From the IMG/VR virus record IMGVR_UViG_3300040801_002913, positions 1 through 47,491 of that record: a DNA stretch of 47,491 nucleotides, one strand, 5' to 3'. Below the pieces are notes generated by a model. The model saw nothing but the letters and a program-made list of their open reading frames with translations. It was not told where the DNA came from and did not search any database. The stretch comes from a virus. Positions 1-47,491 of this stretch are shown here, piece by piece. Position 1 is the stretch's first letter. Each line of letters starts with the position of its first letter. The position numbers were made by a program, and so were the translations under genes.

Positions 1-65
1 AGCCAAAAATCAATTTAGATAAAGGACTTGAATTAACTATTCCATATTTCGCAGAATCTATATAA
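1..65 (+). CDS. C-terminal tail of an upstream gene (partial)
   Basis: The first 65 bases are open on the plus strand in the third frame and stop at TAA (63-65), leaving a 20-residue tail ending in ELTIPYFAESI. No start lies in the window, so the gene begins further left. It runs in the same direction as the genes that follow, which supports a co-directional cluster. The stretch is too short to assign a family, and chance openness over 20 codons in AT-rich DNA cannot be excluded. Confidence 0.4.
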   Translation, partial: PKINLDKGLELTIPYFAESI

Positions 66-70
66 ATTTG
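63..70 (+). promoter_or_regulatory. Candidate host-type -7 box before the first full gene
   Basis: TAAATTTG matches the Bacteroidota -7 consensus TAnnTTTG and lies 31 nt before the ATG at 94, the same distance as the similar boxes before 11120 and 12092. No clear TTTG is seen 19-21 nt further upstream, so the call rests on the -7 box and its position. Confidence 0.35.
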
Positions 71-93
71 ATTTAAAATAAATCGAATTTTAT

Positions 94-579
94 ATGGCGG
101 CAACAGGTTATACTGGATGGGGAAATAACTATACTACTGGAACAACACGTTACACTTCAGCTGATACGTCTGCAACAACTGGTGGTTATATTAATATAAG
201 ACAAGATTCGTCGATTAATTCCGGTTATATGTCAGATGAAGATCACAAAATAGCTCAACTAAAAGATGAAGTTAGAAATTTAGAATATCAACTTTCAAAT
301 TCTAACGCTGAAAAATCAGCTTTAATGGAGAAAATCCTGAAATTAAATAATGAGAACATGCAAGTTAGTGCAAAATCTCAACATTTAATGACGACATTAG
401 AAATTGCATTAAAAACAATTTCTTTAATTGCTGATCCAAATGAATTTTTTGAAATGTTCAAAAAGGTCAGATTTGGCGATCAAAATGCTGAGATGTGGTC
501 AGCATTTTTAGAAGGTGAAATCGATAAAAAAAATAAAATTGCGATAGATTTTATTAAAAAAATTAAATCATCAAAATGA
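94..579 (+). CDS. Hypothetical protein with central coiled coil
   Basis: 161 residues, family not recognised. The first 45 residues are a Gly/Thr/Tyr/Ser-rich, probably disordered segment. Residues about 48-95 show heptad-like spacing of Leu/Ile/Met in a charged helix (KIAQLKDEVRNLEYQL), suggesting a coiled coil. The rest is a helical region with a Lys-rich end. The ATG at 94 follows an A/T-rich leader without a Shine-Dalgarno sequence. Its stop overlaps the next start (ATGA at 576-579), so the two genes are probably translationally coupled. A virion or assembly protein is possible, but nothing proves it. Confidence 0.7.
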   Translation: MAATGYTGWGNNYTTGTTRYTSADTSATTGGYINIRQDSSINSGYMSDEDHKIAQLKDEVRNLEYQLSNSNAEKSALMEKILKLNNENMQVSAKSQHLMTTLEIALKTISLIADPNEFFEMFKKVRFGDQNAEMWSAFLEGEIDKKNKIAIDFIKKIKSSK

Positions 580-1016
580 ATTTCTCAACTCTAATATCAA
601 AATTTGGCGAAGAAAAAAGAAAAAATTTTGTTGGTGAGTCAACTGCAATATTAATCTCATTATCATCATCATTTGGATATAGAAATGTATCTGAAATTAA
701 AAGAAATATTTTAAAAAACATTTCAATTATTTTGTATTTTTATCCAATGCCAATTGAAATTAAACAACTAATAGAAAATCCTGAAATTTCAAATAGCGCT
801 AAATTTGGACATTTAAGTAGATTAATTATTAAAGTTGCAAAAGAAGTTGGAATTCCAAAAATTTACATTGATGACTATGTGAATATAAAAAGGGGGTTGA
901 AAATAATTTCCTCTGTAGCAAATAATGAAATAGAAATTAGAAGAACATTACAATTTAAAACACTTCAATTAACAGAAGCAATCTGCGAAAAAATTATAGA
1001 TATAGAAAAACAGTAG
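576..1016 (+). CDS. Hypothetical helical protein
   Basis: 146 residues, not recognised. The sequence looks mainly alpha-helical with a basic N-terminal third (EEKRKNF, EIKRNILKN) and no cysteine motif, signal peptide or membrane span. It starts inside the last codons of the upstream gene (4-nt ATGA overlap), indicating one transcript and coupled translation. Its stop codon TAG lies within the 5' arm of the folded element at 1015-1112. Confidence 0.65.
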   Translation: MNFSTLISKFGEEKRKNFVGESTAILISLSSSFGYRNVSEIKRNILKNISIILYFYPMPIEIKQLIENPEISNSAKFGHLSRLIIKVAKEVGIPKIYIDDYVNIKRGLKIISSVANNEIEIRRTLQFKTLQLTEAICEKIIDIEKQ

Positions 1017-1112
1017 CTGGAGTTAATAAATATACGACAAGATTCTGTGTCGAATCAGATAAAAAATCGACTTTAATAAAAATTGCGTATATCGCAGTCT
1101 CCAGCTCTTTTT
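1015..1112 (+). promoter_or_regulatory. Folded leader element (three-way junction candidate)
   Basis: A perfect 8-bp closing stem pairs AGCTGGAG (1015-1022) with CTCCAGCT (1099-1106). Inside it are two hairpins: CGACA/TGTCG (1035-1039/1048-1052, 8-nt loop) and TGCG/CGCA (1084-1087/1093-1096, 5-nt loop). GATTC (1041-1045) can alternatively pair with GAATC (1052-1056), so two competing folds exist. A run of five T follows the outer stem and the next ATG is only 5 nt beyond it (1117). It could be a terminator-like element, a translational control element of the next gene, or a small RNA. It is GC-richer in its stems than its surroundings. Confidence 0.5.
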
Positions 1113-1116
1113 CCAA

Positions 1117-1515
1117 ATGAATATACTAAGAATAAATTCAGACGAATATCAACTTAGATTAAATCATCTAGCAAGTGTGCAGGCAATCGATAGATTGAAA
1201 AAATTAAAATTTCATGCTAAAATTGATTACATTAATGATGAATTTTCAATTTTGCGATTACAAATGCTATTATTGGAATATCAACCGGAACATATTCGTG
1301 ATTTACATGATTACACGTCTAAAAATTTAGTACCAGCATTTTTCTTTGAAAAAAAATCTTCGAACGAAGACTATGAAGTAAATGTGTTATTAAATTCAAT
1401 GAAATTAATTGGTGCAGATTATATTACTTTTTCGGATTTAAATTTGATCGAAACTGATAATTTGCTTTATGAGTTTGACATCACAATGGTTAAAAATAAT
1501 CATCACATACTTTAA
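1117..1515 (+). CDS. Hypothetical protein
   Basis: 132 residues, not recognised; mixed alpha/beta composition, no cysteine clusters, signal peptide or membrane segment. The start ATG is just 5 nt after a T-run closing the folded element at 1015-1112 and has no Shine-Dalgarno sequence, so initiation may depend on whether that element is folded. It lies in the same orientation as its neighbours, with a 52-nt gap to the next gene. Confidence 0.65.
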   Translation: MNILRINSDEYQLRLNHLASVQAIDRLKKLKFHAKIDYINDEFSILRLQMLLLEYQPEHIRDLHDYTSKNLVPAFFFEKKSSNEDYEVNVLLNSMKLIGADYITFSDLNLIETDNLLYEFDITMVKNNHHIL

Positions 1516-1567
1516 ACATTTCGATATATAGGATTATAACAATTATAAAAAAATAATTCTATTTCAA

Positions 1568-1945
1568 ATGGCAAAAAAAGACGAAGCAGTTGAAACACAA
1601 CAAACTGAAACTCAAACCCCAAATCCCGTATCAACAGCACCGAAACCAATATTTTTAAACAATCAAGAGTTTTCTCAATTGTTGAATGTATTATTAGTAA
1701 ACACTAAATTTTTCGTTGCGACTGAAATTAGAGAAAAACCAAAATACGAAGGAGATGCTACCATTTATGTAGTTAATGTTTTGGTAAATTCTAATGTGAT
1801 TAATGTTAACTCTGACTTAATTAATCTTTTGAAACAATATTCAAACAATGTTCAAATGATTAACAACCCCGACATTAAAAATCATATTACGTTTGCAGCA
1901 GAGATTTATGTTAAGGATCCTGTGCAACAACCTAAAGCAGAGTAA
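1568..1945 (+). CDS. Hypothetical protein with disordered N-terminus
   Basis: 125 residues, not recognised. Residues 1-25 are Thr/Gln/Pro-rich and probably disordered. The remainder (about 28-118) has alternating hydrophobic and polar stretches (TIYVVNVLVNSNVINV) suggesting a small alpha/beta domain, and the C-terminus is again polar. Followed by a GC-rich hairpin at 1971-1988, which could end the transcript. Confidence 0.65.
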   Translation: MAKKDEAVETQQTETQTPNPVSTAPKPIFLNNQEFSQLLNVLLVNTKFFVATEIREKPKYEGDATIYVVNVLVNSNVINVNSDLINLLKQYSNNVQMINNPDIKNHITFAAEIYVKDPVQQPKAE

Positions 1946-1970
1946 AACGCGTCTCATAAATAAAATTCAT

Positions 1971-1988
1971 TGGCACCTTTTGGTGCCA
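1971..1988 (+). terminator. Hairpin after the 1568-1945 gene
   Basis: TGGCACC (1971-1977) and GGTGCCA (1982-1988) form a 7-bp GC-rich stem with a TTTT loop, between a stop codon and the next promoter-like AT stretch. There is no strong T-run after it, so it may be a weak terminator or an mRNA-end structure. Confidence 0.45.
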
Positions 1989-2020
1989 TTGTCTTAAAAT
2001 CAGTGTTTAATATATAATAT

Positions 2021-3343
2021 ATGTCTAAGCTAGTAAACCATAGTAATATTGCTGATTCTGTATTTATTGATTTAATTAGTAATAACCCAATTGTCGTGTA
2101 TGAAGAAATACAAGGCAGTCCTATATACGTCAAATATGACGGTAAAGATATTGTTGTTAAAGCTAGAAATCTTTCCAATGACCCATTGAATTCTATCGAT
2201 TTAGCAATACAAAAATATTATGGTCCTTGTTTTTCATATTTTCAAAATTTATCTGATCGTGTAAAAGGATTAATGAATAAAAAATGGTGGTTTGAATTTG
2301 AATATTTTTTCGATAATTCACCTGCTCACATTGATTATGATCACAAACCTAAAAATGGGTTAGTTTTAACTGGAATAGTTAAAGGTAAAAAAAGACATTG
2401 GAATATTCAAGAATTAATAGAGTATTCTAATTTATTTGAAGTTGATTCAATACCTGTTATATTTAATGGACAACTTGACGAACAACAAGTTGAAATGATA
2501 AAGTATTATGTTAACACTAGTGTTGAAGATTTAAAATTTATTTTTGATGAAGAAAATTTTGCATCTTTTTTCTATAAGATATTAAATCCTGCAATTAATC
2601 ATTCTGCATATATGGAAGATGGCATTTTTCATGATAATTTAGAAAGAATTATTGTTAAAATTCCAGATCAAAAGAAAGAATTAAATTTTGAATTCCTAAA
2701 TCCGTTCTATAATCGGATTGAAGCAGAAGATGATAAAAAAACTGAATTTGTTCAAACATATTCAATTATACTTTTAAATTTCTTAGAACAAGTACAACTG
2801 ATTAATCTTGAAGATTTAAATATTGAAGGCAAACAAAAATCAGATATGTATTTAGATTGCATATGTAAACTATTTAATCATTGGATAAAAAACACTAAAG
2901 ATAGTTTTAAGCATTTCGAATTTAGTGTTCCAAAATTTTTCACTGAAGAAAAATTTAAAGTTAATAAATCTAGAATTAAAAATGAAAAAACGAAACGTCT
3001 AATAGAAAATGATGAAAAGAAAGAATATGCATTTCGATCAATTTTAGGTAGTTTCAACAAACCAAGAAAAAAACCAGTTGGAATTTTTACTTCAACAACC
3101 CTCGGTTTATTTAACGATATGGTATATAAAATCGATGAATTTTTAGAAAAACAATTAAAACTAAATCGTGATAGTAAGTTAAAAAAAAATGATTTGATGA
3201 ATTTTGATGATTTTCATCAAGTTAGTTATGATCAAGATGCAGCAGGAGTTGTTTATCCAGATATTTATGGTAGAGTTGAAGATGAAGGAGCTGATAAGAA
3301 AGGCAAGAAAAAAGCATATCCCACTATTTCCAAAAAACCATAA
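2021..3343 (+). CDS. Ligase/nucleotidyltransferase-fold-like protein
   Basis: 440 residues. Residues about 25-55 resemble motif I and the following hairpin of ATP-dependent nucleic-acid ligases (VVYEEIQGSPIYVKYDG, then VVKARN). Around residue 88 comes WWFEFEYFF, like motif IIIa, then HIDYDHKPKNGLVLTGI, which recalls motif III/IV regions in phage RNA-ligase-like proteins. In the best alignment by eye the nucleophile lysine is replaced by Glu (EIQG instead of KxDG), although a KYDG follows ten residues later. The C-terminal third is Lys-rich. It is preceded by TATATAA three nt before the ATG. It sits two genes upstream of kptA, so an RNA-repair role is possible, but activity is uncertain. Confidence 0.45.
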   Translation: MSKLVNHSNIADSVFIDLISNNPIVVYEEIQGSPIYVKYDGKDIVVKARNLSNDPLNSIDLAIQKYYGPCFSYFQNLSDRVKGLMNKKWWFEFEYFFDNSPAHIDYDHKPKNGLVLTGIVKGKKRHWNIQELIEYSNLFEVDSIPVIFNGQLDEQQVEMIKYYVNTSVEDLKFIFDEENFASFFYKILNPAINHSAYMEDGIFHDNLERIIVKIPDQKKELNFEFLNPFYNRIEAEDDKKTEFVQTYSIILLNFLEQVQLINLEDLNIEGKQKSDMYLDCICKLFNHWIKNTKDSFKHFEFSVPKFFTEEKFKVNKSRIKNEKTKRLIENDEKKEYAFRSILGSFNKPRKKPVGIFTSTTLGLFNDMVYKIDEFLEKQLKLNRDSKLKKNDLMNFDDFHQVSYDQDAAGVVYPDIYGRVEDEGADKKGKKKAYPTISKKP

Positions 3344-3373
3344 TTTTGTTTATATTGCATAAAAATATTAATT

Positions 3374-3787
3374 ATGCATCTAGATGATTTATATAATGAC
3401 ATTCTATTAACAGGTTCCAAAAAAATGCAAAGAGTTTGGAAAAACTTATTGCAATTTGAACAAACTGTTATTTCTTCTCCAGCATCCGAAAAAACACATT
3501 ATTATGAATTGGATGAATTCAATAAACCTATTCAAAATCATATTCATAAGTTATTGAATAAATTTGGATTCGTTAATGGTAATCCCGAAGCAAATAAAAA
3601 CAACCATGCAATTCAGATTTTGTGGTGGTTATATCAAGAAACAAATAATGCTGTTTATAGACAACCGTGTCTAAGTGCCGATGTAGCAAATCATCATGCA
3701 TCAGCAGCAGATAGAAAAAAAGCAATTTTGATGAGTATTGATTTGTTGAAAAACTTAATAAAAAGATTATATAAAGTAAATGGCTAA
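3374..3787 (+). CDS. Hypothetical protein
   Basis: 137 residues, not recognised. It appears all-helical, with a His/Trp-rich middle (NHAIQILWWLYQET) and a conserved-looking ADVANHHASAADRKKA segment. No zinc pattern is clear. Its end overlaps the kptA start by 8 nt, so it is probably co-expressed with kptA. TTTGTTTA (3345-3352), a motif recurring in intergenic DNA here, lies just upstream. Confidence 0.65.
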   Translation: MHLDDLYNDILLTGSKKMQRVWKNLLQFEQTVISSPASEKTHYYELDEFNKPIQNHIHKLLNKFGFVNGNPEANKNNHAIQILWWLYQETNNAVYRQPCLSADVANHHASAADRKKAILMSIDLLKNLIKRLYKVNG

Positions 3788-4331
3788 AAAGAAATCACCA
3801 AGAAAAATAAGTCAACATATTGCCTTATTACTTCGGCATGATCCTAAAGGTTATCCAATCGATTCCGAAGGTTGGATGAAATCAAAAGATATATGCAAAG
3901 AAGTGGGTATTAATTTCGACTTTTTAGAAAAAATAGTCTCAGACGATGACAAACAACGATATGTTTTTAATAAAGACAAATCTAAAATACGTGCTAATCA
4001 AGGACATACCAACAAAAATGTCAAGATAAATTATCCAGTAGTCAATCCTCCTCAATATTTATATCACGGAGCGCCAACCAAAAAACAGTCAATCATCATG
4101 AAAGAAGGTTTAAAACCAATGGAAAGACATGATGTTCATTTAAGTCCAGATTATGATACAGCCAAAAAAGTTGGTCTTAGAAGAGGTGACAGCGTTATAT
4201 TTGAAGTTGATTGTATAGATATGTTATATGATGGCTTCGAATTTAGAAAAGCTGAAAATGATGTTTGGTTAATTCAACATGTGCCATCCGATTACCTAAC
4301 AGTAGCAGGTTATGAGCAGAAAAAAGTTTGA
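3780..4331 (+). CDS. kptA: RNA 2'-phosphotransferase (KptA/Tpt1 family)
   Basis: 183 residues, full family length. Tpt1/KptA enzymes remove an internal or terminal RNA 2'-phosphate using NAD+, releasing nicotinamide and ADP-ribose 1'',2''-cyclic phosphate. All hallmark motifs are visible: LLRHDP (R19, H20) in the N-terminal winged-helix lobe, KIRANQGHT (R71, H76), LYHGA (94-98), and R116 before VHLS (119-122) in the ADP-ribosyltransferase lobe, then NDVWLIQHVP. The four family catalytic residues (R-H-R-R) therefore appear intact. It overlaps the genes on both sides (8 and 20 nt), so it is part of an operon with unknown partners. Some family members can also ADP-ribosylate nucleic-acid ends. 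The phage role is unknown, but it consumes the cofactor that this phage seems equipped to rebuild. Confidence 0.93.
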   Translation: MAKKKSPRKISQHIALLLRHDPKGYPIDSEGWMKSKDICKEVGINFDFLEKIVSDDDKQRYVFNKDKSKIRANQGHTNKNVKINYPVVNPPQYLYHGAPTKKQSIIMKEGLKPMERHDVHLSPDYDTAKKVGLRRGDSVIFEVDCIDMLYDGFEFRKAENDVWLIQHVPSDYLTVAGYEQKKV

Positions 4332-4896
4332 TATTCATGCAGCAAAATGGCATCAAAAAGAATTTGATGGTGAGTATATTCCTAAAAAAAGAGAAAGACA
4401 TCAAAATAGAATTGCTAAAGAGCAATTTCAATTAAAAGCACTCCATAAAAAAATTTCAAAAATACAATTCTTAAAATTGTTTTCCGAAAAAGATACATTT
4501 GCGTATAAAAAGGTAAAATTTCAACATATTTTTTCAATTAAAGAGTGTGTATTCAGTCTACAAAAAGAAATTAAAACAAATCGTTGGGAACTGTGGGCCT
4601 ATAATAAAAAATATCAACAATATTTTGGCTGCGACGATTATTGGTTCTATTCAGAAAGAGCCGGTTATAAGCATTACTGGAATGTGACTTTTGACAATCA
4701 ACACATACAAGTTGAACCTAAAACTCCGAACACTGATAGTATAAATATATTTTTAGATGAAGGTAGTAGATTTAAAAGTATTGTTAAAAATATAGAAGTA
4801 TTATCTGATTTAAACAAATTTTTACTTCGATATATTAATTCACTACAAGAAAACGATGCCGAAGAGAAAATAAGAACTTTTGAGGATATTTCGTAA
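4312..4896 (+). CDS. Hypothetical basic protein
   Basis: 194 residues, not recognised. It has a strongly basic N-terminal helix region (KKRERHQNRIAKEQF), then an aromatic-rich central part (YWFYSERAGYKHYW) and an acidic C-terminus. No signal peptide or membrane span. The start overlaps the end of kptA by 20 nt and its TAA is immediately followed by the ATG of the next gene, so it belongs to the same transcript. A nucleic-acid-binding role is conceivable from the charge only. Confidence 0.65.
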   Translation: MSRKKFDIHAAKWHQKEFDGEYIPKKRERHQNRIAKEQFQLKALHKKISKIQFLKLFSEKDTFAYKKVKFQHIFSIKECVFSLQKEIKTNRWELWAYNKKYQQYFGCDDYWFYSERAGYKHYWNVTFDNQHIQVEPKTPNTDSINIFLDEGSRFKSIVKNIEVLSDLNKFLLRYINSLQENDAEEKIRTFEDIS

Positions 4897-5112
4897 ATGA
4901 CTAAAAGAGAAAAATTAAATAAAGTATATCAATTATTAACTTCTCCTCAAAAAGATTTTTTCAATAGATTATATGGAAGTGTTGACAATATTTGTGAAAA
5001 AGATATTAATTGGGCTATAATACAATGTGAAAATACAATGAAAAAAAATACTGATGAATGTGATATAAACAATATAGATTCATTTTTTGAAAAATATCCA
5101 TCTACTACATAA
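4897..5112 (+). CDS. Small hypothetical protein
   Basis: 71 residues, not recognised; a polar helical protein with three cysteines (NICEK, IQCENT, DECDI) but no clear zinc pattern. It starts directly after the stop of the previous gene (TAAATG), a typical coupled arrangement. Its last 8 nt overlap the end of the convergent minus-strand gene (5105-5725), so this is a transcription-convergence point without an obvious terminator. Confidence 0.6.
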   Translation: MTKREKLNKVYQLLTSPQKDFFNRLYGSVDNICEKDINWAIIQCENTMKKNTDECDINNIDSFFEKYPSTT

Positions 5113-5725
5113 CAGAACTACCAATAATATCTGCGCCGTTTTCTAATAATAATTTAGCACGATTATAACCATTAATTCCACCAACTGCTTTAATTGTAAT
5201 TTTTTCTGGAATCTCTTCTCTCAGTTGTTTTACAAGTCCTATTCCGATCACATTTAAACCAATACTAATTTGCAAACTATCTATTGGTAATGCTTCTAAA
5301 AATTGTTTAAACTCATCTAAATTCAAGTTCTTGATTCTTTTAACTTCTGTTGCTAGTCTAAAAAATATTCCTGCAGAATGTGCTTCTAAAACTAATGGCC
5401 GGAGCATTGTGTAAAGCTTCTCGTAACCTCTGTTGAACTTTGAATGATCTAGATAATACTCATATTCAGTAATTTTTTTCAATATACTGGGTTTAATAGT
5501 TTTAATTTTGGTTTGGAAAGGATAGCCGTCGATTGCAATTAAATTGTCAATATTGTTATTGTATATTTCATCAATATTTTCTGAATACGCTGCAAATGAT
5601 CGATACGGATTTTGTTTAAATTTTCGAATATAATAGCCCAACACATTATTGTCAGAAATAAATGTTAAATCTGTTTTTTGATAAACTTCATTTTTTTCAA
5701 CTAATATATTACTTAGACTGCTCAT
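5105..5725 (-). CDS. DeoC-like TIM-barrel protein, probably inactive as aldolase
   Basis: 206 residues. The C-terminal half resembles deoxyribose-phosphate aldolase: RLATEVKRI, then LQISIGLN where DeoC has the KTSTG loop, then IKAVGGINGYNRAK and ENGADIIGSS, matching KxAGG...GAxxxGtSS. The second active-site lysine (IKAVGG) is present, but the Schiff-base lysine of KTSTG is replaced (QISIG), and the protein stops right after the phosphate-binding GSS. The N-terminal third does not look like DeoC. It overlaps the upstream gene by 17 nt and is the last gene of the minus-strand run. A non-aldolase TIM-barrel function or a decayed enzyme are both possible. Confidence 0.5.
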   Translation of the reverse strand: MSSLSNILVEKNEVYQKTDLTFISDNNVLGYYIRKFKQNPYRSFAAYSENIDEIYNNNIDNLIAIDGYPFQTKIKTIKPSILKKITEYEYYLDHSKFNRGYEKLYTMLRPLVLEAHSAGIFFRLATEVKRIKNLNLDEFKQFLEALPIDSLQISIGLNVIGIGLVKQLREEIPEKITIKAVGGINGYNRAKLLLENGADIIGSSVM

Positions 5726-6227
5726 TTTTTGATTTTTTGTTTACTTTTTTTCTTGGCTTAGGATTTATTTTGGCGTCAATTTTCTTTTTTAATGCAGCAG
5801 CCGCTTTATAATCTTCTTTCTTAATTAATTCATCAAGTTCATTTTGAAATTCTTCGATAGTTTTTCGAGAATTTTTTTGTTTAACTTTAATAAATTCAGT
5901 TATAATCATTTGTTTTTTATCTTTAGTGATAATATTAGTGATAAATTGATCTTGTTTAATATGTTGTCTACCATACCATTTGGAAATAATACTGTTATAT
6001 TCCTTTCTATTTAACCAAACAGTGCACCATATTATTCTATCAAAATTAAAAATCCAATCCATAATGTTATTTTCTGTATCTTCATCAATATCTGCTTCAG
6101 TTGAAACATCTACAAAAAAATCAACTAATTGATTAGTTGCATCTTCATCATCTACGATTCTAATGTCAAATTCTACAGCATTAGTTAAGAAATTTAGAAA
6201 ATTTTGCATTAATTCAGGAGTGATCAT
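5709..6227 (-). CDS. Hypothetical protein with UVR-like helical hairpin
   Basis: 172 residues. The N-terminal two thirds are unrecognised, acidic then mixed. Residues about 126-158 form a two-helix pattern (IKKEDYKAAAALKKKID) like the UVR motif found in UvrB/UvrC and McsA, which mediates protein contacts. The C-terminal tail is highly basic (KPRKKVNKKSKNEQSK). It lies downstream of the sigma gene terminator and overlaps the DeoC-like gene by 17 nt. The upstream sequence holds an AATATATAA box. Function unknown. Confidence 0.6.
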   Translation of the reverse strand: MITPELMQNFLNFLTNAVEFDIRIVDDEDATNQLVDFFVDVSTEADIDEDTENNIMDWIFNFDRIIWCTVWLNRKEYNSIISKWYGRQHIKQDQFITNIITKDKKQMIITEFIKVKQKNSRKTIEEFQNELDELIKKEDYKAAAALKKKIDAKINPKPRKKVNKKSKNEQSK

Positions 6228-6274
6228 ATGTAAAAATATTCGTTTAGATTATATATTCGCCAGAAAGCAATTAA

Positions 6275-6303
6275 CATAAAAAAAGGAGAAATTAATCTCC
6301 TTT
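6275..6303 (-). terminator. Intrinsic terminator of the sigma-factor gene
   Basis: Read on the minus strand, AAAGGAGA (6303-6296) pairs with TCTCCTTT (6289-6282) around a 6-nt loop and is followed by a T-run. The stem begins within the sigma gene stop codon. This is the expected form of a rho-independent terminator. Confidence 0.8.
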
Positions 6304-6949
6304 AAACACATTGTTTTGTTTTTCTTTTTCGTCGGTATGTCATCTTGTGACTTGTTTTCAAAATATTGTCGTTTAATTGATCAAGAGTATCAAGAGTATC
6401 AATATAATCAAAATCGTCTTTAACAAGTCTACAAATTAATAATCTAGCTTGTCTAATTCTACTTTTGATTGTATTTAAGTTGACATTTAATTCATCAGAA
6501 ATATCTTGATATGAATAATCTTTTACGTGACGAAGTGTTAAAACATCAGCATACTTTTTTGGCAACTTTGGAATTAATGTGTTCACAATTACCGCTTTCT
6601 TATCAGAGATTTTTTTAACTTCTTCAGTATCTTCTATACTTTGCATCAATGTGTCGGCTATACATAAACCATCATCAGTTACATTATCTATTGATGAAAA
6701 TCTATTTTTTATCCGTAATTTTTGGATCATTATCCTTTTAGCTATAGTAAATAGCCAAGTACTGTACGCACTTAATGATGGATCATACGAATCAATTCGA
6801 TCTAATCCGACCATAAATGCTTCAGTTGCAACATCATGTGCTTCTTCGGAATCCTTACTAAGTATTGTTAAAAATCGTGTAAGTTTAGGATGGTAATCTT
6901 TGTAGTAGTTTTCAAAAGTGTGGCCAGTTTTTGCTTCAAATTCTGTCAT
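6302..6949 (-). CDS. Phage-encoded ECF-type sigma factor
   Basis: About 215 residues from the ATG at 6949; a TTG at 6973 in frame would add 8 residues, but the A-rich stretch between them looks like a normal leader for this genome. Region 2 is seen as FENYYKDYHPKLTRFLTIL, DSEEAHDVATEAFM and YSTWLFTIAKRIMIQKLR. Region 4 is LPKKYADVLTLRHVKDYSYQDI plus the helix-turn-helix VNLNTIKSRIRQARLL. The C-terminal tail is basic. It would direct host RNA polymerase to phage promoters. The gene lies directly downstream of prs, behind a large nested inverted repeat, and ends in a clear terminator, so it may be controlled separately from the NAD genes. Confidence 0.85.
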   Translation of the reverse strand: MTEFEAKTGHTFENYYKDYHPKLTRFLTILSKDSEEAHDVATEAFMVGLDRIDSYDPSLSAYSTWLFTIAKRIMIQKLRIKNRFSSIDNVTDDGLCIADTLMQSIEDTEEVKKISDKKAVIVNTLIPKLPKKYADVLTLRHVKDYSYQDISDELNVNLNTIKSRIRQARLLICRLVKDDFDYIDTLDTLDQLNDNILKTSHKMTYRRKRKTKQCV

Positions 6950-6971
6950 ATAAATTGCTTTTAATTTTTTC

Positions 6972-7066
6972 AATGCTCTATATTATAGAGAGATATTTGT
7001 TTATGTTTAAAATAACTAAACAAAATGTGCGTACTCTCTATAATATATTTATTAATCCAGAGCATT
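6972..7066 (-). promoter_or_regulatory. Nested inverted repeats between prs and the sigma gene
   Basis: Three dyads are nested: outer AATGCTCT/AGAGCATT (6972-6979/7059-7066), middle 14-bp arms TATATTATAGAGAG/CTCTCTATAATATA (6979-6992/7034-7047), and inner TTTGTTTA/TAAACAAA (6996-7003/7017-7024). The middle and inner pairs are perfect. On the minus strand the inner end contains TATAAT about 30 nt before the ATG at 6949, so the region probably holds the sigma gene promoter and operator. As RNA it could also form a long stem after prs. Confidence 0.6.
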
Positions 7067-7069
7067 CCC

Positions 7070-8032
7070 TTAATCTACCGAATTGATGGCAGATATAGAA
7101 TCACCAGTGATGATTCTGCGAATAAATTCTGCGATTAATGGCGCAGTTGAAAAAACCTTAATATTTTTATTTTTAATAATGTCTGAATGTAATATTGTAT
7201 CGGACGTTATTAATTCCTTCAAACTTGACTTATCAAAATTTTTCAAAATCTTCTTTATTGATGATTCTGGGTGTGTTAAAAACAACGGATGTGTCACAAC
7301 AGCACGAACAGATCTTGCTCCATTTTCAGTCAAATAATCAGAGGCTCCAAATAATGTACCTCCAGTATCGATCATATCATCTACAATTAATACATCTTTA
7401 TCTTTAACTTCTCCAATTAATGTAAAAGACTTGACTTTATTTGGTCCTGATCTAACTTTATCAATCATTACCATTTCAGCATCAGGTCGATACTTTAAAA
7501 ATAATTTAGCTCTTTTAATTCCTCCAACATCAGGTGAAGCAATTACTAAATTATTTTTTTTCAAATTAATTAGAAATTCTCTAAAGATTGTGTGAGAATG
7601 TAAATGTTCAAAAGGAAAATTAGAATATGCTTGGGTCTGCATTGTATGTAAATCAAAGGTTGCAATTCTACCCGGCACAGGTGTACAAGCTTTCTCGATT
7701 ATATCAATAATTAACTTGCTACCTACACTTTTCCTTTTATCATCTTGGCGATCTTGACGACCATAACCAAAATAAGGAATTATTATATTAATTTGCTTAG
7801 CACTTGCGCGTTTACAAGCGTCAATTAATAACAACAATTCCATTATATTTTCAGCTGGTGAATTTGTAGATTGAATAATAAATATTTGTTCATTTCGTAT
7901 TGATTCTTCAATTGTTGGTTCTAATTCACCATCATTAAATTTCAACATTGTAACTGGGACGCATCTTTCATATAATAATGATGCGACTTTGTGTGCTATT
8001 TCTTTTGAATTTGATCCTGCTATAATTTTCAT
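7070..8032 (-). CDS. prs: Ribose-phosphate pyrophosphokinase (PRPP synthetase family)
   Basis: 320 residues, usual family length. The family makes PRPP from ribose-5-phosphate and ATP. Visible motifs: FNDGE (32-36), IPYFGYGRQDR (about 89-99), the DLHTMQ metal/ATP loop, PDVGGIKRAK (about 168-177) and the PRPP-binding loop VDDMIDTGGTL (about 217-227). It follows nadV and a small zinc protein in one operon, where its product is the co-substrate of NadV. One alternative matters: in the known phage NARP1 pathway a Prs-like enzyme uses ADP-ribose instead (ADPR-pyrophosphate synthetase). The motifs seen here are shared, so the substrate cannot be decided by eye; the separate NadM-type gene favours ordinary PRPP synthesis. 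Confidence 0.93.
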   Translation of the reverse strand: MKIIAGSNSKEIAHKVASLLYERCVPVTMLKFNDGELEPTIEESIRNEQIFIIQSTNSPAENIMELLLLIDACKRASAKQINIIIPYFGYGRQDRQDDKRKSVGSKLIIDIIEKACTPVPGRIATFDLHTMQTQAYSNFPFEHLHSHTIFREFLINLKKNNLVIASPDVGGIKRAKLFLKYRPDAEMVMIDKVRSGPNKVKSFTLIGEVKDKDVLIVDDMIDTGGTLFGASDYLTENGARSVRAVVTHPLFLTHPESSIKKILKNFDKSSLKELITSDTILHSDIIKNKNIKVFSTAPLIAEFIRRIITGDSISAINSVD

Positions 8033-8047
8033 AATATTGTTGAAGGG

Positions 8048-8242
8048 TTACATATTAACAAATCCATTCCAAAACCCGCATTTTTTACATTCAATATCAA
8101 TTATGTGTTTATTTTTCTTAATTAGTTCAATTTCTTGCTTACTAAATTTAGAATGACAAGAATCACATCGATATTTAAATAATGTATCAAATATAAATCT
8201 TTTTACGTTCATTGGTACTAACTTCATTAATACTTTTTTCAT
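8048..8242 (-). CDS. Small zinc-ribbon-like protein
   Basis: 64 residues. The pair CDSC and CKKC, spaced 25 residues, forms a four-cysteine zinc-ribbon pattern in the C-terminal half. The N-terminus is basic and hydrophobic. It is encoded between nadV and prs with short gaps (29 and 15 nt), so it belongs to the NAD operon, but no family is recognised and its role is open. Confidence 0.7.
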   Translation of the reverse strand: MKKVLMKLVPMNVKRFIFDTLFKYRCDSCHSKFSKQEIELIKKNKHIIDIECKKCGFWNGFVNM

Positions 8243-8257
8243 AATTAAAATAAAATT

Positions 8258-8287
8258 AAAAAAGAACTGGATTAATCCAGTTCTTTT
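8258..8287 (-). terminator. Terminator at the end of nadV
   Basis: A perfect 28-bp palindrome (8260-8287), with arms AAAAGAACTGG and CCAGTTCTTTT around ATTAAT, spans the nadV stop codon. On the minus strand it is followed by a T-run. Strong enough to reduce read-through into the zinc protein and prs, it may set the ratio of NadV to Prs. Confidence 0.75.
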
Positions 8288-9831
8288 GCTATTCTTTCTC
8301 TGATTTCTTCTAATGTATGTTCTTTAACTATTTTGCCATCTTCAAAAACCGTTTCCAGAATGTCATCACTGAAATCAGCAGTTCTTTCATTCATTTCAAT
8401 AGTTTGATAATATGAATTATTACTAACTCCATGGGCTCCAACAATTGGTTTGTAAACAAGTTTCAGTAAACCTTTCTTACTTCTCTTACCATTATCAGTA
8501 ACAGGGTTTTTTTGTAACATTCTACCTTCACCATTTACAATTCCATATGTCGCTTTAAGAGCGAATTTCATAGTATCGCGATCATGTTTTTGAAGTAAAC
8601 CACCACCAGATCCAAATACTATATTTTCAGATGCAAACCCAATCTCTTTCATTCTTTCAAGCATTTTTTCAATTAATGCATAATCAACACCATCACCTTG
8701 GATAACTCTGATTTTTGGATTCAATACCAAATAACCTTTTGAATTAATAGTAGTTCCAAATCTTTCAGCTAAAATTCTTAAAACACCTTTATATTCAAGA
8801 CTATTAAGTTCAGCGGTAGGATCTCCACACATTACCAATACAGGATCACCAGAATCTGGTCGGATTACAGTTGTATCAGTTCGAGCTAAAACTAAATCTT
8901 TAAATTTCTGACCAACTATATAATCACATGCGTTGTAAATATTATAGGTATCAGAAACAATTGCCAATTTTCCGTCTGGATGTTTTTGTAGTATATTTTT
9001 AAAAGCCGATTCTTCTCCATCAATTCCATATAAACACATAACAGAATGTTCTGTTGCTCGTATAGAATACGCAGGCATTGATGTTGTGTTATAATACTTA
9101 CGAAGTAATTTAATACCTGCAATAGTATCAGTTCCCATAAAACTTAACATATGAGATGCAGATAAAATTTCAGCTGATTCTTCAGAAGATACTCCTCTGT
9201 AACCGAAATCGTGACATCCAAAATCAACATTTTGTTCGTCTGAAGTTTCTTTTGCAAATTTCTTCAATAACTTTTTAATTTGGTGACTATTAGAAGCAAT
9301 AGTGATACTTGCCCAAATTTTCATAATCAACGTTTCTACAAAATTAGTTAAGAAATAAGCTCGTGGATGTGTATTTTCAATTGTCATCAAAACGTTTTTA
9401 ATTGGAATAACACTACCTTCAGGCACAGCCTTTATTTTTATAGGCAGTTTACCACCACATACATTAAGAATATATTCCCAACCTTGTCTATCAAAAACCC
9501 CAGGCCCAACATGTTCATCCCAGAAATTTTGTGCTTCATTAATTTTTTCTGCAGTTACTCTAACACCTGTCAAATACTTTTTCAAATAGTATTGAAGACC
9601 AAAGAAAACAGATTGCTCTATTTTACCACCCCTTGCCTCAAGATATGAATACACTTTTTCTGTGTTTGGTGGGTACATTAAACTGTGTGATGCTTTGTAA
9701 CTATCTGTCATCAACATAATGTTATACTGGTTTCTTTCGAACCAATCTTCTAGCAATAATCTTAATGATTTAGGAAGTTTTTCTACTTTTTCTAAATCTG
9801 TCTTTGTCAATGTTGCGATTAAATTTTCCAT
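8272..9831 (-). CDS. nadV: Nicotinamide phosphoribosyltransferase (NAMPT/NadV)
   Basis: 519 residues, close to bacterial and phage NadV. The enzyme joins nicotinamide to PRPP to give NMN. Motifs: MLMTDSYKASHSLMYP near residue 40, YSYLEARGG, HDFGYRGVSSEES (about 207-219), FMGTDTIAG, RATEHSVM (the EHS histidine of the family) and VIRPDSGDPV (about 322-331). It heads the minus-strand operon nadV - zinc protein - prs, with a 206-nt upstream region carrying two 23-bp direct repeats. The related phage enzyme Namat transfers nicotinamide to ADPR-pyrophosphate and is annotated the same way; presence of a NadM-type gene in the window favours true NadV. Confidence 0.94.
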   Translation of the reverse strand: MENLIATLTKTDLEKVEKLPKSLRLLLEDWFERNQYNIMLMTDSYKASHSLMYPPNTEKVYSYLEARGGKIEQSVFFGLQYYLKKYLTGVRVTAEKINEAQNFWDEHVGPGVFDRQGWEYILNVCGGKLPIKIKAVPEGSVIPIKNVLMTIENTHPRAYFLTNFVETLIMKIWASITIASNSHQIKKLLKKFAKETSDEQNVDFGCHDFGYRGVSSEESAEILSASHMLSFMGTDTIAGIKLLRKYYNTTSMPAYSIRATEHSVMCLYGIDGEESAFKNILQKHPDGKLAIVSDTYNIYNACDYIVGQKFKDLVLARTDTTVIRPDSGDPVLVMCGDPTAELNSLEYKGVLRILAERFGTTINSKGYLVLNPKIRVIQGDGVDYALIEKMLERMKEIGFASENIVFGSGGGLLQKHDRDTMKFALKATYGIVNGEGRMLQKNPVTDNGKRSKKGLLKLVYKPIVGAHGVSNNSYYQTIEMNERTADFSDDILETVFEDGKIVKEHTLEEIRERIAKELD

Positions 9832-9881
9832 TTTTTTAATTATTAGTTTTTATAAGTGATTATTTTATTTTGTTTTAATTT

Positions 9882-9937
9882 ACTTTGTTTAATTTTTAAT
9901 CTAACTAGCGTTTAACTTTGTTTATTTTTTAATCTAA
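9882..9937 (-). promoter_or_regulatory. Two 23-bp direct repeats upstream of nadV
   Basis: 9882-9904 and 9915-9937 differ at one base; both begin ACTTTGTTTA and end TTTTTAATCTAA on the plus strand, with a 33-bp period (about three helical turns). Each contains TTTGTTTA, a motif recurring in other intergenic regions, and TTAATCTA, which recurs before the gp32 and nrdJ genes. They lie 51-106 bp upstream of the nadV start in otherwise non-coding DNA (9832-10037), where a regulator or promoter would act. A further AT-rich element at 9941-9958 is shared with 36289-36306. Confidence 0.6.
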
Positions 9938-10037
9938 GTGATTTATAGTATATATAAAGATCTAATTGTTTGTTTCAAAATTAAACTAACTTTTTTTCAC
10001 AAAAAATTATTTTTTTCTGTTTATCTCTTAAACGAGA

Positions 10038-10643
10038 TTAAAAATGATAGATTTCCTCAATATTATTAATAGGTGATATTTCTTGAACTTTTTGACGAAA
10101 TGTTTTTATTTCATTAATTAATTCTTCTTCTGTAACTGGAGTACTCAAAAAATAAAATTGGCCTTGCTCAGATACAGATATCAGACGATTCCAATTTAGT
10201 TCATCATTATAATCAATATATCCTTCTAATTGTTCTCGATAATTCTCTTTAACTTTATCCTGATTAGAACCTATTTTTATAGTGTTAATGTCAGTTTGCC
10301 AGGCAGCCGAACTTTTCAGAATATATTTAAATTTATATAATGTGTTTTTCTTAACATATATTTTTATAAATGCGTCAAATCCAAGATAAAAAGTCCAATA
10401 CAGTTGTGTTAGAATATACACTGGTAATGCAACAATTCCATTAAGTATTATGACTAACCCATTTAATTTAAATGATCTGGGATCTGCTCGGTCTTTATTT
10501 AAAATATCATAATATCCTGTAATTGAATATGGCAATTTTACATGCCAACCTAAAGCAGTTCTGCATTTTATATACATCATTAAATGAGTGACAAAACCAG
10601 GAAGTAATATCCAAATAAAAAAATCTTTTATAAAATTAATCAT
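10038..10643 (-). CDS. Membrane protein with cytoplasmic tail
   Basis: 201 residues, not recognised. Two hydrophobic segments are seen: about 5-27 (FIWILLPGFVTHLMMYI) and about 62-90 (LVIILNGIVALPVYILTQLYW). A polar C-terminal half of about 100 residues follows. Its ATG directly abuts the stop of the upstream membrane-protein gene, so the two are likely co-translated. A role at the cell envelope, such as exclusion of other phages, is possible but unproven. The stop lies about 200 bp from the nadV start region; the two minus-strand genes would read into the nadV promoter region. Confidence 0.65.
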   Translation of the reverse strand: MINFIKDFFIWILLPGFVTHLMMYIKCRTALGWHVKLPYSITGYYDILNKDRADPRSFKLNGLVIILNGIVALPVYILTQLYWTFYLGFDAFIKIYVKKNTLYKFKYILKSSAAWQTDINTIKIGSNQDKVKENYREQLEGYIDYNDELNWNRLISVSEQGQFYFLSTPVTEEELINEIKTFRQKVQEISPINNIEEIYHF

Positions 10644-11012
10644 TTAATCAAATTTAAACATAAAATACATAAAAGTCATAATTGCACACACAACTATCAT
10701 AACAACCGATATTGTGTCCAAAAATATCCAACCTGAGCCAATTTTTTCTTTAACATTATATGGATCATTAACTTTTAATTTGAAATAATCTTCTCTACTA
10801 ACTTGGACAATATCATTTCTATCATAATCTTTATAATAAACATTAATTAGATATCGTCGCTTATCTGTTTTTTCTGGGTCTTGATAATTATAAAAAGATG
10901 TAACTTCACCACACATTTCAATATATTCAACTTCTCGAGGTGTTGCTAATTGATAAATAGATGCTAAAAAAATCAATGAAAGAGGCAAAACAAGATAATC
11001 AAGTGTTTTCAT
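10644..11012 (-). CDS. Small membrane protein with two spans
   Basis: 122 residues. It has a hydrophobic N-terminal segment (about 5-23, YLVLPLSLIFLASIYQL) that may be a signal anchor, a beta-rich central part (about 30-90) and a second span (about 97-118, ISVVMIVVCAIMTFMYFMF). This span-domain-span layout would place the central domain outside the cytoplasm. Not recognised. Pairs with the adjacent membrane protein at 10038-10643. Divergent from rmlA. Confidence 0.65.
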   Translation of the reverse strand: MKTLDYLVLPLSLIFLASIYQLATPREVEYIEMCGEVTSFYNYQDPEKTDKRRYLINVYYKDYDRNDIVQVSREDYFKLKVNDPYNVKEKIGSGWIFLDTISVVMIVVCAIMTFMYFMFKFD

Positions 11013-11088
11013 GTAGCTAAATTAACAAAAATATAAGTTGATATTATTTTTTTAATGTTGATTATTTTTTAATTCAGTTTTAAATGAT

Positions 11089-11096
11089 TATATTTG
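11089..11096 (+). promoter_or_regulatory. Candidate -7 box of the rmlA promoter
   Basis: TATATTTG matches TAnnTTTG exactly and lies 31 nt before the rmlA ATG. The expected -33 TTTG is not obvious (a T-rich run is there). The spacing to the start equals that of the boxes before 94 and 12092. Confidence 0.45.
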
Positions 11097-11119
11097 AATT
11101 GAAAAATAAAAACTAAACA

Positions 11120-11986
11120 ATGAAAGGAATTATCTTAGCTGGTGGAGCTGGAACAAGACTTCATCCAATTACTTTAGCAATTAGTAAACAACTAATGCCG
11201 GTGTACGACAAACCAATGATATATTACCCACTATCAAATTTAATGATGGCTGGAATTAAAGATATATTAATTATTACAACGCCGGAAGATCAGCCGTTAT
11301 TTATCAATTTATTAAAAGATGGCAGCCAATGGGGTATTAATATTGAATACGCAGTTCAAGAAAACCCAAATGGACTTGCTGAAGCTTTTATTATTGGTGA
11401 AGATTTTATTGGTGATGATGGTGCAGCTTTGATACTTGGTGATAATATTTTTCATGGTGCAGCTTTGCCGAAAAAATTTCAGAAATGTTCAAAGGTAAAA
11501 GGCGGTAAAGTTTTCGCATATCACGTGCACGATCCCGAAAGATATGGTGTAGTAGAATTCAATGGTGACAACAAAGTTTTATCAATTGAAGAAAAACCAA
11601 AATATCCAAAATCAAACTATGCAATTCCTGGATTTTACTTTTTTGATAATAATGTTGTTGAATATGCGAAAAATGTAAAACCTTCATCAAGAGGAGAACT
11701 TGAAATTACGAGTATTCTTGATATGTATCTTGAAAATGAAACACTATCAGTTGAAATACTTGATACTGGTACAGCTTGGCTTGATACTGGCACATTTAAC
11801 TCATTGATGCAAGCAGCAAATTATGTGAATGTAATTGAAGAACGTCAAGGTCTAAAAATTGGTTGTATCGAAGAAGTTGCATACAAAATGAAATTCATCG
11901 ATAAAGCACAACTGATGGAAATTGCTATTCCACTTCGAAAATCTGGTTATGGCGAATATCTAATACAGATAGTCGAAAAAAAATAA
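11120..11986 (+). CDS. rmlA: Glucose-1-phosphate thymidylyltransferase
   Basis: 288 residues, full length for RmlA/RfbA, which makes dTDP-glucose from dTTP and glucose-1-phosphate. The nucleotide-binding signature [16 protein letters not shown] opens the protein. [60 protein letters not shown] and [10 protein letters not shown] follow in the family order. No other dTDP-sugar gene is in the window. The product could feed glycosylation of phage DNA or virion, or alter the host surface. Upstream is its own promoter-like box; it is divergent from the membrane-protein pair. Confidence 0.95.
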
Positions 11987-12031
11987 TTTTCGTTTTTTAA
12001 AAATATTTTTTATTTTTATTCAAAATTATTA

Positions 12032-12070
12032 CAAGTTTGTTTTTAATTTAAACAAACTTGTTTATATTTG
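12032..12070 (+). promoter_or_regulatory. Dyad plus -7 box before the nrtR operon
   Basis: CAAGTTTGTTT (12032-12042) and AAACAAACTTG (12050-12060) form a perfect 11-bp inverted repeat with 7-nt loop. TATATTTG (12063-12070), a TAnnTTTG box, follows 29 nt before the ATG at 12092. A TTTG inside the dyad (12036-12039) is 23 nt from it, slightly longer than usual for -33. The core of the dyad matches 17187-17207 before nadM except at one base. It could be an operator, or partly serve as the rmlA terminator. Confidence 0.55.
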
Positions 12071-12091
12071 TATAAATAATAAATAACCGTT

Positions 12092-12541
12092 ATGCGAAGA
12101 GGATTTTTAAATACTGATTATGATATGGAAGCTGATATATTTCATCAGTTTCGTTTATCAATTGACTATGATGGAGAAAGAGAATCTGAAATAATTAAAT
12201 TTGATTCAGGCGATCCGGTTGTCGATTACATAGACTTCCTATTTTGGTATGATAGCCAAGACGATGTCTTCATGGTTGGTTATTCGTCGGATTGGGATCA
12301 TTTTTTCATGGACACCGAAAAGTGGCGACAAATTTATGTTGATCATGAACAAGATGGCAGTCCAGTCATCAAAAATTTTAACAATTTATCATTAATGAAT
12401 CTTGATAAATTATCAAAATACGTAGTTAATAAAGATATTTCAACCTTTCAAGAATTAAAAGATTACTATTTCAGCAAAAGACCTGAAAAGAAAAAAGAAC
12501 TTGAGCAACAAAAAGAAGCCGAAAAAAATGAAACTAATTAA
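12092..12541 (+). CDS. Hypothetical acidic protein
   Basis: 149 residues, not recognised. It is rich in Asp and aromatic residues (DFLFWYDSQDDVFMVGY, SDWDHFFMDTEKWRQIY) and ends in a charged, probably coiled helix (EKKKELEQQKEAEKN). First gene of the operon leading to nrtR, behind the dyad at 12032-12060. Its end overlaps the next gene by 14 nt. Confidence 0.65.
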   Translation: MRRGFLNTDYDMEADIFHQFRLSIDYDGERESEIIKFDSGDPVVDYIDFLFWYDSQDDVFMVGYSSDWDHFFMDTEKWRQIYVDHEQDGSPVIKNFNNLSLMNLDKLSKYVVNKDISTFQELKDYYFSKRPEKKKELEQQKEAEKNETN

Positions 12542-13139
12542 GTTAAAAGACAAAACCGAATTACTATTCAGAACTGGATTGCAAGGCATTGGTTTTGAAG
12601 TTATTCATCGTGTTGAAAAAGAAGATAAGATAGAAAGAAATCAAATCTTCTTCACTTATGATAAAGAAAAATGGAAAGCATTGGCTGAGGAAGTTGAAAA
12701 AACAAAGGAAATTCCCGAATGGCCATCAACTAAAAATGAGATCCCTGACACAAAAATATTAGTTTTGAGATCAAAACATTATATTGGTTATTATGATGCA
12801 TCAACACATCAAAAACTGGAAAATGCTATTCGTTTTATCTTAAAAAACGAAAAAGATTATTACTATTCACCTGGAACTCCTCCAGAAAATGACATTAAAA
12901 ATGTTGAAGAAATAGAACAAATCCCTGAAAGATTTCCAAATCTGAGAAAAGAAGCAAAAGAAAGTTTTGAAAAATATCAAAAAAGACTTAAAGAATTTGA
13001 GGCCGCTACTAAAAATTGGAACAAACTTCATGAAATTATTGATGGAAAGGGAACACTTGTTGAAGCAATACGTGTTCTTGAACATTATGAATCTGGACAT
13101 TATGAAATTGAAGATTTACAAACAATAGAAAAAATATAA
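12528..13139 (+). CDS. Hypothetical protein, second gene of nrtR operon
   Basis: About 203 residues from ATG 12528; an in-frame TTG at 12501 would add nine Lys-rich residues inside the upstream gene and looks less likely. Not recognised. It has a mixed alpha/beta first half (WPSTKNEIPDTKILVLRSKHY), a Pro/Glu-rich linker near residue 115 and a long charged helix (EAKESFEKYQKRLKEFE) suggestive of a coiled coil. It ends one base before the nrtR ATG, so co-translation with the regulator is expected. Confidence 0.65.
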   Translation: MKLIKLKDKTELLFRTGLQGIGFEVIHRVEKEDKIERNQIFFTYDKEKWKALAEEVEKTKEIPEWPSTKNEIPDTKILVLRSKHYIGYYDASTHQKLENAIRFILKNEKDYYYSPGTPPENDIKNVEEIEQIPERFPNLRKEAKESFEKYQKRLKEFEAATKNWNKLHEIIDGKGTLVEAIRVLEHYESGHYEIEDLQTIEKI

Positions 13140-13140
13140 A

Positions 13141-13818
13141 ATGGATATTACAGTTGATGCAGTAGTATTTGGATATCACGAAGGAGAAGTCAAACTTCTA
13201 CTAATTAAAAGAGCACATCAACCATATAAAGGATCATGGGCGTTGCCGGGTGGTTATGTAGTAGACGAAAAAGATGACTCTCTTGAAGCAGCGGTTAGTC
13301 GGGAACTTTCTGAAGAAACAGGCGCAAACGTTGGTGTAGACTATATGGAACAACTTGGAACATATGGAGATAGATACCGCGATCCAAGAAACAGAACTAT
13401 AACTGTTGCATATTATTGTTTAGTTAGTCCTGAAAAATTAAATCTTTTCAAAACTAGTTATGAGGCGACTGAAATTAGATGGTTCAATATTAATCGATTG
13501 CCCGATTTAGCATTTGATCATTCAAAAATAATCAATGATGCTATATTTCGTTTAAAAGGAAAAATAAGATACCAACCGGTTGGTCTCGAACTTTTACCTG
13601 AAGTATTTCCTTTTAAAGAAGTTCAAACACTATACGAATCTATATTAAATGTAGAATTCAATAGAGGAAATTTCAGAACTAAATTTATGAAATTGGGGGT
13701 AATTGAAGAAACAAATGAAATTGAAGAAGGGGTACCTCACAGACCAGCAAAAATGTTTAGATTTAATAAATCTAAATATTGGCAAAAACAAAAAGATGGA
13801 ATGTATTTTGAAATTTAA
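13141..13818 (+). CDS. nrtR: NrtR-type Nudix-related transcriptional regulator
   Basis: 225 residues with the two-domain NrtR layout. The N-terminal Nudix domain has KGSWALPGGYVVDE and the box core RELSEETGA (about 59-67), so some hydrolytic ability may remain. The C-terminal winged helix starts near LLPEVFPFKEVQTLYESIL and contains NRGNFRTKFMKLGVI and HRPAKMFRF, which are typical of NrtR. The family represses NAD-salvage genes and leaves DNA when it binds ADP-ribose or related compounds; Bacteroidota relatives can also regulate sugar genes. Here the phage also carries nadV, prs and a NadM-Nudix fusion, making NAD control the best guess. Third gene of its operon. Confidence 0.88.
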   Translation: MDITVDAVVFGYHEGEVKLLLIKRAHQPYKGSWALPGGYVVDEKDDSLEAAVSRELSEETGANVGVDYMEQLGTYGDRYRDPRNRTITVAYYCLVSPEKLNLFKTSYEATEIRWFNINRLPDLAFDHSKIINDAIFRLKGKIRYQPVGLELLPEVFPFKEVQTLYESILNVEFNRGNFRTKFMKLGVIEETNEIEEGVPHRPAKMFRFNKSKYWQKQKDGMYFEI

Positions 13819-13829
13819 AAATATAAGAA

Positions 13830-14225
13830 ATGACTATAGCCGATTTTTTTCAACATAATGGATGGTTAGAATCAGTAACATCAATATTCTTGATCTTATT
13901 TCATATACACATTCTATTTAATATTAAAAATAGACATTCGAAATTAATTGTGGCATGTCAAAATAAAATTTATATTGATTATGATCATGTTATAATGACT
14001 ACAAATGAACTTATATTATTTTGGTTATATGTAATTATAATTATATTCGGAGCATTAAATTTTTCTCAATATGAATGGTTTTGTTATGCTGGAATATTTC
14101 TTTTCGATTTTATATTAAGACCACAATTTTATAGAAAACCATTTAAAGAAAATATTCACATGTTAGGAGGACAAATAATATCATTGATCATAATGACACT
14201 ATTTATAGTAATATTAATAATTTGA
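13830..14225 (+). CDS. Small polytopic membrane protein
   Basis: 131 residues with about four hydrophobic spans: 14-32 (LESVTSIFLILFHIHILF), 60-78 (LILFWLYVIIIIFGAL), 84-96 (WFCYAGIFLFDFIL) and 112-130 (IISLIIMTLFIVILII). Starts 11 nt after nrtR, so probably in its operon. It is too short and lacks motifs for the nicotinamide-riboside transporter PnuC; not otherwise recognised. Confidence 0.65.
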   Translation: MTIADFFQHNGWLESVTSIFLILFHIHILFNIKNRHSKLIVACQNKIYIDYDHVIMTTNELILFWLYVIIIIFGALNFSQYEWFCYAGIFLFDFILRPQFYRKPFKENIHMLGGQIISLIIMTLFIVILII

Positions 14226-14284
14226 TTATGAAATTTAGTTAGAAAAAATAAAACAAAATATTCTGAACTTTACAAAGACGAATA

Positions 14285-15370
14285 ATGATTGCTCATGCAA
14301 AACAAATATTAAAAAATAATAACCTCTCTGAAGATTATCCAGAATTTATAGCATTGAAAAATCATCTTGATCCTCATTTTAATTGGATCGGATATTGCAC
14401 TAAAGTATTAATTGAAGATAAAGTGCCATTATATGATGTTTTTAAAATGCATGATATATTTAATAAAGAAAAAATAAATTTGGCTGATGTCAGTAAACTT
14501 AAATATTCAGAATTAGACAGCTATCTGAAAAAAAGACATGTTGAAAATGATGATACACTAACGTTTATTTATACTTCATGTGGTTATGACATCTACAAAG
14601 TTCATGATTACAAAGGAATTCAGAAAATCGGTTCACCCTTGTGGTGCATAAAATCTCAAAAATATTGGGATATTTATGTTGGCAAAAACGGAACACAATA
14701 TGTAATGATTAAAAAAGATTATTCTGATATCTTATTAGATTCAAAATATTCCAATATTCATACTCCAAAAACCGGCTATAATGTCAAAGATCCATTAATT
14801 AGATTCGGGGTTACTTTTCTCAACGGAACTTGCACGGTGCACGATGAAAACAATAGTTATATTCCTAATTGGGGTGGAATTGTTCGGCCATCAAACTTGA
14901 TAAAATTTGATAACGACTTTAGAAAAGAAGTCGGCATGCAAACATACATTCTTCACGATGAAAACAATAATTACGCCAATGATAAAGGTGTTACTAAAGT
15001 ATATGAAGATGAAAAATTTATTGTAACGATGTTTGGAAGAAATCGTGAAAATAATACAACAAATTTACCTGAATTTTACTACATTGTAAAAAGTAAAAAA
15101 TTAGATGTCGGTGAGAATTTAAATTTAATGTATTTAATAATCAACAGAAAAACAATCAAAAGAAAATTTCCAGATACTATAACTGAAATTTGGAATGATC
15201 GCCGAAGCGAATTGTCAAAAAAGTCTATGATTAACATCTATGAAAGTAGTATTTTTGAAAAAGTAATTGCACGAATTGGATTGCATTGGGAAGTTTTTTA
15301 TAATGCAAACAAAGAACACATAGTTCCAAAAAATAAAAATAAGTTACTTAATTTATTCTCCAAAAAATAA
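14285..15370 (+). CDS. Hypothetical protein with WC...Y-G-QYV motif
   Basis: 361 residues, family not named. Residues about 115-145 (GSPLWCIKSQKYWDIY, then GTQYVMIKK) resemble a WC(T/I)...Y...G...lYvi pattern seen in several phage proteins of unknown function. A short phrase VHDENNSY / LHDENNNY occurs twice, about 43 residues apart, indicating an internal duplication in the middle. No signal peptide or membrane span. Its 3' end overlaps the convergent gene 15353-15736 by 18 nt. Confidence 0.65.
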   Translation: MIAHAKQILKNNNLSEDYPEFIALKNHLDPHFNWIGYCTKVLIEDKVPLYDVFKMHDIFNKEKINLADVSKLKYSELDSYLKKRHVENDDTLTFIYTSCGYDIYKVHDYKGIQKIGSPLWCIKSQKYWDIYVGKNGTQYVMIKKDYSDILLDSKYSNIHTPKTGYNVKDPLIRFGVTFLNGTCTVHDENNSYIPNWGGIVRPSNLIKFDNDFRKEVGMQTYILHDENNNYANDKGVTKVYEDEKFIVTMFGRNRENNTTNLPEFYYIVKSKKLDVGENLNLMYLIINRKTIKRKFPDTITEIWNDRRSELSKKSMINIYESSIFEKVIARIGLHWEVFYNANKEHIVPKNKNKLLNLFSKK

Positions 15371-15736
15371 AACTACATCTGTTTTGGGATTAAAAAATGG
15401 TCCATATTTATTTCCAATTCCTAAATAACATAAAGCCAAATCATAATTTCCTTCAAGTAATGCATCAGCTATTCTTTGTTCCTCATATTCTGTCAATCTA
15501 AAATGCGGATCAGGGGTTAATGGATCCAATACTTCAAATGACAATTTGCCATCTTCAACAATAATTTTAATTAAATCGCATAAATTCACATCATCCGGAT
15601 TTTCAACAATTTGATTATTTAAACGATCATAATATACGATTGTTTTTTTATTAGCATTAATTTCATATTTGACTGTTTTACCGTAACGCAAAATTGTTCC
15701 ACTTTCACAGCAATCGATTTGTTCATAGTTGTCCAT
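15353..15736 (-). CDS. Hypothetical protein downstream of primase
   Basis: 127 residues, not recognised. An N-terminal beta-rich part (DCCESGTILRYGKTVKYEI) is followed by a helical pair near residue 90-112 (EQRIADALLEGNYDLALCY) that again recalls UVR-like hairpins. The start codon is preceded by TATATAA with a 3-nt spacer, 3 nt after the primase stop, so it could have its own promoter within the primase end. Confidence 0.6.
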   Translation of the reverse strand: MDNYEQIDCCESGTILRYGKTVKYEINANKKTIVYYDRLNNQIVENPDDVNLCDLIKIIVEDGKLSFEVLDPLTPDPHFRLTEYEEQRIADALLEGNYDLALCYLGIGNKYGPFFNPKTDVVLFFGE

Positions 15737-15739
15737 GAA

Positions 15740-16858
15740 TTATATATTTATCAAATCGAATTTATCTTTGCTAAAATAATTTTCAATATTGCATGTATGA
15801 TAGGGATTTTCAAATTGTTCTGCAACATTACCTAAATCGCCGAAATGATTTTCAAAAAGAGCTCTCATTTTTTGTGGATTAGAATATCTCTGCGACATAT
15901 CTTTAATAAATTTTTTCCATAAAAATGCAGGGTAATTTTGCATTAACATTTCTCTAGTTTTCTTTTGTCCATCTTTATCGTTATCAAAGAAAAAACGAAG
16001 ATCTATTTCAGCCTCAAGTAAAAATGAATAATCAGTATTCACACCAACTAAACCAATACTATTAGGCACCAAAACAGCATCTAAATATCCTTCAAAAACC
16101 GTTATTGGTTTCGAAAAATCAACGTTTAAAATATTATACAAATATGATAATTTATTATATTTAATAAATTCTTTTTCGGTTAACGGTTTATTATCTGGCA
16201 TCATATTCCACAAATCCTCGAAATTATAAATTTTATAAAAACGTCTATCTTTACGTTTTTTCAAATTTCGGAGTTGCATTCCAATAATGATATTTTTTGC
16301 GCGATTTAAACTTATTAAAACTGGTTCTATTTCACCACTTGGTTTCTTATATATTGCTTGATGAAAATATTCGATTTGTTCAATATGTCTATCTAACACT
16401 AAATATCTACCAACACCTGAACGAACATCAATAGGTTTCATATCAAATATTGGAATTTCTGGATCAGAATTTATATGTTTAACAAAATCATCAAAAATTA
16501 TTTTATTATCAAGTTGGAAATCTTCAAATAAATTACTACTTTTGTTATATTCGGTTTTATATTTTTTAGTTTGCGCATCAATCGCCATTATAGATTCGGG
16601 ATCAATTCTAACGTTTAGTTTTTTGTAAAACTTCAATAGTGGCATTGTCGCTCCACAATTGAAACATTTATACCACATATTTTTTAAATATATGTTGCCA
16701 CGCTTCTTATTTGCAAATTTTTGACTGTCACCGCATAATGGACATGCAAAATTTAATCTTTCTGGAAAGGTAACAATTTGTCTTTTTTGAGAATCTTTAT
16801 GATTAGAATCTAATATGTCTTGTATGATTTCCTGTATTTGTCCTGATTCTTGTCCCAT
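15740..16858 (-). CDS. DNA primase (DnaG/T4 gp61-like)
   Basis: About 372 residues from ATG 16858. An upstream in-frame ATG at 16912 would add 18 hydrophobic residues and overlap the divergent gene, so it was not chosen. The N-terminal zinc-binding domain shows CPLC (39-42) and CFNC (65-68). A TOPRIM core follows: FEGYLDAV with its catalytic Glu, then FFFDNDKDGQKK. This domain order matches short phage primases that synthesise RNA primers for the replisome with a helicase, which is not in the window. Family typical length. Divergent from 16904-17173 with a short shared AT-rich promoter region. Confidence 0.9.
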   Translation of the reverse strand: MGQESGQIQEIIQDILDSNHKDSQKRQIVTFPERLNFACPLCGDSQKFANKKRGNIYLKNMWYKCFNCGATMPLLKFYKKLNVRIDPESIMAIDAQTKKYKTEYNKSSNLFEDFQLDNKIIFDDFVKHINSDPEIPIFDMKPIDVRSGVGRYLVLDRHIEQIEYFHQAIYKKPSGEIEPVLISLNRAKNIIIGMQLRNLKKRKDRRFYKIYNFEDLWNMMPDNKPLTEKEFIKYNKLSYLYNILNVDFSKPITVFEGYLDAVLVPNSIGLVGVNTDYSFLLEAEIDLRFFFDNDKDGQKKTREMLMQNYPAFLWKKFIKDMSQRYSNPQKMRALFENHFGDLGNVAEQFENPYHTCNIENYFSKDKFDLINI

Positions 16859-16903
16859 GTATATTATAAAAATAAAAAAAGATTTGTTTAAAATATATAA
16901 ACT

Positions 16904-17173
16904 ATGAAACATCTAAAAATGTTCAATGAATATGCAGATCATGTGTCTTTTTTATCGGCGGGAATTGGTGATGCATCGGGTAAAGCAATAACTGGAAATG
17001 GCATTTCGCCGTCATCTGCTGGATCTGGCGGAAAGGATCAAAGAAAATCTGGACCGGAATCATGGGGTCCAGATAATAAGAAATATGATCAAATTGTGAA
17101 GTCAATGCAAGGAGAAAAACGAAGAAAACGAAAACGAAAGAAAAAAATATCAAGAAACAATTCAACAGAATAA
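16904..17173 (+). CDS. Small protein with very basic C-terminus
   Basis: 89 residues. It begins MKHLKMFNEY, a start common in small phage proteins, followed by a Gly/Ser-rich middle and a strongly basic tail (GEKRRKRKRKKKISR). It may bind nucleic acid or be packaged, but no family is known. TATATAA lies exactly 3 nt before the ATG and TTTGTTTA (16883-16890) just upstream. Confidence 0.65.
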   Translation: MKHLKMFNEYADHVSFLSAGIGDASGKAITGNGISPSSAGSGGKDQRKSGPESWGPDNKKYDQIVKSMQGEKRRKRKRKKKISRNNSTE

Positions 17174-17182
17174 TTTTTTTAT

Positions 17183-17218
17183 TATATTTGTTTATAATTT
17201 AAACAAAGTCTATACTTT
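17183..17218 (+). promoter_or_regulatory. Promoter and dyad before nadM
   Basis: TTTG (17187-17190), then 20 nt, then TATACTTT (17211-17218), fits the -33/-7 layout of Bacteroidota promoters, with the -7 box 29 nt before the ATG. Inside it lies the dyad TTTGTTTA-N5-TAAACAAA (17187-17207), matching the dyad core before the nrtR operon except for one base, so a bound protein would cover the promoter. TATATTTG at 17183-17190 is an alternative -7 box on the same strand. Confidence 0.6.
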
Positions 17219-17239
17219 TTCCTATTAAATAAAAACATA

Positions 17240-18160
17240 ATGGATCCTAAAGATTACTACGTTGGTGTAATAGTTGGAAGATTTCAACTCGATATTCCAC
17301 ACGAAGCTCATATGAATTTAATACAAAATACGCTTGATAATCATGAGCATGTTGTTATATTCCTGGGCATTGGATATTTGATCAATTCAATAAATAATCC
17401 TCTCGATTTCAAAAGTCGCAAATTAATGATCGAAGAATATTTTGAAGAAGAAAGAGATAGAATTACAATTCTACCAATTCAAGACAAAGAAACGAATGAG
17501 GAATGGTCTGAAGATTTAGATAATAGAATCAAAGAAATTCATCCAGGTAGAAAATGTTTGTTATATGGAGGCCGAGATAGTTTTATGACGAGCTATAAAG
17601 GAAAATTTGATACGACTGAACTGAAACAAGAAATATATGTTTCTGGAACAGATGCTAGACTTGCTGCAAGCAAAAAAGTAATCAAATCACCTGAATATCG
17701 AATCGGTGTTATTGCAGCAGCCCATTCAGGGTATCCTAGAGTAACTGCAACTGTTGATGTAGCTATTGTCGATGAGAAAGAAGAAAAAGTTTTATTAGCG
17801 AAAAGAAACACGGAAAGTGGTTGGAGATTTATTGGAGGTCATATTGATACATCTGATGAATCTGCTAAACATGCAGCAAAAAGAGAAGCAACTGAAGAAA
17901 CAGGGGGTGCCGAAATAGAAATCATAGATTACATTGAACAAGTAAAAGTTAGACCGTGGAAATATCGAGGTGAGAAAGAAGGCATGATGACTACATTGTT
18001 TAAAGGTAAACATGTATTTGGTCCACTTAATCCTGCTGATGATATTGATTTGCTGAAGTGGGTGGAAATAAATAAATTAAAAGAGGAAGGCAATTTTATA
18101 AAAGAGCATGAAATCCTCAGAGATTTATTTTTAGATCATGTTGAAAGAATTAAAAAATAG
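17240..18160 (+). CDS. nadM: Bifunctional NMN adenylyltransferase / Nudix hydrolase
   Basis: 306 residues, same layout as the NatV protein of vibriophage KVP40. The N-terminal nucleotidyltransferase domain has GRFQLDIPHEAH (13-24; the usual HxGH appears as H21-E-A-H24) and VSGTDAR (about 134-140, the ISsTxxR-like motif), and would make NAD+ from NMN and ATP. The C-terminal Nudix domain has GGHIDTSDES and the core REATEETGG (about 213-221), with one extra residue before the conserved Glu; relatives cleave ADP-ribose to AMP and ribose-5-phosphate. It therefore links to Prs and NadV encoded elsewhere in the window. Its end overlaps the next gene by 23 nt. Confidence 0.9.
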   Translation: MDPKDYYVGVIVGRFQLDIPHEAHMNLIQNTLDNHEHVVIFLGIGYLINSINNPLDFKSRKLMIEEYFEEERDRITILPIQDKETNEEWSEDLDNRIKEIHPGRKCLLYGGRDSFMTSYKGKFDTTELKQEIYVSGTDARLAASKKVIKSPEYRIGVIAAAHSGYPRVTATVDVAIVDEKEEKVLLAKRNTESGWRFIGGHIDTSDESAKHAAKREATEETGGAEIEIIDYIEQVKVRPWKYRGEKEGMMTTLFKGKHVFGPLNPADDIDLLKWVEINKLKEEGNFIKEHEILRDLFLDHVERIKK

Positions 18161-18518
18161 ATATCATTCGGGAGCGACTATTGATTTCCGAATTGCAGCT
18201 TATACAACACTTTTTTATGCTGTGTTGTTTTTTTCTACTGCATTTGGATTTAATTATCCAACACCATTATGGATATTAATTTGGTGGGCAGCTGGTTCAT
18301 TTGTAATATTGTTTACAATTATATTTCAAAATATTGATCCAAATATTTGGACAATCACAATTTGTTTACCCTGGTTTTCAACTTATATTGTTTATATTTT
18401 GTGGTTAAAAATTGTAAATTTGAAATATTATCCACATAGAAGGTGGAGTAAAAAGATAATTAAACAAAACAATTATCGAGACTTCTTTAATAATACTAAA
18501 TATGAAGATTTATTATGA
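18138..18518 (+). CDS. Small membrane protein after nadM
   Basis: 126 residues with about three hydrophobic spans: 20-39 (AAYTTLFYAVLFFSTAFGF), 45-65 (LWILIWWAAGSFVILFTII) and 72-92 (WTITICLPWFSTYIVYILWL). The C-terminus is basic and polar. It starts within the last codons of nadM (23-nt overlap) and ends with a 4-nt overlap to the next gene, so it is in the nadM operon. Not recognised; not PnuC by length. Confidence 0.65.
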   Translation: MLKELKNRYHSGATIDFRIAAYTTLFYAVLFFSTAFGFNYPTPLWILIWWAAGSFVILFTIIFQNIDPNIWTITICLPWFSTYIVYILWLKIVNLKYYPHRRWSKKIIKQNNYRDFFNNTKYEDLL

Positions 18519-18820
18519 AGAAAAAAGTTAAACGATATCAAGAATGTTCAAAAATAGAACAACTTTGGAGGAGGAGATGGTATTTAATTGTTCCATTTTG
18601 GGCTGTATGGAATACATTATTTAAAGCGCGTGTATATATGGATGAGGAAGTTGACGGGAAAATTGTACATACAGATAAATATGAACATATGAACTTTAAA
18701 AATTGGATGCGTATATTAAAAGGTTCAGTTCAAAGTAAAATGCATTATTATTACACCCAAGAAGAATTTGAACAACACATCGATACATGGATAGAAAACC
18801 GAAAAACTTCTAAAGATTAA
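18515..18820 (+). CDS. Small hypothetical protein, possibly membrane-associated
   Basis: 101 residues, basic N-terminus (MKKKVKRYQECS), then a Trp-rich hydrophobic stretch (RRRWYLIVPFWAVWNTLF, about 19-37) that may lie in or on the membrane, followed by a polar region. Overlaps the previous gene by ATGA (18515-18518). Its 3' end overlaps the convergent giant structural gene by 4 nt. Not recognised. Confidence 0.6.
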   Translation: MKKKVKRYQECSKIEQLWRRRWYLIVPFWAVWNTLFKARVYMDEEVDGKIVHTDKYEHMNFKNWMRILKGSVQSKMHYYYTQEEFEQHIDTWIENRKTSKD

Positions 18821-21800
18821 ACTTTATAATAAGGTTCTGGGTTATCTTCTTCACCACAACCCTGTGCATAAGAAGGAACATTAATTACAGATGATGCTGC
18901 GGGAGACACATCAGACCAAGCAGGTTGAGTAGTTAAACTTATGCGTGCATGTCTAATATCAGCATTATTATCACCTAATGGATTGTCCGGTCCTGGACCT
19001 GGAATATTAGGCGGAATATGATCACTTGTTATCCAATCATAAAAGAAATGATCGGAATATGGACTACTAGTTGCTGGAATAGTTCCAGTTGTTGGATCTG
19101 ATGTATATTCGTCAGCATTTAAATTAAACATCACTGGTGATGCAATATTAATTGTTGGAAAAGTAGATGCATTAGATTGATTTTTTAAAAAATAATCTGG
19201 CACAATATTACTAATTACAATTGGGAAAGAATTAGGGGCTTGACCAACATCAATTTTCCATGTTCCCATATTAAATCCAGGCATTAAATTGGATTCTAAA
19301 TCTTCTGCAAATGTTGTCGTTCCAAATAATGGAGTAACATTAGATATCGATTTGTTTTGAACTTTTTTATCAATATCAGCAAAATAACCGCCAAATAATT
19401 GTCCATTAAATACACTAAAATAGAAATTAGACGTATTAGAATCTTTAATTGCAAGTCTATTAAACATACTGCATATATTTAAAGATTTCAATTGTAAAAC
19501 ACTTGTTGAATTAGAATTAAAAACTGATTGAACTACTGAATTACTCAATCCTAATTTATAATTCAAATCTATATCTACAACTTGATCGACAGTGACTTCT
19601 GGAACCTTTTGTGTGATATATGCTGGCACCGACGTCATATAAGAATCTCCTTTGAAATAACCGCCATACCAAATACCTCTATTCCAAATCGGTTTATCTA
19701 TTTTTTCTGTTAAAGCAGTAATATTATCATCAAAATAATCAAAATATTGTCTTATTCCAGTTGAATTTATAATTTCGGGATAATCATCATAACGGTATGG
19801 TTCAAATATACCTCCTAACCACAATCCACCATTCCAAACACCACCTCTAAAACATCCGTTACGCCAAACACTTATAGTATTATCAACTAAACCAGTATAA
19901 CGCATATATTTTTCGTTAACAATATCTTCGTTTAAACTTGATTCTTCAGCACCAGATAATATTAAACCATGATTTATATGTTCAATTGCATCAACTTCGA
20001 CAATAGGAATAATTCCATTATTAGGAGCAACTAATTCTGCACTACCAATATTAGATGATTGATCTGTATTTTCTAACCACAAATCATATGGTGTTGATGC
20101 ATCCCACATATACGATCCATTTGAAGTTCCAGCAGTTCCTGATTCAGGAATATATGAATCCTCGTCGCCATCGTAAAAATATAAATATTCATACGGAGTC
20201 TTTATTGCCAAATTATTTAAAGATAAATTGTCAACTGATTGTGGAACTAATAAATGTTTTCTATTTAGATCGGAAATTATATTTTGAACTGCTGGTAAAA
20301 GTTGCCCAAATTCATCATAATAAGAAATTTCGTCGGTTTTTCCTAATGGATTGTTTGTAATATTTGCAAAAACATTTTCACCATCTGAAGAAGGTTCATA
20401 TTCATTACCATTAATTGTTATATTAAATGGATGCATATTTCCACAATTCCAAACAGACATTACAGCGTTTCCGCCTTCCCAAATTCCACTATACCAAACA
20501 CTTTTCCAAAATTTAGCATTTGTTACCATGCGGTCATCAGTAAAATCACTTAACGGTAATATTGATCCATATTCTTCAGTGTATGCTGCCCAATATCCGG
20601 TTAACCATAGTCCATGACTAAACGAAGACAAAAGTTCATTGTTTGAATATTGCGCTAAAAATAGTCCATTATTAAAAATAGATTTATACATTAACCCTTT
20701 TTCAAACACACTATCATAATTAGATTGATCTATTAATATATTTGGATCTGAATTATATTCAACTCTAAAAGTGTTATCAACAGAATAGTCATAAAAATGA
20801 CTATACATAAATGTTCCATTTTTAAATCTACCTCTTTTCCATATCGAGCTATAAAGTCCACCTCTTGAATAGTCATTAGGTATAATATATTGTATTGAAT
20901 TGACATTATCTATAATACCTTCTCTCATCAATAATGATGCATTAGAAGAATTCTCGTTTTGTGTGTTAATTTGATATTGTCTCCAATTTGGCATATTTAA
21001 TCCAAACATTTTTGTCGATAACATATCGTTTGATTCTAAAAATCCATATTTATTAATAATGCCAGAATCATCAAATAAAATTTTATTATTAGTTGTAACC
21101 GACATTCCAAACATTGTAACAAATGGGTCTTCATCAGTATCATAAACTGTTCCACCTTCCCAAACCGAATTCACAAATGCCCCCTCATAAAATGAACTTA
21201 ATTCTTCATCATAATCAGATTCACTTTCATATCTTATTGTAAATATTTCTTCATCATTATATAAAACAATCGCACTTAATGGAATAGTAATATTTCCGGA
21301 AGTATCAACATGAACAATTGATGGCTGGTTGAAAAAATTAGTATATTCAGAATTTGGATTTTGATGTTTTGGGTATTCATCTTCATTGTATAAGAAAAAT
21401 AAATCATCTAAATATTCATAATCTCCACTTCCTGCAGGAATACTATGCCAAATACCATTTGCGAAAATTCCACCTTCCCAAACACCTCTTAGCCATTGTC
21501 CCGATAACCAAACACTTCTCGATTTAGGCAACAACATCGAACGCACTGTATTACCATTATTTGGAACATCACAATCAAAAATTTGTAATGAACCATAAAT
21601 ATTAATTGGCGTAGCATCTTCAGCTTGCCATGTATAATCATTGTCTAAATATCTTTGGCTTTGCCATCTGCCTCCAAACCAAATGCTCCATTCTTCATCT
21701 AATAAATAATCGTCAAATGAATATCTAGCGTCATCATTTCCCTGACTATTACTTCTCCAAATTCCACCACTCCAAATACTCCATTCATTATTTAAAGCAT

Positions 21801-21957
21801 CTTCTTTAGCCCATTTTAAATCAAGATCATAACTATACCAATAACCTTTTTCCCAATTACCATCAGACCATCTTCCACGATACCATTTCATACCTCTTGC
21901 TGTACCATTAGTCCAATATCCTCCAAGAAAATAGTTTATGTTGTTGCTGTTTGCCAT
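18817..21957 (-). CDS. Large repeat protein, probable tail fibre/adhesin
   Basis: 1046 residues. It is built of many short units with the pattern W-x-x-G-x-(W/F)-x-x-G (for example KWYRGRWSDGNWEKGYW at the start, WLSGQWLRGVWEGGIF and WRNGCFRGGVWNGGLW further on), alternating with Asp/Asn/Ser-rich loops and non-repeat segments. The same units occur in the giant protein encoded 18 nt upstream, so the pair are paralogous and probably in one transcript. No signal peptide, catalytic motif or membrane span. ESGTAGTSNGS is a flexible linker-like segment. It is likely a long beta-structured virion component that contacts the host. TATATAA stands 3 nt before the ATG. Confidence 0.65.
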   Translation of the reverse strand: MANSNNINYFLGGYWTNGTARGMKWYRGRWSDGNWEKGYWYSYDLDLKWAKEDALNNEWSIWSGGIWRSNSQGNDDARYSFDDYLLDEEWSIWFGGRWQSQRYLDNDYTWQAEDATPINIYGSLQIFDCDVPNNGNTVRSMLLPKSRSVWLSGQWLRGVWEGGIFANGIWHSIPAGSGDYEYLDDLFFLYNEDEYPKHQNPNSEYTNFFNQPSIVHVDTSGNITIPLSAIVLYNDEEIFTIRYESESDYDEELSSFYEGAFVNSVWEGGTVYDTDEDPFVTMFGMSVTTNNKILFDDSGIINKYGFLESNDMLSTKMFGLNMPNWRQYQINTQNENSSNASLLMREGIIDNVNSIQYIIPNDYSRGGLYSSIWKRGRFKNGTFMYSHFYDYSVDNTFRVEYNSDPNILIDQSNYDSVFEKGLMYKSIFNNGLFLAQYSNNELLSSFSHGLWLTGYWAAYTEEYGSILPLSDFTDDRMVTNAKFWKSVWYSGIWEGGNAVMSVWNCGNMHPFNITINGNEYEPSSDGENVFANITNNPLGKTDEISYYDEFGQLLPAVQNIISDLNRKHLLVPQSVDNLSLNNLAIKTPYEYLYFYDGDEDSYIPESGTAGTSNGSYMWDASTPYDLWLENTDQSSNIGSAELVAPNNGIIPIVEVDAIEHINHGLILSGAEESSLNEDIVNEKYMRYTGLVDNTISVWRNGCFRGGVWNGGLWLGGIFEPYRYDDYPEIINSTGIRQYFDYFDDNITALTEKIDKPIWNRGIWYGGYFKGDSYMTSVPAYITQKVPEVTVDQVVDIDLNYKLGLSNSVVQSVFNSNSTSVLQLKSLNICSMFNRLAIKDSNTSNFYFSVFNGQLFGGYFADIDKKVQNKSISNVTPLFGTTTFAEDLESNLMPGFNMGTWKIDVGQAPNSFPIVISNIVPDYFLKNQSNASTFPTINIASPVMFNLNADEYTSDPTTGTIPATSSPYSDHFFYDWITSDHIPPNIPGPGPDNPLGDNNADIRHARISLTTQPAWSDVSPAASSVINVPSYAQGCGEEDNPEPYYKV

Positions 21958-21975
21958 AGGTTATATATTTTATAA

Positions 21976-24900
21976 TTATAGATTTTCTCCATTAGTAATT
22001 ATACCACCGTTATTTATGCCCCATTTCCAAATAAATCTTTGACGATATTCTGAATTGTCCGAGTTGAGTCTGGTATTATTAACAATGCCTCCGTTCATAA
22101 TACCAGCTCTCCAGGTTTCTGCTCTAAAGTTTCCGTTGTTAAATTTGCTTCTCCAAGAAACAGACTCAATTGGCCAAATTGGTTCACCATAATCATCTAA
22201 TTTGAATATTTGAGCAACATTATAATCCAAATTGCCAGAAGTATTTCCAGCAGCGTATAATTGCAACGATGTTCCTGAAATATCACTTAAACGTGCAGTT
22301 CTAATACTATCACCTTTATAATATTTCCAACCAGTTGGTATTACTGGATTTATAATTATACCGCTTCCGGGATCAGTTATATTAGTTGATTCTTCTATAA
22401 TTGCGTAATTAGACAATTTTGGATAAATTGAATTTTCTGATGAGTATAAGAAATAATTGTCAATATTAACAACTTTATCAACTACTAAGCCCTGCGTATT
22501 ATTTTCGGAAAGTTTACTTATAATTTCAGTAACATCTCCAACCATTACGACAACATTATCATAATGGTATGTTGTATTAACATGACTTGATCCAAATAAA
22601 TTACCTATATTAAATGTTGATGGATTATTTAGATCAACTAAAGCAGAAACATTGTTAATAACACATATATCATTCGCAATATATATTGTGAATTTCTGAC
22701 TTGGTTTAACACTTGTAATATAATTTGCACTTGTACTGCCCAATATGCCATCAAAATATAAATCATAATTTTGTGTTGTTTGATTTACGGCGACTCTAAG
22801 TAAATAATTTGTACTATTAGAATCAAAAGATAACAATTCTCCTTCGTTAGCCATAGCTTCAATTGAACATTGTATTGCTACAACAAAATCATCTGGCAAT
22901 TCAATACCATTGATGTATTCAAATTCAGTTAAAACAAAGAAATTGTTAACTACAGCAGCCAAAAACTCGTTGTTTCTATCATCAAATGTCGTTTTGAAAC
23001 TTATATCTGATAAATCTTTAGAAATATATTTTACATCTTTAACAAAATCAATTTCGTTGTTAAATTCTGGATCATCACCAAGATAAAATATACCATCTGT
23101 TAATGGTCTATTCCAAAATCTAATATGATCAACAAAACCGGCGTCACTTATAATTCCTGACACAGGATCTTGTCCAATGAACAATGACTGAATATATGAT
23201 TTGTTTAATCTTAAAGTTGTATTACCTGTTGATGAAACTGTCCAATTTGATCCGTTTATTCCAATTATAGACATATCAGTACAATCAATAATTACAATAT
23301 TGTTTTGTTGATGAACAAGTTTCAATCTATTTGTTTCAAAAATATATTCAAAATATAAATGATTCCATGAAAATACTGAAGAAATTCTTGCTACTGCAGT
23401 GTCCAAAGTGTTTAAATCTTCTTTAGTGATTTTAATCTCAACATCTGTTATTGATAAAATATATGAAGTATTATTAGTCATTTGGAAACCTAATACAATT
23501 GATTCATTACCAGGTGATATTCCCGCTGGGTTAACATAGAGATCAAAAATAATATCTTGACCAATCAAATTATTAATTCCATATGTGATATTGTAACTTA
23601 ATAATCCGTTAAAATTTATAACTCGATTATCTTGCAAGTAATTGAAAATATTTTGGTCTATAATTGTATGATAATCTTTAGATGATTCTGGGCCAATATT
23701 TAAATTATGGTCAAGAATTAACTGATTATTATTGTCATTCGAATCAGGCACTCTATATCGAGTTATTGTGACATTATAATTACCTTCCGCGAAGAAAATT
23801 GGATATACATTAGATACTTGTAAATTTTCTACACGAGAATAAAATGGTTCCGGCAATGTTTCTTTAAATTCGACATATACTAAATCATTATTATCAAAAT
23901 CAATGTCGTTTTCTTCTAAATCAATAATAAATTTAAAGTTTGGTCCATCTTGTTCTATTTGACTTTGTATAATACCAGTCCAATGATAAGATTCAGGTCT
24001 ACTGAACCATTCGCCATCAAATCTAGTTGTGATATTATTAGCATTGAAAACACCACCATTAAATACAGATTTAAATTCATTTACGCCGACATTTGTTAAT
24101 GTTCCAGTGTATTCTCCCCCATTCCAAGCTGAGTTCGATGCATATGCGTAATCAAAGGTAAATGTTCCGCCAGATTCAATCATCATATTTTGTTGATATA
24201 AAACTAATTCAGACGAATTAAATACACGACGATATAAGCTATCATTTAATACATTATCAGAATCATAAAATCTAAATGGGTTTTTAACTTTTATCTTATT
24301 GAAGTTAATTTCTTGAATTCTAAATGCTTTACTCGAAGACGATCCAATTACACGTGCTTTATTACCACTAAAACCTCTTAAGAATATAAATTGTAATGGA
24401 CTTAAATCCATTATAGGTCTTTCACAAACAATCCATAAAAATTCTCTATCATCAGTGAAATAATAATCTTGTATTTTAACAAAGTCACCATCGAAAAATT
24501 GACCACTTAAAGTTGATTTAGCATTTGAAAAACCTTTAGTGTCTTGATTTAACCAACCAGATGTTTTAATATTAATATTTGTTGATCCCGAATAAATTAA
24601 TGAATTTTCAATTATTGTTGGATTAGTAGTCTGATTTGGATTTGTCAAAACAGAATTAATTATAACTAAATCTGAAATATTTTCTGTGCTATCATATGTC
24701 GCATTATTAACGTTGACCATTAATAAATTTTGAATTTTACGGATACTATTAATATTTAAAGAACTCGGTCCGCCATTCAAACTTTTATCAAAAACTTGAA
24801 CTTTTTCTGGCGAAACAATAGTTCCAAAATCTACAGCATCTTCCGTTTCAACAGTGTCAAGAGACTCGATAATAACATTTTCTTTCATAAATTTAATTTT

Positions 24901-27900
24901 TTCAACATTATCAGTCACTGGAACTGGAAGTTGAACCCAAATACTACTTTCACCATCTCTAAATTCAATATCTTGAATTCTCAATGGATCAATAGAAACA
25001 TAAGGTAAATTAGGAGTTGTAATTTGATAACGACCATTTTCATCAAATTCATCAAAATCCGATTGAATCGTAATCCATAATTTATCGTTGAATGCAAAAG
25101 TATCAGTAACATAAAATTCGCCGTGCAAATATTCGGTATATTCTGTAACACCTTGTATATAAATGTATCTTTCATTTAGCCAATTATTTGGAACATCAAA
25201 ATCAGGAAGACTAGCGATTAATATAATTTCATTTTCACCAAACAATACGTATTTTCCTTCACGTATTTCCGAAATTTCTAATTTCCAATCCTGGAACATT
25301 CCCGGGATTTTAACTAAGCTATATCTAACCAATCTAGAATCTACATTATCTGTAATATATCTCTCAAGATTAGGATCCCAATAAAAATGTTCTAAATCAA
25401 GTCTTAGCATATCTCTATCGAAATCATATTGTGCATTTACAACTTGATTTACACGAGAAAAACTATCGTCTGAACCAGTAAATTCAATTGTATCAATTGT
25501 TATTGGTTGTTCACTGATAAAATGTCCTTTCTTAAATTGTCCATCGTTCCACCTACCACCTAAGAATAATCCGTCGTTAAATATTCCACTAATTGAATCG
25601 GCTGTTTCACCAAAGACTCCTCCTAAGAAAACCGATTCTTCCTTTATAACACTATGATTAAAGTAATTAGGTGTGTCCCAGCTACCTCGGAATGATCCAG
25701 AGAGCCATCTGCTACTAACTAGATGTGCAGTATAACCCGCGTTTGCAGTATTATTGCCAACATTAAATTCTCCATCTCTCCAAATCATATTTTTCAAAAC
25801 TCTACCACTAACATGTGGACTAATTAATGCATCATTTTGTTCATAATAATAAGGTGTATATAATGCAGAGCTATCAAGCAACGTTTGAAAATCTTCAAAT
25901 TCTGATTGATTTTGAATATTTACGCCGATTTCAACAGTGCCTGTAGGAACACTAAATGAATTTAGAACATTATAATTTATGCTACCGCTACTTAGTGTAC
26001 CAAAATCAGTTGTGTGAATAGTATTTTCATTTGATATAATTAAACCATCTCTATTGAAATTCAAATTAATATGGGTCATTGTCTCAAATATAGCTTCACC
26101 ATTGTCTTCATATGGTCCTTGGCTAACTCCCATTAAATCTGATCGATACAAAAATAAACGCGAAACAGTTTCATAATTTCCGTTTGTACCACTATTCGCA
26201 TTGGTTCCATTTCCGTTTGTACCATCAGTTCCATTTCCGGCGGTAGATTCAATCAATCTCTGAGTTTTAACATGAATGTGTAAATCATCATAACCGCCTC
26301 TGACATGTGCAACTATATTTTTAATTGATTCAGTTAAACTAAGTTGAAGTGATAATGGTGAACCTGATGTGCTAGAATTATTGAAATAATAAACATTGTG
26401 ATCATTAAAAACATAAACATTTTGTAAACTGTTATTATTATAATTTGGTCTAGAAACAGTCAATCCCGTCAATGTATACATTGTTGAATCGGCTATAGTT
26501 TCTATTGTGAAAGTCACAGTATTTGGATTTTCGTTTTCGGTGATCCATAATTGATATTCATCAACATCATTATCTCTAACAAGTAAATATATTGAACCAA
26601 ATGTTTGTCCTCTAGAAGCCCATAAATCAATTATGTCTATGTCGGCAGAAGTATAATTTGAATTTGTACCTGCATCAATAATGAAATTGCCAAAAATATC
26701 TTTAAAACTATCACTATTATAATTACCATCAAACATAGTATCAAATTCTCTATTATTGCTAGAATCAAAACTAATTCGACGCAAATATTTTTGATTAGAA
26801 TCAAAATCTTTATCCAAATAAACTAAATAATCATATTGTCCAGAATTATTCCAATTAAGATAAAATAATTTTTCTGCACTTCTAATATATGGGCCATACT
26901 GAAAAGGTTGTTTATAATGACCACACTGATCTTCAATTTCTAATTCGGTTGCAACTGTTTCGAATCGTGTAAATTGATTATTATCGTTAAATCCAATATA
27001 TCGACTATTAGATACAGCTGCTACAGACCCCAAATTCGCAATATCTGTAGAAGTATATTCTAAATCTAGCACTTGAAAACCTTTATCAGTTGTATTCGCT
27101 ATGTTTTCATGCGGTTCGCTTTGAAGCATTGGTACAACATCATAAATAGGACTAGTTGTTGAAAATACAATGTTATCATTTGTTTTACCATTCGTTGATA
27201 AATAAGTCGGCCATTCTTCAATATCATTGTCAATATTATGTTTATTTAATTGATAATTATGGTAAACACCTCCGCTATCAACAGTTGTAATGTATAAATA
27301 TTTCAACAATCCTTTATTATACGAACTAATATCAATAATTGTATGATCTACTGGAGCGTTCCAAATAGTTATTCCATTTGCATTATAAACTGTAGTATCA
27401 TTAGCAACGTAGACTCTTTTATATCCAAGACTATTTGTCTCACTTGATACAGTTATAGTTTTCAAATTGAATAACCCAGATAATTGTTTATTAACAAATG
27501 AATTTGATTCTGGATTAGTTAAACTAATCGCATCATAATAATATATTCCCGCTTGTGTATATAGAACATATATAAATTCTAAATAATAAAATGCATCTAT
27601 ATATGTGAAACCCGGCTCTAAAGAATTGATGACAAGTGTATTAGTCTCAACTTCAATTGTAAGTGGAATATTTTGAGTTAAATCTAGTGTTTTAATTGAT
27701 TTATTGTCTTGGAATTCTTCAAAATAAACAAGTCTGTTGAAGTCTTCTCTTTTTGCGATATATTTAATATTACCAAATGTTGGAGGTTCTATACCATATT
27801 CAGTATCAATGTCATATAAATTTTCGGTTGATTCATTCATTCTTAATAATCTTGGTGAATCAAAATACCAATATCGCAAAGGATCAAAACTCGCAGATGT

Positions 27901-30900
27901 AAAATAATCAAGAATTTTAATTTGACTGTTTTTATTCTCAACACCAATTCGACTAATAATATCAGGTATTAATAAAATTTGATTAGTGTCATATTCTTCA
28001 CCTGTTGGAATAGTAAAACTTCCGTCTTTAGATGTTCTAACAATAGTAATAATTTCGCCTATGCCACCGCAAATAAAATCAATTTTTCTATCTAAATTTG
28101 TGATCGATGGAGTAATATTGCCATCACTATTAAAATAAATTGACGTTCTATTTTCATGTAATAATCCAACTCTAACATTAAGTCCTATAACTCTAAACGC
28201 GAAGTCAACAAACGTAAAAGGTATTGTCTCATTAAACACATTCCAAAGAACATTATTAGTTGCGCTGTTCATTGTCCAACGATTGTTTACATAACTTATT
28301 GTTTGAGATTGTAAATTTTGTTCATTATAATAATCAGAGATTGTACTCGTATTTGGATTAAGAGCCGAATTTACATCGTCTCCGTCATTTGCACCAATTG
28401 ATGTTTCTCCAACTAAAGAAACATCAGCTGGAAGTTTTTGAACTAAATTCACAGATACACTTTGAACTGCACTTTGATGAATAATATCATTAAATAAATC
28501 TTCGCCTGATAAGCTAGAATTTCTAAGTTCTATTAACCATTGATTATATCTTCTTCTATTAATATCATTAACTGTGTCGACTGTATCATTACTAGCTATG
28601 TTTGAATAATAGATGAATTCTGGATCACTTTCTCCGTTAGGGTATATAGTTATGATATTAACACTAGATTGTGAATCCTGAGTTATTTCAGCAAACAAAA
28701 ACAATGTTTCTGGAATACCAAATCTAGATGGAAATGTTGTTATATCATACCATTCAACTAAATTAATCGGGTCTTCTTCTAAAACAGAACGTTGAATAAC
28801 TACTTCATGTTCATATGTTGTTTTGTTAATTCTTTGTATTTTATCAGATTCAAGAACATAAATATATTCAGAATCAATATTAGAAGATATTTTTCTGATT
28901 TCATTATAAGTAATTGTAATCGGATATTCAGAATTAACTATTTGTTGAACCAATCTAATCGATAAATTTTCACCTGTATTATCTAATTCAAATATTCTAT
29001 TATATTCATCATCAGCAACCCAGAACGTTCCTGCAGATGTTTCTTCTATTGATTTAATATTTTTAAGAACTAATATTGGTAGTGTCCGATCAATTAAATC
29101 TTGTTCAATATCTTTATCTGTATTAATGGCAATTCCACTTGTACCAGCTGTGCCACCATAAACAGTGTCTAAACCTTCAATCGAAACTCTTATTCGCGAG
29201 GCAGTTTTGTCTCTCTCAAGAATATCAAACATTTGATCATTCCATGGAAAACCGTCTATTGGAGTGTTTAAATCCTTAAAAATTACATTATAATTATTTT
29301 GATACCAGCTTGCTTGATCTAATTGTACCCAGCCATCCGCATCAATCGAAACTAAAGATGGTGCGCTGTTCAGCGAATTATTTCTATTTAATGAATTAGA
29401 GAATATTGGATTTCCAAACACATCCACTTTTCCATTTAGATAACGTCCATTGACAATTTCTATTTCGTCAATTCCAGCATTTTCAATTGTACCATTATTA
29501 AATGTGCCATTTCTCCACAATCCTCGCATCCATCGACCATTATTAAATGTTCCGTTATGCCACACACTATCACCCTCTTGCCAAGATCCTTCACCTGCCC
29601 AAAATTCAGTGCTTCTTTCCCAACCATTTGTCATTGTACCATTATTCCACGTACCGTTCTCCCATATACCCGATAAAAATACACCATTATCCCATCTTCC
29701 ATTTTTCCAAACACCATTTCTCCAAATAACTTTAATCTGATTGTTAGTTGGATCTTCAACAAATATATTGTCAAATATACCATTTTTAACAATTCCATCT
29801 TCCCAAACGCCCGAATTAAATGTTATGTTTTCTATAACTTGTTCTGACCACGCTATAATTGAATCAGTATAATATTCTTCGAATCCAATAATATATGCAT
29901 TGTCTTCATCTATATCTTTAATAATTTCAGATAAATCTAAATATACAATATTTTCATCGTAATCAATATCGATTACACGTAATGCTTGATTTAAATTTTG
30001 CCAGAATTGTACGAAATTTCTATCATCTAAATTTGTTCCAGGTAGTAAATCTCTAAAATCAAATTCCCAAATAACTTTAACATTTGATAATTCAATATAA
30101 TCTCCATATTCTAAAATATCTAAATCTTCAGTTTTAATTCCTAATACTGCATTTTCATTATTTGTTCCCGCTGTTGCAGAATCAAATATTAAATCAGTGA
30201 TTTTGTGTAGGTGACCGTTGAAATATCCACTTCTCCAAACTCCGTTTAAGAATATTCCTTTATCAAAATAACTATTACTAACTCTAGCATATTGATAGTT
30301 AATATCGAGAACACTTTCCCCAAAAATATTTTCAATATATGATTGTTGCTCTATTTGTGACAAATCAAAATTAACAGTTAATAAAGTTCGATTATTAACC
30401 GAATCAGCTAACACACTTTCGACAGTTACATTTTGAAATTCTAATAATTGAGTATCAACATCAGTTGTCCAATTTGTTAAATATGATTGAGAGTTTGTGC
30501 GTTTAAAATATGAAAATAATAATGTATCGCCAACTTTAAATTTATTAGCATGCACAAAATTAAGTTGAATATTAGTTTTCATATTACCAGCAACAACGAC
30601 ATTAATCAATGCGTCAACTTTAAATTTATCTGCGCCGTACCAATTAGCATTATTAAAAATACCATCTTTCCATAATAAATCTGAGGCAGTTGTACGAATA
30701 GTTGTACCATTAATAAATCCATCATGATGTGTTGTTGTTTTATATGTACTACCAATTTGACCATATCTAAATTCTCCATTGAACCAATCTCCTCCCTGAA
30801 AATCTCCAGTTTCGCCAACATTATCATTTAACCATATACCATTAAACCAATCTCCATCTTGAAAACGACCAGTTGAAATACGATTTAATTTATTTGTTTT

Positions 30901-32115
30901 GAAAGGATATGTTTCTCCAATTTTGTTATATTCCTCATTTAAAATTAAATCATCAATGTTATCTAATAAAGCTTGTTCTGGGTCAACAATCGTTAATGTC
31001 ACTTTTGCTAAATTATCACCTTGAGCAAAATCAGTAGCAAATGAACTATTGAAACTTTGATCATCTTGATAGACAGTTTCAAATACTTTAACTATATTAT
31101 TTTCTAATAAGGTATGATCATTTTCCGGGTCAGCAGGATTTTCAGCAATCGTTGTATCAAAATTAATTGTAAAATACTTACTATTTTTAGCTTTATTATT
31201 TGAATTGTAAACATCAACAGCAATTTGAACATTAAAGCCTTCTTTTAGTGCTCTTTTTAAATCATATGGAACAAAAGACAATTTTATTCTATTAAGATTT
31301 GTGTCAAAAAATACATTCATTTCATCTTCCCAAAATCTACCAAAATTACCAGAAACATACATATTCCAACCAAGTCCAGAATTATTATTATTAAACTCTT
31401 CTATATTAAATTTAGTTTCATCTAACAAATTTCTAATTCCACCTTGTTCATTGAGTTGTTGAAATTTACCATTTTTATCAATATCATAACGACTATATGC
31501 TTCACCCCATTGCCAATCACCGCCTAAAAATATTCCTCCCGTTAATCTTGCGACATTATTTTCAAATTTTCGATTAAAATATGAATTGAAATTATCAACT
31601 GGTTGATCCAAACCTGCAGAATCTTTTACTTTATATTCTCCAAAGATACCATCACGAAAAGTTCCTCCATTAAATTCTCCGTTTCTAAAGTGATTTTTTG
31701 TTAACCAAGCTTCATTTGAGAAATTATTTTTATTTAATAACGTTATTTCAACATCAGTTAATTCAGATTCATCTTTAGATTGAATCGTTTTTATCTCTGT
31801 CAATTGATCGGTAGTCCAATATGGGTTAAATGGATCAAACAATGTAGCATTATCAGATTGTGTGAAATTTGTATCTTGATGTTTAATATCAAGTGTCACA
31901 CCATTTGAAATATTAGTATTATCAACTGCTAAAACAGTATAACCTGCGGCGTATACATTAAAAGGATCAATAGATGCCAATTTAGTATTGTCATATGGTC
32001 CTCCAGCAATGAACACTCGATCGCCAATATTAAAATCAGAATTAAGTTCAGTGTAAAATTTGATATACTCTCCGTCTGGATCTACCCAGTTTAATAGTTT
32101 GACGCTATTTGCCAT
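21976..32115 (-). CDS. Giant (3379-residue) repeat-built tail fibre/adhesin
   Basis: One uninterrupted 10-kb reading frame. Clusters of the W/F-x-x-G repeat lie near residues 135-200, 415-490, 620-640, 760-905 (densest: NGVWKNGRWDNGVFLSGIW), 2110-2200, 2660-2700 and at the C-terminus. Between about 1000 and 2000 the sequence has repeated propeller-like phrases (TFWVADDEYNRIFEL, YIYVLESDKIQRINK). A low-complexity Gly/Thr/Asn linker (NGTDGTNGNGTNANSGTNG) lies near 1970. Around 2860-3010 a LamG/concanavalin-like lectin domain is suggested by DHIRFWNRPLTDG. No enzyme motif. Most likely a host-binding fibre or a long tail component. Start MANS is shared with the downstream paralogue. Confidence 0.7.
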   Translation of the reverse strand: MANSVKLLNWVDPDGEYIKFYTELNSDFNIGDRVFIAGGPYDNTKLASIDPFNVYAAGYTVLAVDNTNISNGVTLDIKHQDTNFTQSDNATLFDPFNPYWTTDQLTEIKTIQSKDESELTDVEITLLNKNNFSNEAWLTKNHFRNGEFNGGTFRDGIFGEYKVKDSAGLDQPVDNFNSYFNRKFENNVARLTGGIFLGGDWQWGEAYSRYDIDKNGKFQQLNEQGGIRNLLDETKFNIEEFNNNNSGLGWNMYVSGNFGRFWEDEMNVFFDTNLNRIKLSFVPYDLKRALKEGFNVQIAVDVYNSNNKAKNSKYFTINFDTTIAENPADPENDHTLLENNIVKVFETVYQDDQSFNSSFATDFAQGDNLAKVTLTIVDPEQALLDNIDDLILNEEYNKIGETYPFKTNKLNRISTGRFQDGDWFNGIWLNDNVGETGDFQGGDWFNGEFRYGQIGSTYKTTTHHDGFINGTTIRTTASDLLWKDGIFNNANWYGADKFKVDALINVVVAGNMKTNIQLNFVHANKFKVGDTLLFSYFKRTNSQSYLTNWTTDVDTQLLEFQNVTVESVLADSVNNRTLLTVNFDLSQIEQQSYIENIFGESVLDINYQYARVSNSYFDKGIFLNGVWRSGYFNGHLHKITDLIFDSATAGTNNENAVLGIKTEDLDILEYGDYIELSNVKVIWEFDFRDLLPGTNLDDRNFVQFWQNLNQALRVIDIDYDENIVYLDLSEIIKDIDEDNAYIIGFEEYYTDSIIAWSEQVIENITFNSGVWEDGIVKNGIFDNIFVEDPTNNQIKVIWRNGVWKNGRWDNGVFLSGIWENGTWNNGTMTNGWERSTEFWAGEGSWQEGDSVWHNGTFNNGRWMRGLWRNGTFNNGTIENAGIDEIEIVNGRYLNGKVDVFGNPIFSNSLNRNNSLNSAPSLVSIDADGWVQLDQASWYQNNYNVIFKDLNTPIDGFPWNDQMFDILERDKTASRIRVSIEGLDTVYGGTAGTSGIAINTDKDIEQDLIDRTLPILVLKNIKSIEETSAGTFWVADDEYNRIFELDNTGENLSIRLVQQIVNSEYPITITYNEIRKISSNIDSEYIYVLESDKIQRINKTTYEHEVVIQRSVLEEDPINLVEWYDITTFPSRFGIPETLFLFAEITQDSQSSVNIITIYPNGESDPEFIYYSNIASNDTVDTVNDINRRRYNQWLIELRNSSLSGEDLFNDIIHQSAVQSVSVNLVQKLPADVSLVGETSIGANDGDDVNSALNPNTSTISDYYNEQNLQSQTISYVNNRWTMNSATNNVLWNVFNETIPFTFVDFAFRVIGLNVRVGLLHENRTSIYFNSDGNITPSITNLDRKIDFICGGIGEIITIVRTSKDGSFTIPTGEEYDTNQILLIPDIISRIGVENKNSQIKILDYFTSASFDPLRYWYFDSPRLLRMNESTENLYDIDTEYGIEPPTFGNIKYIAKREDFNRLVYFEEFQDNKSIKTLDLTQNIPLTIEVETNTLVINSLEPGFTYIDAFYYLEFIYVLYTQAGIYYYDAISLTNPESNSFVNKQLSGLFNLKTITVSSETNSLGYKRVYVANDTTVYNANGITIWNAPVDHTIIDISSYNKGLLKYLYITTVDSGGVYHNYQLNKHNIDNDIEEWPTYLSTNGKTNDNIVFSTTSPIYDVVPMLQSEPHENIANTTDKGFQVLDLEYTSTDIANLGSVAAVSNSRYIGFNDNNQFTRFETVATELEIEDQCGHYKQPFQYGPYIRSAEKLFYLNWNNSGQYDYLVYLDKDFDSNQKYLRRISFDSSNNREFDTMFDGNYNSDSFKDIFGNFIIDAGTNSNYTSADIDIIDLWASRGQTFGSIYLLVRDNDVDEYQLWITENENPNTVTFTIETIADSTMYTLTGLTVSRPNYNNNSLQNVYVFNDHNVYYFNNSSTSGSPLSLQLSLTESIKNIVAHVRGGYDDLHIHVKTQRLIESTAGNGTDGTNGNGTNANSGTNGNYETVSRLFLYRSDLMGVSQGPYEDNGEAIFETMTHINLNFNRDGLIISNENTIHTTDFGTLSSGSINYNVLNSFSVPTGTVEIGVNIQNQSEFEDFQTLLDSSALYTPYYYEQNDALISPHVSGRVLKNMIWRDGEFNVGNNTANAGYTAHLVSSRWLSGSFRGSWDTPNYFNHSVIKEESVFLGGVFGETADSISGIFNDGLFLGGRWNDGQFKKGHFISEQPITIDTIEFTGSDDSFSRVNQVVNAQYDFDRDMLRLDLEHFYWDPNLERYITDNVDSRLVRYSLVKIPGMFQDWKLEISEIREGKYVLFGENEIILIASLPDFDVPNNWLNERYIYIQGVTEYTEYLHGEFYVTDTFAFNDKLWITIQSDFDEFDENGRYQITTPNLPYVSIDPLRIQDIEFRDGESSIWVQLPVPVTDNVEKIKFMKENVIIESLDTVETEDAVDFGTIVSPEKVQVFDKSLNGGPSSLNINSIRKIQNLLMVNVNNATYDSTENISDLVIINSVLTNPNQTTNPTIIENSLIYSGSTNINIKTSGWLNQDTKGFSNAKSTLSGQFFDGDFVKIQDYYFTDDREFLWIVCERPIMDLSPLQFIFLRGFSGNKARVIGSSSSKAFRIQEINFNKIKVKNPFRFYDSDNVLNDSLYRRVFNSSELVLYQQNMMIESGGTFTFDYAYASNSAWNGGEYTGTLTNVGVNEFKSVFNGGVFNANNITTRFDGEWFSRPESYHWTGIIQSQIEQDGPNFKFIIDLEENDIDFDNNDLVYVEFKETLPEPFYSRVENLQVSNVYPIFFAEGNYNVTITRYRVPDSNDNNNQLILDHNLNIGPESSKDYHTIIDQNIFNYLQDNRVINFNGLLSYNITYGINNLIGQDIIFDLYVNPAGISPGNESIVLGFQMTNNTSYILSITDVEIKITKEDLNTLDTAVARISSVFSWNHLYFEYIFETNRLKLVHQQNNIVIIDCTDMSIIGINGSNWTVSSTGNTTLRLNKSYIQSLFIGQDPVSGIISDAGFVDHIRFWNRPLTDGIFYLGDDPEFNNEIDFVKDVKYISKDLSDISFKTTFDDRNNEFLAAVVNNFFVLTEFEYINGIELPDDFVVAIQCSIEAMANEGELLSFDSNSTNYLLRVAVNQTTQNYDLYFDGILGSTSANYITSVKPSQKFTIYIANDICVINNVSALVDLNNPSTFNIGNLFGSSHVNTTYHYDNVVVMVGDVTEIISKLSENNTQGLVVDKVVNIDNYFLYSSENSIYPKLSNYAIIEESTNITDPGSGIIINPVIPTGWKYYKGDSIRTARLSDISGTSLQLYAAGNTSGNLDYNVAQIFKLDDYGEPIWPIESVSWRSKFNNGNFRAETWRAGIMNGGIVNNTRLNSDNSEYRQRFIWKWGINNGGIITNGENL

Positions 32116-32175
32116 TTAATCATTTATTAATTTGTAAATTTTGAAACATTCCGTACTGTATTATATATAAAATAA

Positions 32176-32691
32176 ATGTCAAATCATAGATCGGTTATGA
32201 AATTTAAAAAATTCAATGGAGAAGTGATTGATGATATTGGAAAGTATGTATCTGAAAAGATAAAACAAGAACCAACATCAACAATCTCAGTTGGTTGTGA
32301 TAGTCGCCAACTGCGGGATAAAACCATGTACGTCGTCAGTATTGTGATATACTCACAAGTTGTAAAACACGGCGCTCACGTTGTGTTTTCGCGTTTTAAA
32401 GTGCCAAAAATTTACGACAACTTTCGTAGATTATGGAAGGAATGTGAATATATCTCAGAGATTGCCGATCCAATTCATGAACAACTATCATCTATTCGTT
32501 ATCACAAACCAATAAAAGATGATTATTATAAACTTGTTGATGTACATTTGGATTTAAATCCTGAAGATAAGTACTTATCAAATAAAGTTTATAAACCAGC
32601 AATTCATTGGTTCCAAGGTATGGGATATAAAACATATGCCAAGCCGGAATCATATGCATCTTCTAGTGCAAGTGATTTATTATGTCGATAA
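32176..32691 (+). CDS. YkuK/DUF458-like RNase H-fold protein
   Basis: 171 residues. The segment TISVGCDSRQ (about 36-45) followed by MYVVSIVIYSQVVKHGAHVVF matches the start of the YkuK family (RNase H-like fold), in which the Asp of GCDS is a presumed metal ligand. Further acidic residues (VDVHLDLNPE) are compatible with that active site. The family's biochemical role is unknown, so a nuclease activity is only inferred. A 14-bp hairpin spans its stop codon. TATATAAAATAA precedes the ATG. Confidence 0.7.
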   Translation: MSNHRSVMKFKKFNGEVIDDIGKYVSEKIKQEPTSTISVGCDSRQLRDKTMYVVSIVIYSQVVKHGAHVVFSRFKVPKIYDNFRRLWKECEYISEIADPIHEQLSSIRYHKPIKDDYYKLVDVHLDLNPEDKYLSNKVYKPAIHWFQGMGYKTYAKPESYASSSASDLLCR

Positions 32692-32714
32692 TTAAAAAAG
32701 TCGACATAATAAAT
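32675..32714 (+). terminator. Hairpin across the stop codon of the YkuK-like gene
   Basis: ATTTATTATGTCGA (32675-32688) and TCGACATAATAAAT (32701-32714) are perfect 14-bp inverted arms with a 12-nt A-rich loop containing the TAA stop. There is no T-run directly after the stem, so it may be an mRNA-end stabiliser rather than a strict terminator. The next gene starts 13 nt later. Confidence 0.5.
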
Positions 32715-32727
32715 TATATTTACCTTT

Positions 32728-33144
32728 ATGATTGTAAAAGCAACTACGTGTTTTGAAATATATTATTCTCCGGTTAGGAAGCCGTTTATGAATATATTAA
32801 CTAGACTATATGATAAAAATAATATATGTATCACAAATGCAGAAACAGTTGCTTTTTCAAATTCAATTTATCAAGCTCTAGTAAATGATGCTAAAATAGA
32901 AACTATTAAATGTGGATTAATTAATTTTAATGATGTTGATGATATGAATAAAGTATTTGATATATTATGTAAAATTTCAAATAACAATATGCGAAAAGAT
33001 ATATGCGATTGGTATCAATTTTCGGCGCATTTTAGTATTGAAAAAAATAATTTCGCACAATTAAAAAGTTTCTTGTATAATTTTTTTATGGGCAATAATA
33101 TTAAAACGGACACTATTGAAGATTTATGTAATATCGTCTATTGA
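32728..33144 (+). CDS. Hypothetical protein
   Basis: 138 residues, not recognised, helical in composition, with four scattered cysteines (ATTCF, NICIT, IKCGL, ILCKI) and a further pair near the end. No export signal. It starts 13 nt after the hairpin following the YkuK-like gene, and its last 21 nt overlap the end of the convergent membrane-protein gene. Confidence 0.6.
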   Translation: MIVKATTCFEIYYSPVRKPFMNILTRLYDKNNICITNAETVAFSNSIYQALVNDAKIETIKCGLINFNDVDDMNKVFDILCKISNNNMRKDICDWYQFSAHFSIEKNNFAQLKSFLYNFFMGNNIKTDTIEDLCNIVY

Positions 33145-33567
33145 TTTTATTGGAGTGTCCGATTCGATGTTTAATACCTTTTGATATATTCTTCTACCTA
33201 ACATTTCAGGATTCAATATCTCTTCACCTTCATAATAAACTTTATTGTTTTTAATTGTAATTTTTATTTCTTTAATGTGTTTTTTAGCATTATAATATCC
33301 ACCAATAACTTCAGGTCTAATAAAGCGGTCAAATCGTCTTCTTTGGGCTTGAATAGTATCAATGCCGTATCGTCTTTCAAGTTCTTGTCGTCTACGTTGT
33401 TGTTGATATGTTATTGATCTACCTATAAATTCTTGATGACGTCGTTGTTGTATTCTAAGATAGGTGTTTGCTTTTCTATGTGCGATCCAATTAACAAAAG
33501 AAAATATTGCCATTATTGTGCAAATACCAATCGCAATAAAAATAAAAACTTGAATAAATACATTCAT
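33124..33567 (-). CDS. Single-span membrane protein with Arg-rich region
   Basis: 147 residues. An N-terminal hydrophobic span (about 3-27, FIQVFIFIAIGICTIMAIF) is followed by an unusually Arg/Gln-rich helical stretch (QRRHQEF, QQQRRRQELERRYG, AQRRRFDRF). A small beta-like C-terminal domain ends the protein (IKEIKITIKNNKVYYEGEE). The positive charges next to the span predict the tail in the cytoplasm. Not recognised; it sits just after the bidirectional terminator at 33582-33612. Confidence 0.65.
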   Translation of the reverse strand: MNVFIQVFIFIAIGICTIMAIFSFVNWIAHRKANTYLRIQQRRHQEFIGRSITYQQQRRRQELERRYGIDTIQAQRRRFDRFIRPEVIGGYYNAKKHIKEIKITIKNNKVYYEGEEILNPEMLGRRIYQKVLNIESDTPIKSIDDIT

Positions 33568-33581
33568 ATATACAAATATAA

Positions 33582-33612
33582 AAAAGGACTAATAAATATT
33601 ATTAGTCCTTTT
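33582..33612. terminator. Bidirectional terminator
   Basis: Arms AAAAGGACTAATAA (33582-33595) and TTATTAGTCCTTTT (33599-33612) form a perfect 14-bp stem with a 3-nt loop, flanked by A- and T-runs on both strands. It separates the 33638-34000 gene from the 33124-33567 gene. Confidence 0.8.
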
Positions 33613-33637
33613 AAAAAACATTTATGAATTGAAAAAA

Positions 33638-34000
33638 TTAAAAATCATCATATCCTCCTTCATCTTCTTCAACTACCAAATAATCATCTTCATTATGTGG
33701 ACCAAATAAATCTTCATAATTTGTAGATGGTTCCGAATTTTCATCATGTATTTCAATTATGCCTTTACTCACTAAAGTATTAAATATCATTTGATAATGA
33801 GCTAACATTATAGCAGAATTTCCAGGATGATCAATATCAATAGCTTTAATAATCCGTTCAATGTTTAAAAAATGGTCAACTAAATTATGAACTAATGCAG
33901 TTCCATTATCATTCAAATTGTTTACCATAATATTAAATCTGTCAATATTAATATGACATTTACCTATATCACGAATTTGAATGTTTTTTTCTTCAGCCAT
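33638..34000 (-). CDS. Hypothetical acidic protein downstream of the S1 protein
   Basis: 120 residues, not recognised. A helical core (about 18-85) is followed by a very acidic tail (NEDDYLVVEEDEGGYDDF), as in proteins that mimic or contact nucleic-acid-binding partners. It starts 1 nt after the stop of the S1 gene, so the two are almost certainly co-translated and may act together. Confidence 0.65.
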   Translation of the reverse strand: MAEEKNIQIRDIGKCHINIDRFNIMVNNLNDNGTALVHNLVDHFLNIERIIKAIDIDHPGNSAIMLAHYQMIFNTLVSKGIIEIHDENSEPSTNYEDLFGPHNEDDYLVVEEDEGGYDDF

Positions 34001-34001
34001 T

Positions 34002-35159
34002 TTAACCGTTATTAATAGTTAAGAATATTTTTCTTTCACTTCGTTGAACTGATATGACTTTAACTTCCACTTCGTCACCGGCTTCATATGATTTGCCACC
34101 ATATTTTTCAACTTCTGAAATATGAACTAACCCAATTGTTGAATCATCCAAATGTACTAATACTCCGAAAGGCTTAGTTGATTTAACAGTTGCTTTCATC
34201 GTATCACCGATTTTTATTGTGTCCCAAAGTGTTTCACGAAGTAATTGTGTCAAAATAATTTTGTAATTATCTCGAGCTCTGTCATGAATAACTTCTTGAA
34301 TATAAAAATCAATTTCAGTTCCTGGTTGTATTGATTGAATTTTTGTTGCATATTCAGGATTTACATTCCCTTTATGAATCATTCCGGTTAAGCAACCTTC
34401 AAATTCAACAAAAATTCCAAAGTCTGTTGTTCCAGTAACATGACCTTGATAAACTTTTCCATATTGTAGCTCTTTCACATTCTCTTCAATCAGGGATTTC
34501 AAATATTTTTTCCTACTAACGATAAATCCCTCATTAGTTTTATTTTCGATCATCACCTCTATGGTTTGACCTACAATAGATTCAGGGTCTGGAAGTTTAT
34601 TAATTCCAGCAAGTGTTTTAGGCATAAATGATACAGTTTTTACACCGTCTACATCAATTTCAACAAAATAACCGGCTGGAGTCAATTCTCGAATATATCC
34701 ATTGTAGAACATTGTATGATCATCAATAGACTCAGCCATTTTTCGTTCGGCATCAATTCTAAAAATTTCTGCAATACTTCCTCTAATTTCATAGCTTTCT
34801 TCGTCTATCGCAGTAATTAAAACATCAATTTCTTGATTAAATTCTAAATCAAGATTTCTCAAAACTTCAAGTTCTTGACCTTTTTTGTCAATGTAAATGT
34901 TATCTTTGTAATTGATGTCAATTACAATATATTTGTCAAGTTCGCGAATTACTTTTCCCTTTACGATATCTCCTACCTTGGGAACTTTATAATTGAATGA
35001 ATCTAAATCGCCACAATACATTTTCAGCATTTCCTCCATATAAGGTTCATCGGTCATAATTTTTATTTTATAACCTTGTTTTTCTGAATATAGCTTTTCA
35101 AGATTTCTTTTTCTATCTTCAATTAATTGAGATTCTTCTAAAAGATTGTCTTGTAACAT
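34002..35159 (-). CDS. Multi-domain S1 RNA-binding protein (ribosomal S1-like)
   Basis: 385 residues with four OB-fold S1 domains: about 61-128 (VGDIVKGKVIRELDKYIVIDI), 149-222 (MFYNGYIRELTPAGYFVEID), 233-308 (GKVYQGHVTGTTDFGIFVEF) and 316-383 (IGDTMKATVKSTKPFGVLVH, then GLVHISEV). Domains 3 and 4 have the canonical Gly-Phe-Gly surface. A 55-residue helical N-terminal extension precedes them. Bacterial bS1 has up to six such domains and recruits mRNA to the ribosome. A phage version could steer translation to phage mRNA, protect transcripts or join an RNA nuclease/ligase complex. It is transcribed with the acidic protein 33638-34000. Confidence 0.87.
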   Translation of the reverse strand: MLQDNLLEESQLIEDRKRNLEKLYSEKQGYKIKIMTDEPYMEEMLKMYCGDLDSFNYKVPKVGDIVKGKVIRELDKYIVIDINYKDNIYIDKKGQELEVLRNLDLEFNQEIDVLITAIDEESYEIRGSIAEIFRIDAERKMAESIDDHTMFYNGYIRELTPAGYFVEIDVDGVKTVSFMPKTLAGINKLPDPESIVGQTIEVMIENKTNEGFIVSRKKYLKSLIEENVKELQYGKVYQGHVTGTTDFGIFVEFEGCLTGMIHKGNVNPEYATKIQSIQPGTEIDFYIQEVIHDRARDNYKIILTQLLRETLWDTIKIGDTMKATVKSTKPFGVLVHLDDSTIGLVHISEVEKYGGKSYEAGDEVEVKVISVQRSERKIFLTINNG

Positions 35160-35236
35160 GTTATTAAATTTTTAAGTGAATAATAAGATTGATTATTATA
35201 AAGGAAAAGCAAAAAATGTTTTAATTAAGTTTAAAA

Positions 35237-35653
35237 TTAAATCTCAAGAGGAATATCAATATTGCATAGCTGCATATATTTTTTTATTTGCGCTGCTAAT
35301 TCATAATTTTCTTCAAGAATAGAATTTCGAAGTTGAATTAATAATGCTTCGGTTTCATCTTTCGCATTATAAACAATACTATCATCTCCAAAATTTTTGT
35401 GTGAAATAAAATCTTCAATAAAAAATTGATTATAGAATTTATCAATATCAGATATCGAATAAAATTGTCGACGTTGTTTTTGAAATATTGTTGGATTTTT
35501 AGAATATTCGTCTAAAGCTGCATTATTATTTATAATTTCTAAAAATGAATGTCTGAGAACATCATGTTCTAAAAGTTTTTTTGCGAATAATTCTGGATAA
35601 TCTTGAAATATTTTTATTAACGTTACTAAATTCTTAGTTGTGTTATTTCGCAT
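35237..35653 (-). CDS. Hypothetical protein with UVR-like C-terminal hairpin
   Basis: 138 residues, not recognised. All-helical; the C-terminal part (about 104-128, with ILEENYELAAQIKKYM) resembles the UVR helical hairpin, like the one in the gene at 5709-6227. It lies between the tube-like gene and the S1 gene on the minus strand with 33- and 77-nt gaps. Confidence 0.6.
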   Translation of the reverse strand: MRNNTTKNLVTLIKIFQDYPELFAKKLLEHDVLRHSFLEIINNNAALDEYSKNPTIFQKQRRQFYSISDIDKFYNQFFIEDFISHKNFGDDSIVYNAKDETEALLIQLRNSILEENYELAAQIKKYMQLCNIDIPLEI

Positions 35654-35686
35654 CTATTACGTTAAATTTTATAATATATTTATTTA

Positions 35687-36274
35687 TTAAATACGGGTTC
35701 TAACTAACTTTGTTAGATCATTATTTGGTGTATATGACGGTTCGATAAAATTACACATAAAATCGATAGTGAACGTCACTTTAGATTCGGCATCCGTGTC
35801 TTGATAATCAAATTTTAAATCACTAAGACCAGTGAAAACTATTTCACGAAGTTCATATCTAAAATTTTCTTCTCTATTTCTATCAAGAACTATAATTAAA
35901 AATGGATTCACAAAAATTTCTTGAGTGTTAATATAGTGATATAATAAAATATCTTGCATCATGAAATAATTTGCGTGATTATCTACAGAATTCATTGACA
36001 CTGAAAATTTTCTATTGAAAACATCATATGGTGATTGTGCACTTCTATAATTTATTTTTTTGCCATATTTTCTTAATTGTTCAGCAACATCAAATGTTAG
36101 TCCCGGAAATGATATTGTTTGTATTGTATTATTTAAATAATCAACTATATCTTCAAAAGGTGAATGAAATCTATCCAAATGAGTTTTATATTTTTTAGAT
36201 ATATCTTCTGGAACAAAGTCCTGTGGAAAACTAAAAATAAATTGATTATGTTGTGAATTTAATCCTAAAGCCAT
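35687..36274 (-). CDS. Possible tail-tube-like structural protein
   Basis: 195 residues. The pattern ISFPGLTFD, a central FNRKFSVSMNSV strand pair, and a C-terminal IVFTGLSDLKFDYQ / SKVTFTIDFMCNFIE pair resembles phage tube/baseplate-hub proteins of the gp19 fold, which alternate strands around a channel. The similarity is by eye only. Upstream, CTATAAATACTGG contains TATAAATA, identical to the T4-type late-promoter core. It is divergent from the lipoprotein gene. Confidence 0.45.
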   Translation of the reverse strand: MALGLNSQHNQFIFSFPQDFVPEDISKKYKTHLDRFHSPFEDIVDYLNNTIQTISFPGLTFDVAEQLRKYGKKINYRSAQSPYDVFNRKFSVSMNSVDNHANYFMMQDILLYHYINTQEIFVNPFLIIVLDRNREENFRYELREIVFTGLSDLKFDYQDTDAESKVTFTIDFMCNFIEPSYTPNNDLTKLVRTRI

Positions 36275-36288
36275 TTCTACAACCCAGT

Positions 36289-36306
36289 ATTTATAGTATA
36301 TATAAA
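36289..36306. promoter_or_regulatory. Divergent promoter element shared with the nadV upstream region
   Basis: ATTTATAGTATATATAAA occurs here between two divergent genes and again at 9941-9958. It contains TATAAATA-like cores on both strands (TTTATA/TATAAA dyad), compatible with a phage late promoter read both ways. Confidence 0.45.
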
Positions 36307-36317
36307 AAAAAAGATAA

Positions 36318-36896
36318 ATGATGAAAAAGATATTGATATGGACACTGTTAATATCATTGATATTTGTAATTAATTGTAAACCAGAAAAAGAAAAATCATT
36401 ACCAATAAATGATAAAGAAATATCTCCAATTCAAGACACAGATGATGCCGTATCAAGAGATCAATCTGAAAATCTAAACATTAGAGATCAATTGTTAACT
36501 GATACTACAACATTGATAAATGAAAAAGATCAGCAATTAATCGGACGATGGAAAGTTGATATTAATAATGTTGAATTTTTGATAAACAATATTAGTGATA
36601 TCGAAAGTAAAAATTATGCATGGAAAAAATGGGCAAATGATTTTGCATTAAAAACATTAGGAAAATTGACATATACGTTTGAAAGTGATCATAGTTTAAA
36701 AATAATAGATTCAAAAAGAATATCAAATATCCACAAATGGAAAATAATCAATAATAATTGTATTATAATTAGTGAAATTGATACAACATATTTTGATATT
36801 GCAGATGAAAAATTAATTCTTAAAAATTATTCTAATACTAAGGAATCAGCTTATATAAATTATAAAAAATTCCATTTAATTAAGATTGATAATTAA
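36318..36896 (+). CDS. Lipoprotein, possible moron / superinfection factor
   Basis: 192 residues. A lysine-led signal peptide and lipobox are visible (MMKKILIWTLLISLIFVINC, Cys20 as acylation site), then a Lys/Glu-rich, disordered stretch and a small beta-rich domain beginning near LIGRWKVDINN, as in lipocalin-like lipoproteins. It is the only plus-strand gene inside a long minus-strand structural region and has its own promoter-like DNA, the classic position of a phage moron. Envelope lipoproteins of phages often block later phages, but that role is inferred. It overlaps the next convergent gene by 4 nt. Confidence 0.75.
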   Translation: MMKKILIWTLLISLIFVINCKPEKEKSLPINDKEISPIQDTDDAVSRDQSENLNIRDQLLTDTTTLINEKDQQLIGRWKVDINNVEFLINNISDIESKNYAWKKWANDFALKTLGKLTYTFESDHSLKIIDSKRISNIHKWKIINNNCIIISEIDTTYFDIADEKLILKNYSNTKESAYINYKKFHLIKIDN

Positions 36897-38554
36897 AATT
36901 CATTGTAAATTAAATATCTACCAGCATAAATTATAGTATTAGTATCAGTTTCAACAGTTTTATAATTAATATAAAATTGATCATAACCGGATTTATAAAA
37001 ATTAACAAGAGTTGGCATTTTAGCTTCAGGTATTTTAAATGCAACAGTGCCATTGGTAAAATCAACTAAACCCGAATCGTTGTACAATTCAACTTCAACT
37101 ATATCAGTATTTGATTTAAATGTCATCATAACTTGAGCACCTTTTGGTATTTCTAGTGGTTGAATTCCGGCATTACTTTTATCTTTAGCAATTACAACAA
37201 CAACAACATTATCAAATGGATATAATAGTATTTGAAGCTGACCAATACCATAATAAGTAGTGTTATCAATTTCTTCATTAACATTTTTAGCAACTACATT
37301 ATAACGATCAAACATTACTGGAAACGGGACATCAATCTTCTCTACTACTTCACGACTTTCTCTATTTACGTAACTAATTAAATCTGGAGTAGCATTATAA
37401 ATTTTTGGTTTAAACGCATTTTCTAAATTTATTTTAGTTAAATTTGCTGAATATTTGGCAACTTCATCTTGCAACATTGTATATGTTGATCTTCTTAAAA
37501 TAAAATTATTATCAACTGCATTTATTAATTTCATTTCAACATCGATTGCGGCAGTTGTAGTAGAAAATGTAATAATAGGTCTAAAACGAATAGAATCATC
37601 AAAATTTTCTTGAACAATATATTGAACAGAATCAGTTTGCACATTTTTTTCGACAACATTCACTGTATATGTTACATAATATCTGAAACCCAGTTGTTGC
37701 TGTTGATCAATCCAAGCTTCAAATTCCGAACTTGCACCATTGTAAGTACTATAAATATTGAAAAAATCACCTCGATCAGACGAATCTATATTAACTGAAA
37801 TTTCTTCAAATTCTGGAGTTACTGGCACAGTAGTTGAATATGGATCTCTAACTGTATATTGTAAATTACCAAATAATTCTTCTTTTTTAGTTATGAAATA
37901 ATAATCAATATATATTGGTGATGTGTCGGAAATTCCAGTTTGATTTGGTCCAACTAAATTATAATTCATTGAACCCTGAATAGGAACAATACTTTGTGTT
38001 AAATTATTTGATGTAGTTATTTGTTCAGATAATGCTTTGGGGCTTGGTATTTGAATTTCAATATATTTGCCCCACATAACTTCATTGTAAACAAAAGGTG
38101 GGGCAGTTAAATCAAGTGAACGATTCACATCAGTTTTATCATAAAAATAATTAGTTAAATCATAATATTCTGTATTTGTAGCATTTGTGACTCTAACATT
38201 TAATACACATCCAAGTTTATCATCGAAATTATAATTAATTGGGAAATGCAAACGTACTATATCATAACGAACAGGTATATTTCCAGGAAATTGTTGAAAT
38301 TGTAAAAACGGATATGTAATATTATCAATAGGTGCCCACTTATTAGTATTAGTATCTATTTCAAATAAATTTTTTTGCGCAACATTATCGGTTGTTGTTG
38401 GCAGTTGATTTGTTTCAGCTTGTTGAAGAAAATCACGACTATCATCAATAGTATTAACGAGTATTTGATAATCTTCAAAAATCAAATTATCTGAATCATA
38501 GATGTATTCTAATAACACATTTGGATCCAAATTGACAAATTTGGAAGTTCGCAT
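36893..38554 (-). CDS. Probable virion structural protein
   Basis: 553 residues, no family recognised. Predominantly beta-type sequence with many Asn/Thr/Asp loops and no catalytic or membrane motifs, as expected for baseplate or capsid-decorating proteins. Its neighbours are the tube-like gene and, further along, the sheath gene, supporting a structural role. Upstream is TATATAATAAAATTCG, a late-promoter-like stretch. Starts 6 nt after the small coiled-coil gene. Confidence 0.55.
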   Translation of the reverse strand: MRTSKFVNLDPNVLLEYIYDSDNLIFEDYQILVNTIDDSRDFLQQAETNQLPTTTDNVAQKNLFEIDTNTNKWAPIDNITYPFLQFQQFPGNIPVRYDIVRLHFPINYNFDDKLGCVLNVRVTNATNTEYYDLTNYFYDKTDVNRSLDLTAPPFVYNEVMWGKYIEIQIPSPKALSEQITTSNNLTQSIVPIQGSMNYNLVGPNQTGISDTSPIYIDYYFITKKEELFGNLQYTVRDPYSTTVPVTPEFEEISVNIDSSDRGDFFNIYSTYNGASSEFEAWIDQQQQLGFRYYVTYTVNVVEKNVQTDSVQYIVQENFDDSIRFRPIITFSTTTAAIDVEMKLINAVDNNFILRRSTYTMLQDEVAKYSANLTKINLENAFKPKIYNATPDLISYVNRESREVVEKIDVPFPVMFDRYNVVAKNVNEEIDNTTYYGIGQLQILLYPFDNVVVVVIAKDKSNAGIQPLEIPKGAQVMMTFKSNTDIVEVELYNDSGLVDFTNGTVAFKIPEAKMPTLVNFYKSGYDQFYINYKTVETDTNTIIYAGRYLIYNEF

Positions 38555-38560
38555 ATTATA

Positions 38561-38950
38561 TTAATCGAATTTTATTATATATTTCTCAATATAAGCTGTT
38601 ACATCATCATCAGATAATTCTGGCACTGACTGTTTAATCATGTTTCTTATTTTAATAATCTCATTATCAAACTTATCACTCAGCTTAGAAAGTTCGGAAT
38701 CAATAGTATCATATTTTGCAACGTAATCCTCCATTAACAACAACTTATTAGATATAATTTCAGCTTTTCTTTTTTCTGAAATATCTTCTCTGTCTTTGGT
38801 GATTTCAAGAGTTTGATAAATTTCTAGAACTTTAGCCTTATAAAATTCTTTACCATTTTTCTCGGACTGCAATTTTCTTTTTTTAGTCGAGTAATCTTTA
38901 TTTATTTTCTGCAGTCTCTGCTGATATATCAACGGTACTTTTAGATTCAT
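38561..38950 (-). CDS. Small coiled-coil protein overlapping its neighbour
   Basis: 129 residues, predicted long helices with charged heptads (QQRLQKINKDYSTKKRKLQ, then DSELSKLSDKFDNEIIKI), not recognised. As called it overlaps the previous gene by 53 nt in another frame, more than typical here. An internal Met (about residue 73, 38734) would remove the overlap but also half the helix, so the long form is kept with caution. Confidence 0.55.
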   Translation of the reverse strand: MNLKVPLIYQQRLQKINKDYSTKKRKLQSEKNGKEFYKAKVLEIYQTLEITKDREDISEKRKAEIISNKLLLMEDYVAKYDTIDSELSKLSDKFDNEIIKIRNMIKQSVPELSDDDVTAYIEKYIIKFD

Positions 38951-39800
38951 TTTTCTGAGCTTCTTTTTTTGGAGCTTCCTTTTTCACTGCAGGACTTTTC
39001 TCGGCTTTAGATTGTGTTTTCTTTTTTGGTGTAGAAGTTCTACGTTTTGGTGTTGTTATTTTCTTTTTACCATAAACAATTTCTTCTAATTTTTGTTTAA
39101 CGGCTCTTTCAAGAATTGTTGGATTGCGCAAATATTTATCGACTATTTCAGTTACAAGTTGATCTAATACACCATTGTTAAAATTTTCATCCATCATTTT
39201 AATAAAATCCGGTTTTGGAATATTTTCATCTATTTCGAGATTTAATGTAACTTTATGATTCTTTTTTAATTGATGTAAAAAAGAATTTGCTGGATTTTGA
39301 GGTGGCACATTTGTTGATGAAGCTGCTGTAGTTTTTTGTTTATTTGGTGGAGTCATTCCAGCTAATTTATAATCTTCATCTGTGAAATCTGGACGAAGTG
39401 CTTCTACTTTTTTAACTTGTTCATCAGTTGGTTGAGATGCACCAATTATTTGTTCCTGTGGTTTTTCGATTTCTCTAGCTCCAGTTTTAGACGGAATATC
39501 GGCAATAGAATTAGTATCTATCGATTTAGCATCATTAATAATTTTACTTGCTATATTAGAAGAATTAAAAAAACTGTTGGGGTCTGGTATCATTTCTGTA
39601 GGTGTAGTTGAAGTTGTATTTTGATTTTCAACTATTGGTGTTGCAGAAGGAGATGTTGGAACTTCTTCAAATAATTCAGTCAGCATTGTTTCTTCAATCA
39701 CACCACCATCATCAAATTTAACCATTCCGTTATCAATTGAAACAACTTTTCTAGCTTTATCAGCATCTAATAATTTATATTTAAAACTTCGACCTATCAT
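38898..39800 (-). CDS. Hypothetical protein with disordered centre and basic tail
   Basis: 300 residues. A short N-terminal beta motif (FKYKLLDADKARKVVSID) is followed by a long Pro/Thr/Ser/Asn-rich disordered stretch (about 50-165), a helical domain (about 175-245, DQLVTEIVDKYLRN) and a histone-like Lys/Ala/Pro-rich tail (KKKTQSKAEKSPAVKKEAPK). Such a layout is common in scaffold or DNA-organising virion proteins, but no family is recognised. Its upstream region carries TTTGTTTA (39841-39848) and the gp32 terminator. Confidence 0.6.
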   Translation of the reverse strand: MIGRSFKYKLLDADKARKVVSIDNGMVKFDDGGVIEETMLTELFEEVPTSPSATPIVENQNTTSTTPTEMIPDPNSFFNSSNIASKIINDAKSIDTNSIADIPSKTGAREIEKPQEQIIGASQPTDEQVKKVEALRPDFTDEDYKLAGMTPPNKQKTTAASSTNVPPQNPANSFLHQLKKNHKVTLNLEIDENIPKPDFIKMMDENFNNGVLDQLVTEIVDKYLRNPTILERAVKQKLEEIVYGKKKITTPKRRTSTPKKKTQSKAEKSPAVKKEAPKKEAQKNESKSTVDISAETAENK

Positions 39801-39859
39801 ATTTTTGTGAAAACTTTTTTATTATAATTAAAAAAAAATGTTTGTTTATGATTTATATA

Positions 39860-39889
39860 AAAAAAGCTCGTATTTCTACGAGCTTTTTT
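39860..39889. terminator. Terminator after the gp32-like gene
   Basis: A 13-bp stem (39860-39872 / 39877-39889) with arms containing AGCTCGTA and TACGAGCT, a TTTC loop, and A/T runs outside, forms a strong bidirectional terminator 22 nt after the gp32-like stop codon. Confidence 0.85.
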
Positions 39890-39911
39890 GTGTTAACTAT
39901 TAAATTAAATT

Positions 39912-40871
39912 CTAAATATCATCGAAATCATCGAAAAATTCATCAGAATCATCGTCGTTAGAATCAGCGACTCCAACAGTTTCAGTAACTTTATCTTTCT
40001 TAGGTTGAGCTACTAATGTAGGATCTGCAGCTTGATTAACTCTACCCTGTGCAACCGAAGCATCACCATTAACGCCTGAAAGAATTTGGACAATTCGATT
40101 GGCTCTTTCAACTTCTTCATCACCCCAAGCTTTTGGTGCAAAGTTCTCAATATCATGATCTCTTTTCAATAAGAAATCTTTCACTTTATCTCGAACTTTT
40201 TCAGCAATAACTTGACGACCATTAGATTCCTCAGTTGGCATTGCCTTTTTCTTACCATCTTTAGATATAAGTGTAAGTGGTCCTTGCTCCAAGAATTTGC
40301 TACTGTCGTAGTTATTCCAATCACCTACTTTCTTAAGTACCATCAAAAAGTCTTTACCTTCAGCAAGATCAAAAACATTGCATTTAGGACCATACATTCC
40401 CATTTTTTCTTCTTTGATCTTATCGGCAATTTTCTTACCATATTGCCAAATCATAATTTTACCTACATTTTCTGGATTAAATTCATCTTCAATAACATAA
40501 ATATATGAGTAATATTGGACATTTCGATTGATTGTTTCAGCTTTAGCATTATCAACAACACTCTTAGAATTTCTAAGCTTCCAATATAAATCACATATTG
40601 GACATTTAGGATCATGATTCTTTGCACAATCTAATGCTCCATTAACTTCATCATGACCTTCTATTTTAATATAGTGTGTCAATTTTTCAATTGCCGATTC
40701 ACCAACAGTTTCATCTTTTGTGAAATTTGGTAAAAATCTAAATTTTGCGATATATCCTCTTTCAGGATCGCCATCTTTTACGTCAGGTCTAAATAAACCG
40801 TCTTCTGCTCTTTTTTTGGCTTCAAAAACATTTAAGGTTTCCTCTGCATTTAAATTAAATAAATCTGCCAT
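39912..40871 (-). CDS. Single-stranded DNA-binding protein (T4 gp32-like)
   Basis: 319 residues, near T4 gp32. The zinc module is visible: H66 (THYIKI), C82 (LDCAKN), C90 and C93 (PKCPICDLYWKL), in the gp32 order His-Cys-Cys-Cys. The core continues with VQYYSYIYVIEDEFNPEN and IMIWQYGKKI, as in gp32. The C-terminal tail is very acidic (SNDDDSDEFFDDFDDI), which in T4 recruits other replication proteins. It coats ssDNA in replication and recombination. It is encoded between the nrdJ and structural genes with its own terminator and a near-palindrome 47-62 nt upstream. Confidence 0.92.
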   Translation of the reverse strand: MADLFNLNAEETLNVFEAKKRAEDGLFRPDVKDGDPERGYIAKFRFLPNFTKDETVGESAIEKLTHYIKIEGHDEVNGALDCAKNHDPKCPICDLYWKLRNSKSVVDNAKAETINRNVQYYSYIYVIEDEFNPENVGKIMIWQYGKKIADKIKEEKMGMYGPKCNVFDLAEGKDFLMVLKKVGDWNNYDSSKFLEQGPLTLISKDGKKKAMPTEESNGRQVIAEKVRDKVKDFLLKRDHDIENFAPKAWGDEEVERANRIVQILSGVNGDASVAQGRVNQAADPTLVAQPKKDKVTETVGVADSNDDDSDEFFDDFDDI

Positions 40872-40917
40872 TTTGCTATTTATTGTTTTTTAACTATTTA
40901 AGTATTATATCAGAGTA

Positions 40918-40933
40918 CTTAATCTAGTTTAAG
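40918..40933. promoter_or_regulatory. Near-palindrome upstream of the gp32-like gene
   Basis: CTTAATCTAGTTTAAG is a 16-bp palindrome with one mismatched pair, 47-62 nt before the gp32-like start. Its core TTAA(T)CTAG(A/T)TTAA is the same as the perfect palindrome TTAATCTAGATTAA before nrdJ (45037-45050). Confidence 0.5.
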
Positions 40934-40963
40934 ATATAATGAATTATTTTTTAATTCAGATTT

Positions 40964-41248
40964 TTAGTTAAAGGATAAGTCATATAATGACCGAGAGTCG
41001 TATTCGATTGTGTCGAAATTAGCAATACTATTTTTATTAAAATCTAGTATTGAAAGTTGTTTTACGGAGTTACCCGCTTTGAGCGGCAGTGTGTAGTCGA
41101 TAACGGATAATTTGTTATTGGGACGTTTACTAAAAAATATTTTTAATTCGGCACCTAAATAATTTCCGTGGTTGTCTTGAACAAGTATTGACGAACCTTC
41201 GTTGTCAATAATACTTCTAAGCTTTTTGCTAATTTTTAATGTTATCAT
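40964..41248 (-). CDS. Hypothetical beta-rich small protein
   Basis: 94 residues, not recognised; alternating strands (SSILVQDNHGNYLGAELKIFF) and no Cys or export signal. It lies between gp32 and the endonuclease-like gene. Three TGCTTTAAA copies sit immediately upstream of its start. Confidence 0.55.
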   Translation of the reverse strand: MITLKISKKLRSIIDNEGSSILVQDNHGNYLGAELKIFFSKRPNNKLSVIDYTLPLKAGNSVKQLSILDFNKNSIANFDTIEYDSRSLYDLSFN

Positions 41249-41249
41249 T

Positions 41250-41284
41250 TGCTTTAAATTTTTTTTTGCTTTAAATGCTTTAAA
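41250..41284. repeat. Three copies of TGCTTTAAA before a small gene
   Basis: TGCTTTAAA is found at 41250-41258, 41267-41275 and 41276-41284; the last two are directly adjacent. They lie immediately upstream of the 41248 start, in the opposite orientation to the gene. Confidence 0.55.
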
Positions 41285-41329
41285 CTCTATTAAAATACTC
41301 TAATAATGTATTATATATTAACCCTGTGC

Positions 41330-42409
41330 TTATCTAGGTAATATATTTTTAATCAAAGTTAAAAAGTTTTTATAATTTTTATCTAAAACCAGCAAATAAT
41401 TTTTCTTTGAATTTACAACAGCATTATTCTTACATTTCTGAATTATTAATCCACCTTGCTTTTCTAAAATATATGACGATTTAATTTCAATTTCTAAGTC
41501 TAACTTTTTAATATAAAAATCAGTTATCAATCTGAATCCGGGTTTATATTTGGTAATATCTTTACGTAAATAATGATAACAATTACCATTATCAATATAT
41601 TGTAGAATTTCCAATTTTCTACATAATTCTAGAAAGTCATATTCATATGAACTTTGGTATGTAATAGTTGTATTTAAATATTTCTTTGTCTTGAATAAAT
41701 TATGTTTTCCTTTGAGTAAATTTTCACAATATGTTTTAGACATTTTATTTGCAATTTTTTTATTACACATTGGATTTTTCAATTTCATTCTTTTTGATGA
41801 TAACAATCTATTTTTTAAAATTTTAGATGGATGATTTACACCATATTTTTTTATGCATGTTTGTTGCATTTTATTAATTCCCCAGGGATCTTTTTTATTT
41901 GATGTTCTTTTTGTTTGAACTGCTTTACGAGCCATATTTTTGATATGTGGAAGAACTTTCTTTCTAATTTCATTTTTAACAGCTGGTATTGAAAAAACAT
42001 TTTTTACACCATATCGTTCCAATACAGTCTGTTTAATTTTTTCTTGATTCCAATTATTCGGTTTACATTTCAAAGAACAATACTTTCTAGGTGCACCTCT
42101 ATACCAAGACAATATTTCTTTTCCACACGTTGGACACATGGGTTTACCATATTTTAAAATCCATTGTTCTTTTTTCCACGAAAAATTTCTATGTTCATCA
42201 ATATAATTATTGAAGTCGTACTTTCTTTTATTGAAAGGTGCTGGTAAATCACAAAACCCACATTTACACGTGGGTTTTGTAGCATTGTATTTAACTAAAG
42301 CAATATAATCTTCTAAAGATATATTATGTTCTTTTAATAAATGACGAGTAAAAGAACCAGATTGTTTATGATATTCTTTTTTACATATTTCGCACTTTAT
42401 ATAATCCAT
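41330..42409 (-). CDS. Homing-endonuclease-like protein
   Basis: 359 residues. A C2H2-like finger at the N-terminus (CEICKKEYH, then HLLKEH), a second zinc module (CPTCGKEILSWYRG and YCSLKC), and repeated helix phrases ERYGVKNVFSIP and KYGVNHPSK, as in phage DNA-binding endonucleases. The C-terminal part has YQSSYEYDFLELCRK and TDFYIKKLDLEIEIKSS, matching the D-x(n)-E-x-K active site of restriction-endonuclease-fold enzymes. It lies alone between nrdJ and the gp32 genes, a favoured location for mobile endonucleases. Its start codon lies within the 17-bp palindrome CCATATAAATTATATGG. Confidence 0.7.
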   Translation of the reverse strand: MDYIKCEICKKEYHKQSGSFTRHLLKEHNISLEDYIALVKYNATKPTCKCGFCDLPAPFNKRKYDFNNYIDEHRNFSWKKEQWILKYGKPMCPTCGKEILSWYRGAPRKYCSLKCKPNNWNQEKIKQTVLERYGVKNVFSIPAVKNEIRKKVLPHIKNMARKAVQTKRTSNKKDPWGINKMQQTCIKKYGVNHPSKILKNRLLSSKRMKLKNPMCNKKIANKMSKTYCENLLKGKHNLFKTKKYLNTTITYQSSYEYDFLELCRKLEILQYIDNGNCYHYLRKDITKYKPGFRLITDFYIKKLDLEIEIKSSYILEKQGGLIIQKCKNNAVVNSKKNYLLVLDKNYKNFLTLIKNILPR

Positions 42410-42438
42410 ATAAATTATATGGAAATATTATTAATTGT

Positions 42439-44967
42439 TTAACATTTACTTCCTCCGCAATCCAAACATTTAAAACATCCATCCTCATATACTATATTAG
42501 TACTACCACAACTTAAACAGACATCTCCAGAAATTTTTTCACCATCTTTAACATACTTCTTAAGTGTGCGCGCAATAGCTTTAGAAAAACTAACAACTGT
42601 GCCTTCAGATTTATTTAATTGTTCGATAACAAATTTGACATCTGCACCATGTCGAAGTGCAGTTGAAATGACTCTTGTTAAAGCTTCTTCTTCAGCTCTA
42701 GCAAAGAACTCCTTAATGTCATTAATAACCAAACCTTCTCCCGAATCATCTTCCATTAAATCATATACACCTCGTTTTATTTTTCTCAATATACCGTTTT
42801 TTAATTTTTTTGGTAATTGAATTTTTTGTTGTTTAAATGCGAAAACTTCATATGGTTCGTGCTCAAATAATCCAACAATAACAATCCAGGGATCTTTATT
42901 TACTGTTAAATGATGAATATCACAAATCATATCCTTTGGTCTTTTAGGGGCATGTGTTTTTGTGATTCCAGTAATTTCTTGTTCATCTTTTCCAACTTCA
43001 CTTAATACAGTTGTCATTGTTCCAGCTCGATATGTAGTTGCGCCTTTTATTACTCCAGATGCATGAACTTCACGATAAACTTTTTTAAATTCTTCATAAG
43101 GATAATCATTTGGTAAATTTAATGTTTTAGACATTGCTGAGTCAATATACTTCGCCATTATTTTCATTGTTTTAATATGATCATCAATATTCAAAGAAGA
43201 TGTATCAACAAACCAATCTTTATCTTTATAATCAATTCCGTTTGCCTCAAAAAATTGAACAGAAAAATCTCTAACTAAATTTTCTTTAGTCAACCCTCTA
43301 TTTTGATCTATTTTATACACTGTTTTATTGTCATCAACAAATCTTAATAAACCTTCATCACCTTCTTTTATCCAACTCCAGCCATTTGCTTCTTCAACAG
43401 TATTGTTTTCCCAATTAATATTAACAGGCATTGTTAAATGTTCAGGAATATGTGGCATAATTGCTGTTCTAATATATTCGGGCAAAAACATTGGCTCAAG
43501 ACCTGACGAAACTATGTTTGATAAACTGGATGTGTTTCCAGTTGGTTGAATTGATAATAAATGACTATTTCGCATGCCATATTTTTTAATCAATCCAATA
43601 GTTGTTGGATCGAGATTTTTAAGAAACTCACTCTTTAAATACTTTTCAGCATCATATAATTCAAATGTTCCCTTTTCGCCTGCAATTTTAGCCGATGCTT
43701 GATAAGCAGTGTCAGCAATAAATGACATTAAATCGTCAGTCATTTTCAATGCGTCATCAGATCCATATCTTTTTTGCATCATTGCTAGAGCACTACCATA
43801 CCCCATAATACCAAGACCAATTCTTCTTTTATTTTTTAAATTTTCACGCTGAATATCAAGCGGAACATATGTAACGTCATTCACGTTATCCATAAAACGA
43901 ATGGCGATAGGAATAATGCGTCCAAGTTTTTCATAATCCCAGTTACCATCTTTAATAAATTGAGTCAAGTTTAATGATCCCAATAAACAAACTCCACCAG
44001 TTGGTAATATTTGTTCGCCACATGGATTTGTCGCAGAAATATATTCGTTATAATAAAGATTATTCAATTTATTCATTGTATCAACAAAAAGAACACCGGG
44101 CTCGTTTCTATTATAAGTTGATTCCATTATCACGTCCCACAATTGATTAGCATCTTCATATGTCTTGTAAACTTTAACTGGATAACCTTTTTCAATCCAG
44201 TTTTTAATGTTACCGTCCCATTCTTTATCATATGTATCAATATTAAATTCATAATCAGGGAACACTAAATCCCATGGTTTGTTATTTTCAACTGCTTCCA
44301 TAAAATCATCAGTAATCAAAACACTCATATTAAATTTTGTTAATCTACCTGGTTGTTGTTTCGATGTGATAAATTCTTCAACATCAGGATGCCAACAACT
44401 CATAGTTACCATTTGAGCTCCTTTTCTTATTTTACTTTTTGCCTTTTTATGCGTGCTTTTTCTACCACTACCTTCAGTAATAACAGTTGACTGCGTATCC
44501 CACATATCTAACATTTTAACTGAACCTGGAGATTCGTTTCCAATCCCATCGATAAAAGCTCCGCGGGGACGCATTGTATCTGCACAAAAACCATAACCAC
44601 CTTCAGATTTTAATATTAAAGCTTGACGTCTTAAAGTACTTAAAATTCCATCCATTGAATCTCTATTTTCACCAACAAATCCATCAACAAAACAATTGAT
44701 CATTGTTGTACCTTTAAATTCTGCTCCAGCATTTGATAAAATTCTGCCCCCTGGCACAAATTGAAAATCCTGTAAAATAGACATAAATTGGTTTGCCCAA
44801 TATTCCGAATCTTTTTCGCATTCAGCAATTTTATATGCAACTCTTTCATGCATTCCATCAACACTCTCTTCTTTTACACAATAAGTAGTTGAGAAAATTT
44901 CTTCGGAAAATTCGTTAGTAAATTTTGTTCGTGTTTGCTTTTTGTTAAGTACTTTTTCGTCTTGCAT
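42439..44967 (-). CDS. nrdJ: Adenosylcobalamin-dependent ribonucleotide reductase, class II
   Basis: 842 residues, full class II length without an N-terminal ATP cone. FVPGGRILSNAGAEF and INCFVDG open the catalytic domain, NPCGEQILPTGGVCLLGS (about 313-330) carries the active-site Cys, and LSIQPTGNTSSLSN is the phosphate loop. A C-terminal zinc ribbon holds CLSCGS and CFKCLDCGGSKC, typical of NrdJ. It would make deoxynucleotides without oxygen or a separate small subunit but needs B12 from the host. The upstream 291 nt (44968-45258) contains no gene but three palindromes, so expression is probably controlled. Confidence 0.93.
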   Translation of the reverse strand: MQDEKVLNKKQTRTKFTNEFSEEIFSTTYCVKEESVDGMHERVAYKIAECEKDSEYWANQFMSILQDFQFVPGGRILSNAGAEFKGTTMINCFVDGFVGENRDSMDGILSTLRRQALILKSEGGYGFCADTMRPRGAFIDGIGNESPGSVKMLDMWDTQSTVITEGSGRKSTHKKAKSKIRKGAQMVTMSCWHPDVEEFITSKQQPGRLTKFNMSVLITDDFMEAVENNKPWDLVFPDYEFNIDTYDKEWDGNIKNWIEKGYPVKVYKTYEDANQLWDVIMESTYNRNEPGVLFVDTMNKLNNLYYNEYISATNPCGEQILPTGGVCLLGSLNLTQFIKDGNWDYEKLGRIIPIAIRFMDNVNDVTYVPLDIQRENLKNKRRIGLGIMGYGSALAMMQKRYGSDDALKMTDDLMSFIADTAYQASAKIAGEKGTFELYDAEKYLKSEFLKNLDPTTIGLIKKYGMRNSHLLSIQPTGNTSSLSNIVSSGLEPMFLPEYIRTAIMPHIPEHLTMPVNINWENNTVEEANGWSWIKEGDEGLLRFVDDNKTVYKIDQNRGLTKENLVRDFSVQFFEANGIDYKDKDWFVDTSSLNIDDHIKTMKIMAKYIDSAMSKTLNLPNDYPYEEFKKVYREVHASGVIKGATTYRAGTMTTVLSEVGKDEQEITGITKTHAPKRPKDMICDIHHLTVNKDPWIVIVGLFEHEPYEVFAFKQQKIQLPKKLKNGILRKIKRGVYDLMEDDSGEGLVINDIKEFFARAEEEALTRVISTALRHGADVKFVIEQLNKSEGTVVSFSKAIARTLKKYVKDGEKISGDVCLSCGSTNIVYEDGCFKCLDCGGSKC

Positions 44968-44991
44968 TTCTTATTTTTTTGTTTTAATTTT

Positions 44992-45050
44992 TTGTCTAGA
45001 CAACAATGACTTTACATCTATTTAGATGAATTCTTTTTAATCTAGATTAA
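44992..45050. promoter_or_regulatory. Three palindromes upstream of nrdJ
   Basis: TTGTCTAGACAA (44992-45003) and TTAATCTAGATTAA (45037-45050) are perfect palindromes; CATCTA-TT-TAGATG (45015-45028) is a third dyad. All three carry the TAGA/TCTA core and lie 25-83 nt upstream of the nrdJ start. The non-coding interval 44968-45258 otherwise holds the hairpin at 45082-45111 and AT-rich DNA in which I see no gene. Confidence 0.55.
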
Positions 45051-45081
45051 TTTTTTTTGAATTCTATTAATAATAATTGAT

Positions 45082-45111
45082 AAAAAAATAGGTTGTACTT
45101 TTGGTTCAACC
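45082..45111 (-). terminator. Terminator candidate after the sheath gene
   Basis: On the minus strand GGTTGAAC pairs with GTACAACC (one mismatch) around a 5-nt loop (45111-45091) and is followed by a T-run (45089-45082). It lies about 150 nt after the sheath stop, upstream of the nrdJ promoter region. Confidence 0.6.
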
Positions 45112-45258
45112 ATCTTCCAAATCGAGATTAAATTTACGTTTATATTCAATTTGACTCTAAAAGTTTTGTTTTTAATTATGATATATATTCATGAGTTATT
45201 TTTTGATAATTCTAAAAATATATTCTGGTTAAACCCGTTCAATTAACACATAAAAAAA

Positions 45259-47491
45259 TTAAAAAATATTTTCAAGTCTAATTTCGCCGGTTTTTAAAAT
45301 AGTAACTCGTAAAATAATTGTGCCCATGCCTTTCACAGTTTCAACCCATGTTTCTAGTAAACCTACACCTGAATCTATCATTTCAGGTGTATTGTTATCA
45401 GAATCCATTTTATTAAAATATGCATAAACAGCATTTCTCGATTTATATGATTCACATATTATATTAGCTTTTCTAACAATTTCAGCTCTATTATTTCTTG
45501 TATTTGCAGACCAGTGATAACGCAATAACATGTTTCTAATTGACAATTCTAAATCATTAAGCGCCTCTCTAGAATTGATAAATTGTAAACTGGAATCTAA
45601 AGAATATGCAGTATTATTTGTATAAATATGAAATCTCAAATTATTATCAACCGTAATAGGATTCATATTAGATTGATGTAATAAATTTAAATCATCAACT
45701 GAAAAAGAATTTTCAAGTCCACTAATATCACTAATTCGACCCCGTCTAACACCAGCGATTATTGTCCATGGATGTGTGTTTTCAATTGTAGTTTGCCATT
45801 TGTTTTCCATAAATGCATCAGCAGACCAAGCCGCAGGAGGAACAAAAATAGGTCGGCGATTATCTGCATCTAAAGTTTGTATAAACGGGAAAAAATAACC
45901 AATATATGAACTTTCACTACCATTAATAATTGAAAAATATGATGCATCATTATGTTGTTTACTTCCACCAATAACAACTTGAGAAACAGAAAATGAACCA
46001 TTTTCATCAACAAATGTTGTATCTGAATTTTTCTTAAATTCTTTAATTGACGGCATATTTATAAAACCAAAAGATTTGTGTTGTTCACATAATTTAGCAA
46101 GTGGTCTTTTAACTTCTGGGTCAAATCCTAATCCATATGAATCAATTAAATAACGCCAAGTTATATTATCAATATTTGATAAAGAACTAAAAATACCAGT
46201 GTTTGGAGCCATGACGGAAATAATTGATTGCAATCTTTTATCCGTGCCATCGGGTAAACATTCTTCTCTAACTTTGAATCCATCCAATACATTACCTTTG
46301 AATGAATTTACCCAATTATGAATCCCTAAATACATTTCGGCTTGTAAATCACGGAATCTGGCAAATCCTCCTGTACCAGCGGAAAACTCAATATTGATAT
46401 TTCGTATAAATATTTTACCATCTGCTTGAACATACAAATATTTTCCTTCCGTATCGTATCTATGAACATCAATTACTCTACCTAATCCTCTTGGAATTTC
46501 GCCTGTGTATTCGGTTTCTTCTAAATCAATTCTAATAAAATTACCAACAAAAATTTCACCTGCATATCTTTCATAATCGAGTAATATCGTTTGTGAATCT
46601 AAAATATGTTCAATTTCTATAGTTCGACGATAACTATCTTCAACTGTAGTTTTGATTTTTTTATATTTATTGTCTAATTGCAAATCAACTTCGACATATT
46701 TCACTGCTAATTCTTCTGTATTTTCATTCAATGAAAATTCCAAATAAAACTCTTGATTTGCATTATATATGGGAAGAACATCGACAAACTCGTCCTCAAC
46801 AGGTTCTTCTACCCAAACAATATAACTATCTCCATCAACAAAAGATTTTATTACATTATAGATTCCGTCGTTCTTTTCAGTTTCAACAAAAAATAATTTA
46901 CCTAAATAAGAATCGTCGGGAATTACAGGAAAAACAACTTCATATCTATTCTCTCTTGTTCTAAATAAAACATCTTGTTGAACATCTAGTTCCTTAAAAA
47001 CACGATCACCAGTATTAATATCTCCATTATAATATTGTTGATATAATGAACTATCTTTTCCAATAATACCGCCATCGCCAAAATTAAATGGATAATTTGT
47101 TGTTGATAAAAGTGTTTCATCTTGAACTAAAAATTCGATATCATTAAAATAAATTGCAACAAATCCTGGTAGATTTTGAATGCCATTTAAATTACCATTT
47201 GCATTAAGATCAATTTCAATTAAAATGTATTTATCTTCTCCATGTGTATCAAATTGAACATGACGAATAACTTGTTTTTTACCGTCAACATCTAGTATAA
47301 TTGTAGTATTTGGTTCCACATTATTTTTCAAATAATTATAATAATACAATACTCTATTTTGATCATAATCTCCTGGAACATACTTTGTAGCATTTTCAAA
47401 TTTAAATTGTGCTTGCCATTTTTCAGGCAAATCAACAAAATCTATTCGGCTAGTATAAGTATCTTCAACTTCAGGAGTTATTTCTGGACTA
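45259..47491 (-). CDS. Contractile tail sheath protein, partial
   Basis: The frame is open to the window edge, so the N-terminus is missing; at least 743 residues are visible. A TTG at 47430 is an internal codon, not the start: the upstream codons continue in frame (PEVEDTYTSRIDF). The C-terminal domain looks like tail sheaths: PPAAWSADAFMENKW, then AGVRRGRISDISGLENSFS, LNLLHQSNMNPI, a central INSREALNDLELSIRNML region and a final strand pair (IILRVTILKTGEI). The N-terminal part is beta-rich and acidic. It would form the contracting tube around the tail core. It is large for a sheath (T4 gp18 is about 659 residues), suggesting inserted outer domains. Confidence 0.7.
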   Translation of the reverse strand, partial: SPEITPEVEDTYTSRIDFVDLPEKWQAQFKFENATKYVPGDYDQNRVLYYYNYLKNNVEPNTTIILDVDGKKQVIRHVQFDTHGEDKYILIEIDLNANGNLNGIQNLPGFVAIYFNDIEFLVQDETLLSTTNYPFNFGDGGIIGKDSSLYQQYYNGDINTGDRVFKELDVQQDVLFRTRENRYEVVFPVIPDDSYLGKLFFVETEKNDGIYNVIKSFVDGDSYIVWVEEPVEDEFVDVLPIYNANQEFYLEFSLNENTEELAVKYVEVDLQLDNKYKKIKTTVEDSYRRTIEIEHILDSQTILLDYERYAGEIFVGNFIRIDLEETEYTGEIPRGLGRVIDVHRYDTEGKYLYVQADGKIFIRNINIEFSAGTGGFARFRDLQAEMYLGIHNWVNSFKGNVLDGFKVREECLPDGTDKRLQSIISVMAPNTGIFSSLSNIDNITWRYLIDSYGLGFDPEVKRPLAKLCEQHKSFGFINMPSIKEFKKNSDTTFVDENGSFSVSQVVIGGSKQHNDASYFSIINGSESSYIGYFFPFIQTLDADNRRPIFVPPAAWSADAFMENKWQTTIENTHPWTIIAGVRRGRISDISGLENSFSVDDLNLLHQSNMNPITVDNNLRFHIYTNNTAYSLDSSLQFINSREALNDLELSIRNMLLRYHWSANTRNNRAEIVRKANIICESYKSRNAVYAYFNKMDSDNNTPEMIDSGVGLLETWVETVKGMGTIILRVTILKTGEIRLENIF

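Follow-up and report, generated by a model that had tools for sequence, protein, structure and literature searches.

The window, i.e., the whole stretch of 47,491 bp of phage DNA that was analyzed, contains palindromic sites 5' of three NAD-related transcription units, and these are likely to be the operators of the phage's own NrtR. In this reading, NrtR would act as the repressor of the operon that encodes it and of nadM and nadV-prs, with ADP-ribose relieving the repression. The site sequences, their geometry, the target genes and the protein family are demonstrated, as is the correspondence, across lineages, of the recognition helix with the operator base; binding, repression, the effector and a role against host defence are inferred.

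Inverted repeats at the promoters of the NAD genes

Only two exact matches to TTTGTTT-N7-AAACAAA are found in the window, at 12036-12056 and 17187-17207. The first is the core of operator 1, ACAAGTTTGTTT-TTAATTT-AAACAAACTTGT (12031-12061), which is located 5' of the nrtR operon and forms a perfect inverted repeat over 31 bp, each arm being 12 bp long. The second is operator 2, TTTGTTT-ATAATTT-AAACAAA (17187-17207), located 5' of nadM; neither is assigned to a strand. A preliminary description, made from the sequence alone, had reported both 21-bp cores and the single base by which they differ, and the coordinates and sequences were confirmed. Its proposal of a candidate NrtR operator common to the nrtR operon and nadM is supported by evidence independent of the window, with binding still inferred. 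However, this regulon was incomplete, and we added nadV-prs with three related sites that had been overlooked (9884, 9917 and 9969). On the minus strand 5' of nadV, operator 3 (9969-9989) reads TTAGTTT-AATTTTG-AAACAAA and includes a -7 box, TAATTTTG; operator 4 (9917-9937), TTAGATT-AAAAAAT-AAACAAA, lies 52 bp from operator 3, and operator 5 (9884-9904), TTAGATT-AAAAATT-AAACAAA, lies 33 bp from operator 4. The sites at 9884 and 9917 are imperfect, with 5/7 arm pairs.

Exact Bacteroidota -7 boxes (TAnnTTTG) were identified at 12063-12070 and 17183-17190 on the plus strand and at 9976-9983 on the minus strand. The box of the nrtR-operon promoter, TATATTTG, directly follows operator 1. The box of the nadM promoter has the same sequence, and its TTTG constitutes the first four bases of operator 2, which thus covers the -7/start region of nadM. 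The earlier claim of TTTG/TAnnTTTG-type promoters on or beside both dyads therefore held for the -7 boxes, but the placement of the nadM dyad between the -33 and -7 boxes failed, since the dyad overlaps the best -7 box. An overlap like that at nadM is seen in 44 of 73 cellular operators.

The intergenic DNA of the window amounts to 2,131 bp with 19% GC. With at most 0, 1 and 2 mismatches we observed 2, 3 and 8 intergenic matches. A set of 300 dinucleotide shuffles gave expected values of 0, 0.013 and 0.45, and no shuffle came up to the observed counts. Perfect 7-7-7 repeats of any sequence are not rare in such AT-rich DNA (1.1 expected in shuffled intergenic DNA), and the signal therefore resides in the recurrence of one sequence. 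The loose consensus TTWGNKT-N7-AMNCWAA, which was partly fitted to the sites later counted with it, matches six times in the window, once inside a gene (0.28 expected). Its exact intergenic matches are located at all three NAD promoters and in no other intergenic region; the window is a fragment of the phage genome, and operator sites outside it are not visible.

A weak candidate half-operator with 2 mismatches, TTTGTTTATATTGCATAAAAA (3345-3365, plus strand), lies 5' of g3374 and kptA and overlaps a -7 box, TAATTTTG (3341-3348), and it is possible that the promoter alone explains the match. The weak matches at 6996, 3345 and 39841 were rejected as operators since each has a single good half-site and TTTG also ends the -7 box, and an inverted repeat at 7004-7022 was rejected because its G-to-C distance is wrong.

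The gene nadV (8272-9831, minus strand) encodes a nicotinamide phosphoribosyltransferase of the NAMPT type rather than a Namat, and is followed on its 3' side by prs for ribose-phosphate diphosphokinase (7070-8032, minus strand; NCBIfam PRK01259, 319 bits, exceeding the cutoff of 297). The nadM gene (17240-18160, plus strand) encodes a fusion of NMN adenylyltransferase and Nudix domains, with 23.0 bits for the NMNAT domain at a cutoff of 21. With both NAMPT and NMN adenylyltransferase present, the gene content of NAMPT-NMNAT salvage (NARP2-like) is met. A NARP1 (Adps-Namat) reading was dropped, because the selectivity-clamp motif GSX.X.X.TRD is missing and the NAMPT of the window has GSGGGLLQKHDRD. 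The window also contains kptA/Tpt1, an NAD-dependent RNA 2'-phosphotransferase gene (3780-4331, plus strand), which in the set of 80 cellular loci adjoins nrtR about 19 times.

The phage NrtR and its recognition helix

The nrtR operon is headed by two genes on the plus strand (12092-13139; 12092-12541 and 12510-13139), for which no family matches were obtained in PHROGs, Pfam or NCBIfam. These are followed by nrtR (13141-13818, plus strand), which encodes a Nudix-like domain and an NrtR winged helix (Pfam NUDIX, 2e-17; NrtR_WHD, 3e-19) with the recognition helix N174-R-G-N-F-R-T180. The AF2 model has a pLDDT of 91.5, and its top PDB matches are BtAraR and SoNrtR. The score against NCBIfam NF050029, the ADPR-responsive repressor equivalog, was 156 bits (E 8e-46), below the cutoff of 400; this model represents one named protein, and the miss weakens that name only, not family membership. 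The REUxEExG of the Nudix box is retained, but the upstream E, kept as E46 in cellular relatives, is replaced by D46 with a 2-residue insertion. In the phylogenetic tree, the phage protein is placed in a clade with the huge-phage protein L010 and 48 Bacteroidota NrtRs (support 98/92), many of which adjoin NAD genes, with AraR outside. The phage NrtR thus groups with NAD-type and not sugar-type members, although its long branch calls for caution about the placement. A reading as an AraR-type sugar regulator was also rejected on gene content, since arabinose genes are not among the targets or neighbours and the targets are NAD genes. When IMG/VR was scanned with NrtR and with NadV as single proteins, no close relative was recovered in which conservation of the operator sites could be seen.

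Among 80 cellular NrtR loci, mostly from Bacteroidota, TTWGYGT-N7-ACRCWAA is present in 49. The Bacteroidota operators, TTTGYGT-N7-ACRCAAA, have the same 7-7-7 geometry as those of the phage and are located 5' of nrtR and NAD genes, often in pairs 52–54 bp apart 5' of nadV, prs or nadM, which compares with the 52 bp between phage operators 3 and 4. In Tenacibaculum and Mesonia, every exact genomic operator match falls inside the nrtR locus. That dyads of equal length and geometry occur at like promoters in these loci supports the interpretation of the phage sites as NrtR operators.

The phage operators differ from those of Bacteroidota by one base, GTGT to GTTT. In the DNA complex of BtAraR (PMC4666351), the second G of GTGT pairs with a C that is contacted by D178, and R180 intercalates at this point. 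The phage helix differs at the positions of D178, R180 and K184, where it has N, G and T; in BtAraR, the first two of these residues touch the changed base pair, at which the phage operator has T. The changed operator base is thus accompanied by substitutions at positions that read it in the solved BtAraR complex, which further supports the interpretation. Because the intercalating Arg is absent, the affinity of the phage NrtR for its operators could be low.

A natural experiment is provided by Saprospiria, in which NrtRs with N178 and S/T184 (NRRNFRS, NKRNFRT) are accompanied by GTTT/GCTT operators 5' of adps-namat, pncB and nadA. Five N178 genomes contained 27 GYTT sites against 7 reversed controls, as compared to 23 sites against 35 controls, i.e., no excess, in seven D178 genomes; no GYTT site was found in any of 75 D178 nrtR loci. 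In Neolewinella antarctica (L195), no nadV match reached the threshold and no operator was found at nrtR, and the evidence comes from nadA. The repetition of the same helix-base pairing in Saprospiria, and its absence from D178 genomes, again supports the NrtR-operator reading. In huge phage L010, the recognition helix is of the D178 type, and a GTGT core is located immediately 5' of nadM-nadV; no exact cellular-consensus operator was found near the NAD genes of the huge-phage locus (L005/L010), only this core with 2 outer mismatches. We infer, without binding data, that the N178/T184 helix of the phage is compatible with a GTTT operator as in Saprospiria, and that D178 goes with GYGT elsewhere. 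The proposed rule, that D178 reads GYGT and N178 with S/T184 goes with GYTT, may be used for regulon prediction. Thus, the comparative evidence strongly supports NrtR as the likely reader of the dyads, with binding and ligand response inferred.

Proposed regulation and alternative explanations

In the proposed mechanism, an NrtR dimer would bind TTWGNTT-N7-AANCWAA, most strongly in the form TTTGTTT-N7-AAACAAA, and occupy three promoters, with a single site at the nrtR operon itself, a single site over -7/start at nadM and three sites at nadV-prs, where it would block RNA polymerase. Cleavage of NAD+ during infection, for example by an NAD-depleting host defence, would generate ADP-ribose, which is predicted to bind the Nudix-like domain and release NrtR from the DNA. 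Prs, NadV and NadM would then regenerate NAD+ from nicotinamide, and the Nudix domain of NadM may subsequently return the switch to its initial state by removing ADP-ribose. The effector of the phage NrtR is inferred from SoNrtR, which has ADP-ribose as its ligand; a change of ligand within the NrtR family is exemplified by AraR.

The best surviving alternative, which we nevertheless consider unlikely, is that a host NrtR reads the sites instead of, or besides, the phage NrtR, placing the phage genes in the NAD regulon of the host. The phage promoters do resemble Bacteroidota promoters, and the N178 NrtRs of Saprospiria read the same GTTT class of sites. However, the phage encodes a full NrtR with a helix that fits the sites, one of which heads its own operon, and most Bacteroidota NrtRs read GYGT and are not expected to bind the phage sites. 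Moreover, the motif was found within 400 bp in none of 79 nadV-bearing viral loci obtained in the nadV scan, although nearly all of these lack nrtR. We regard it as very unlikely that the dyad belongs to another phage regulator or promoter class, such as that of the sigma factor encoded at 6302-6973, with a coincidental placement at NAD genes. TTTGTTT half-sites do occur in further intergenic regions, and some of these coincide with -7 boxes (3345, 39841, 6996), but only at NAD promoters are two half-sites combined with a G-to-C distance of 13 bp, and the geometry and 52-bp tandem spacing fit cellular NrtR operators. Chance palindromes in highly AT-rich intergenic DNA are likewise a very unlikely explanation. 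Perfect 7-7-7 repeats of any sequence do appear about once in shuffled intergenic DNA, but the same sequence occurs 8 times against 0.45, with no shuffle reaching 8, and is located at three NAD promoters.

Starting from operators of the phage NrtR, a bolder reading is a ligand-inducible counter-defence regulon, in which NrtR as an ADP-ribose sensor would hold the NAD+-rebuilding genes off until immunity cleaves NAD+, and the change from GTGT to GTTT would insulate them from most Bacteroidota-host NrtRs. We put this forward tentatively, with the balance of the evidence falling slightly short of it. Phages that rebuild NAD+ against NAD-depleting immunity have so far been described by their enzymes; sensor, operators and target enzymes on one phage fragment would make immune-triggered counter-defence directly testable.

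Comparison with known systems

We found no description of a phage-encoded NrtR regulon in the literature searched, nor any account of how phage NAD+-rebuilding genes are switched on. The phage NrtR resembles SoNrtR, the ADP-ribose-responsive NAD repressor (PDB 3gz5/3gz6/3gz8), in having a Nudix-like domain and an NrtR winged helix with a matching fold, and it shares with the NrtR family the palindromic 21-bp operators at NAD genes and the inferred targeting of its own operon. It differs from known NrtRs in being phage-encoded, in its operator (GTTT, not GTGT/GCGT), its recognition helix (NRGNFRT, as compared to D(R/K)RNFRK), its altered Nudix box (E46D, 2-residue insertion) and the distribution of its proposed targets over separate operons. 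The Bacteroides regulator BtAraR (PDB 5bs6/5dd4) has the same fold, with a TM of about 0.86, and its operators, AGTGT-N7-ACACT, have the same 7-bp spacer in the DNA complex (PMC4666351), the residue contacts of which formed the basis for our reading of the phage helix. However, the ligand of AraR is arabinose and the genes under its control are those for arabinose, whereas the phage NrtR clusters with NAD-type NrtRs and is located among NAD genes. The Saprospiria NrtRs (Aureispira, Neolewinella) share N at the D178 position and S/T at 184, with TTAGYTT-N7-AARCWAA operators at NAD genes, but they are cellular, keep R180, target pncB/nadA/adps-namat and are not sister to the phage NrtR in the tree. 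The NAD+ reconstitution pathways described in phages include NAMPT-NMNAT salvage by NadV-NadM (PMC9503650) and NARP1, which relies on Adps-Namat (PMC12774641), and a pairing of nadV with nadM has been reported in phages. The window resembles the NAMPT-NMNAT salvage route, with NAMPT, NMNAT-Nudix and Prs all present.

Candidate operator sites and NAD genes of the virus fragment

The preliminary description had claimed that the 21-mers at 12036-12056, before the nrtR operon, and 17187-17207, before nadM, differ at a single base, and this claim held at exactly these coordinates. The two dyads are the only exact occurrences of TTTGTTT-N7-AAACAAA in the window, and the first sits at the centre of a 31-bp perfect inverted repeat (12031-12061). 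When as many as two mismatches were allowed, eight matches were observed in intergenic DNA, as compared to 0.45 expected, and none of the shuffles gave eight. Three of the eight, at 9884, 9917 and 9969, are located within 206 bp 5' of nadV and read TTAGNTT-N7-AAACAAA on the minus strand. The pattern TTWGNKT-N7-AMNCWAA fits all five sites, with one extra match in the window, which is intragenic (22779), making six matches where 0.28 were expected. Since this pattern was partly fitted to the same sites that it counts, the independent comparative evidence weighs more.

The window is a linear virus record of IMG/VR (47,491 bp, 29% GC) that encodes a single-stranded DNA-binding protein and a sigma factor, as well as ribonucleotide reductase and tail-type proteins identified by reading the translations. 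The NAD gene set includes nadV for NAMPT (8272-9831, minus strand), prs (7070-8032, minus), nrtR (13141-13818, plus) and nadM (17240-18160, plus), in addition to the NAD-using kptA (3780-4331, plus). The promoters at issue carry exact Bacteroidota -7 boxes, TAnnTTTG, from which we infer that the host is probably a Bacteroidota bacterium.

Several other features were observed. A weak candidate half-operator covers a -7 box at 3341-3365, 5' of g3374-kptA; in cellular genomes, kptA often adjoins nrtR (about 19 of 80 loci). A perfect 28-bp palindrome, AAAAGAACTGGATTAATCCAGTTCTTTT (8260-8287), marks the 3' end of nadV, with a T run after it on the minus strand, and is likely to be a terminator or attenuator that separates nadV from the downstream gene and prs. 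The imperfect dyads at 6974-7069, in the gap that separates the phage sigma factor gene (6302-6973, minus) from prs, have the wrong spacing for NrtR and may be the site of another regulator. The genes at 12092-12541 and 12510-13139, which stand first in the predicted NrtR-controlled operon, showed no family match in Pfam, NCBIfam or PHROG; their products could conceivably have further NAD-related or anti-defence roles.

Operators of cellular and viral homologues

Scanning genomes with four aligned viral NrtRs as the query recovered 80 cellular NrtR loci (44-53% identity), for the most part from Bacteroidota. Frequent operons were nrtR-nadM-nadV-prs and nrtR-prs-kptA-nadV, whose genes are those found in the phage. 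Exact TTWGYGT-N7-ACRCWAA sites were present in 49 of these loci, directly 5' of nrtR and a second time in the gap between nrtR and the NAD gene that follows. Tandem pairs in the latter position were spaced by 52-54 bp in 11 of 13 cases, and the phage nadV sites at 9917 and 9969 are spaced by 52 bp. In Tenacibaculum skagerrakense and Mesonia phycicola, all exact matches in the genome fall in the nrtR locus.

TAnn precedes the left-arm TTTG in 44 of 73 cellular sites, so that the arm doubles as the -7 box. The same holds for the phage nadM site, where TATATTTG (17183-17190) shares its TTTG with the dyad, and the operator thus covers the -7 and start region. The -7 box is inside the operator at the first nadV site, and the operator of the nrtR operon ends 2 bp 5' of the -7 box.

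Among 79 nadV-bearing viral loci, none displayed the operator motif within 400 bp of nadV, although this control is only fair, many of the loci being GC-richer. In a huge phage (locus L010) with a D178-type helix (BtAraR numbering), a GTGT core lies directly 5' of nadM-nadV, and two GTGT-N7-ACAC cores lie directly 5' of nrtR in L011-L012 (helix DKRNFRK).

Adjoining or nearby nrtR and nadV or nadM genes were seen in L010 (also LR756504.1, L005), L011-L013, L015, L250, L251 and L253, and Bacillus phage G gp273 (L008) is near a nicotinate phosphoribosyltransferase gene. Phage NrtR-NAD modules thus recur on other viral contigs, with the reservation that the IMG/VR labels were not checked singly. 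Two Bacteroidetes NrtR loci in IMG/VR (L016, L017) have TTTGTGT- or TTGCGT-type dyads 5' of nrtR, and L017 also has an ADP-ribosylglycohydrolase gene; these contigs may be bacterial rather than viral. Two INPHARED records filed as phages look bacterial, namely L006, an araR-araA locus, and L009, a prs-nadV-nrtR operon amid transporters.

Recognition helix and operator base

The structure of BtAraR bound to DNA (PMC4666351) shows how GTGT is recognized: K179 reads its first G, and its last T-A pair is read by N181 together with K184. At the second G, D178 touches the C on the other strand and R180 intercalates, coming to lie between the T-A and G-C pairs. The helix D(K/R)RNFRK is kept in most cellular NrtRs. 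The phage helix, N174-R-G-N-F-R-T180, corresponds to D178N, R180G and K184T, and in the phage operators the second G is replaced by T. The form NRGNFRT was found in the phage NrtR alone among about 100 homologues, and N at 178 with S or T at 184 is also present in two Saprospiria groups.

The Aureispira helix is NRRNFRS. In four Aureispira genomes, TTAGTTTAAAATATAAACAAA or a one-mismatch form of it is located about 55-105 bp 5' of an Adps-like gene and namat. Aureispira also has TTAGTTT-N7-AAACTAA upstream of pncB and GTTT sites upstream of nadA. Neolewinella-type genomes (helix NKRNFRT) have GYTT sites upstream of nadA and pncB; these two gene names in Saprospiria rest on reading the translations. 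GYTT sites versus the reversed pattern numbered 27 versus 7 in five N178 genomes, and 23 versus 35 in seven D178 genomes. In the 75 D178 nrtR loci, a GYGT site was present in 40 and a GYTT site in none. Across these groups, the helix and the operator base vary in step. Several N178 genomes additionally encode further NrtR paralogues and contain one to three GYGT matches, so GYTT and GYGT sites can coexist.

In the tree, a clade with 98/92 support unites the phage NrtR with 48 NAD-type NrtRs of Bacteroidota and the huge-phage NrtR, separate from Aureispira. The change in helix and operator may therefore have arisen more than once, a tentative suggestion given that the phage NrtR is a long branch.

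GYTT sites were also observed 5' of non-NAD genes common to several genomes (Saprospiria loci L381-L395, and L319 and L326), including those for an MGYGKWSS protein (L386, L388, L392) and for proteins that are SPFH-like by eye (L319, L326), a hint of a wider regulon.

Proposed mechanism and known systems

The structure model of the phage NrtR, a confident one (pLDDT 91.5), has BtAraR and SoNrtR as its best matches, and ADP-ribose binding releases SoNrtR from DNA (PMC4666351). NAD-depleting defences yield ADP-ribose and nicotinamide. Prs produces PRPP, NadV consumes nicotinamide and PRPP, and NadM catalyzes the last step to NAD+. An ADP-ribose-responsive repressor of nadV, prs and nadM would turn on NAD+ rebuilding during the destruction of NAD+. 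The arrangement of genes and sites supports such an ADP-ribose-switched rebuilding of NAD+, with binding, repression and the ligand all inferred.

NARP1, the Adps-Namat NAD+ reconstitution pathway, was rejected as the pathway of the window, where the NAMPT-like enzyme bears GSGGGLLQKHDRD and not the Namat motif. Many cellular NrtR operons do contain the Namat motif (GSFTYQYNTRD type) adjoining an Adps-like gene (L174, L196, L204, L214, L228, L241, L246-L248, L346-L349). Judging from this operon make-up, an NrtR-family regulator probably controls NARP1, which consumes ADP-ribose, in bacteria.

The open-access literature searched contained no account of an NrtR regulon in a phage, subscription papers being outside the scope. 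The NrtR family and phage NadV and NadM are already known, and Nudix-HTH regulators of host ADP-ribosylglycohydrolase systems have been proposed earlier (PMC9503650). New here are the D178/N178 operator rule, as far as binding can be inferred, and, with binding and repression likewise inferred, a phage-borne NrtR together with its operators and NAD targets.
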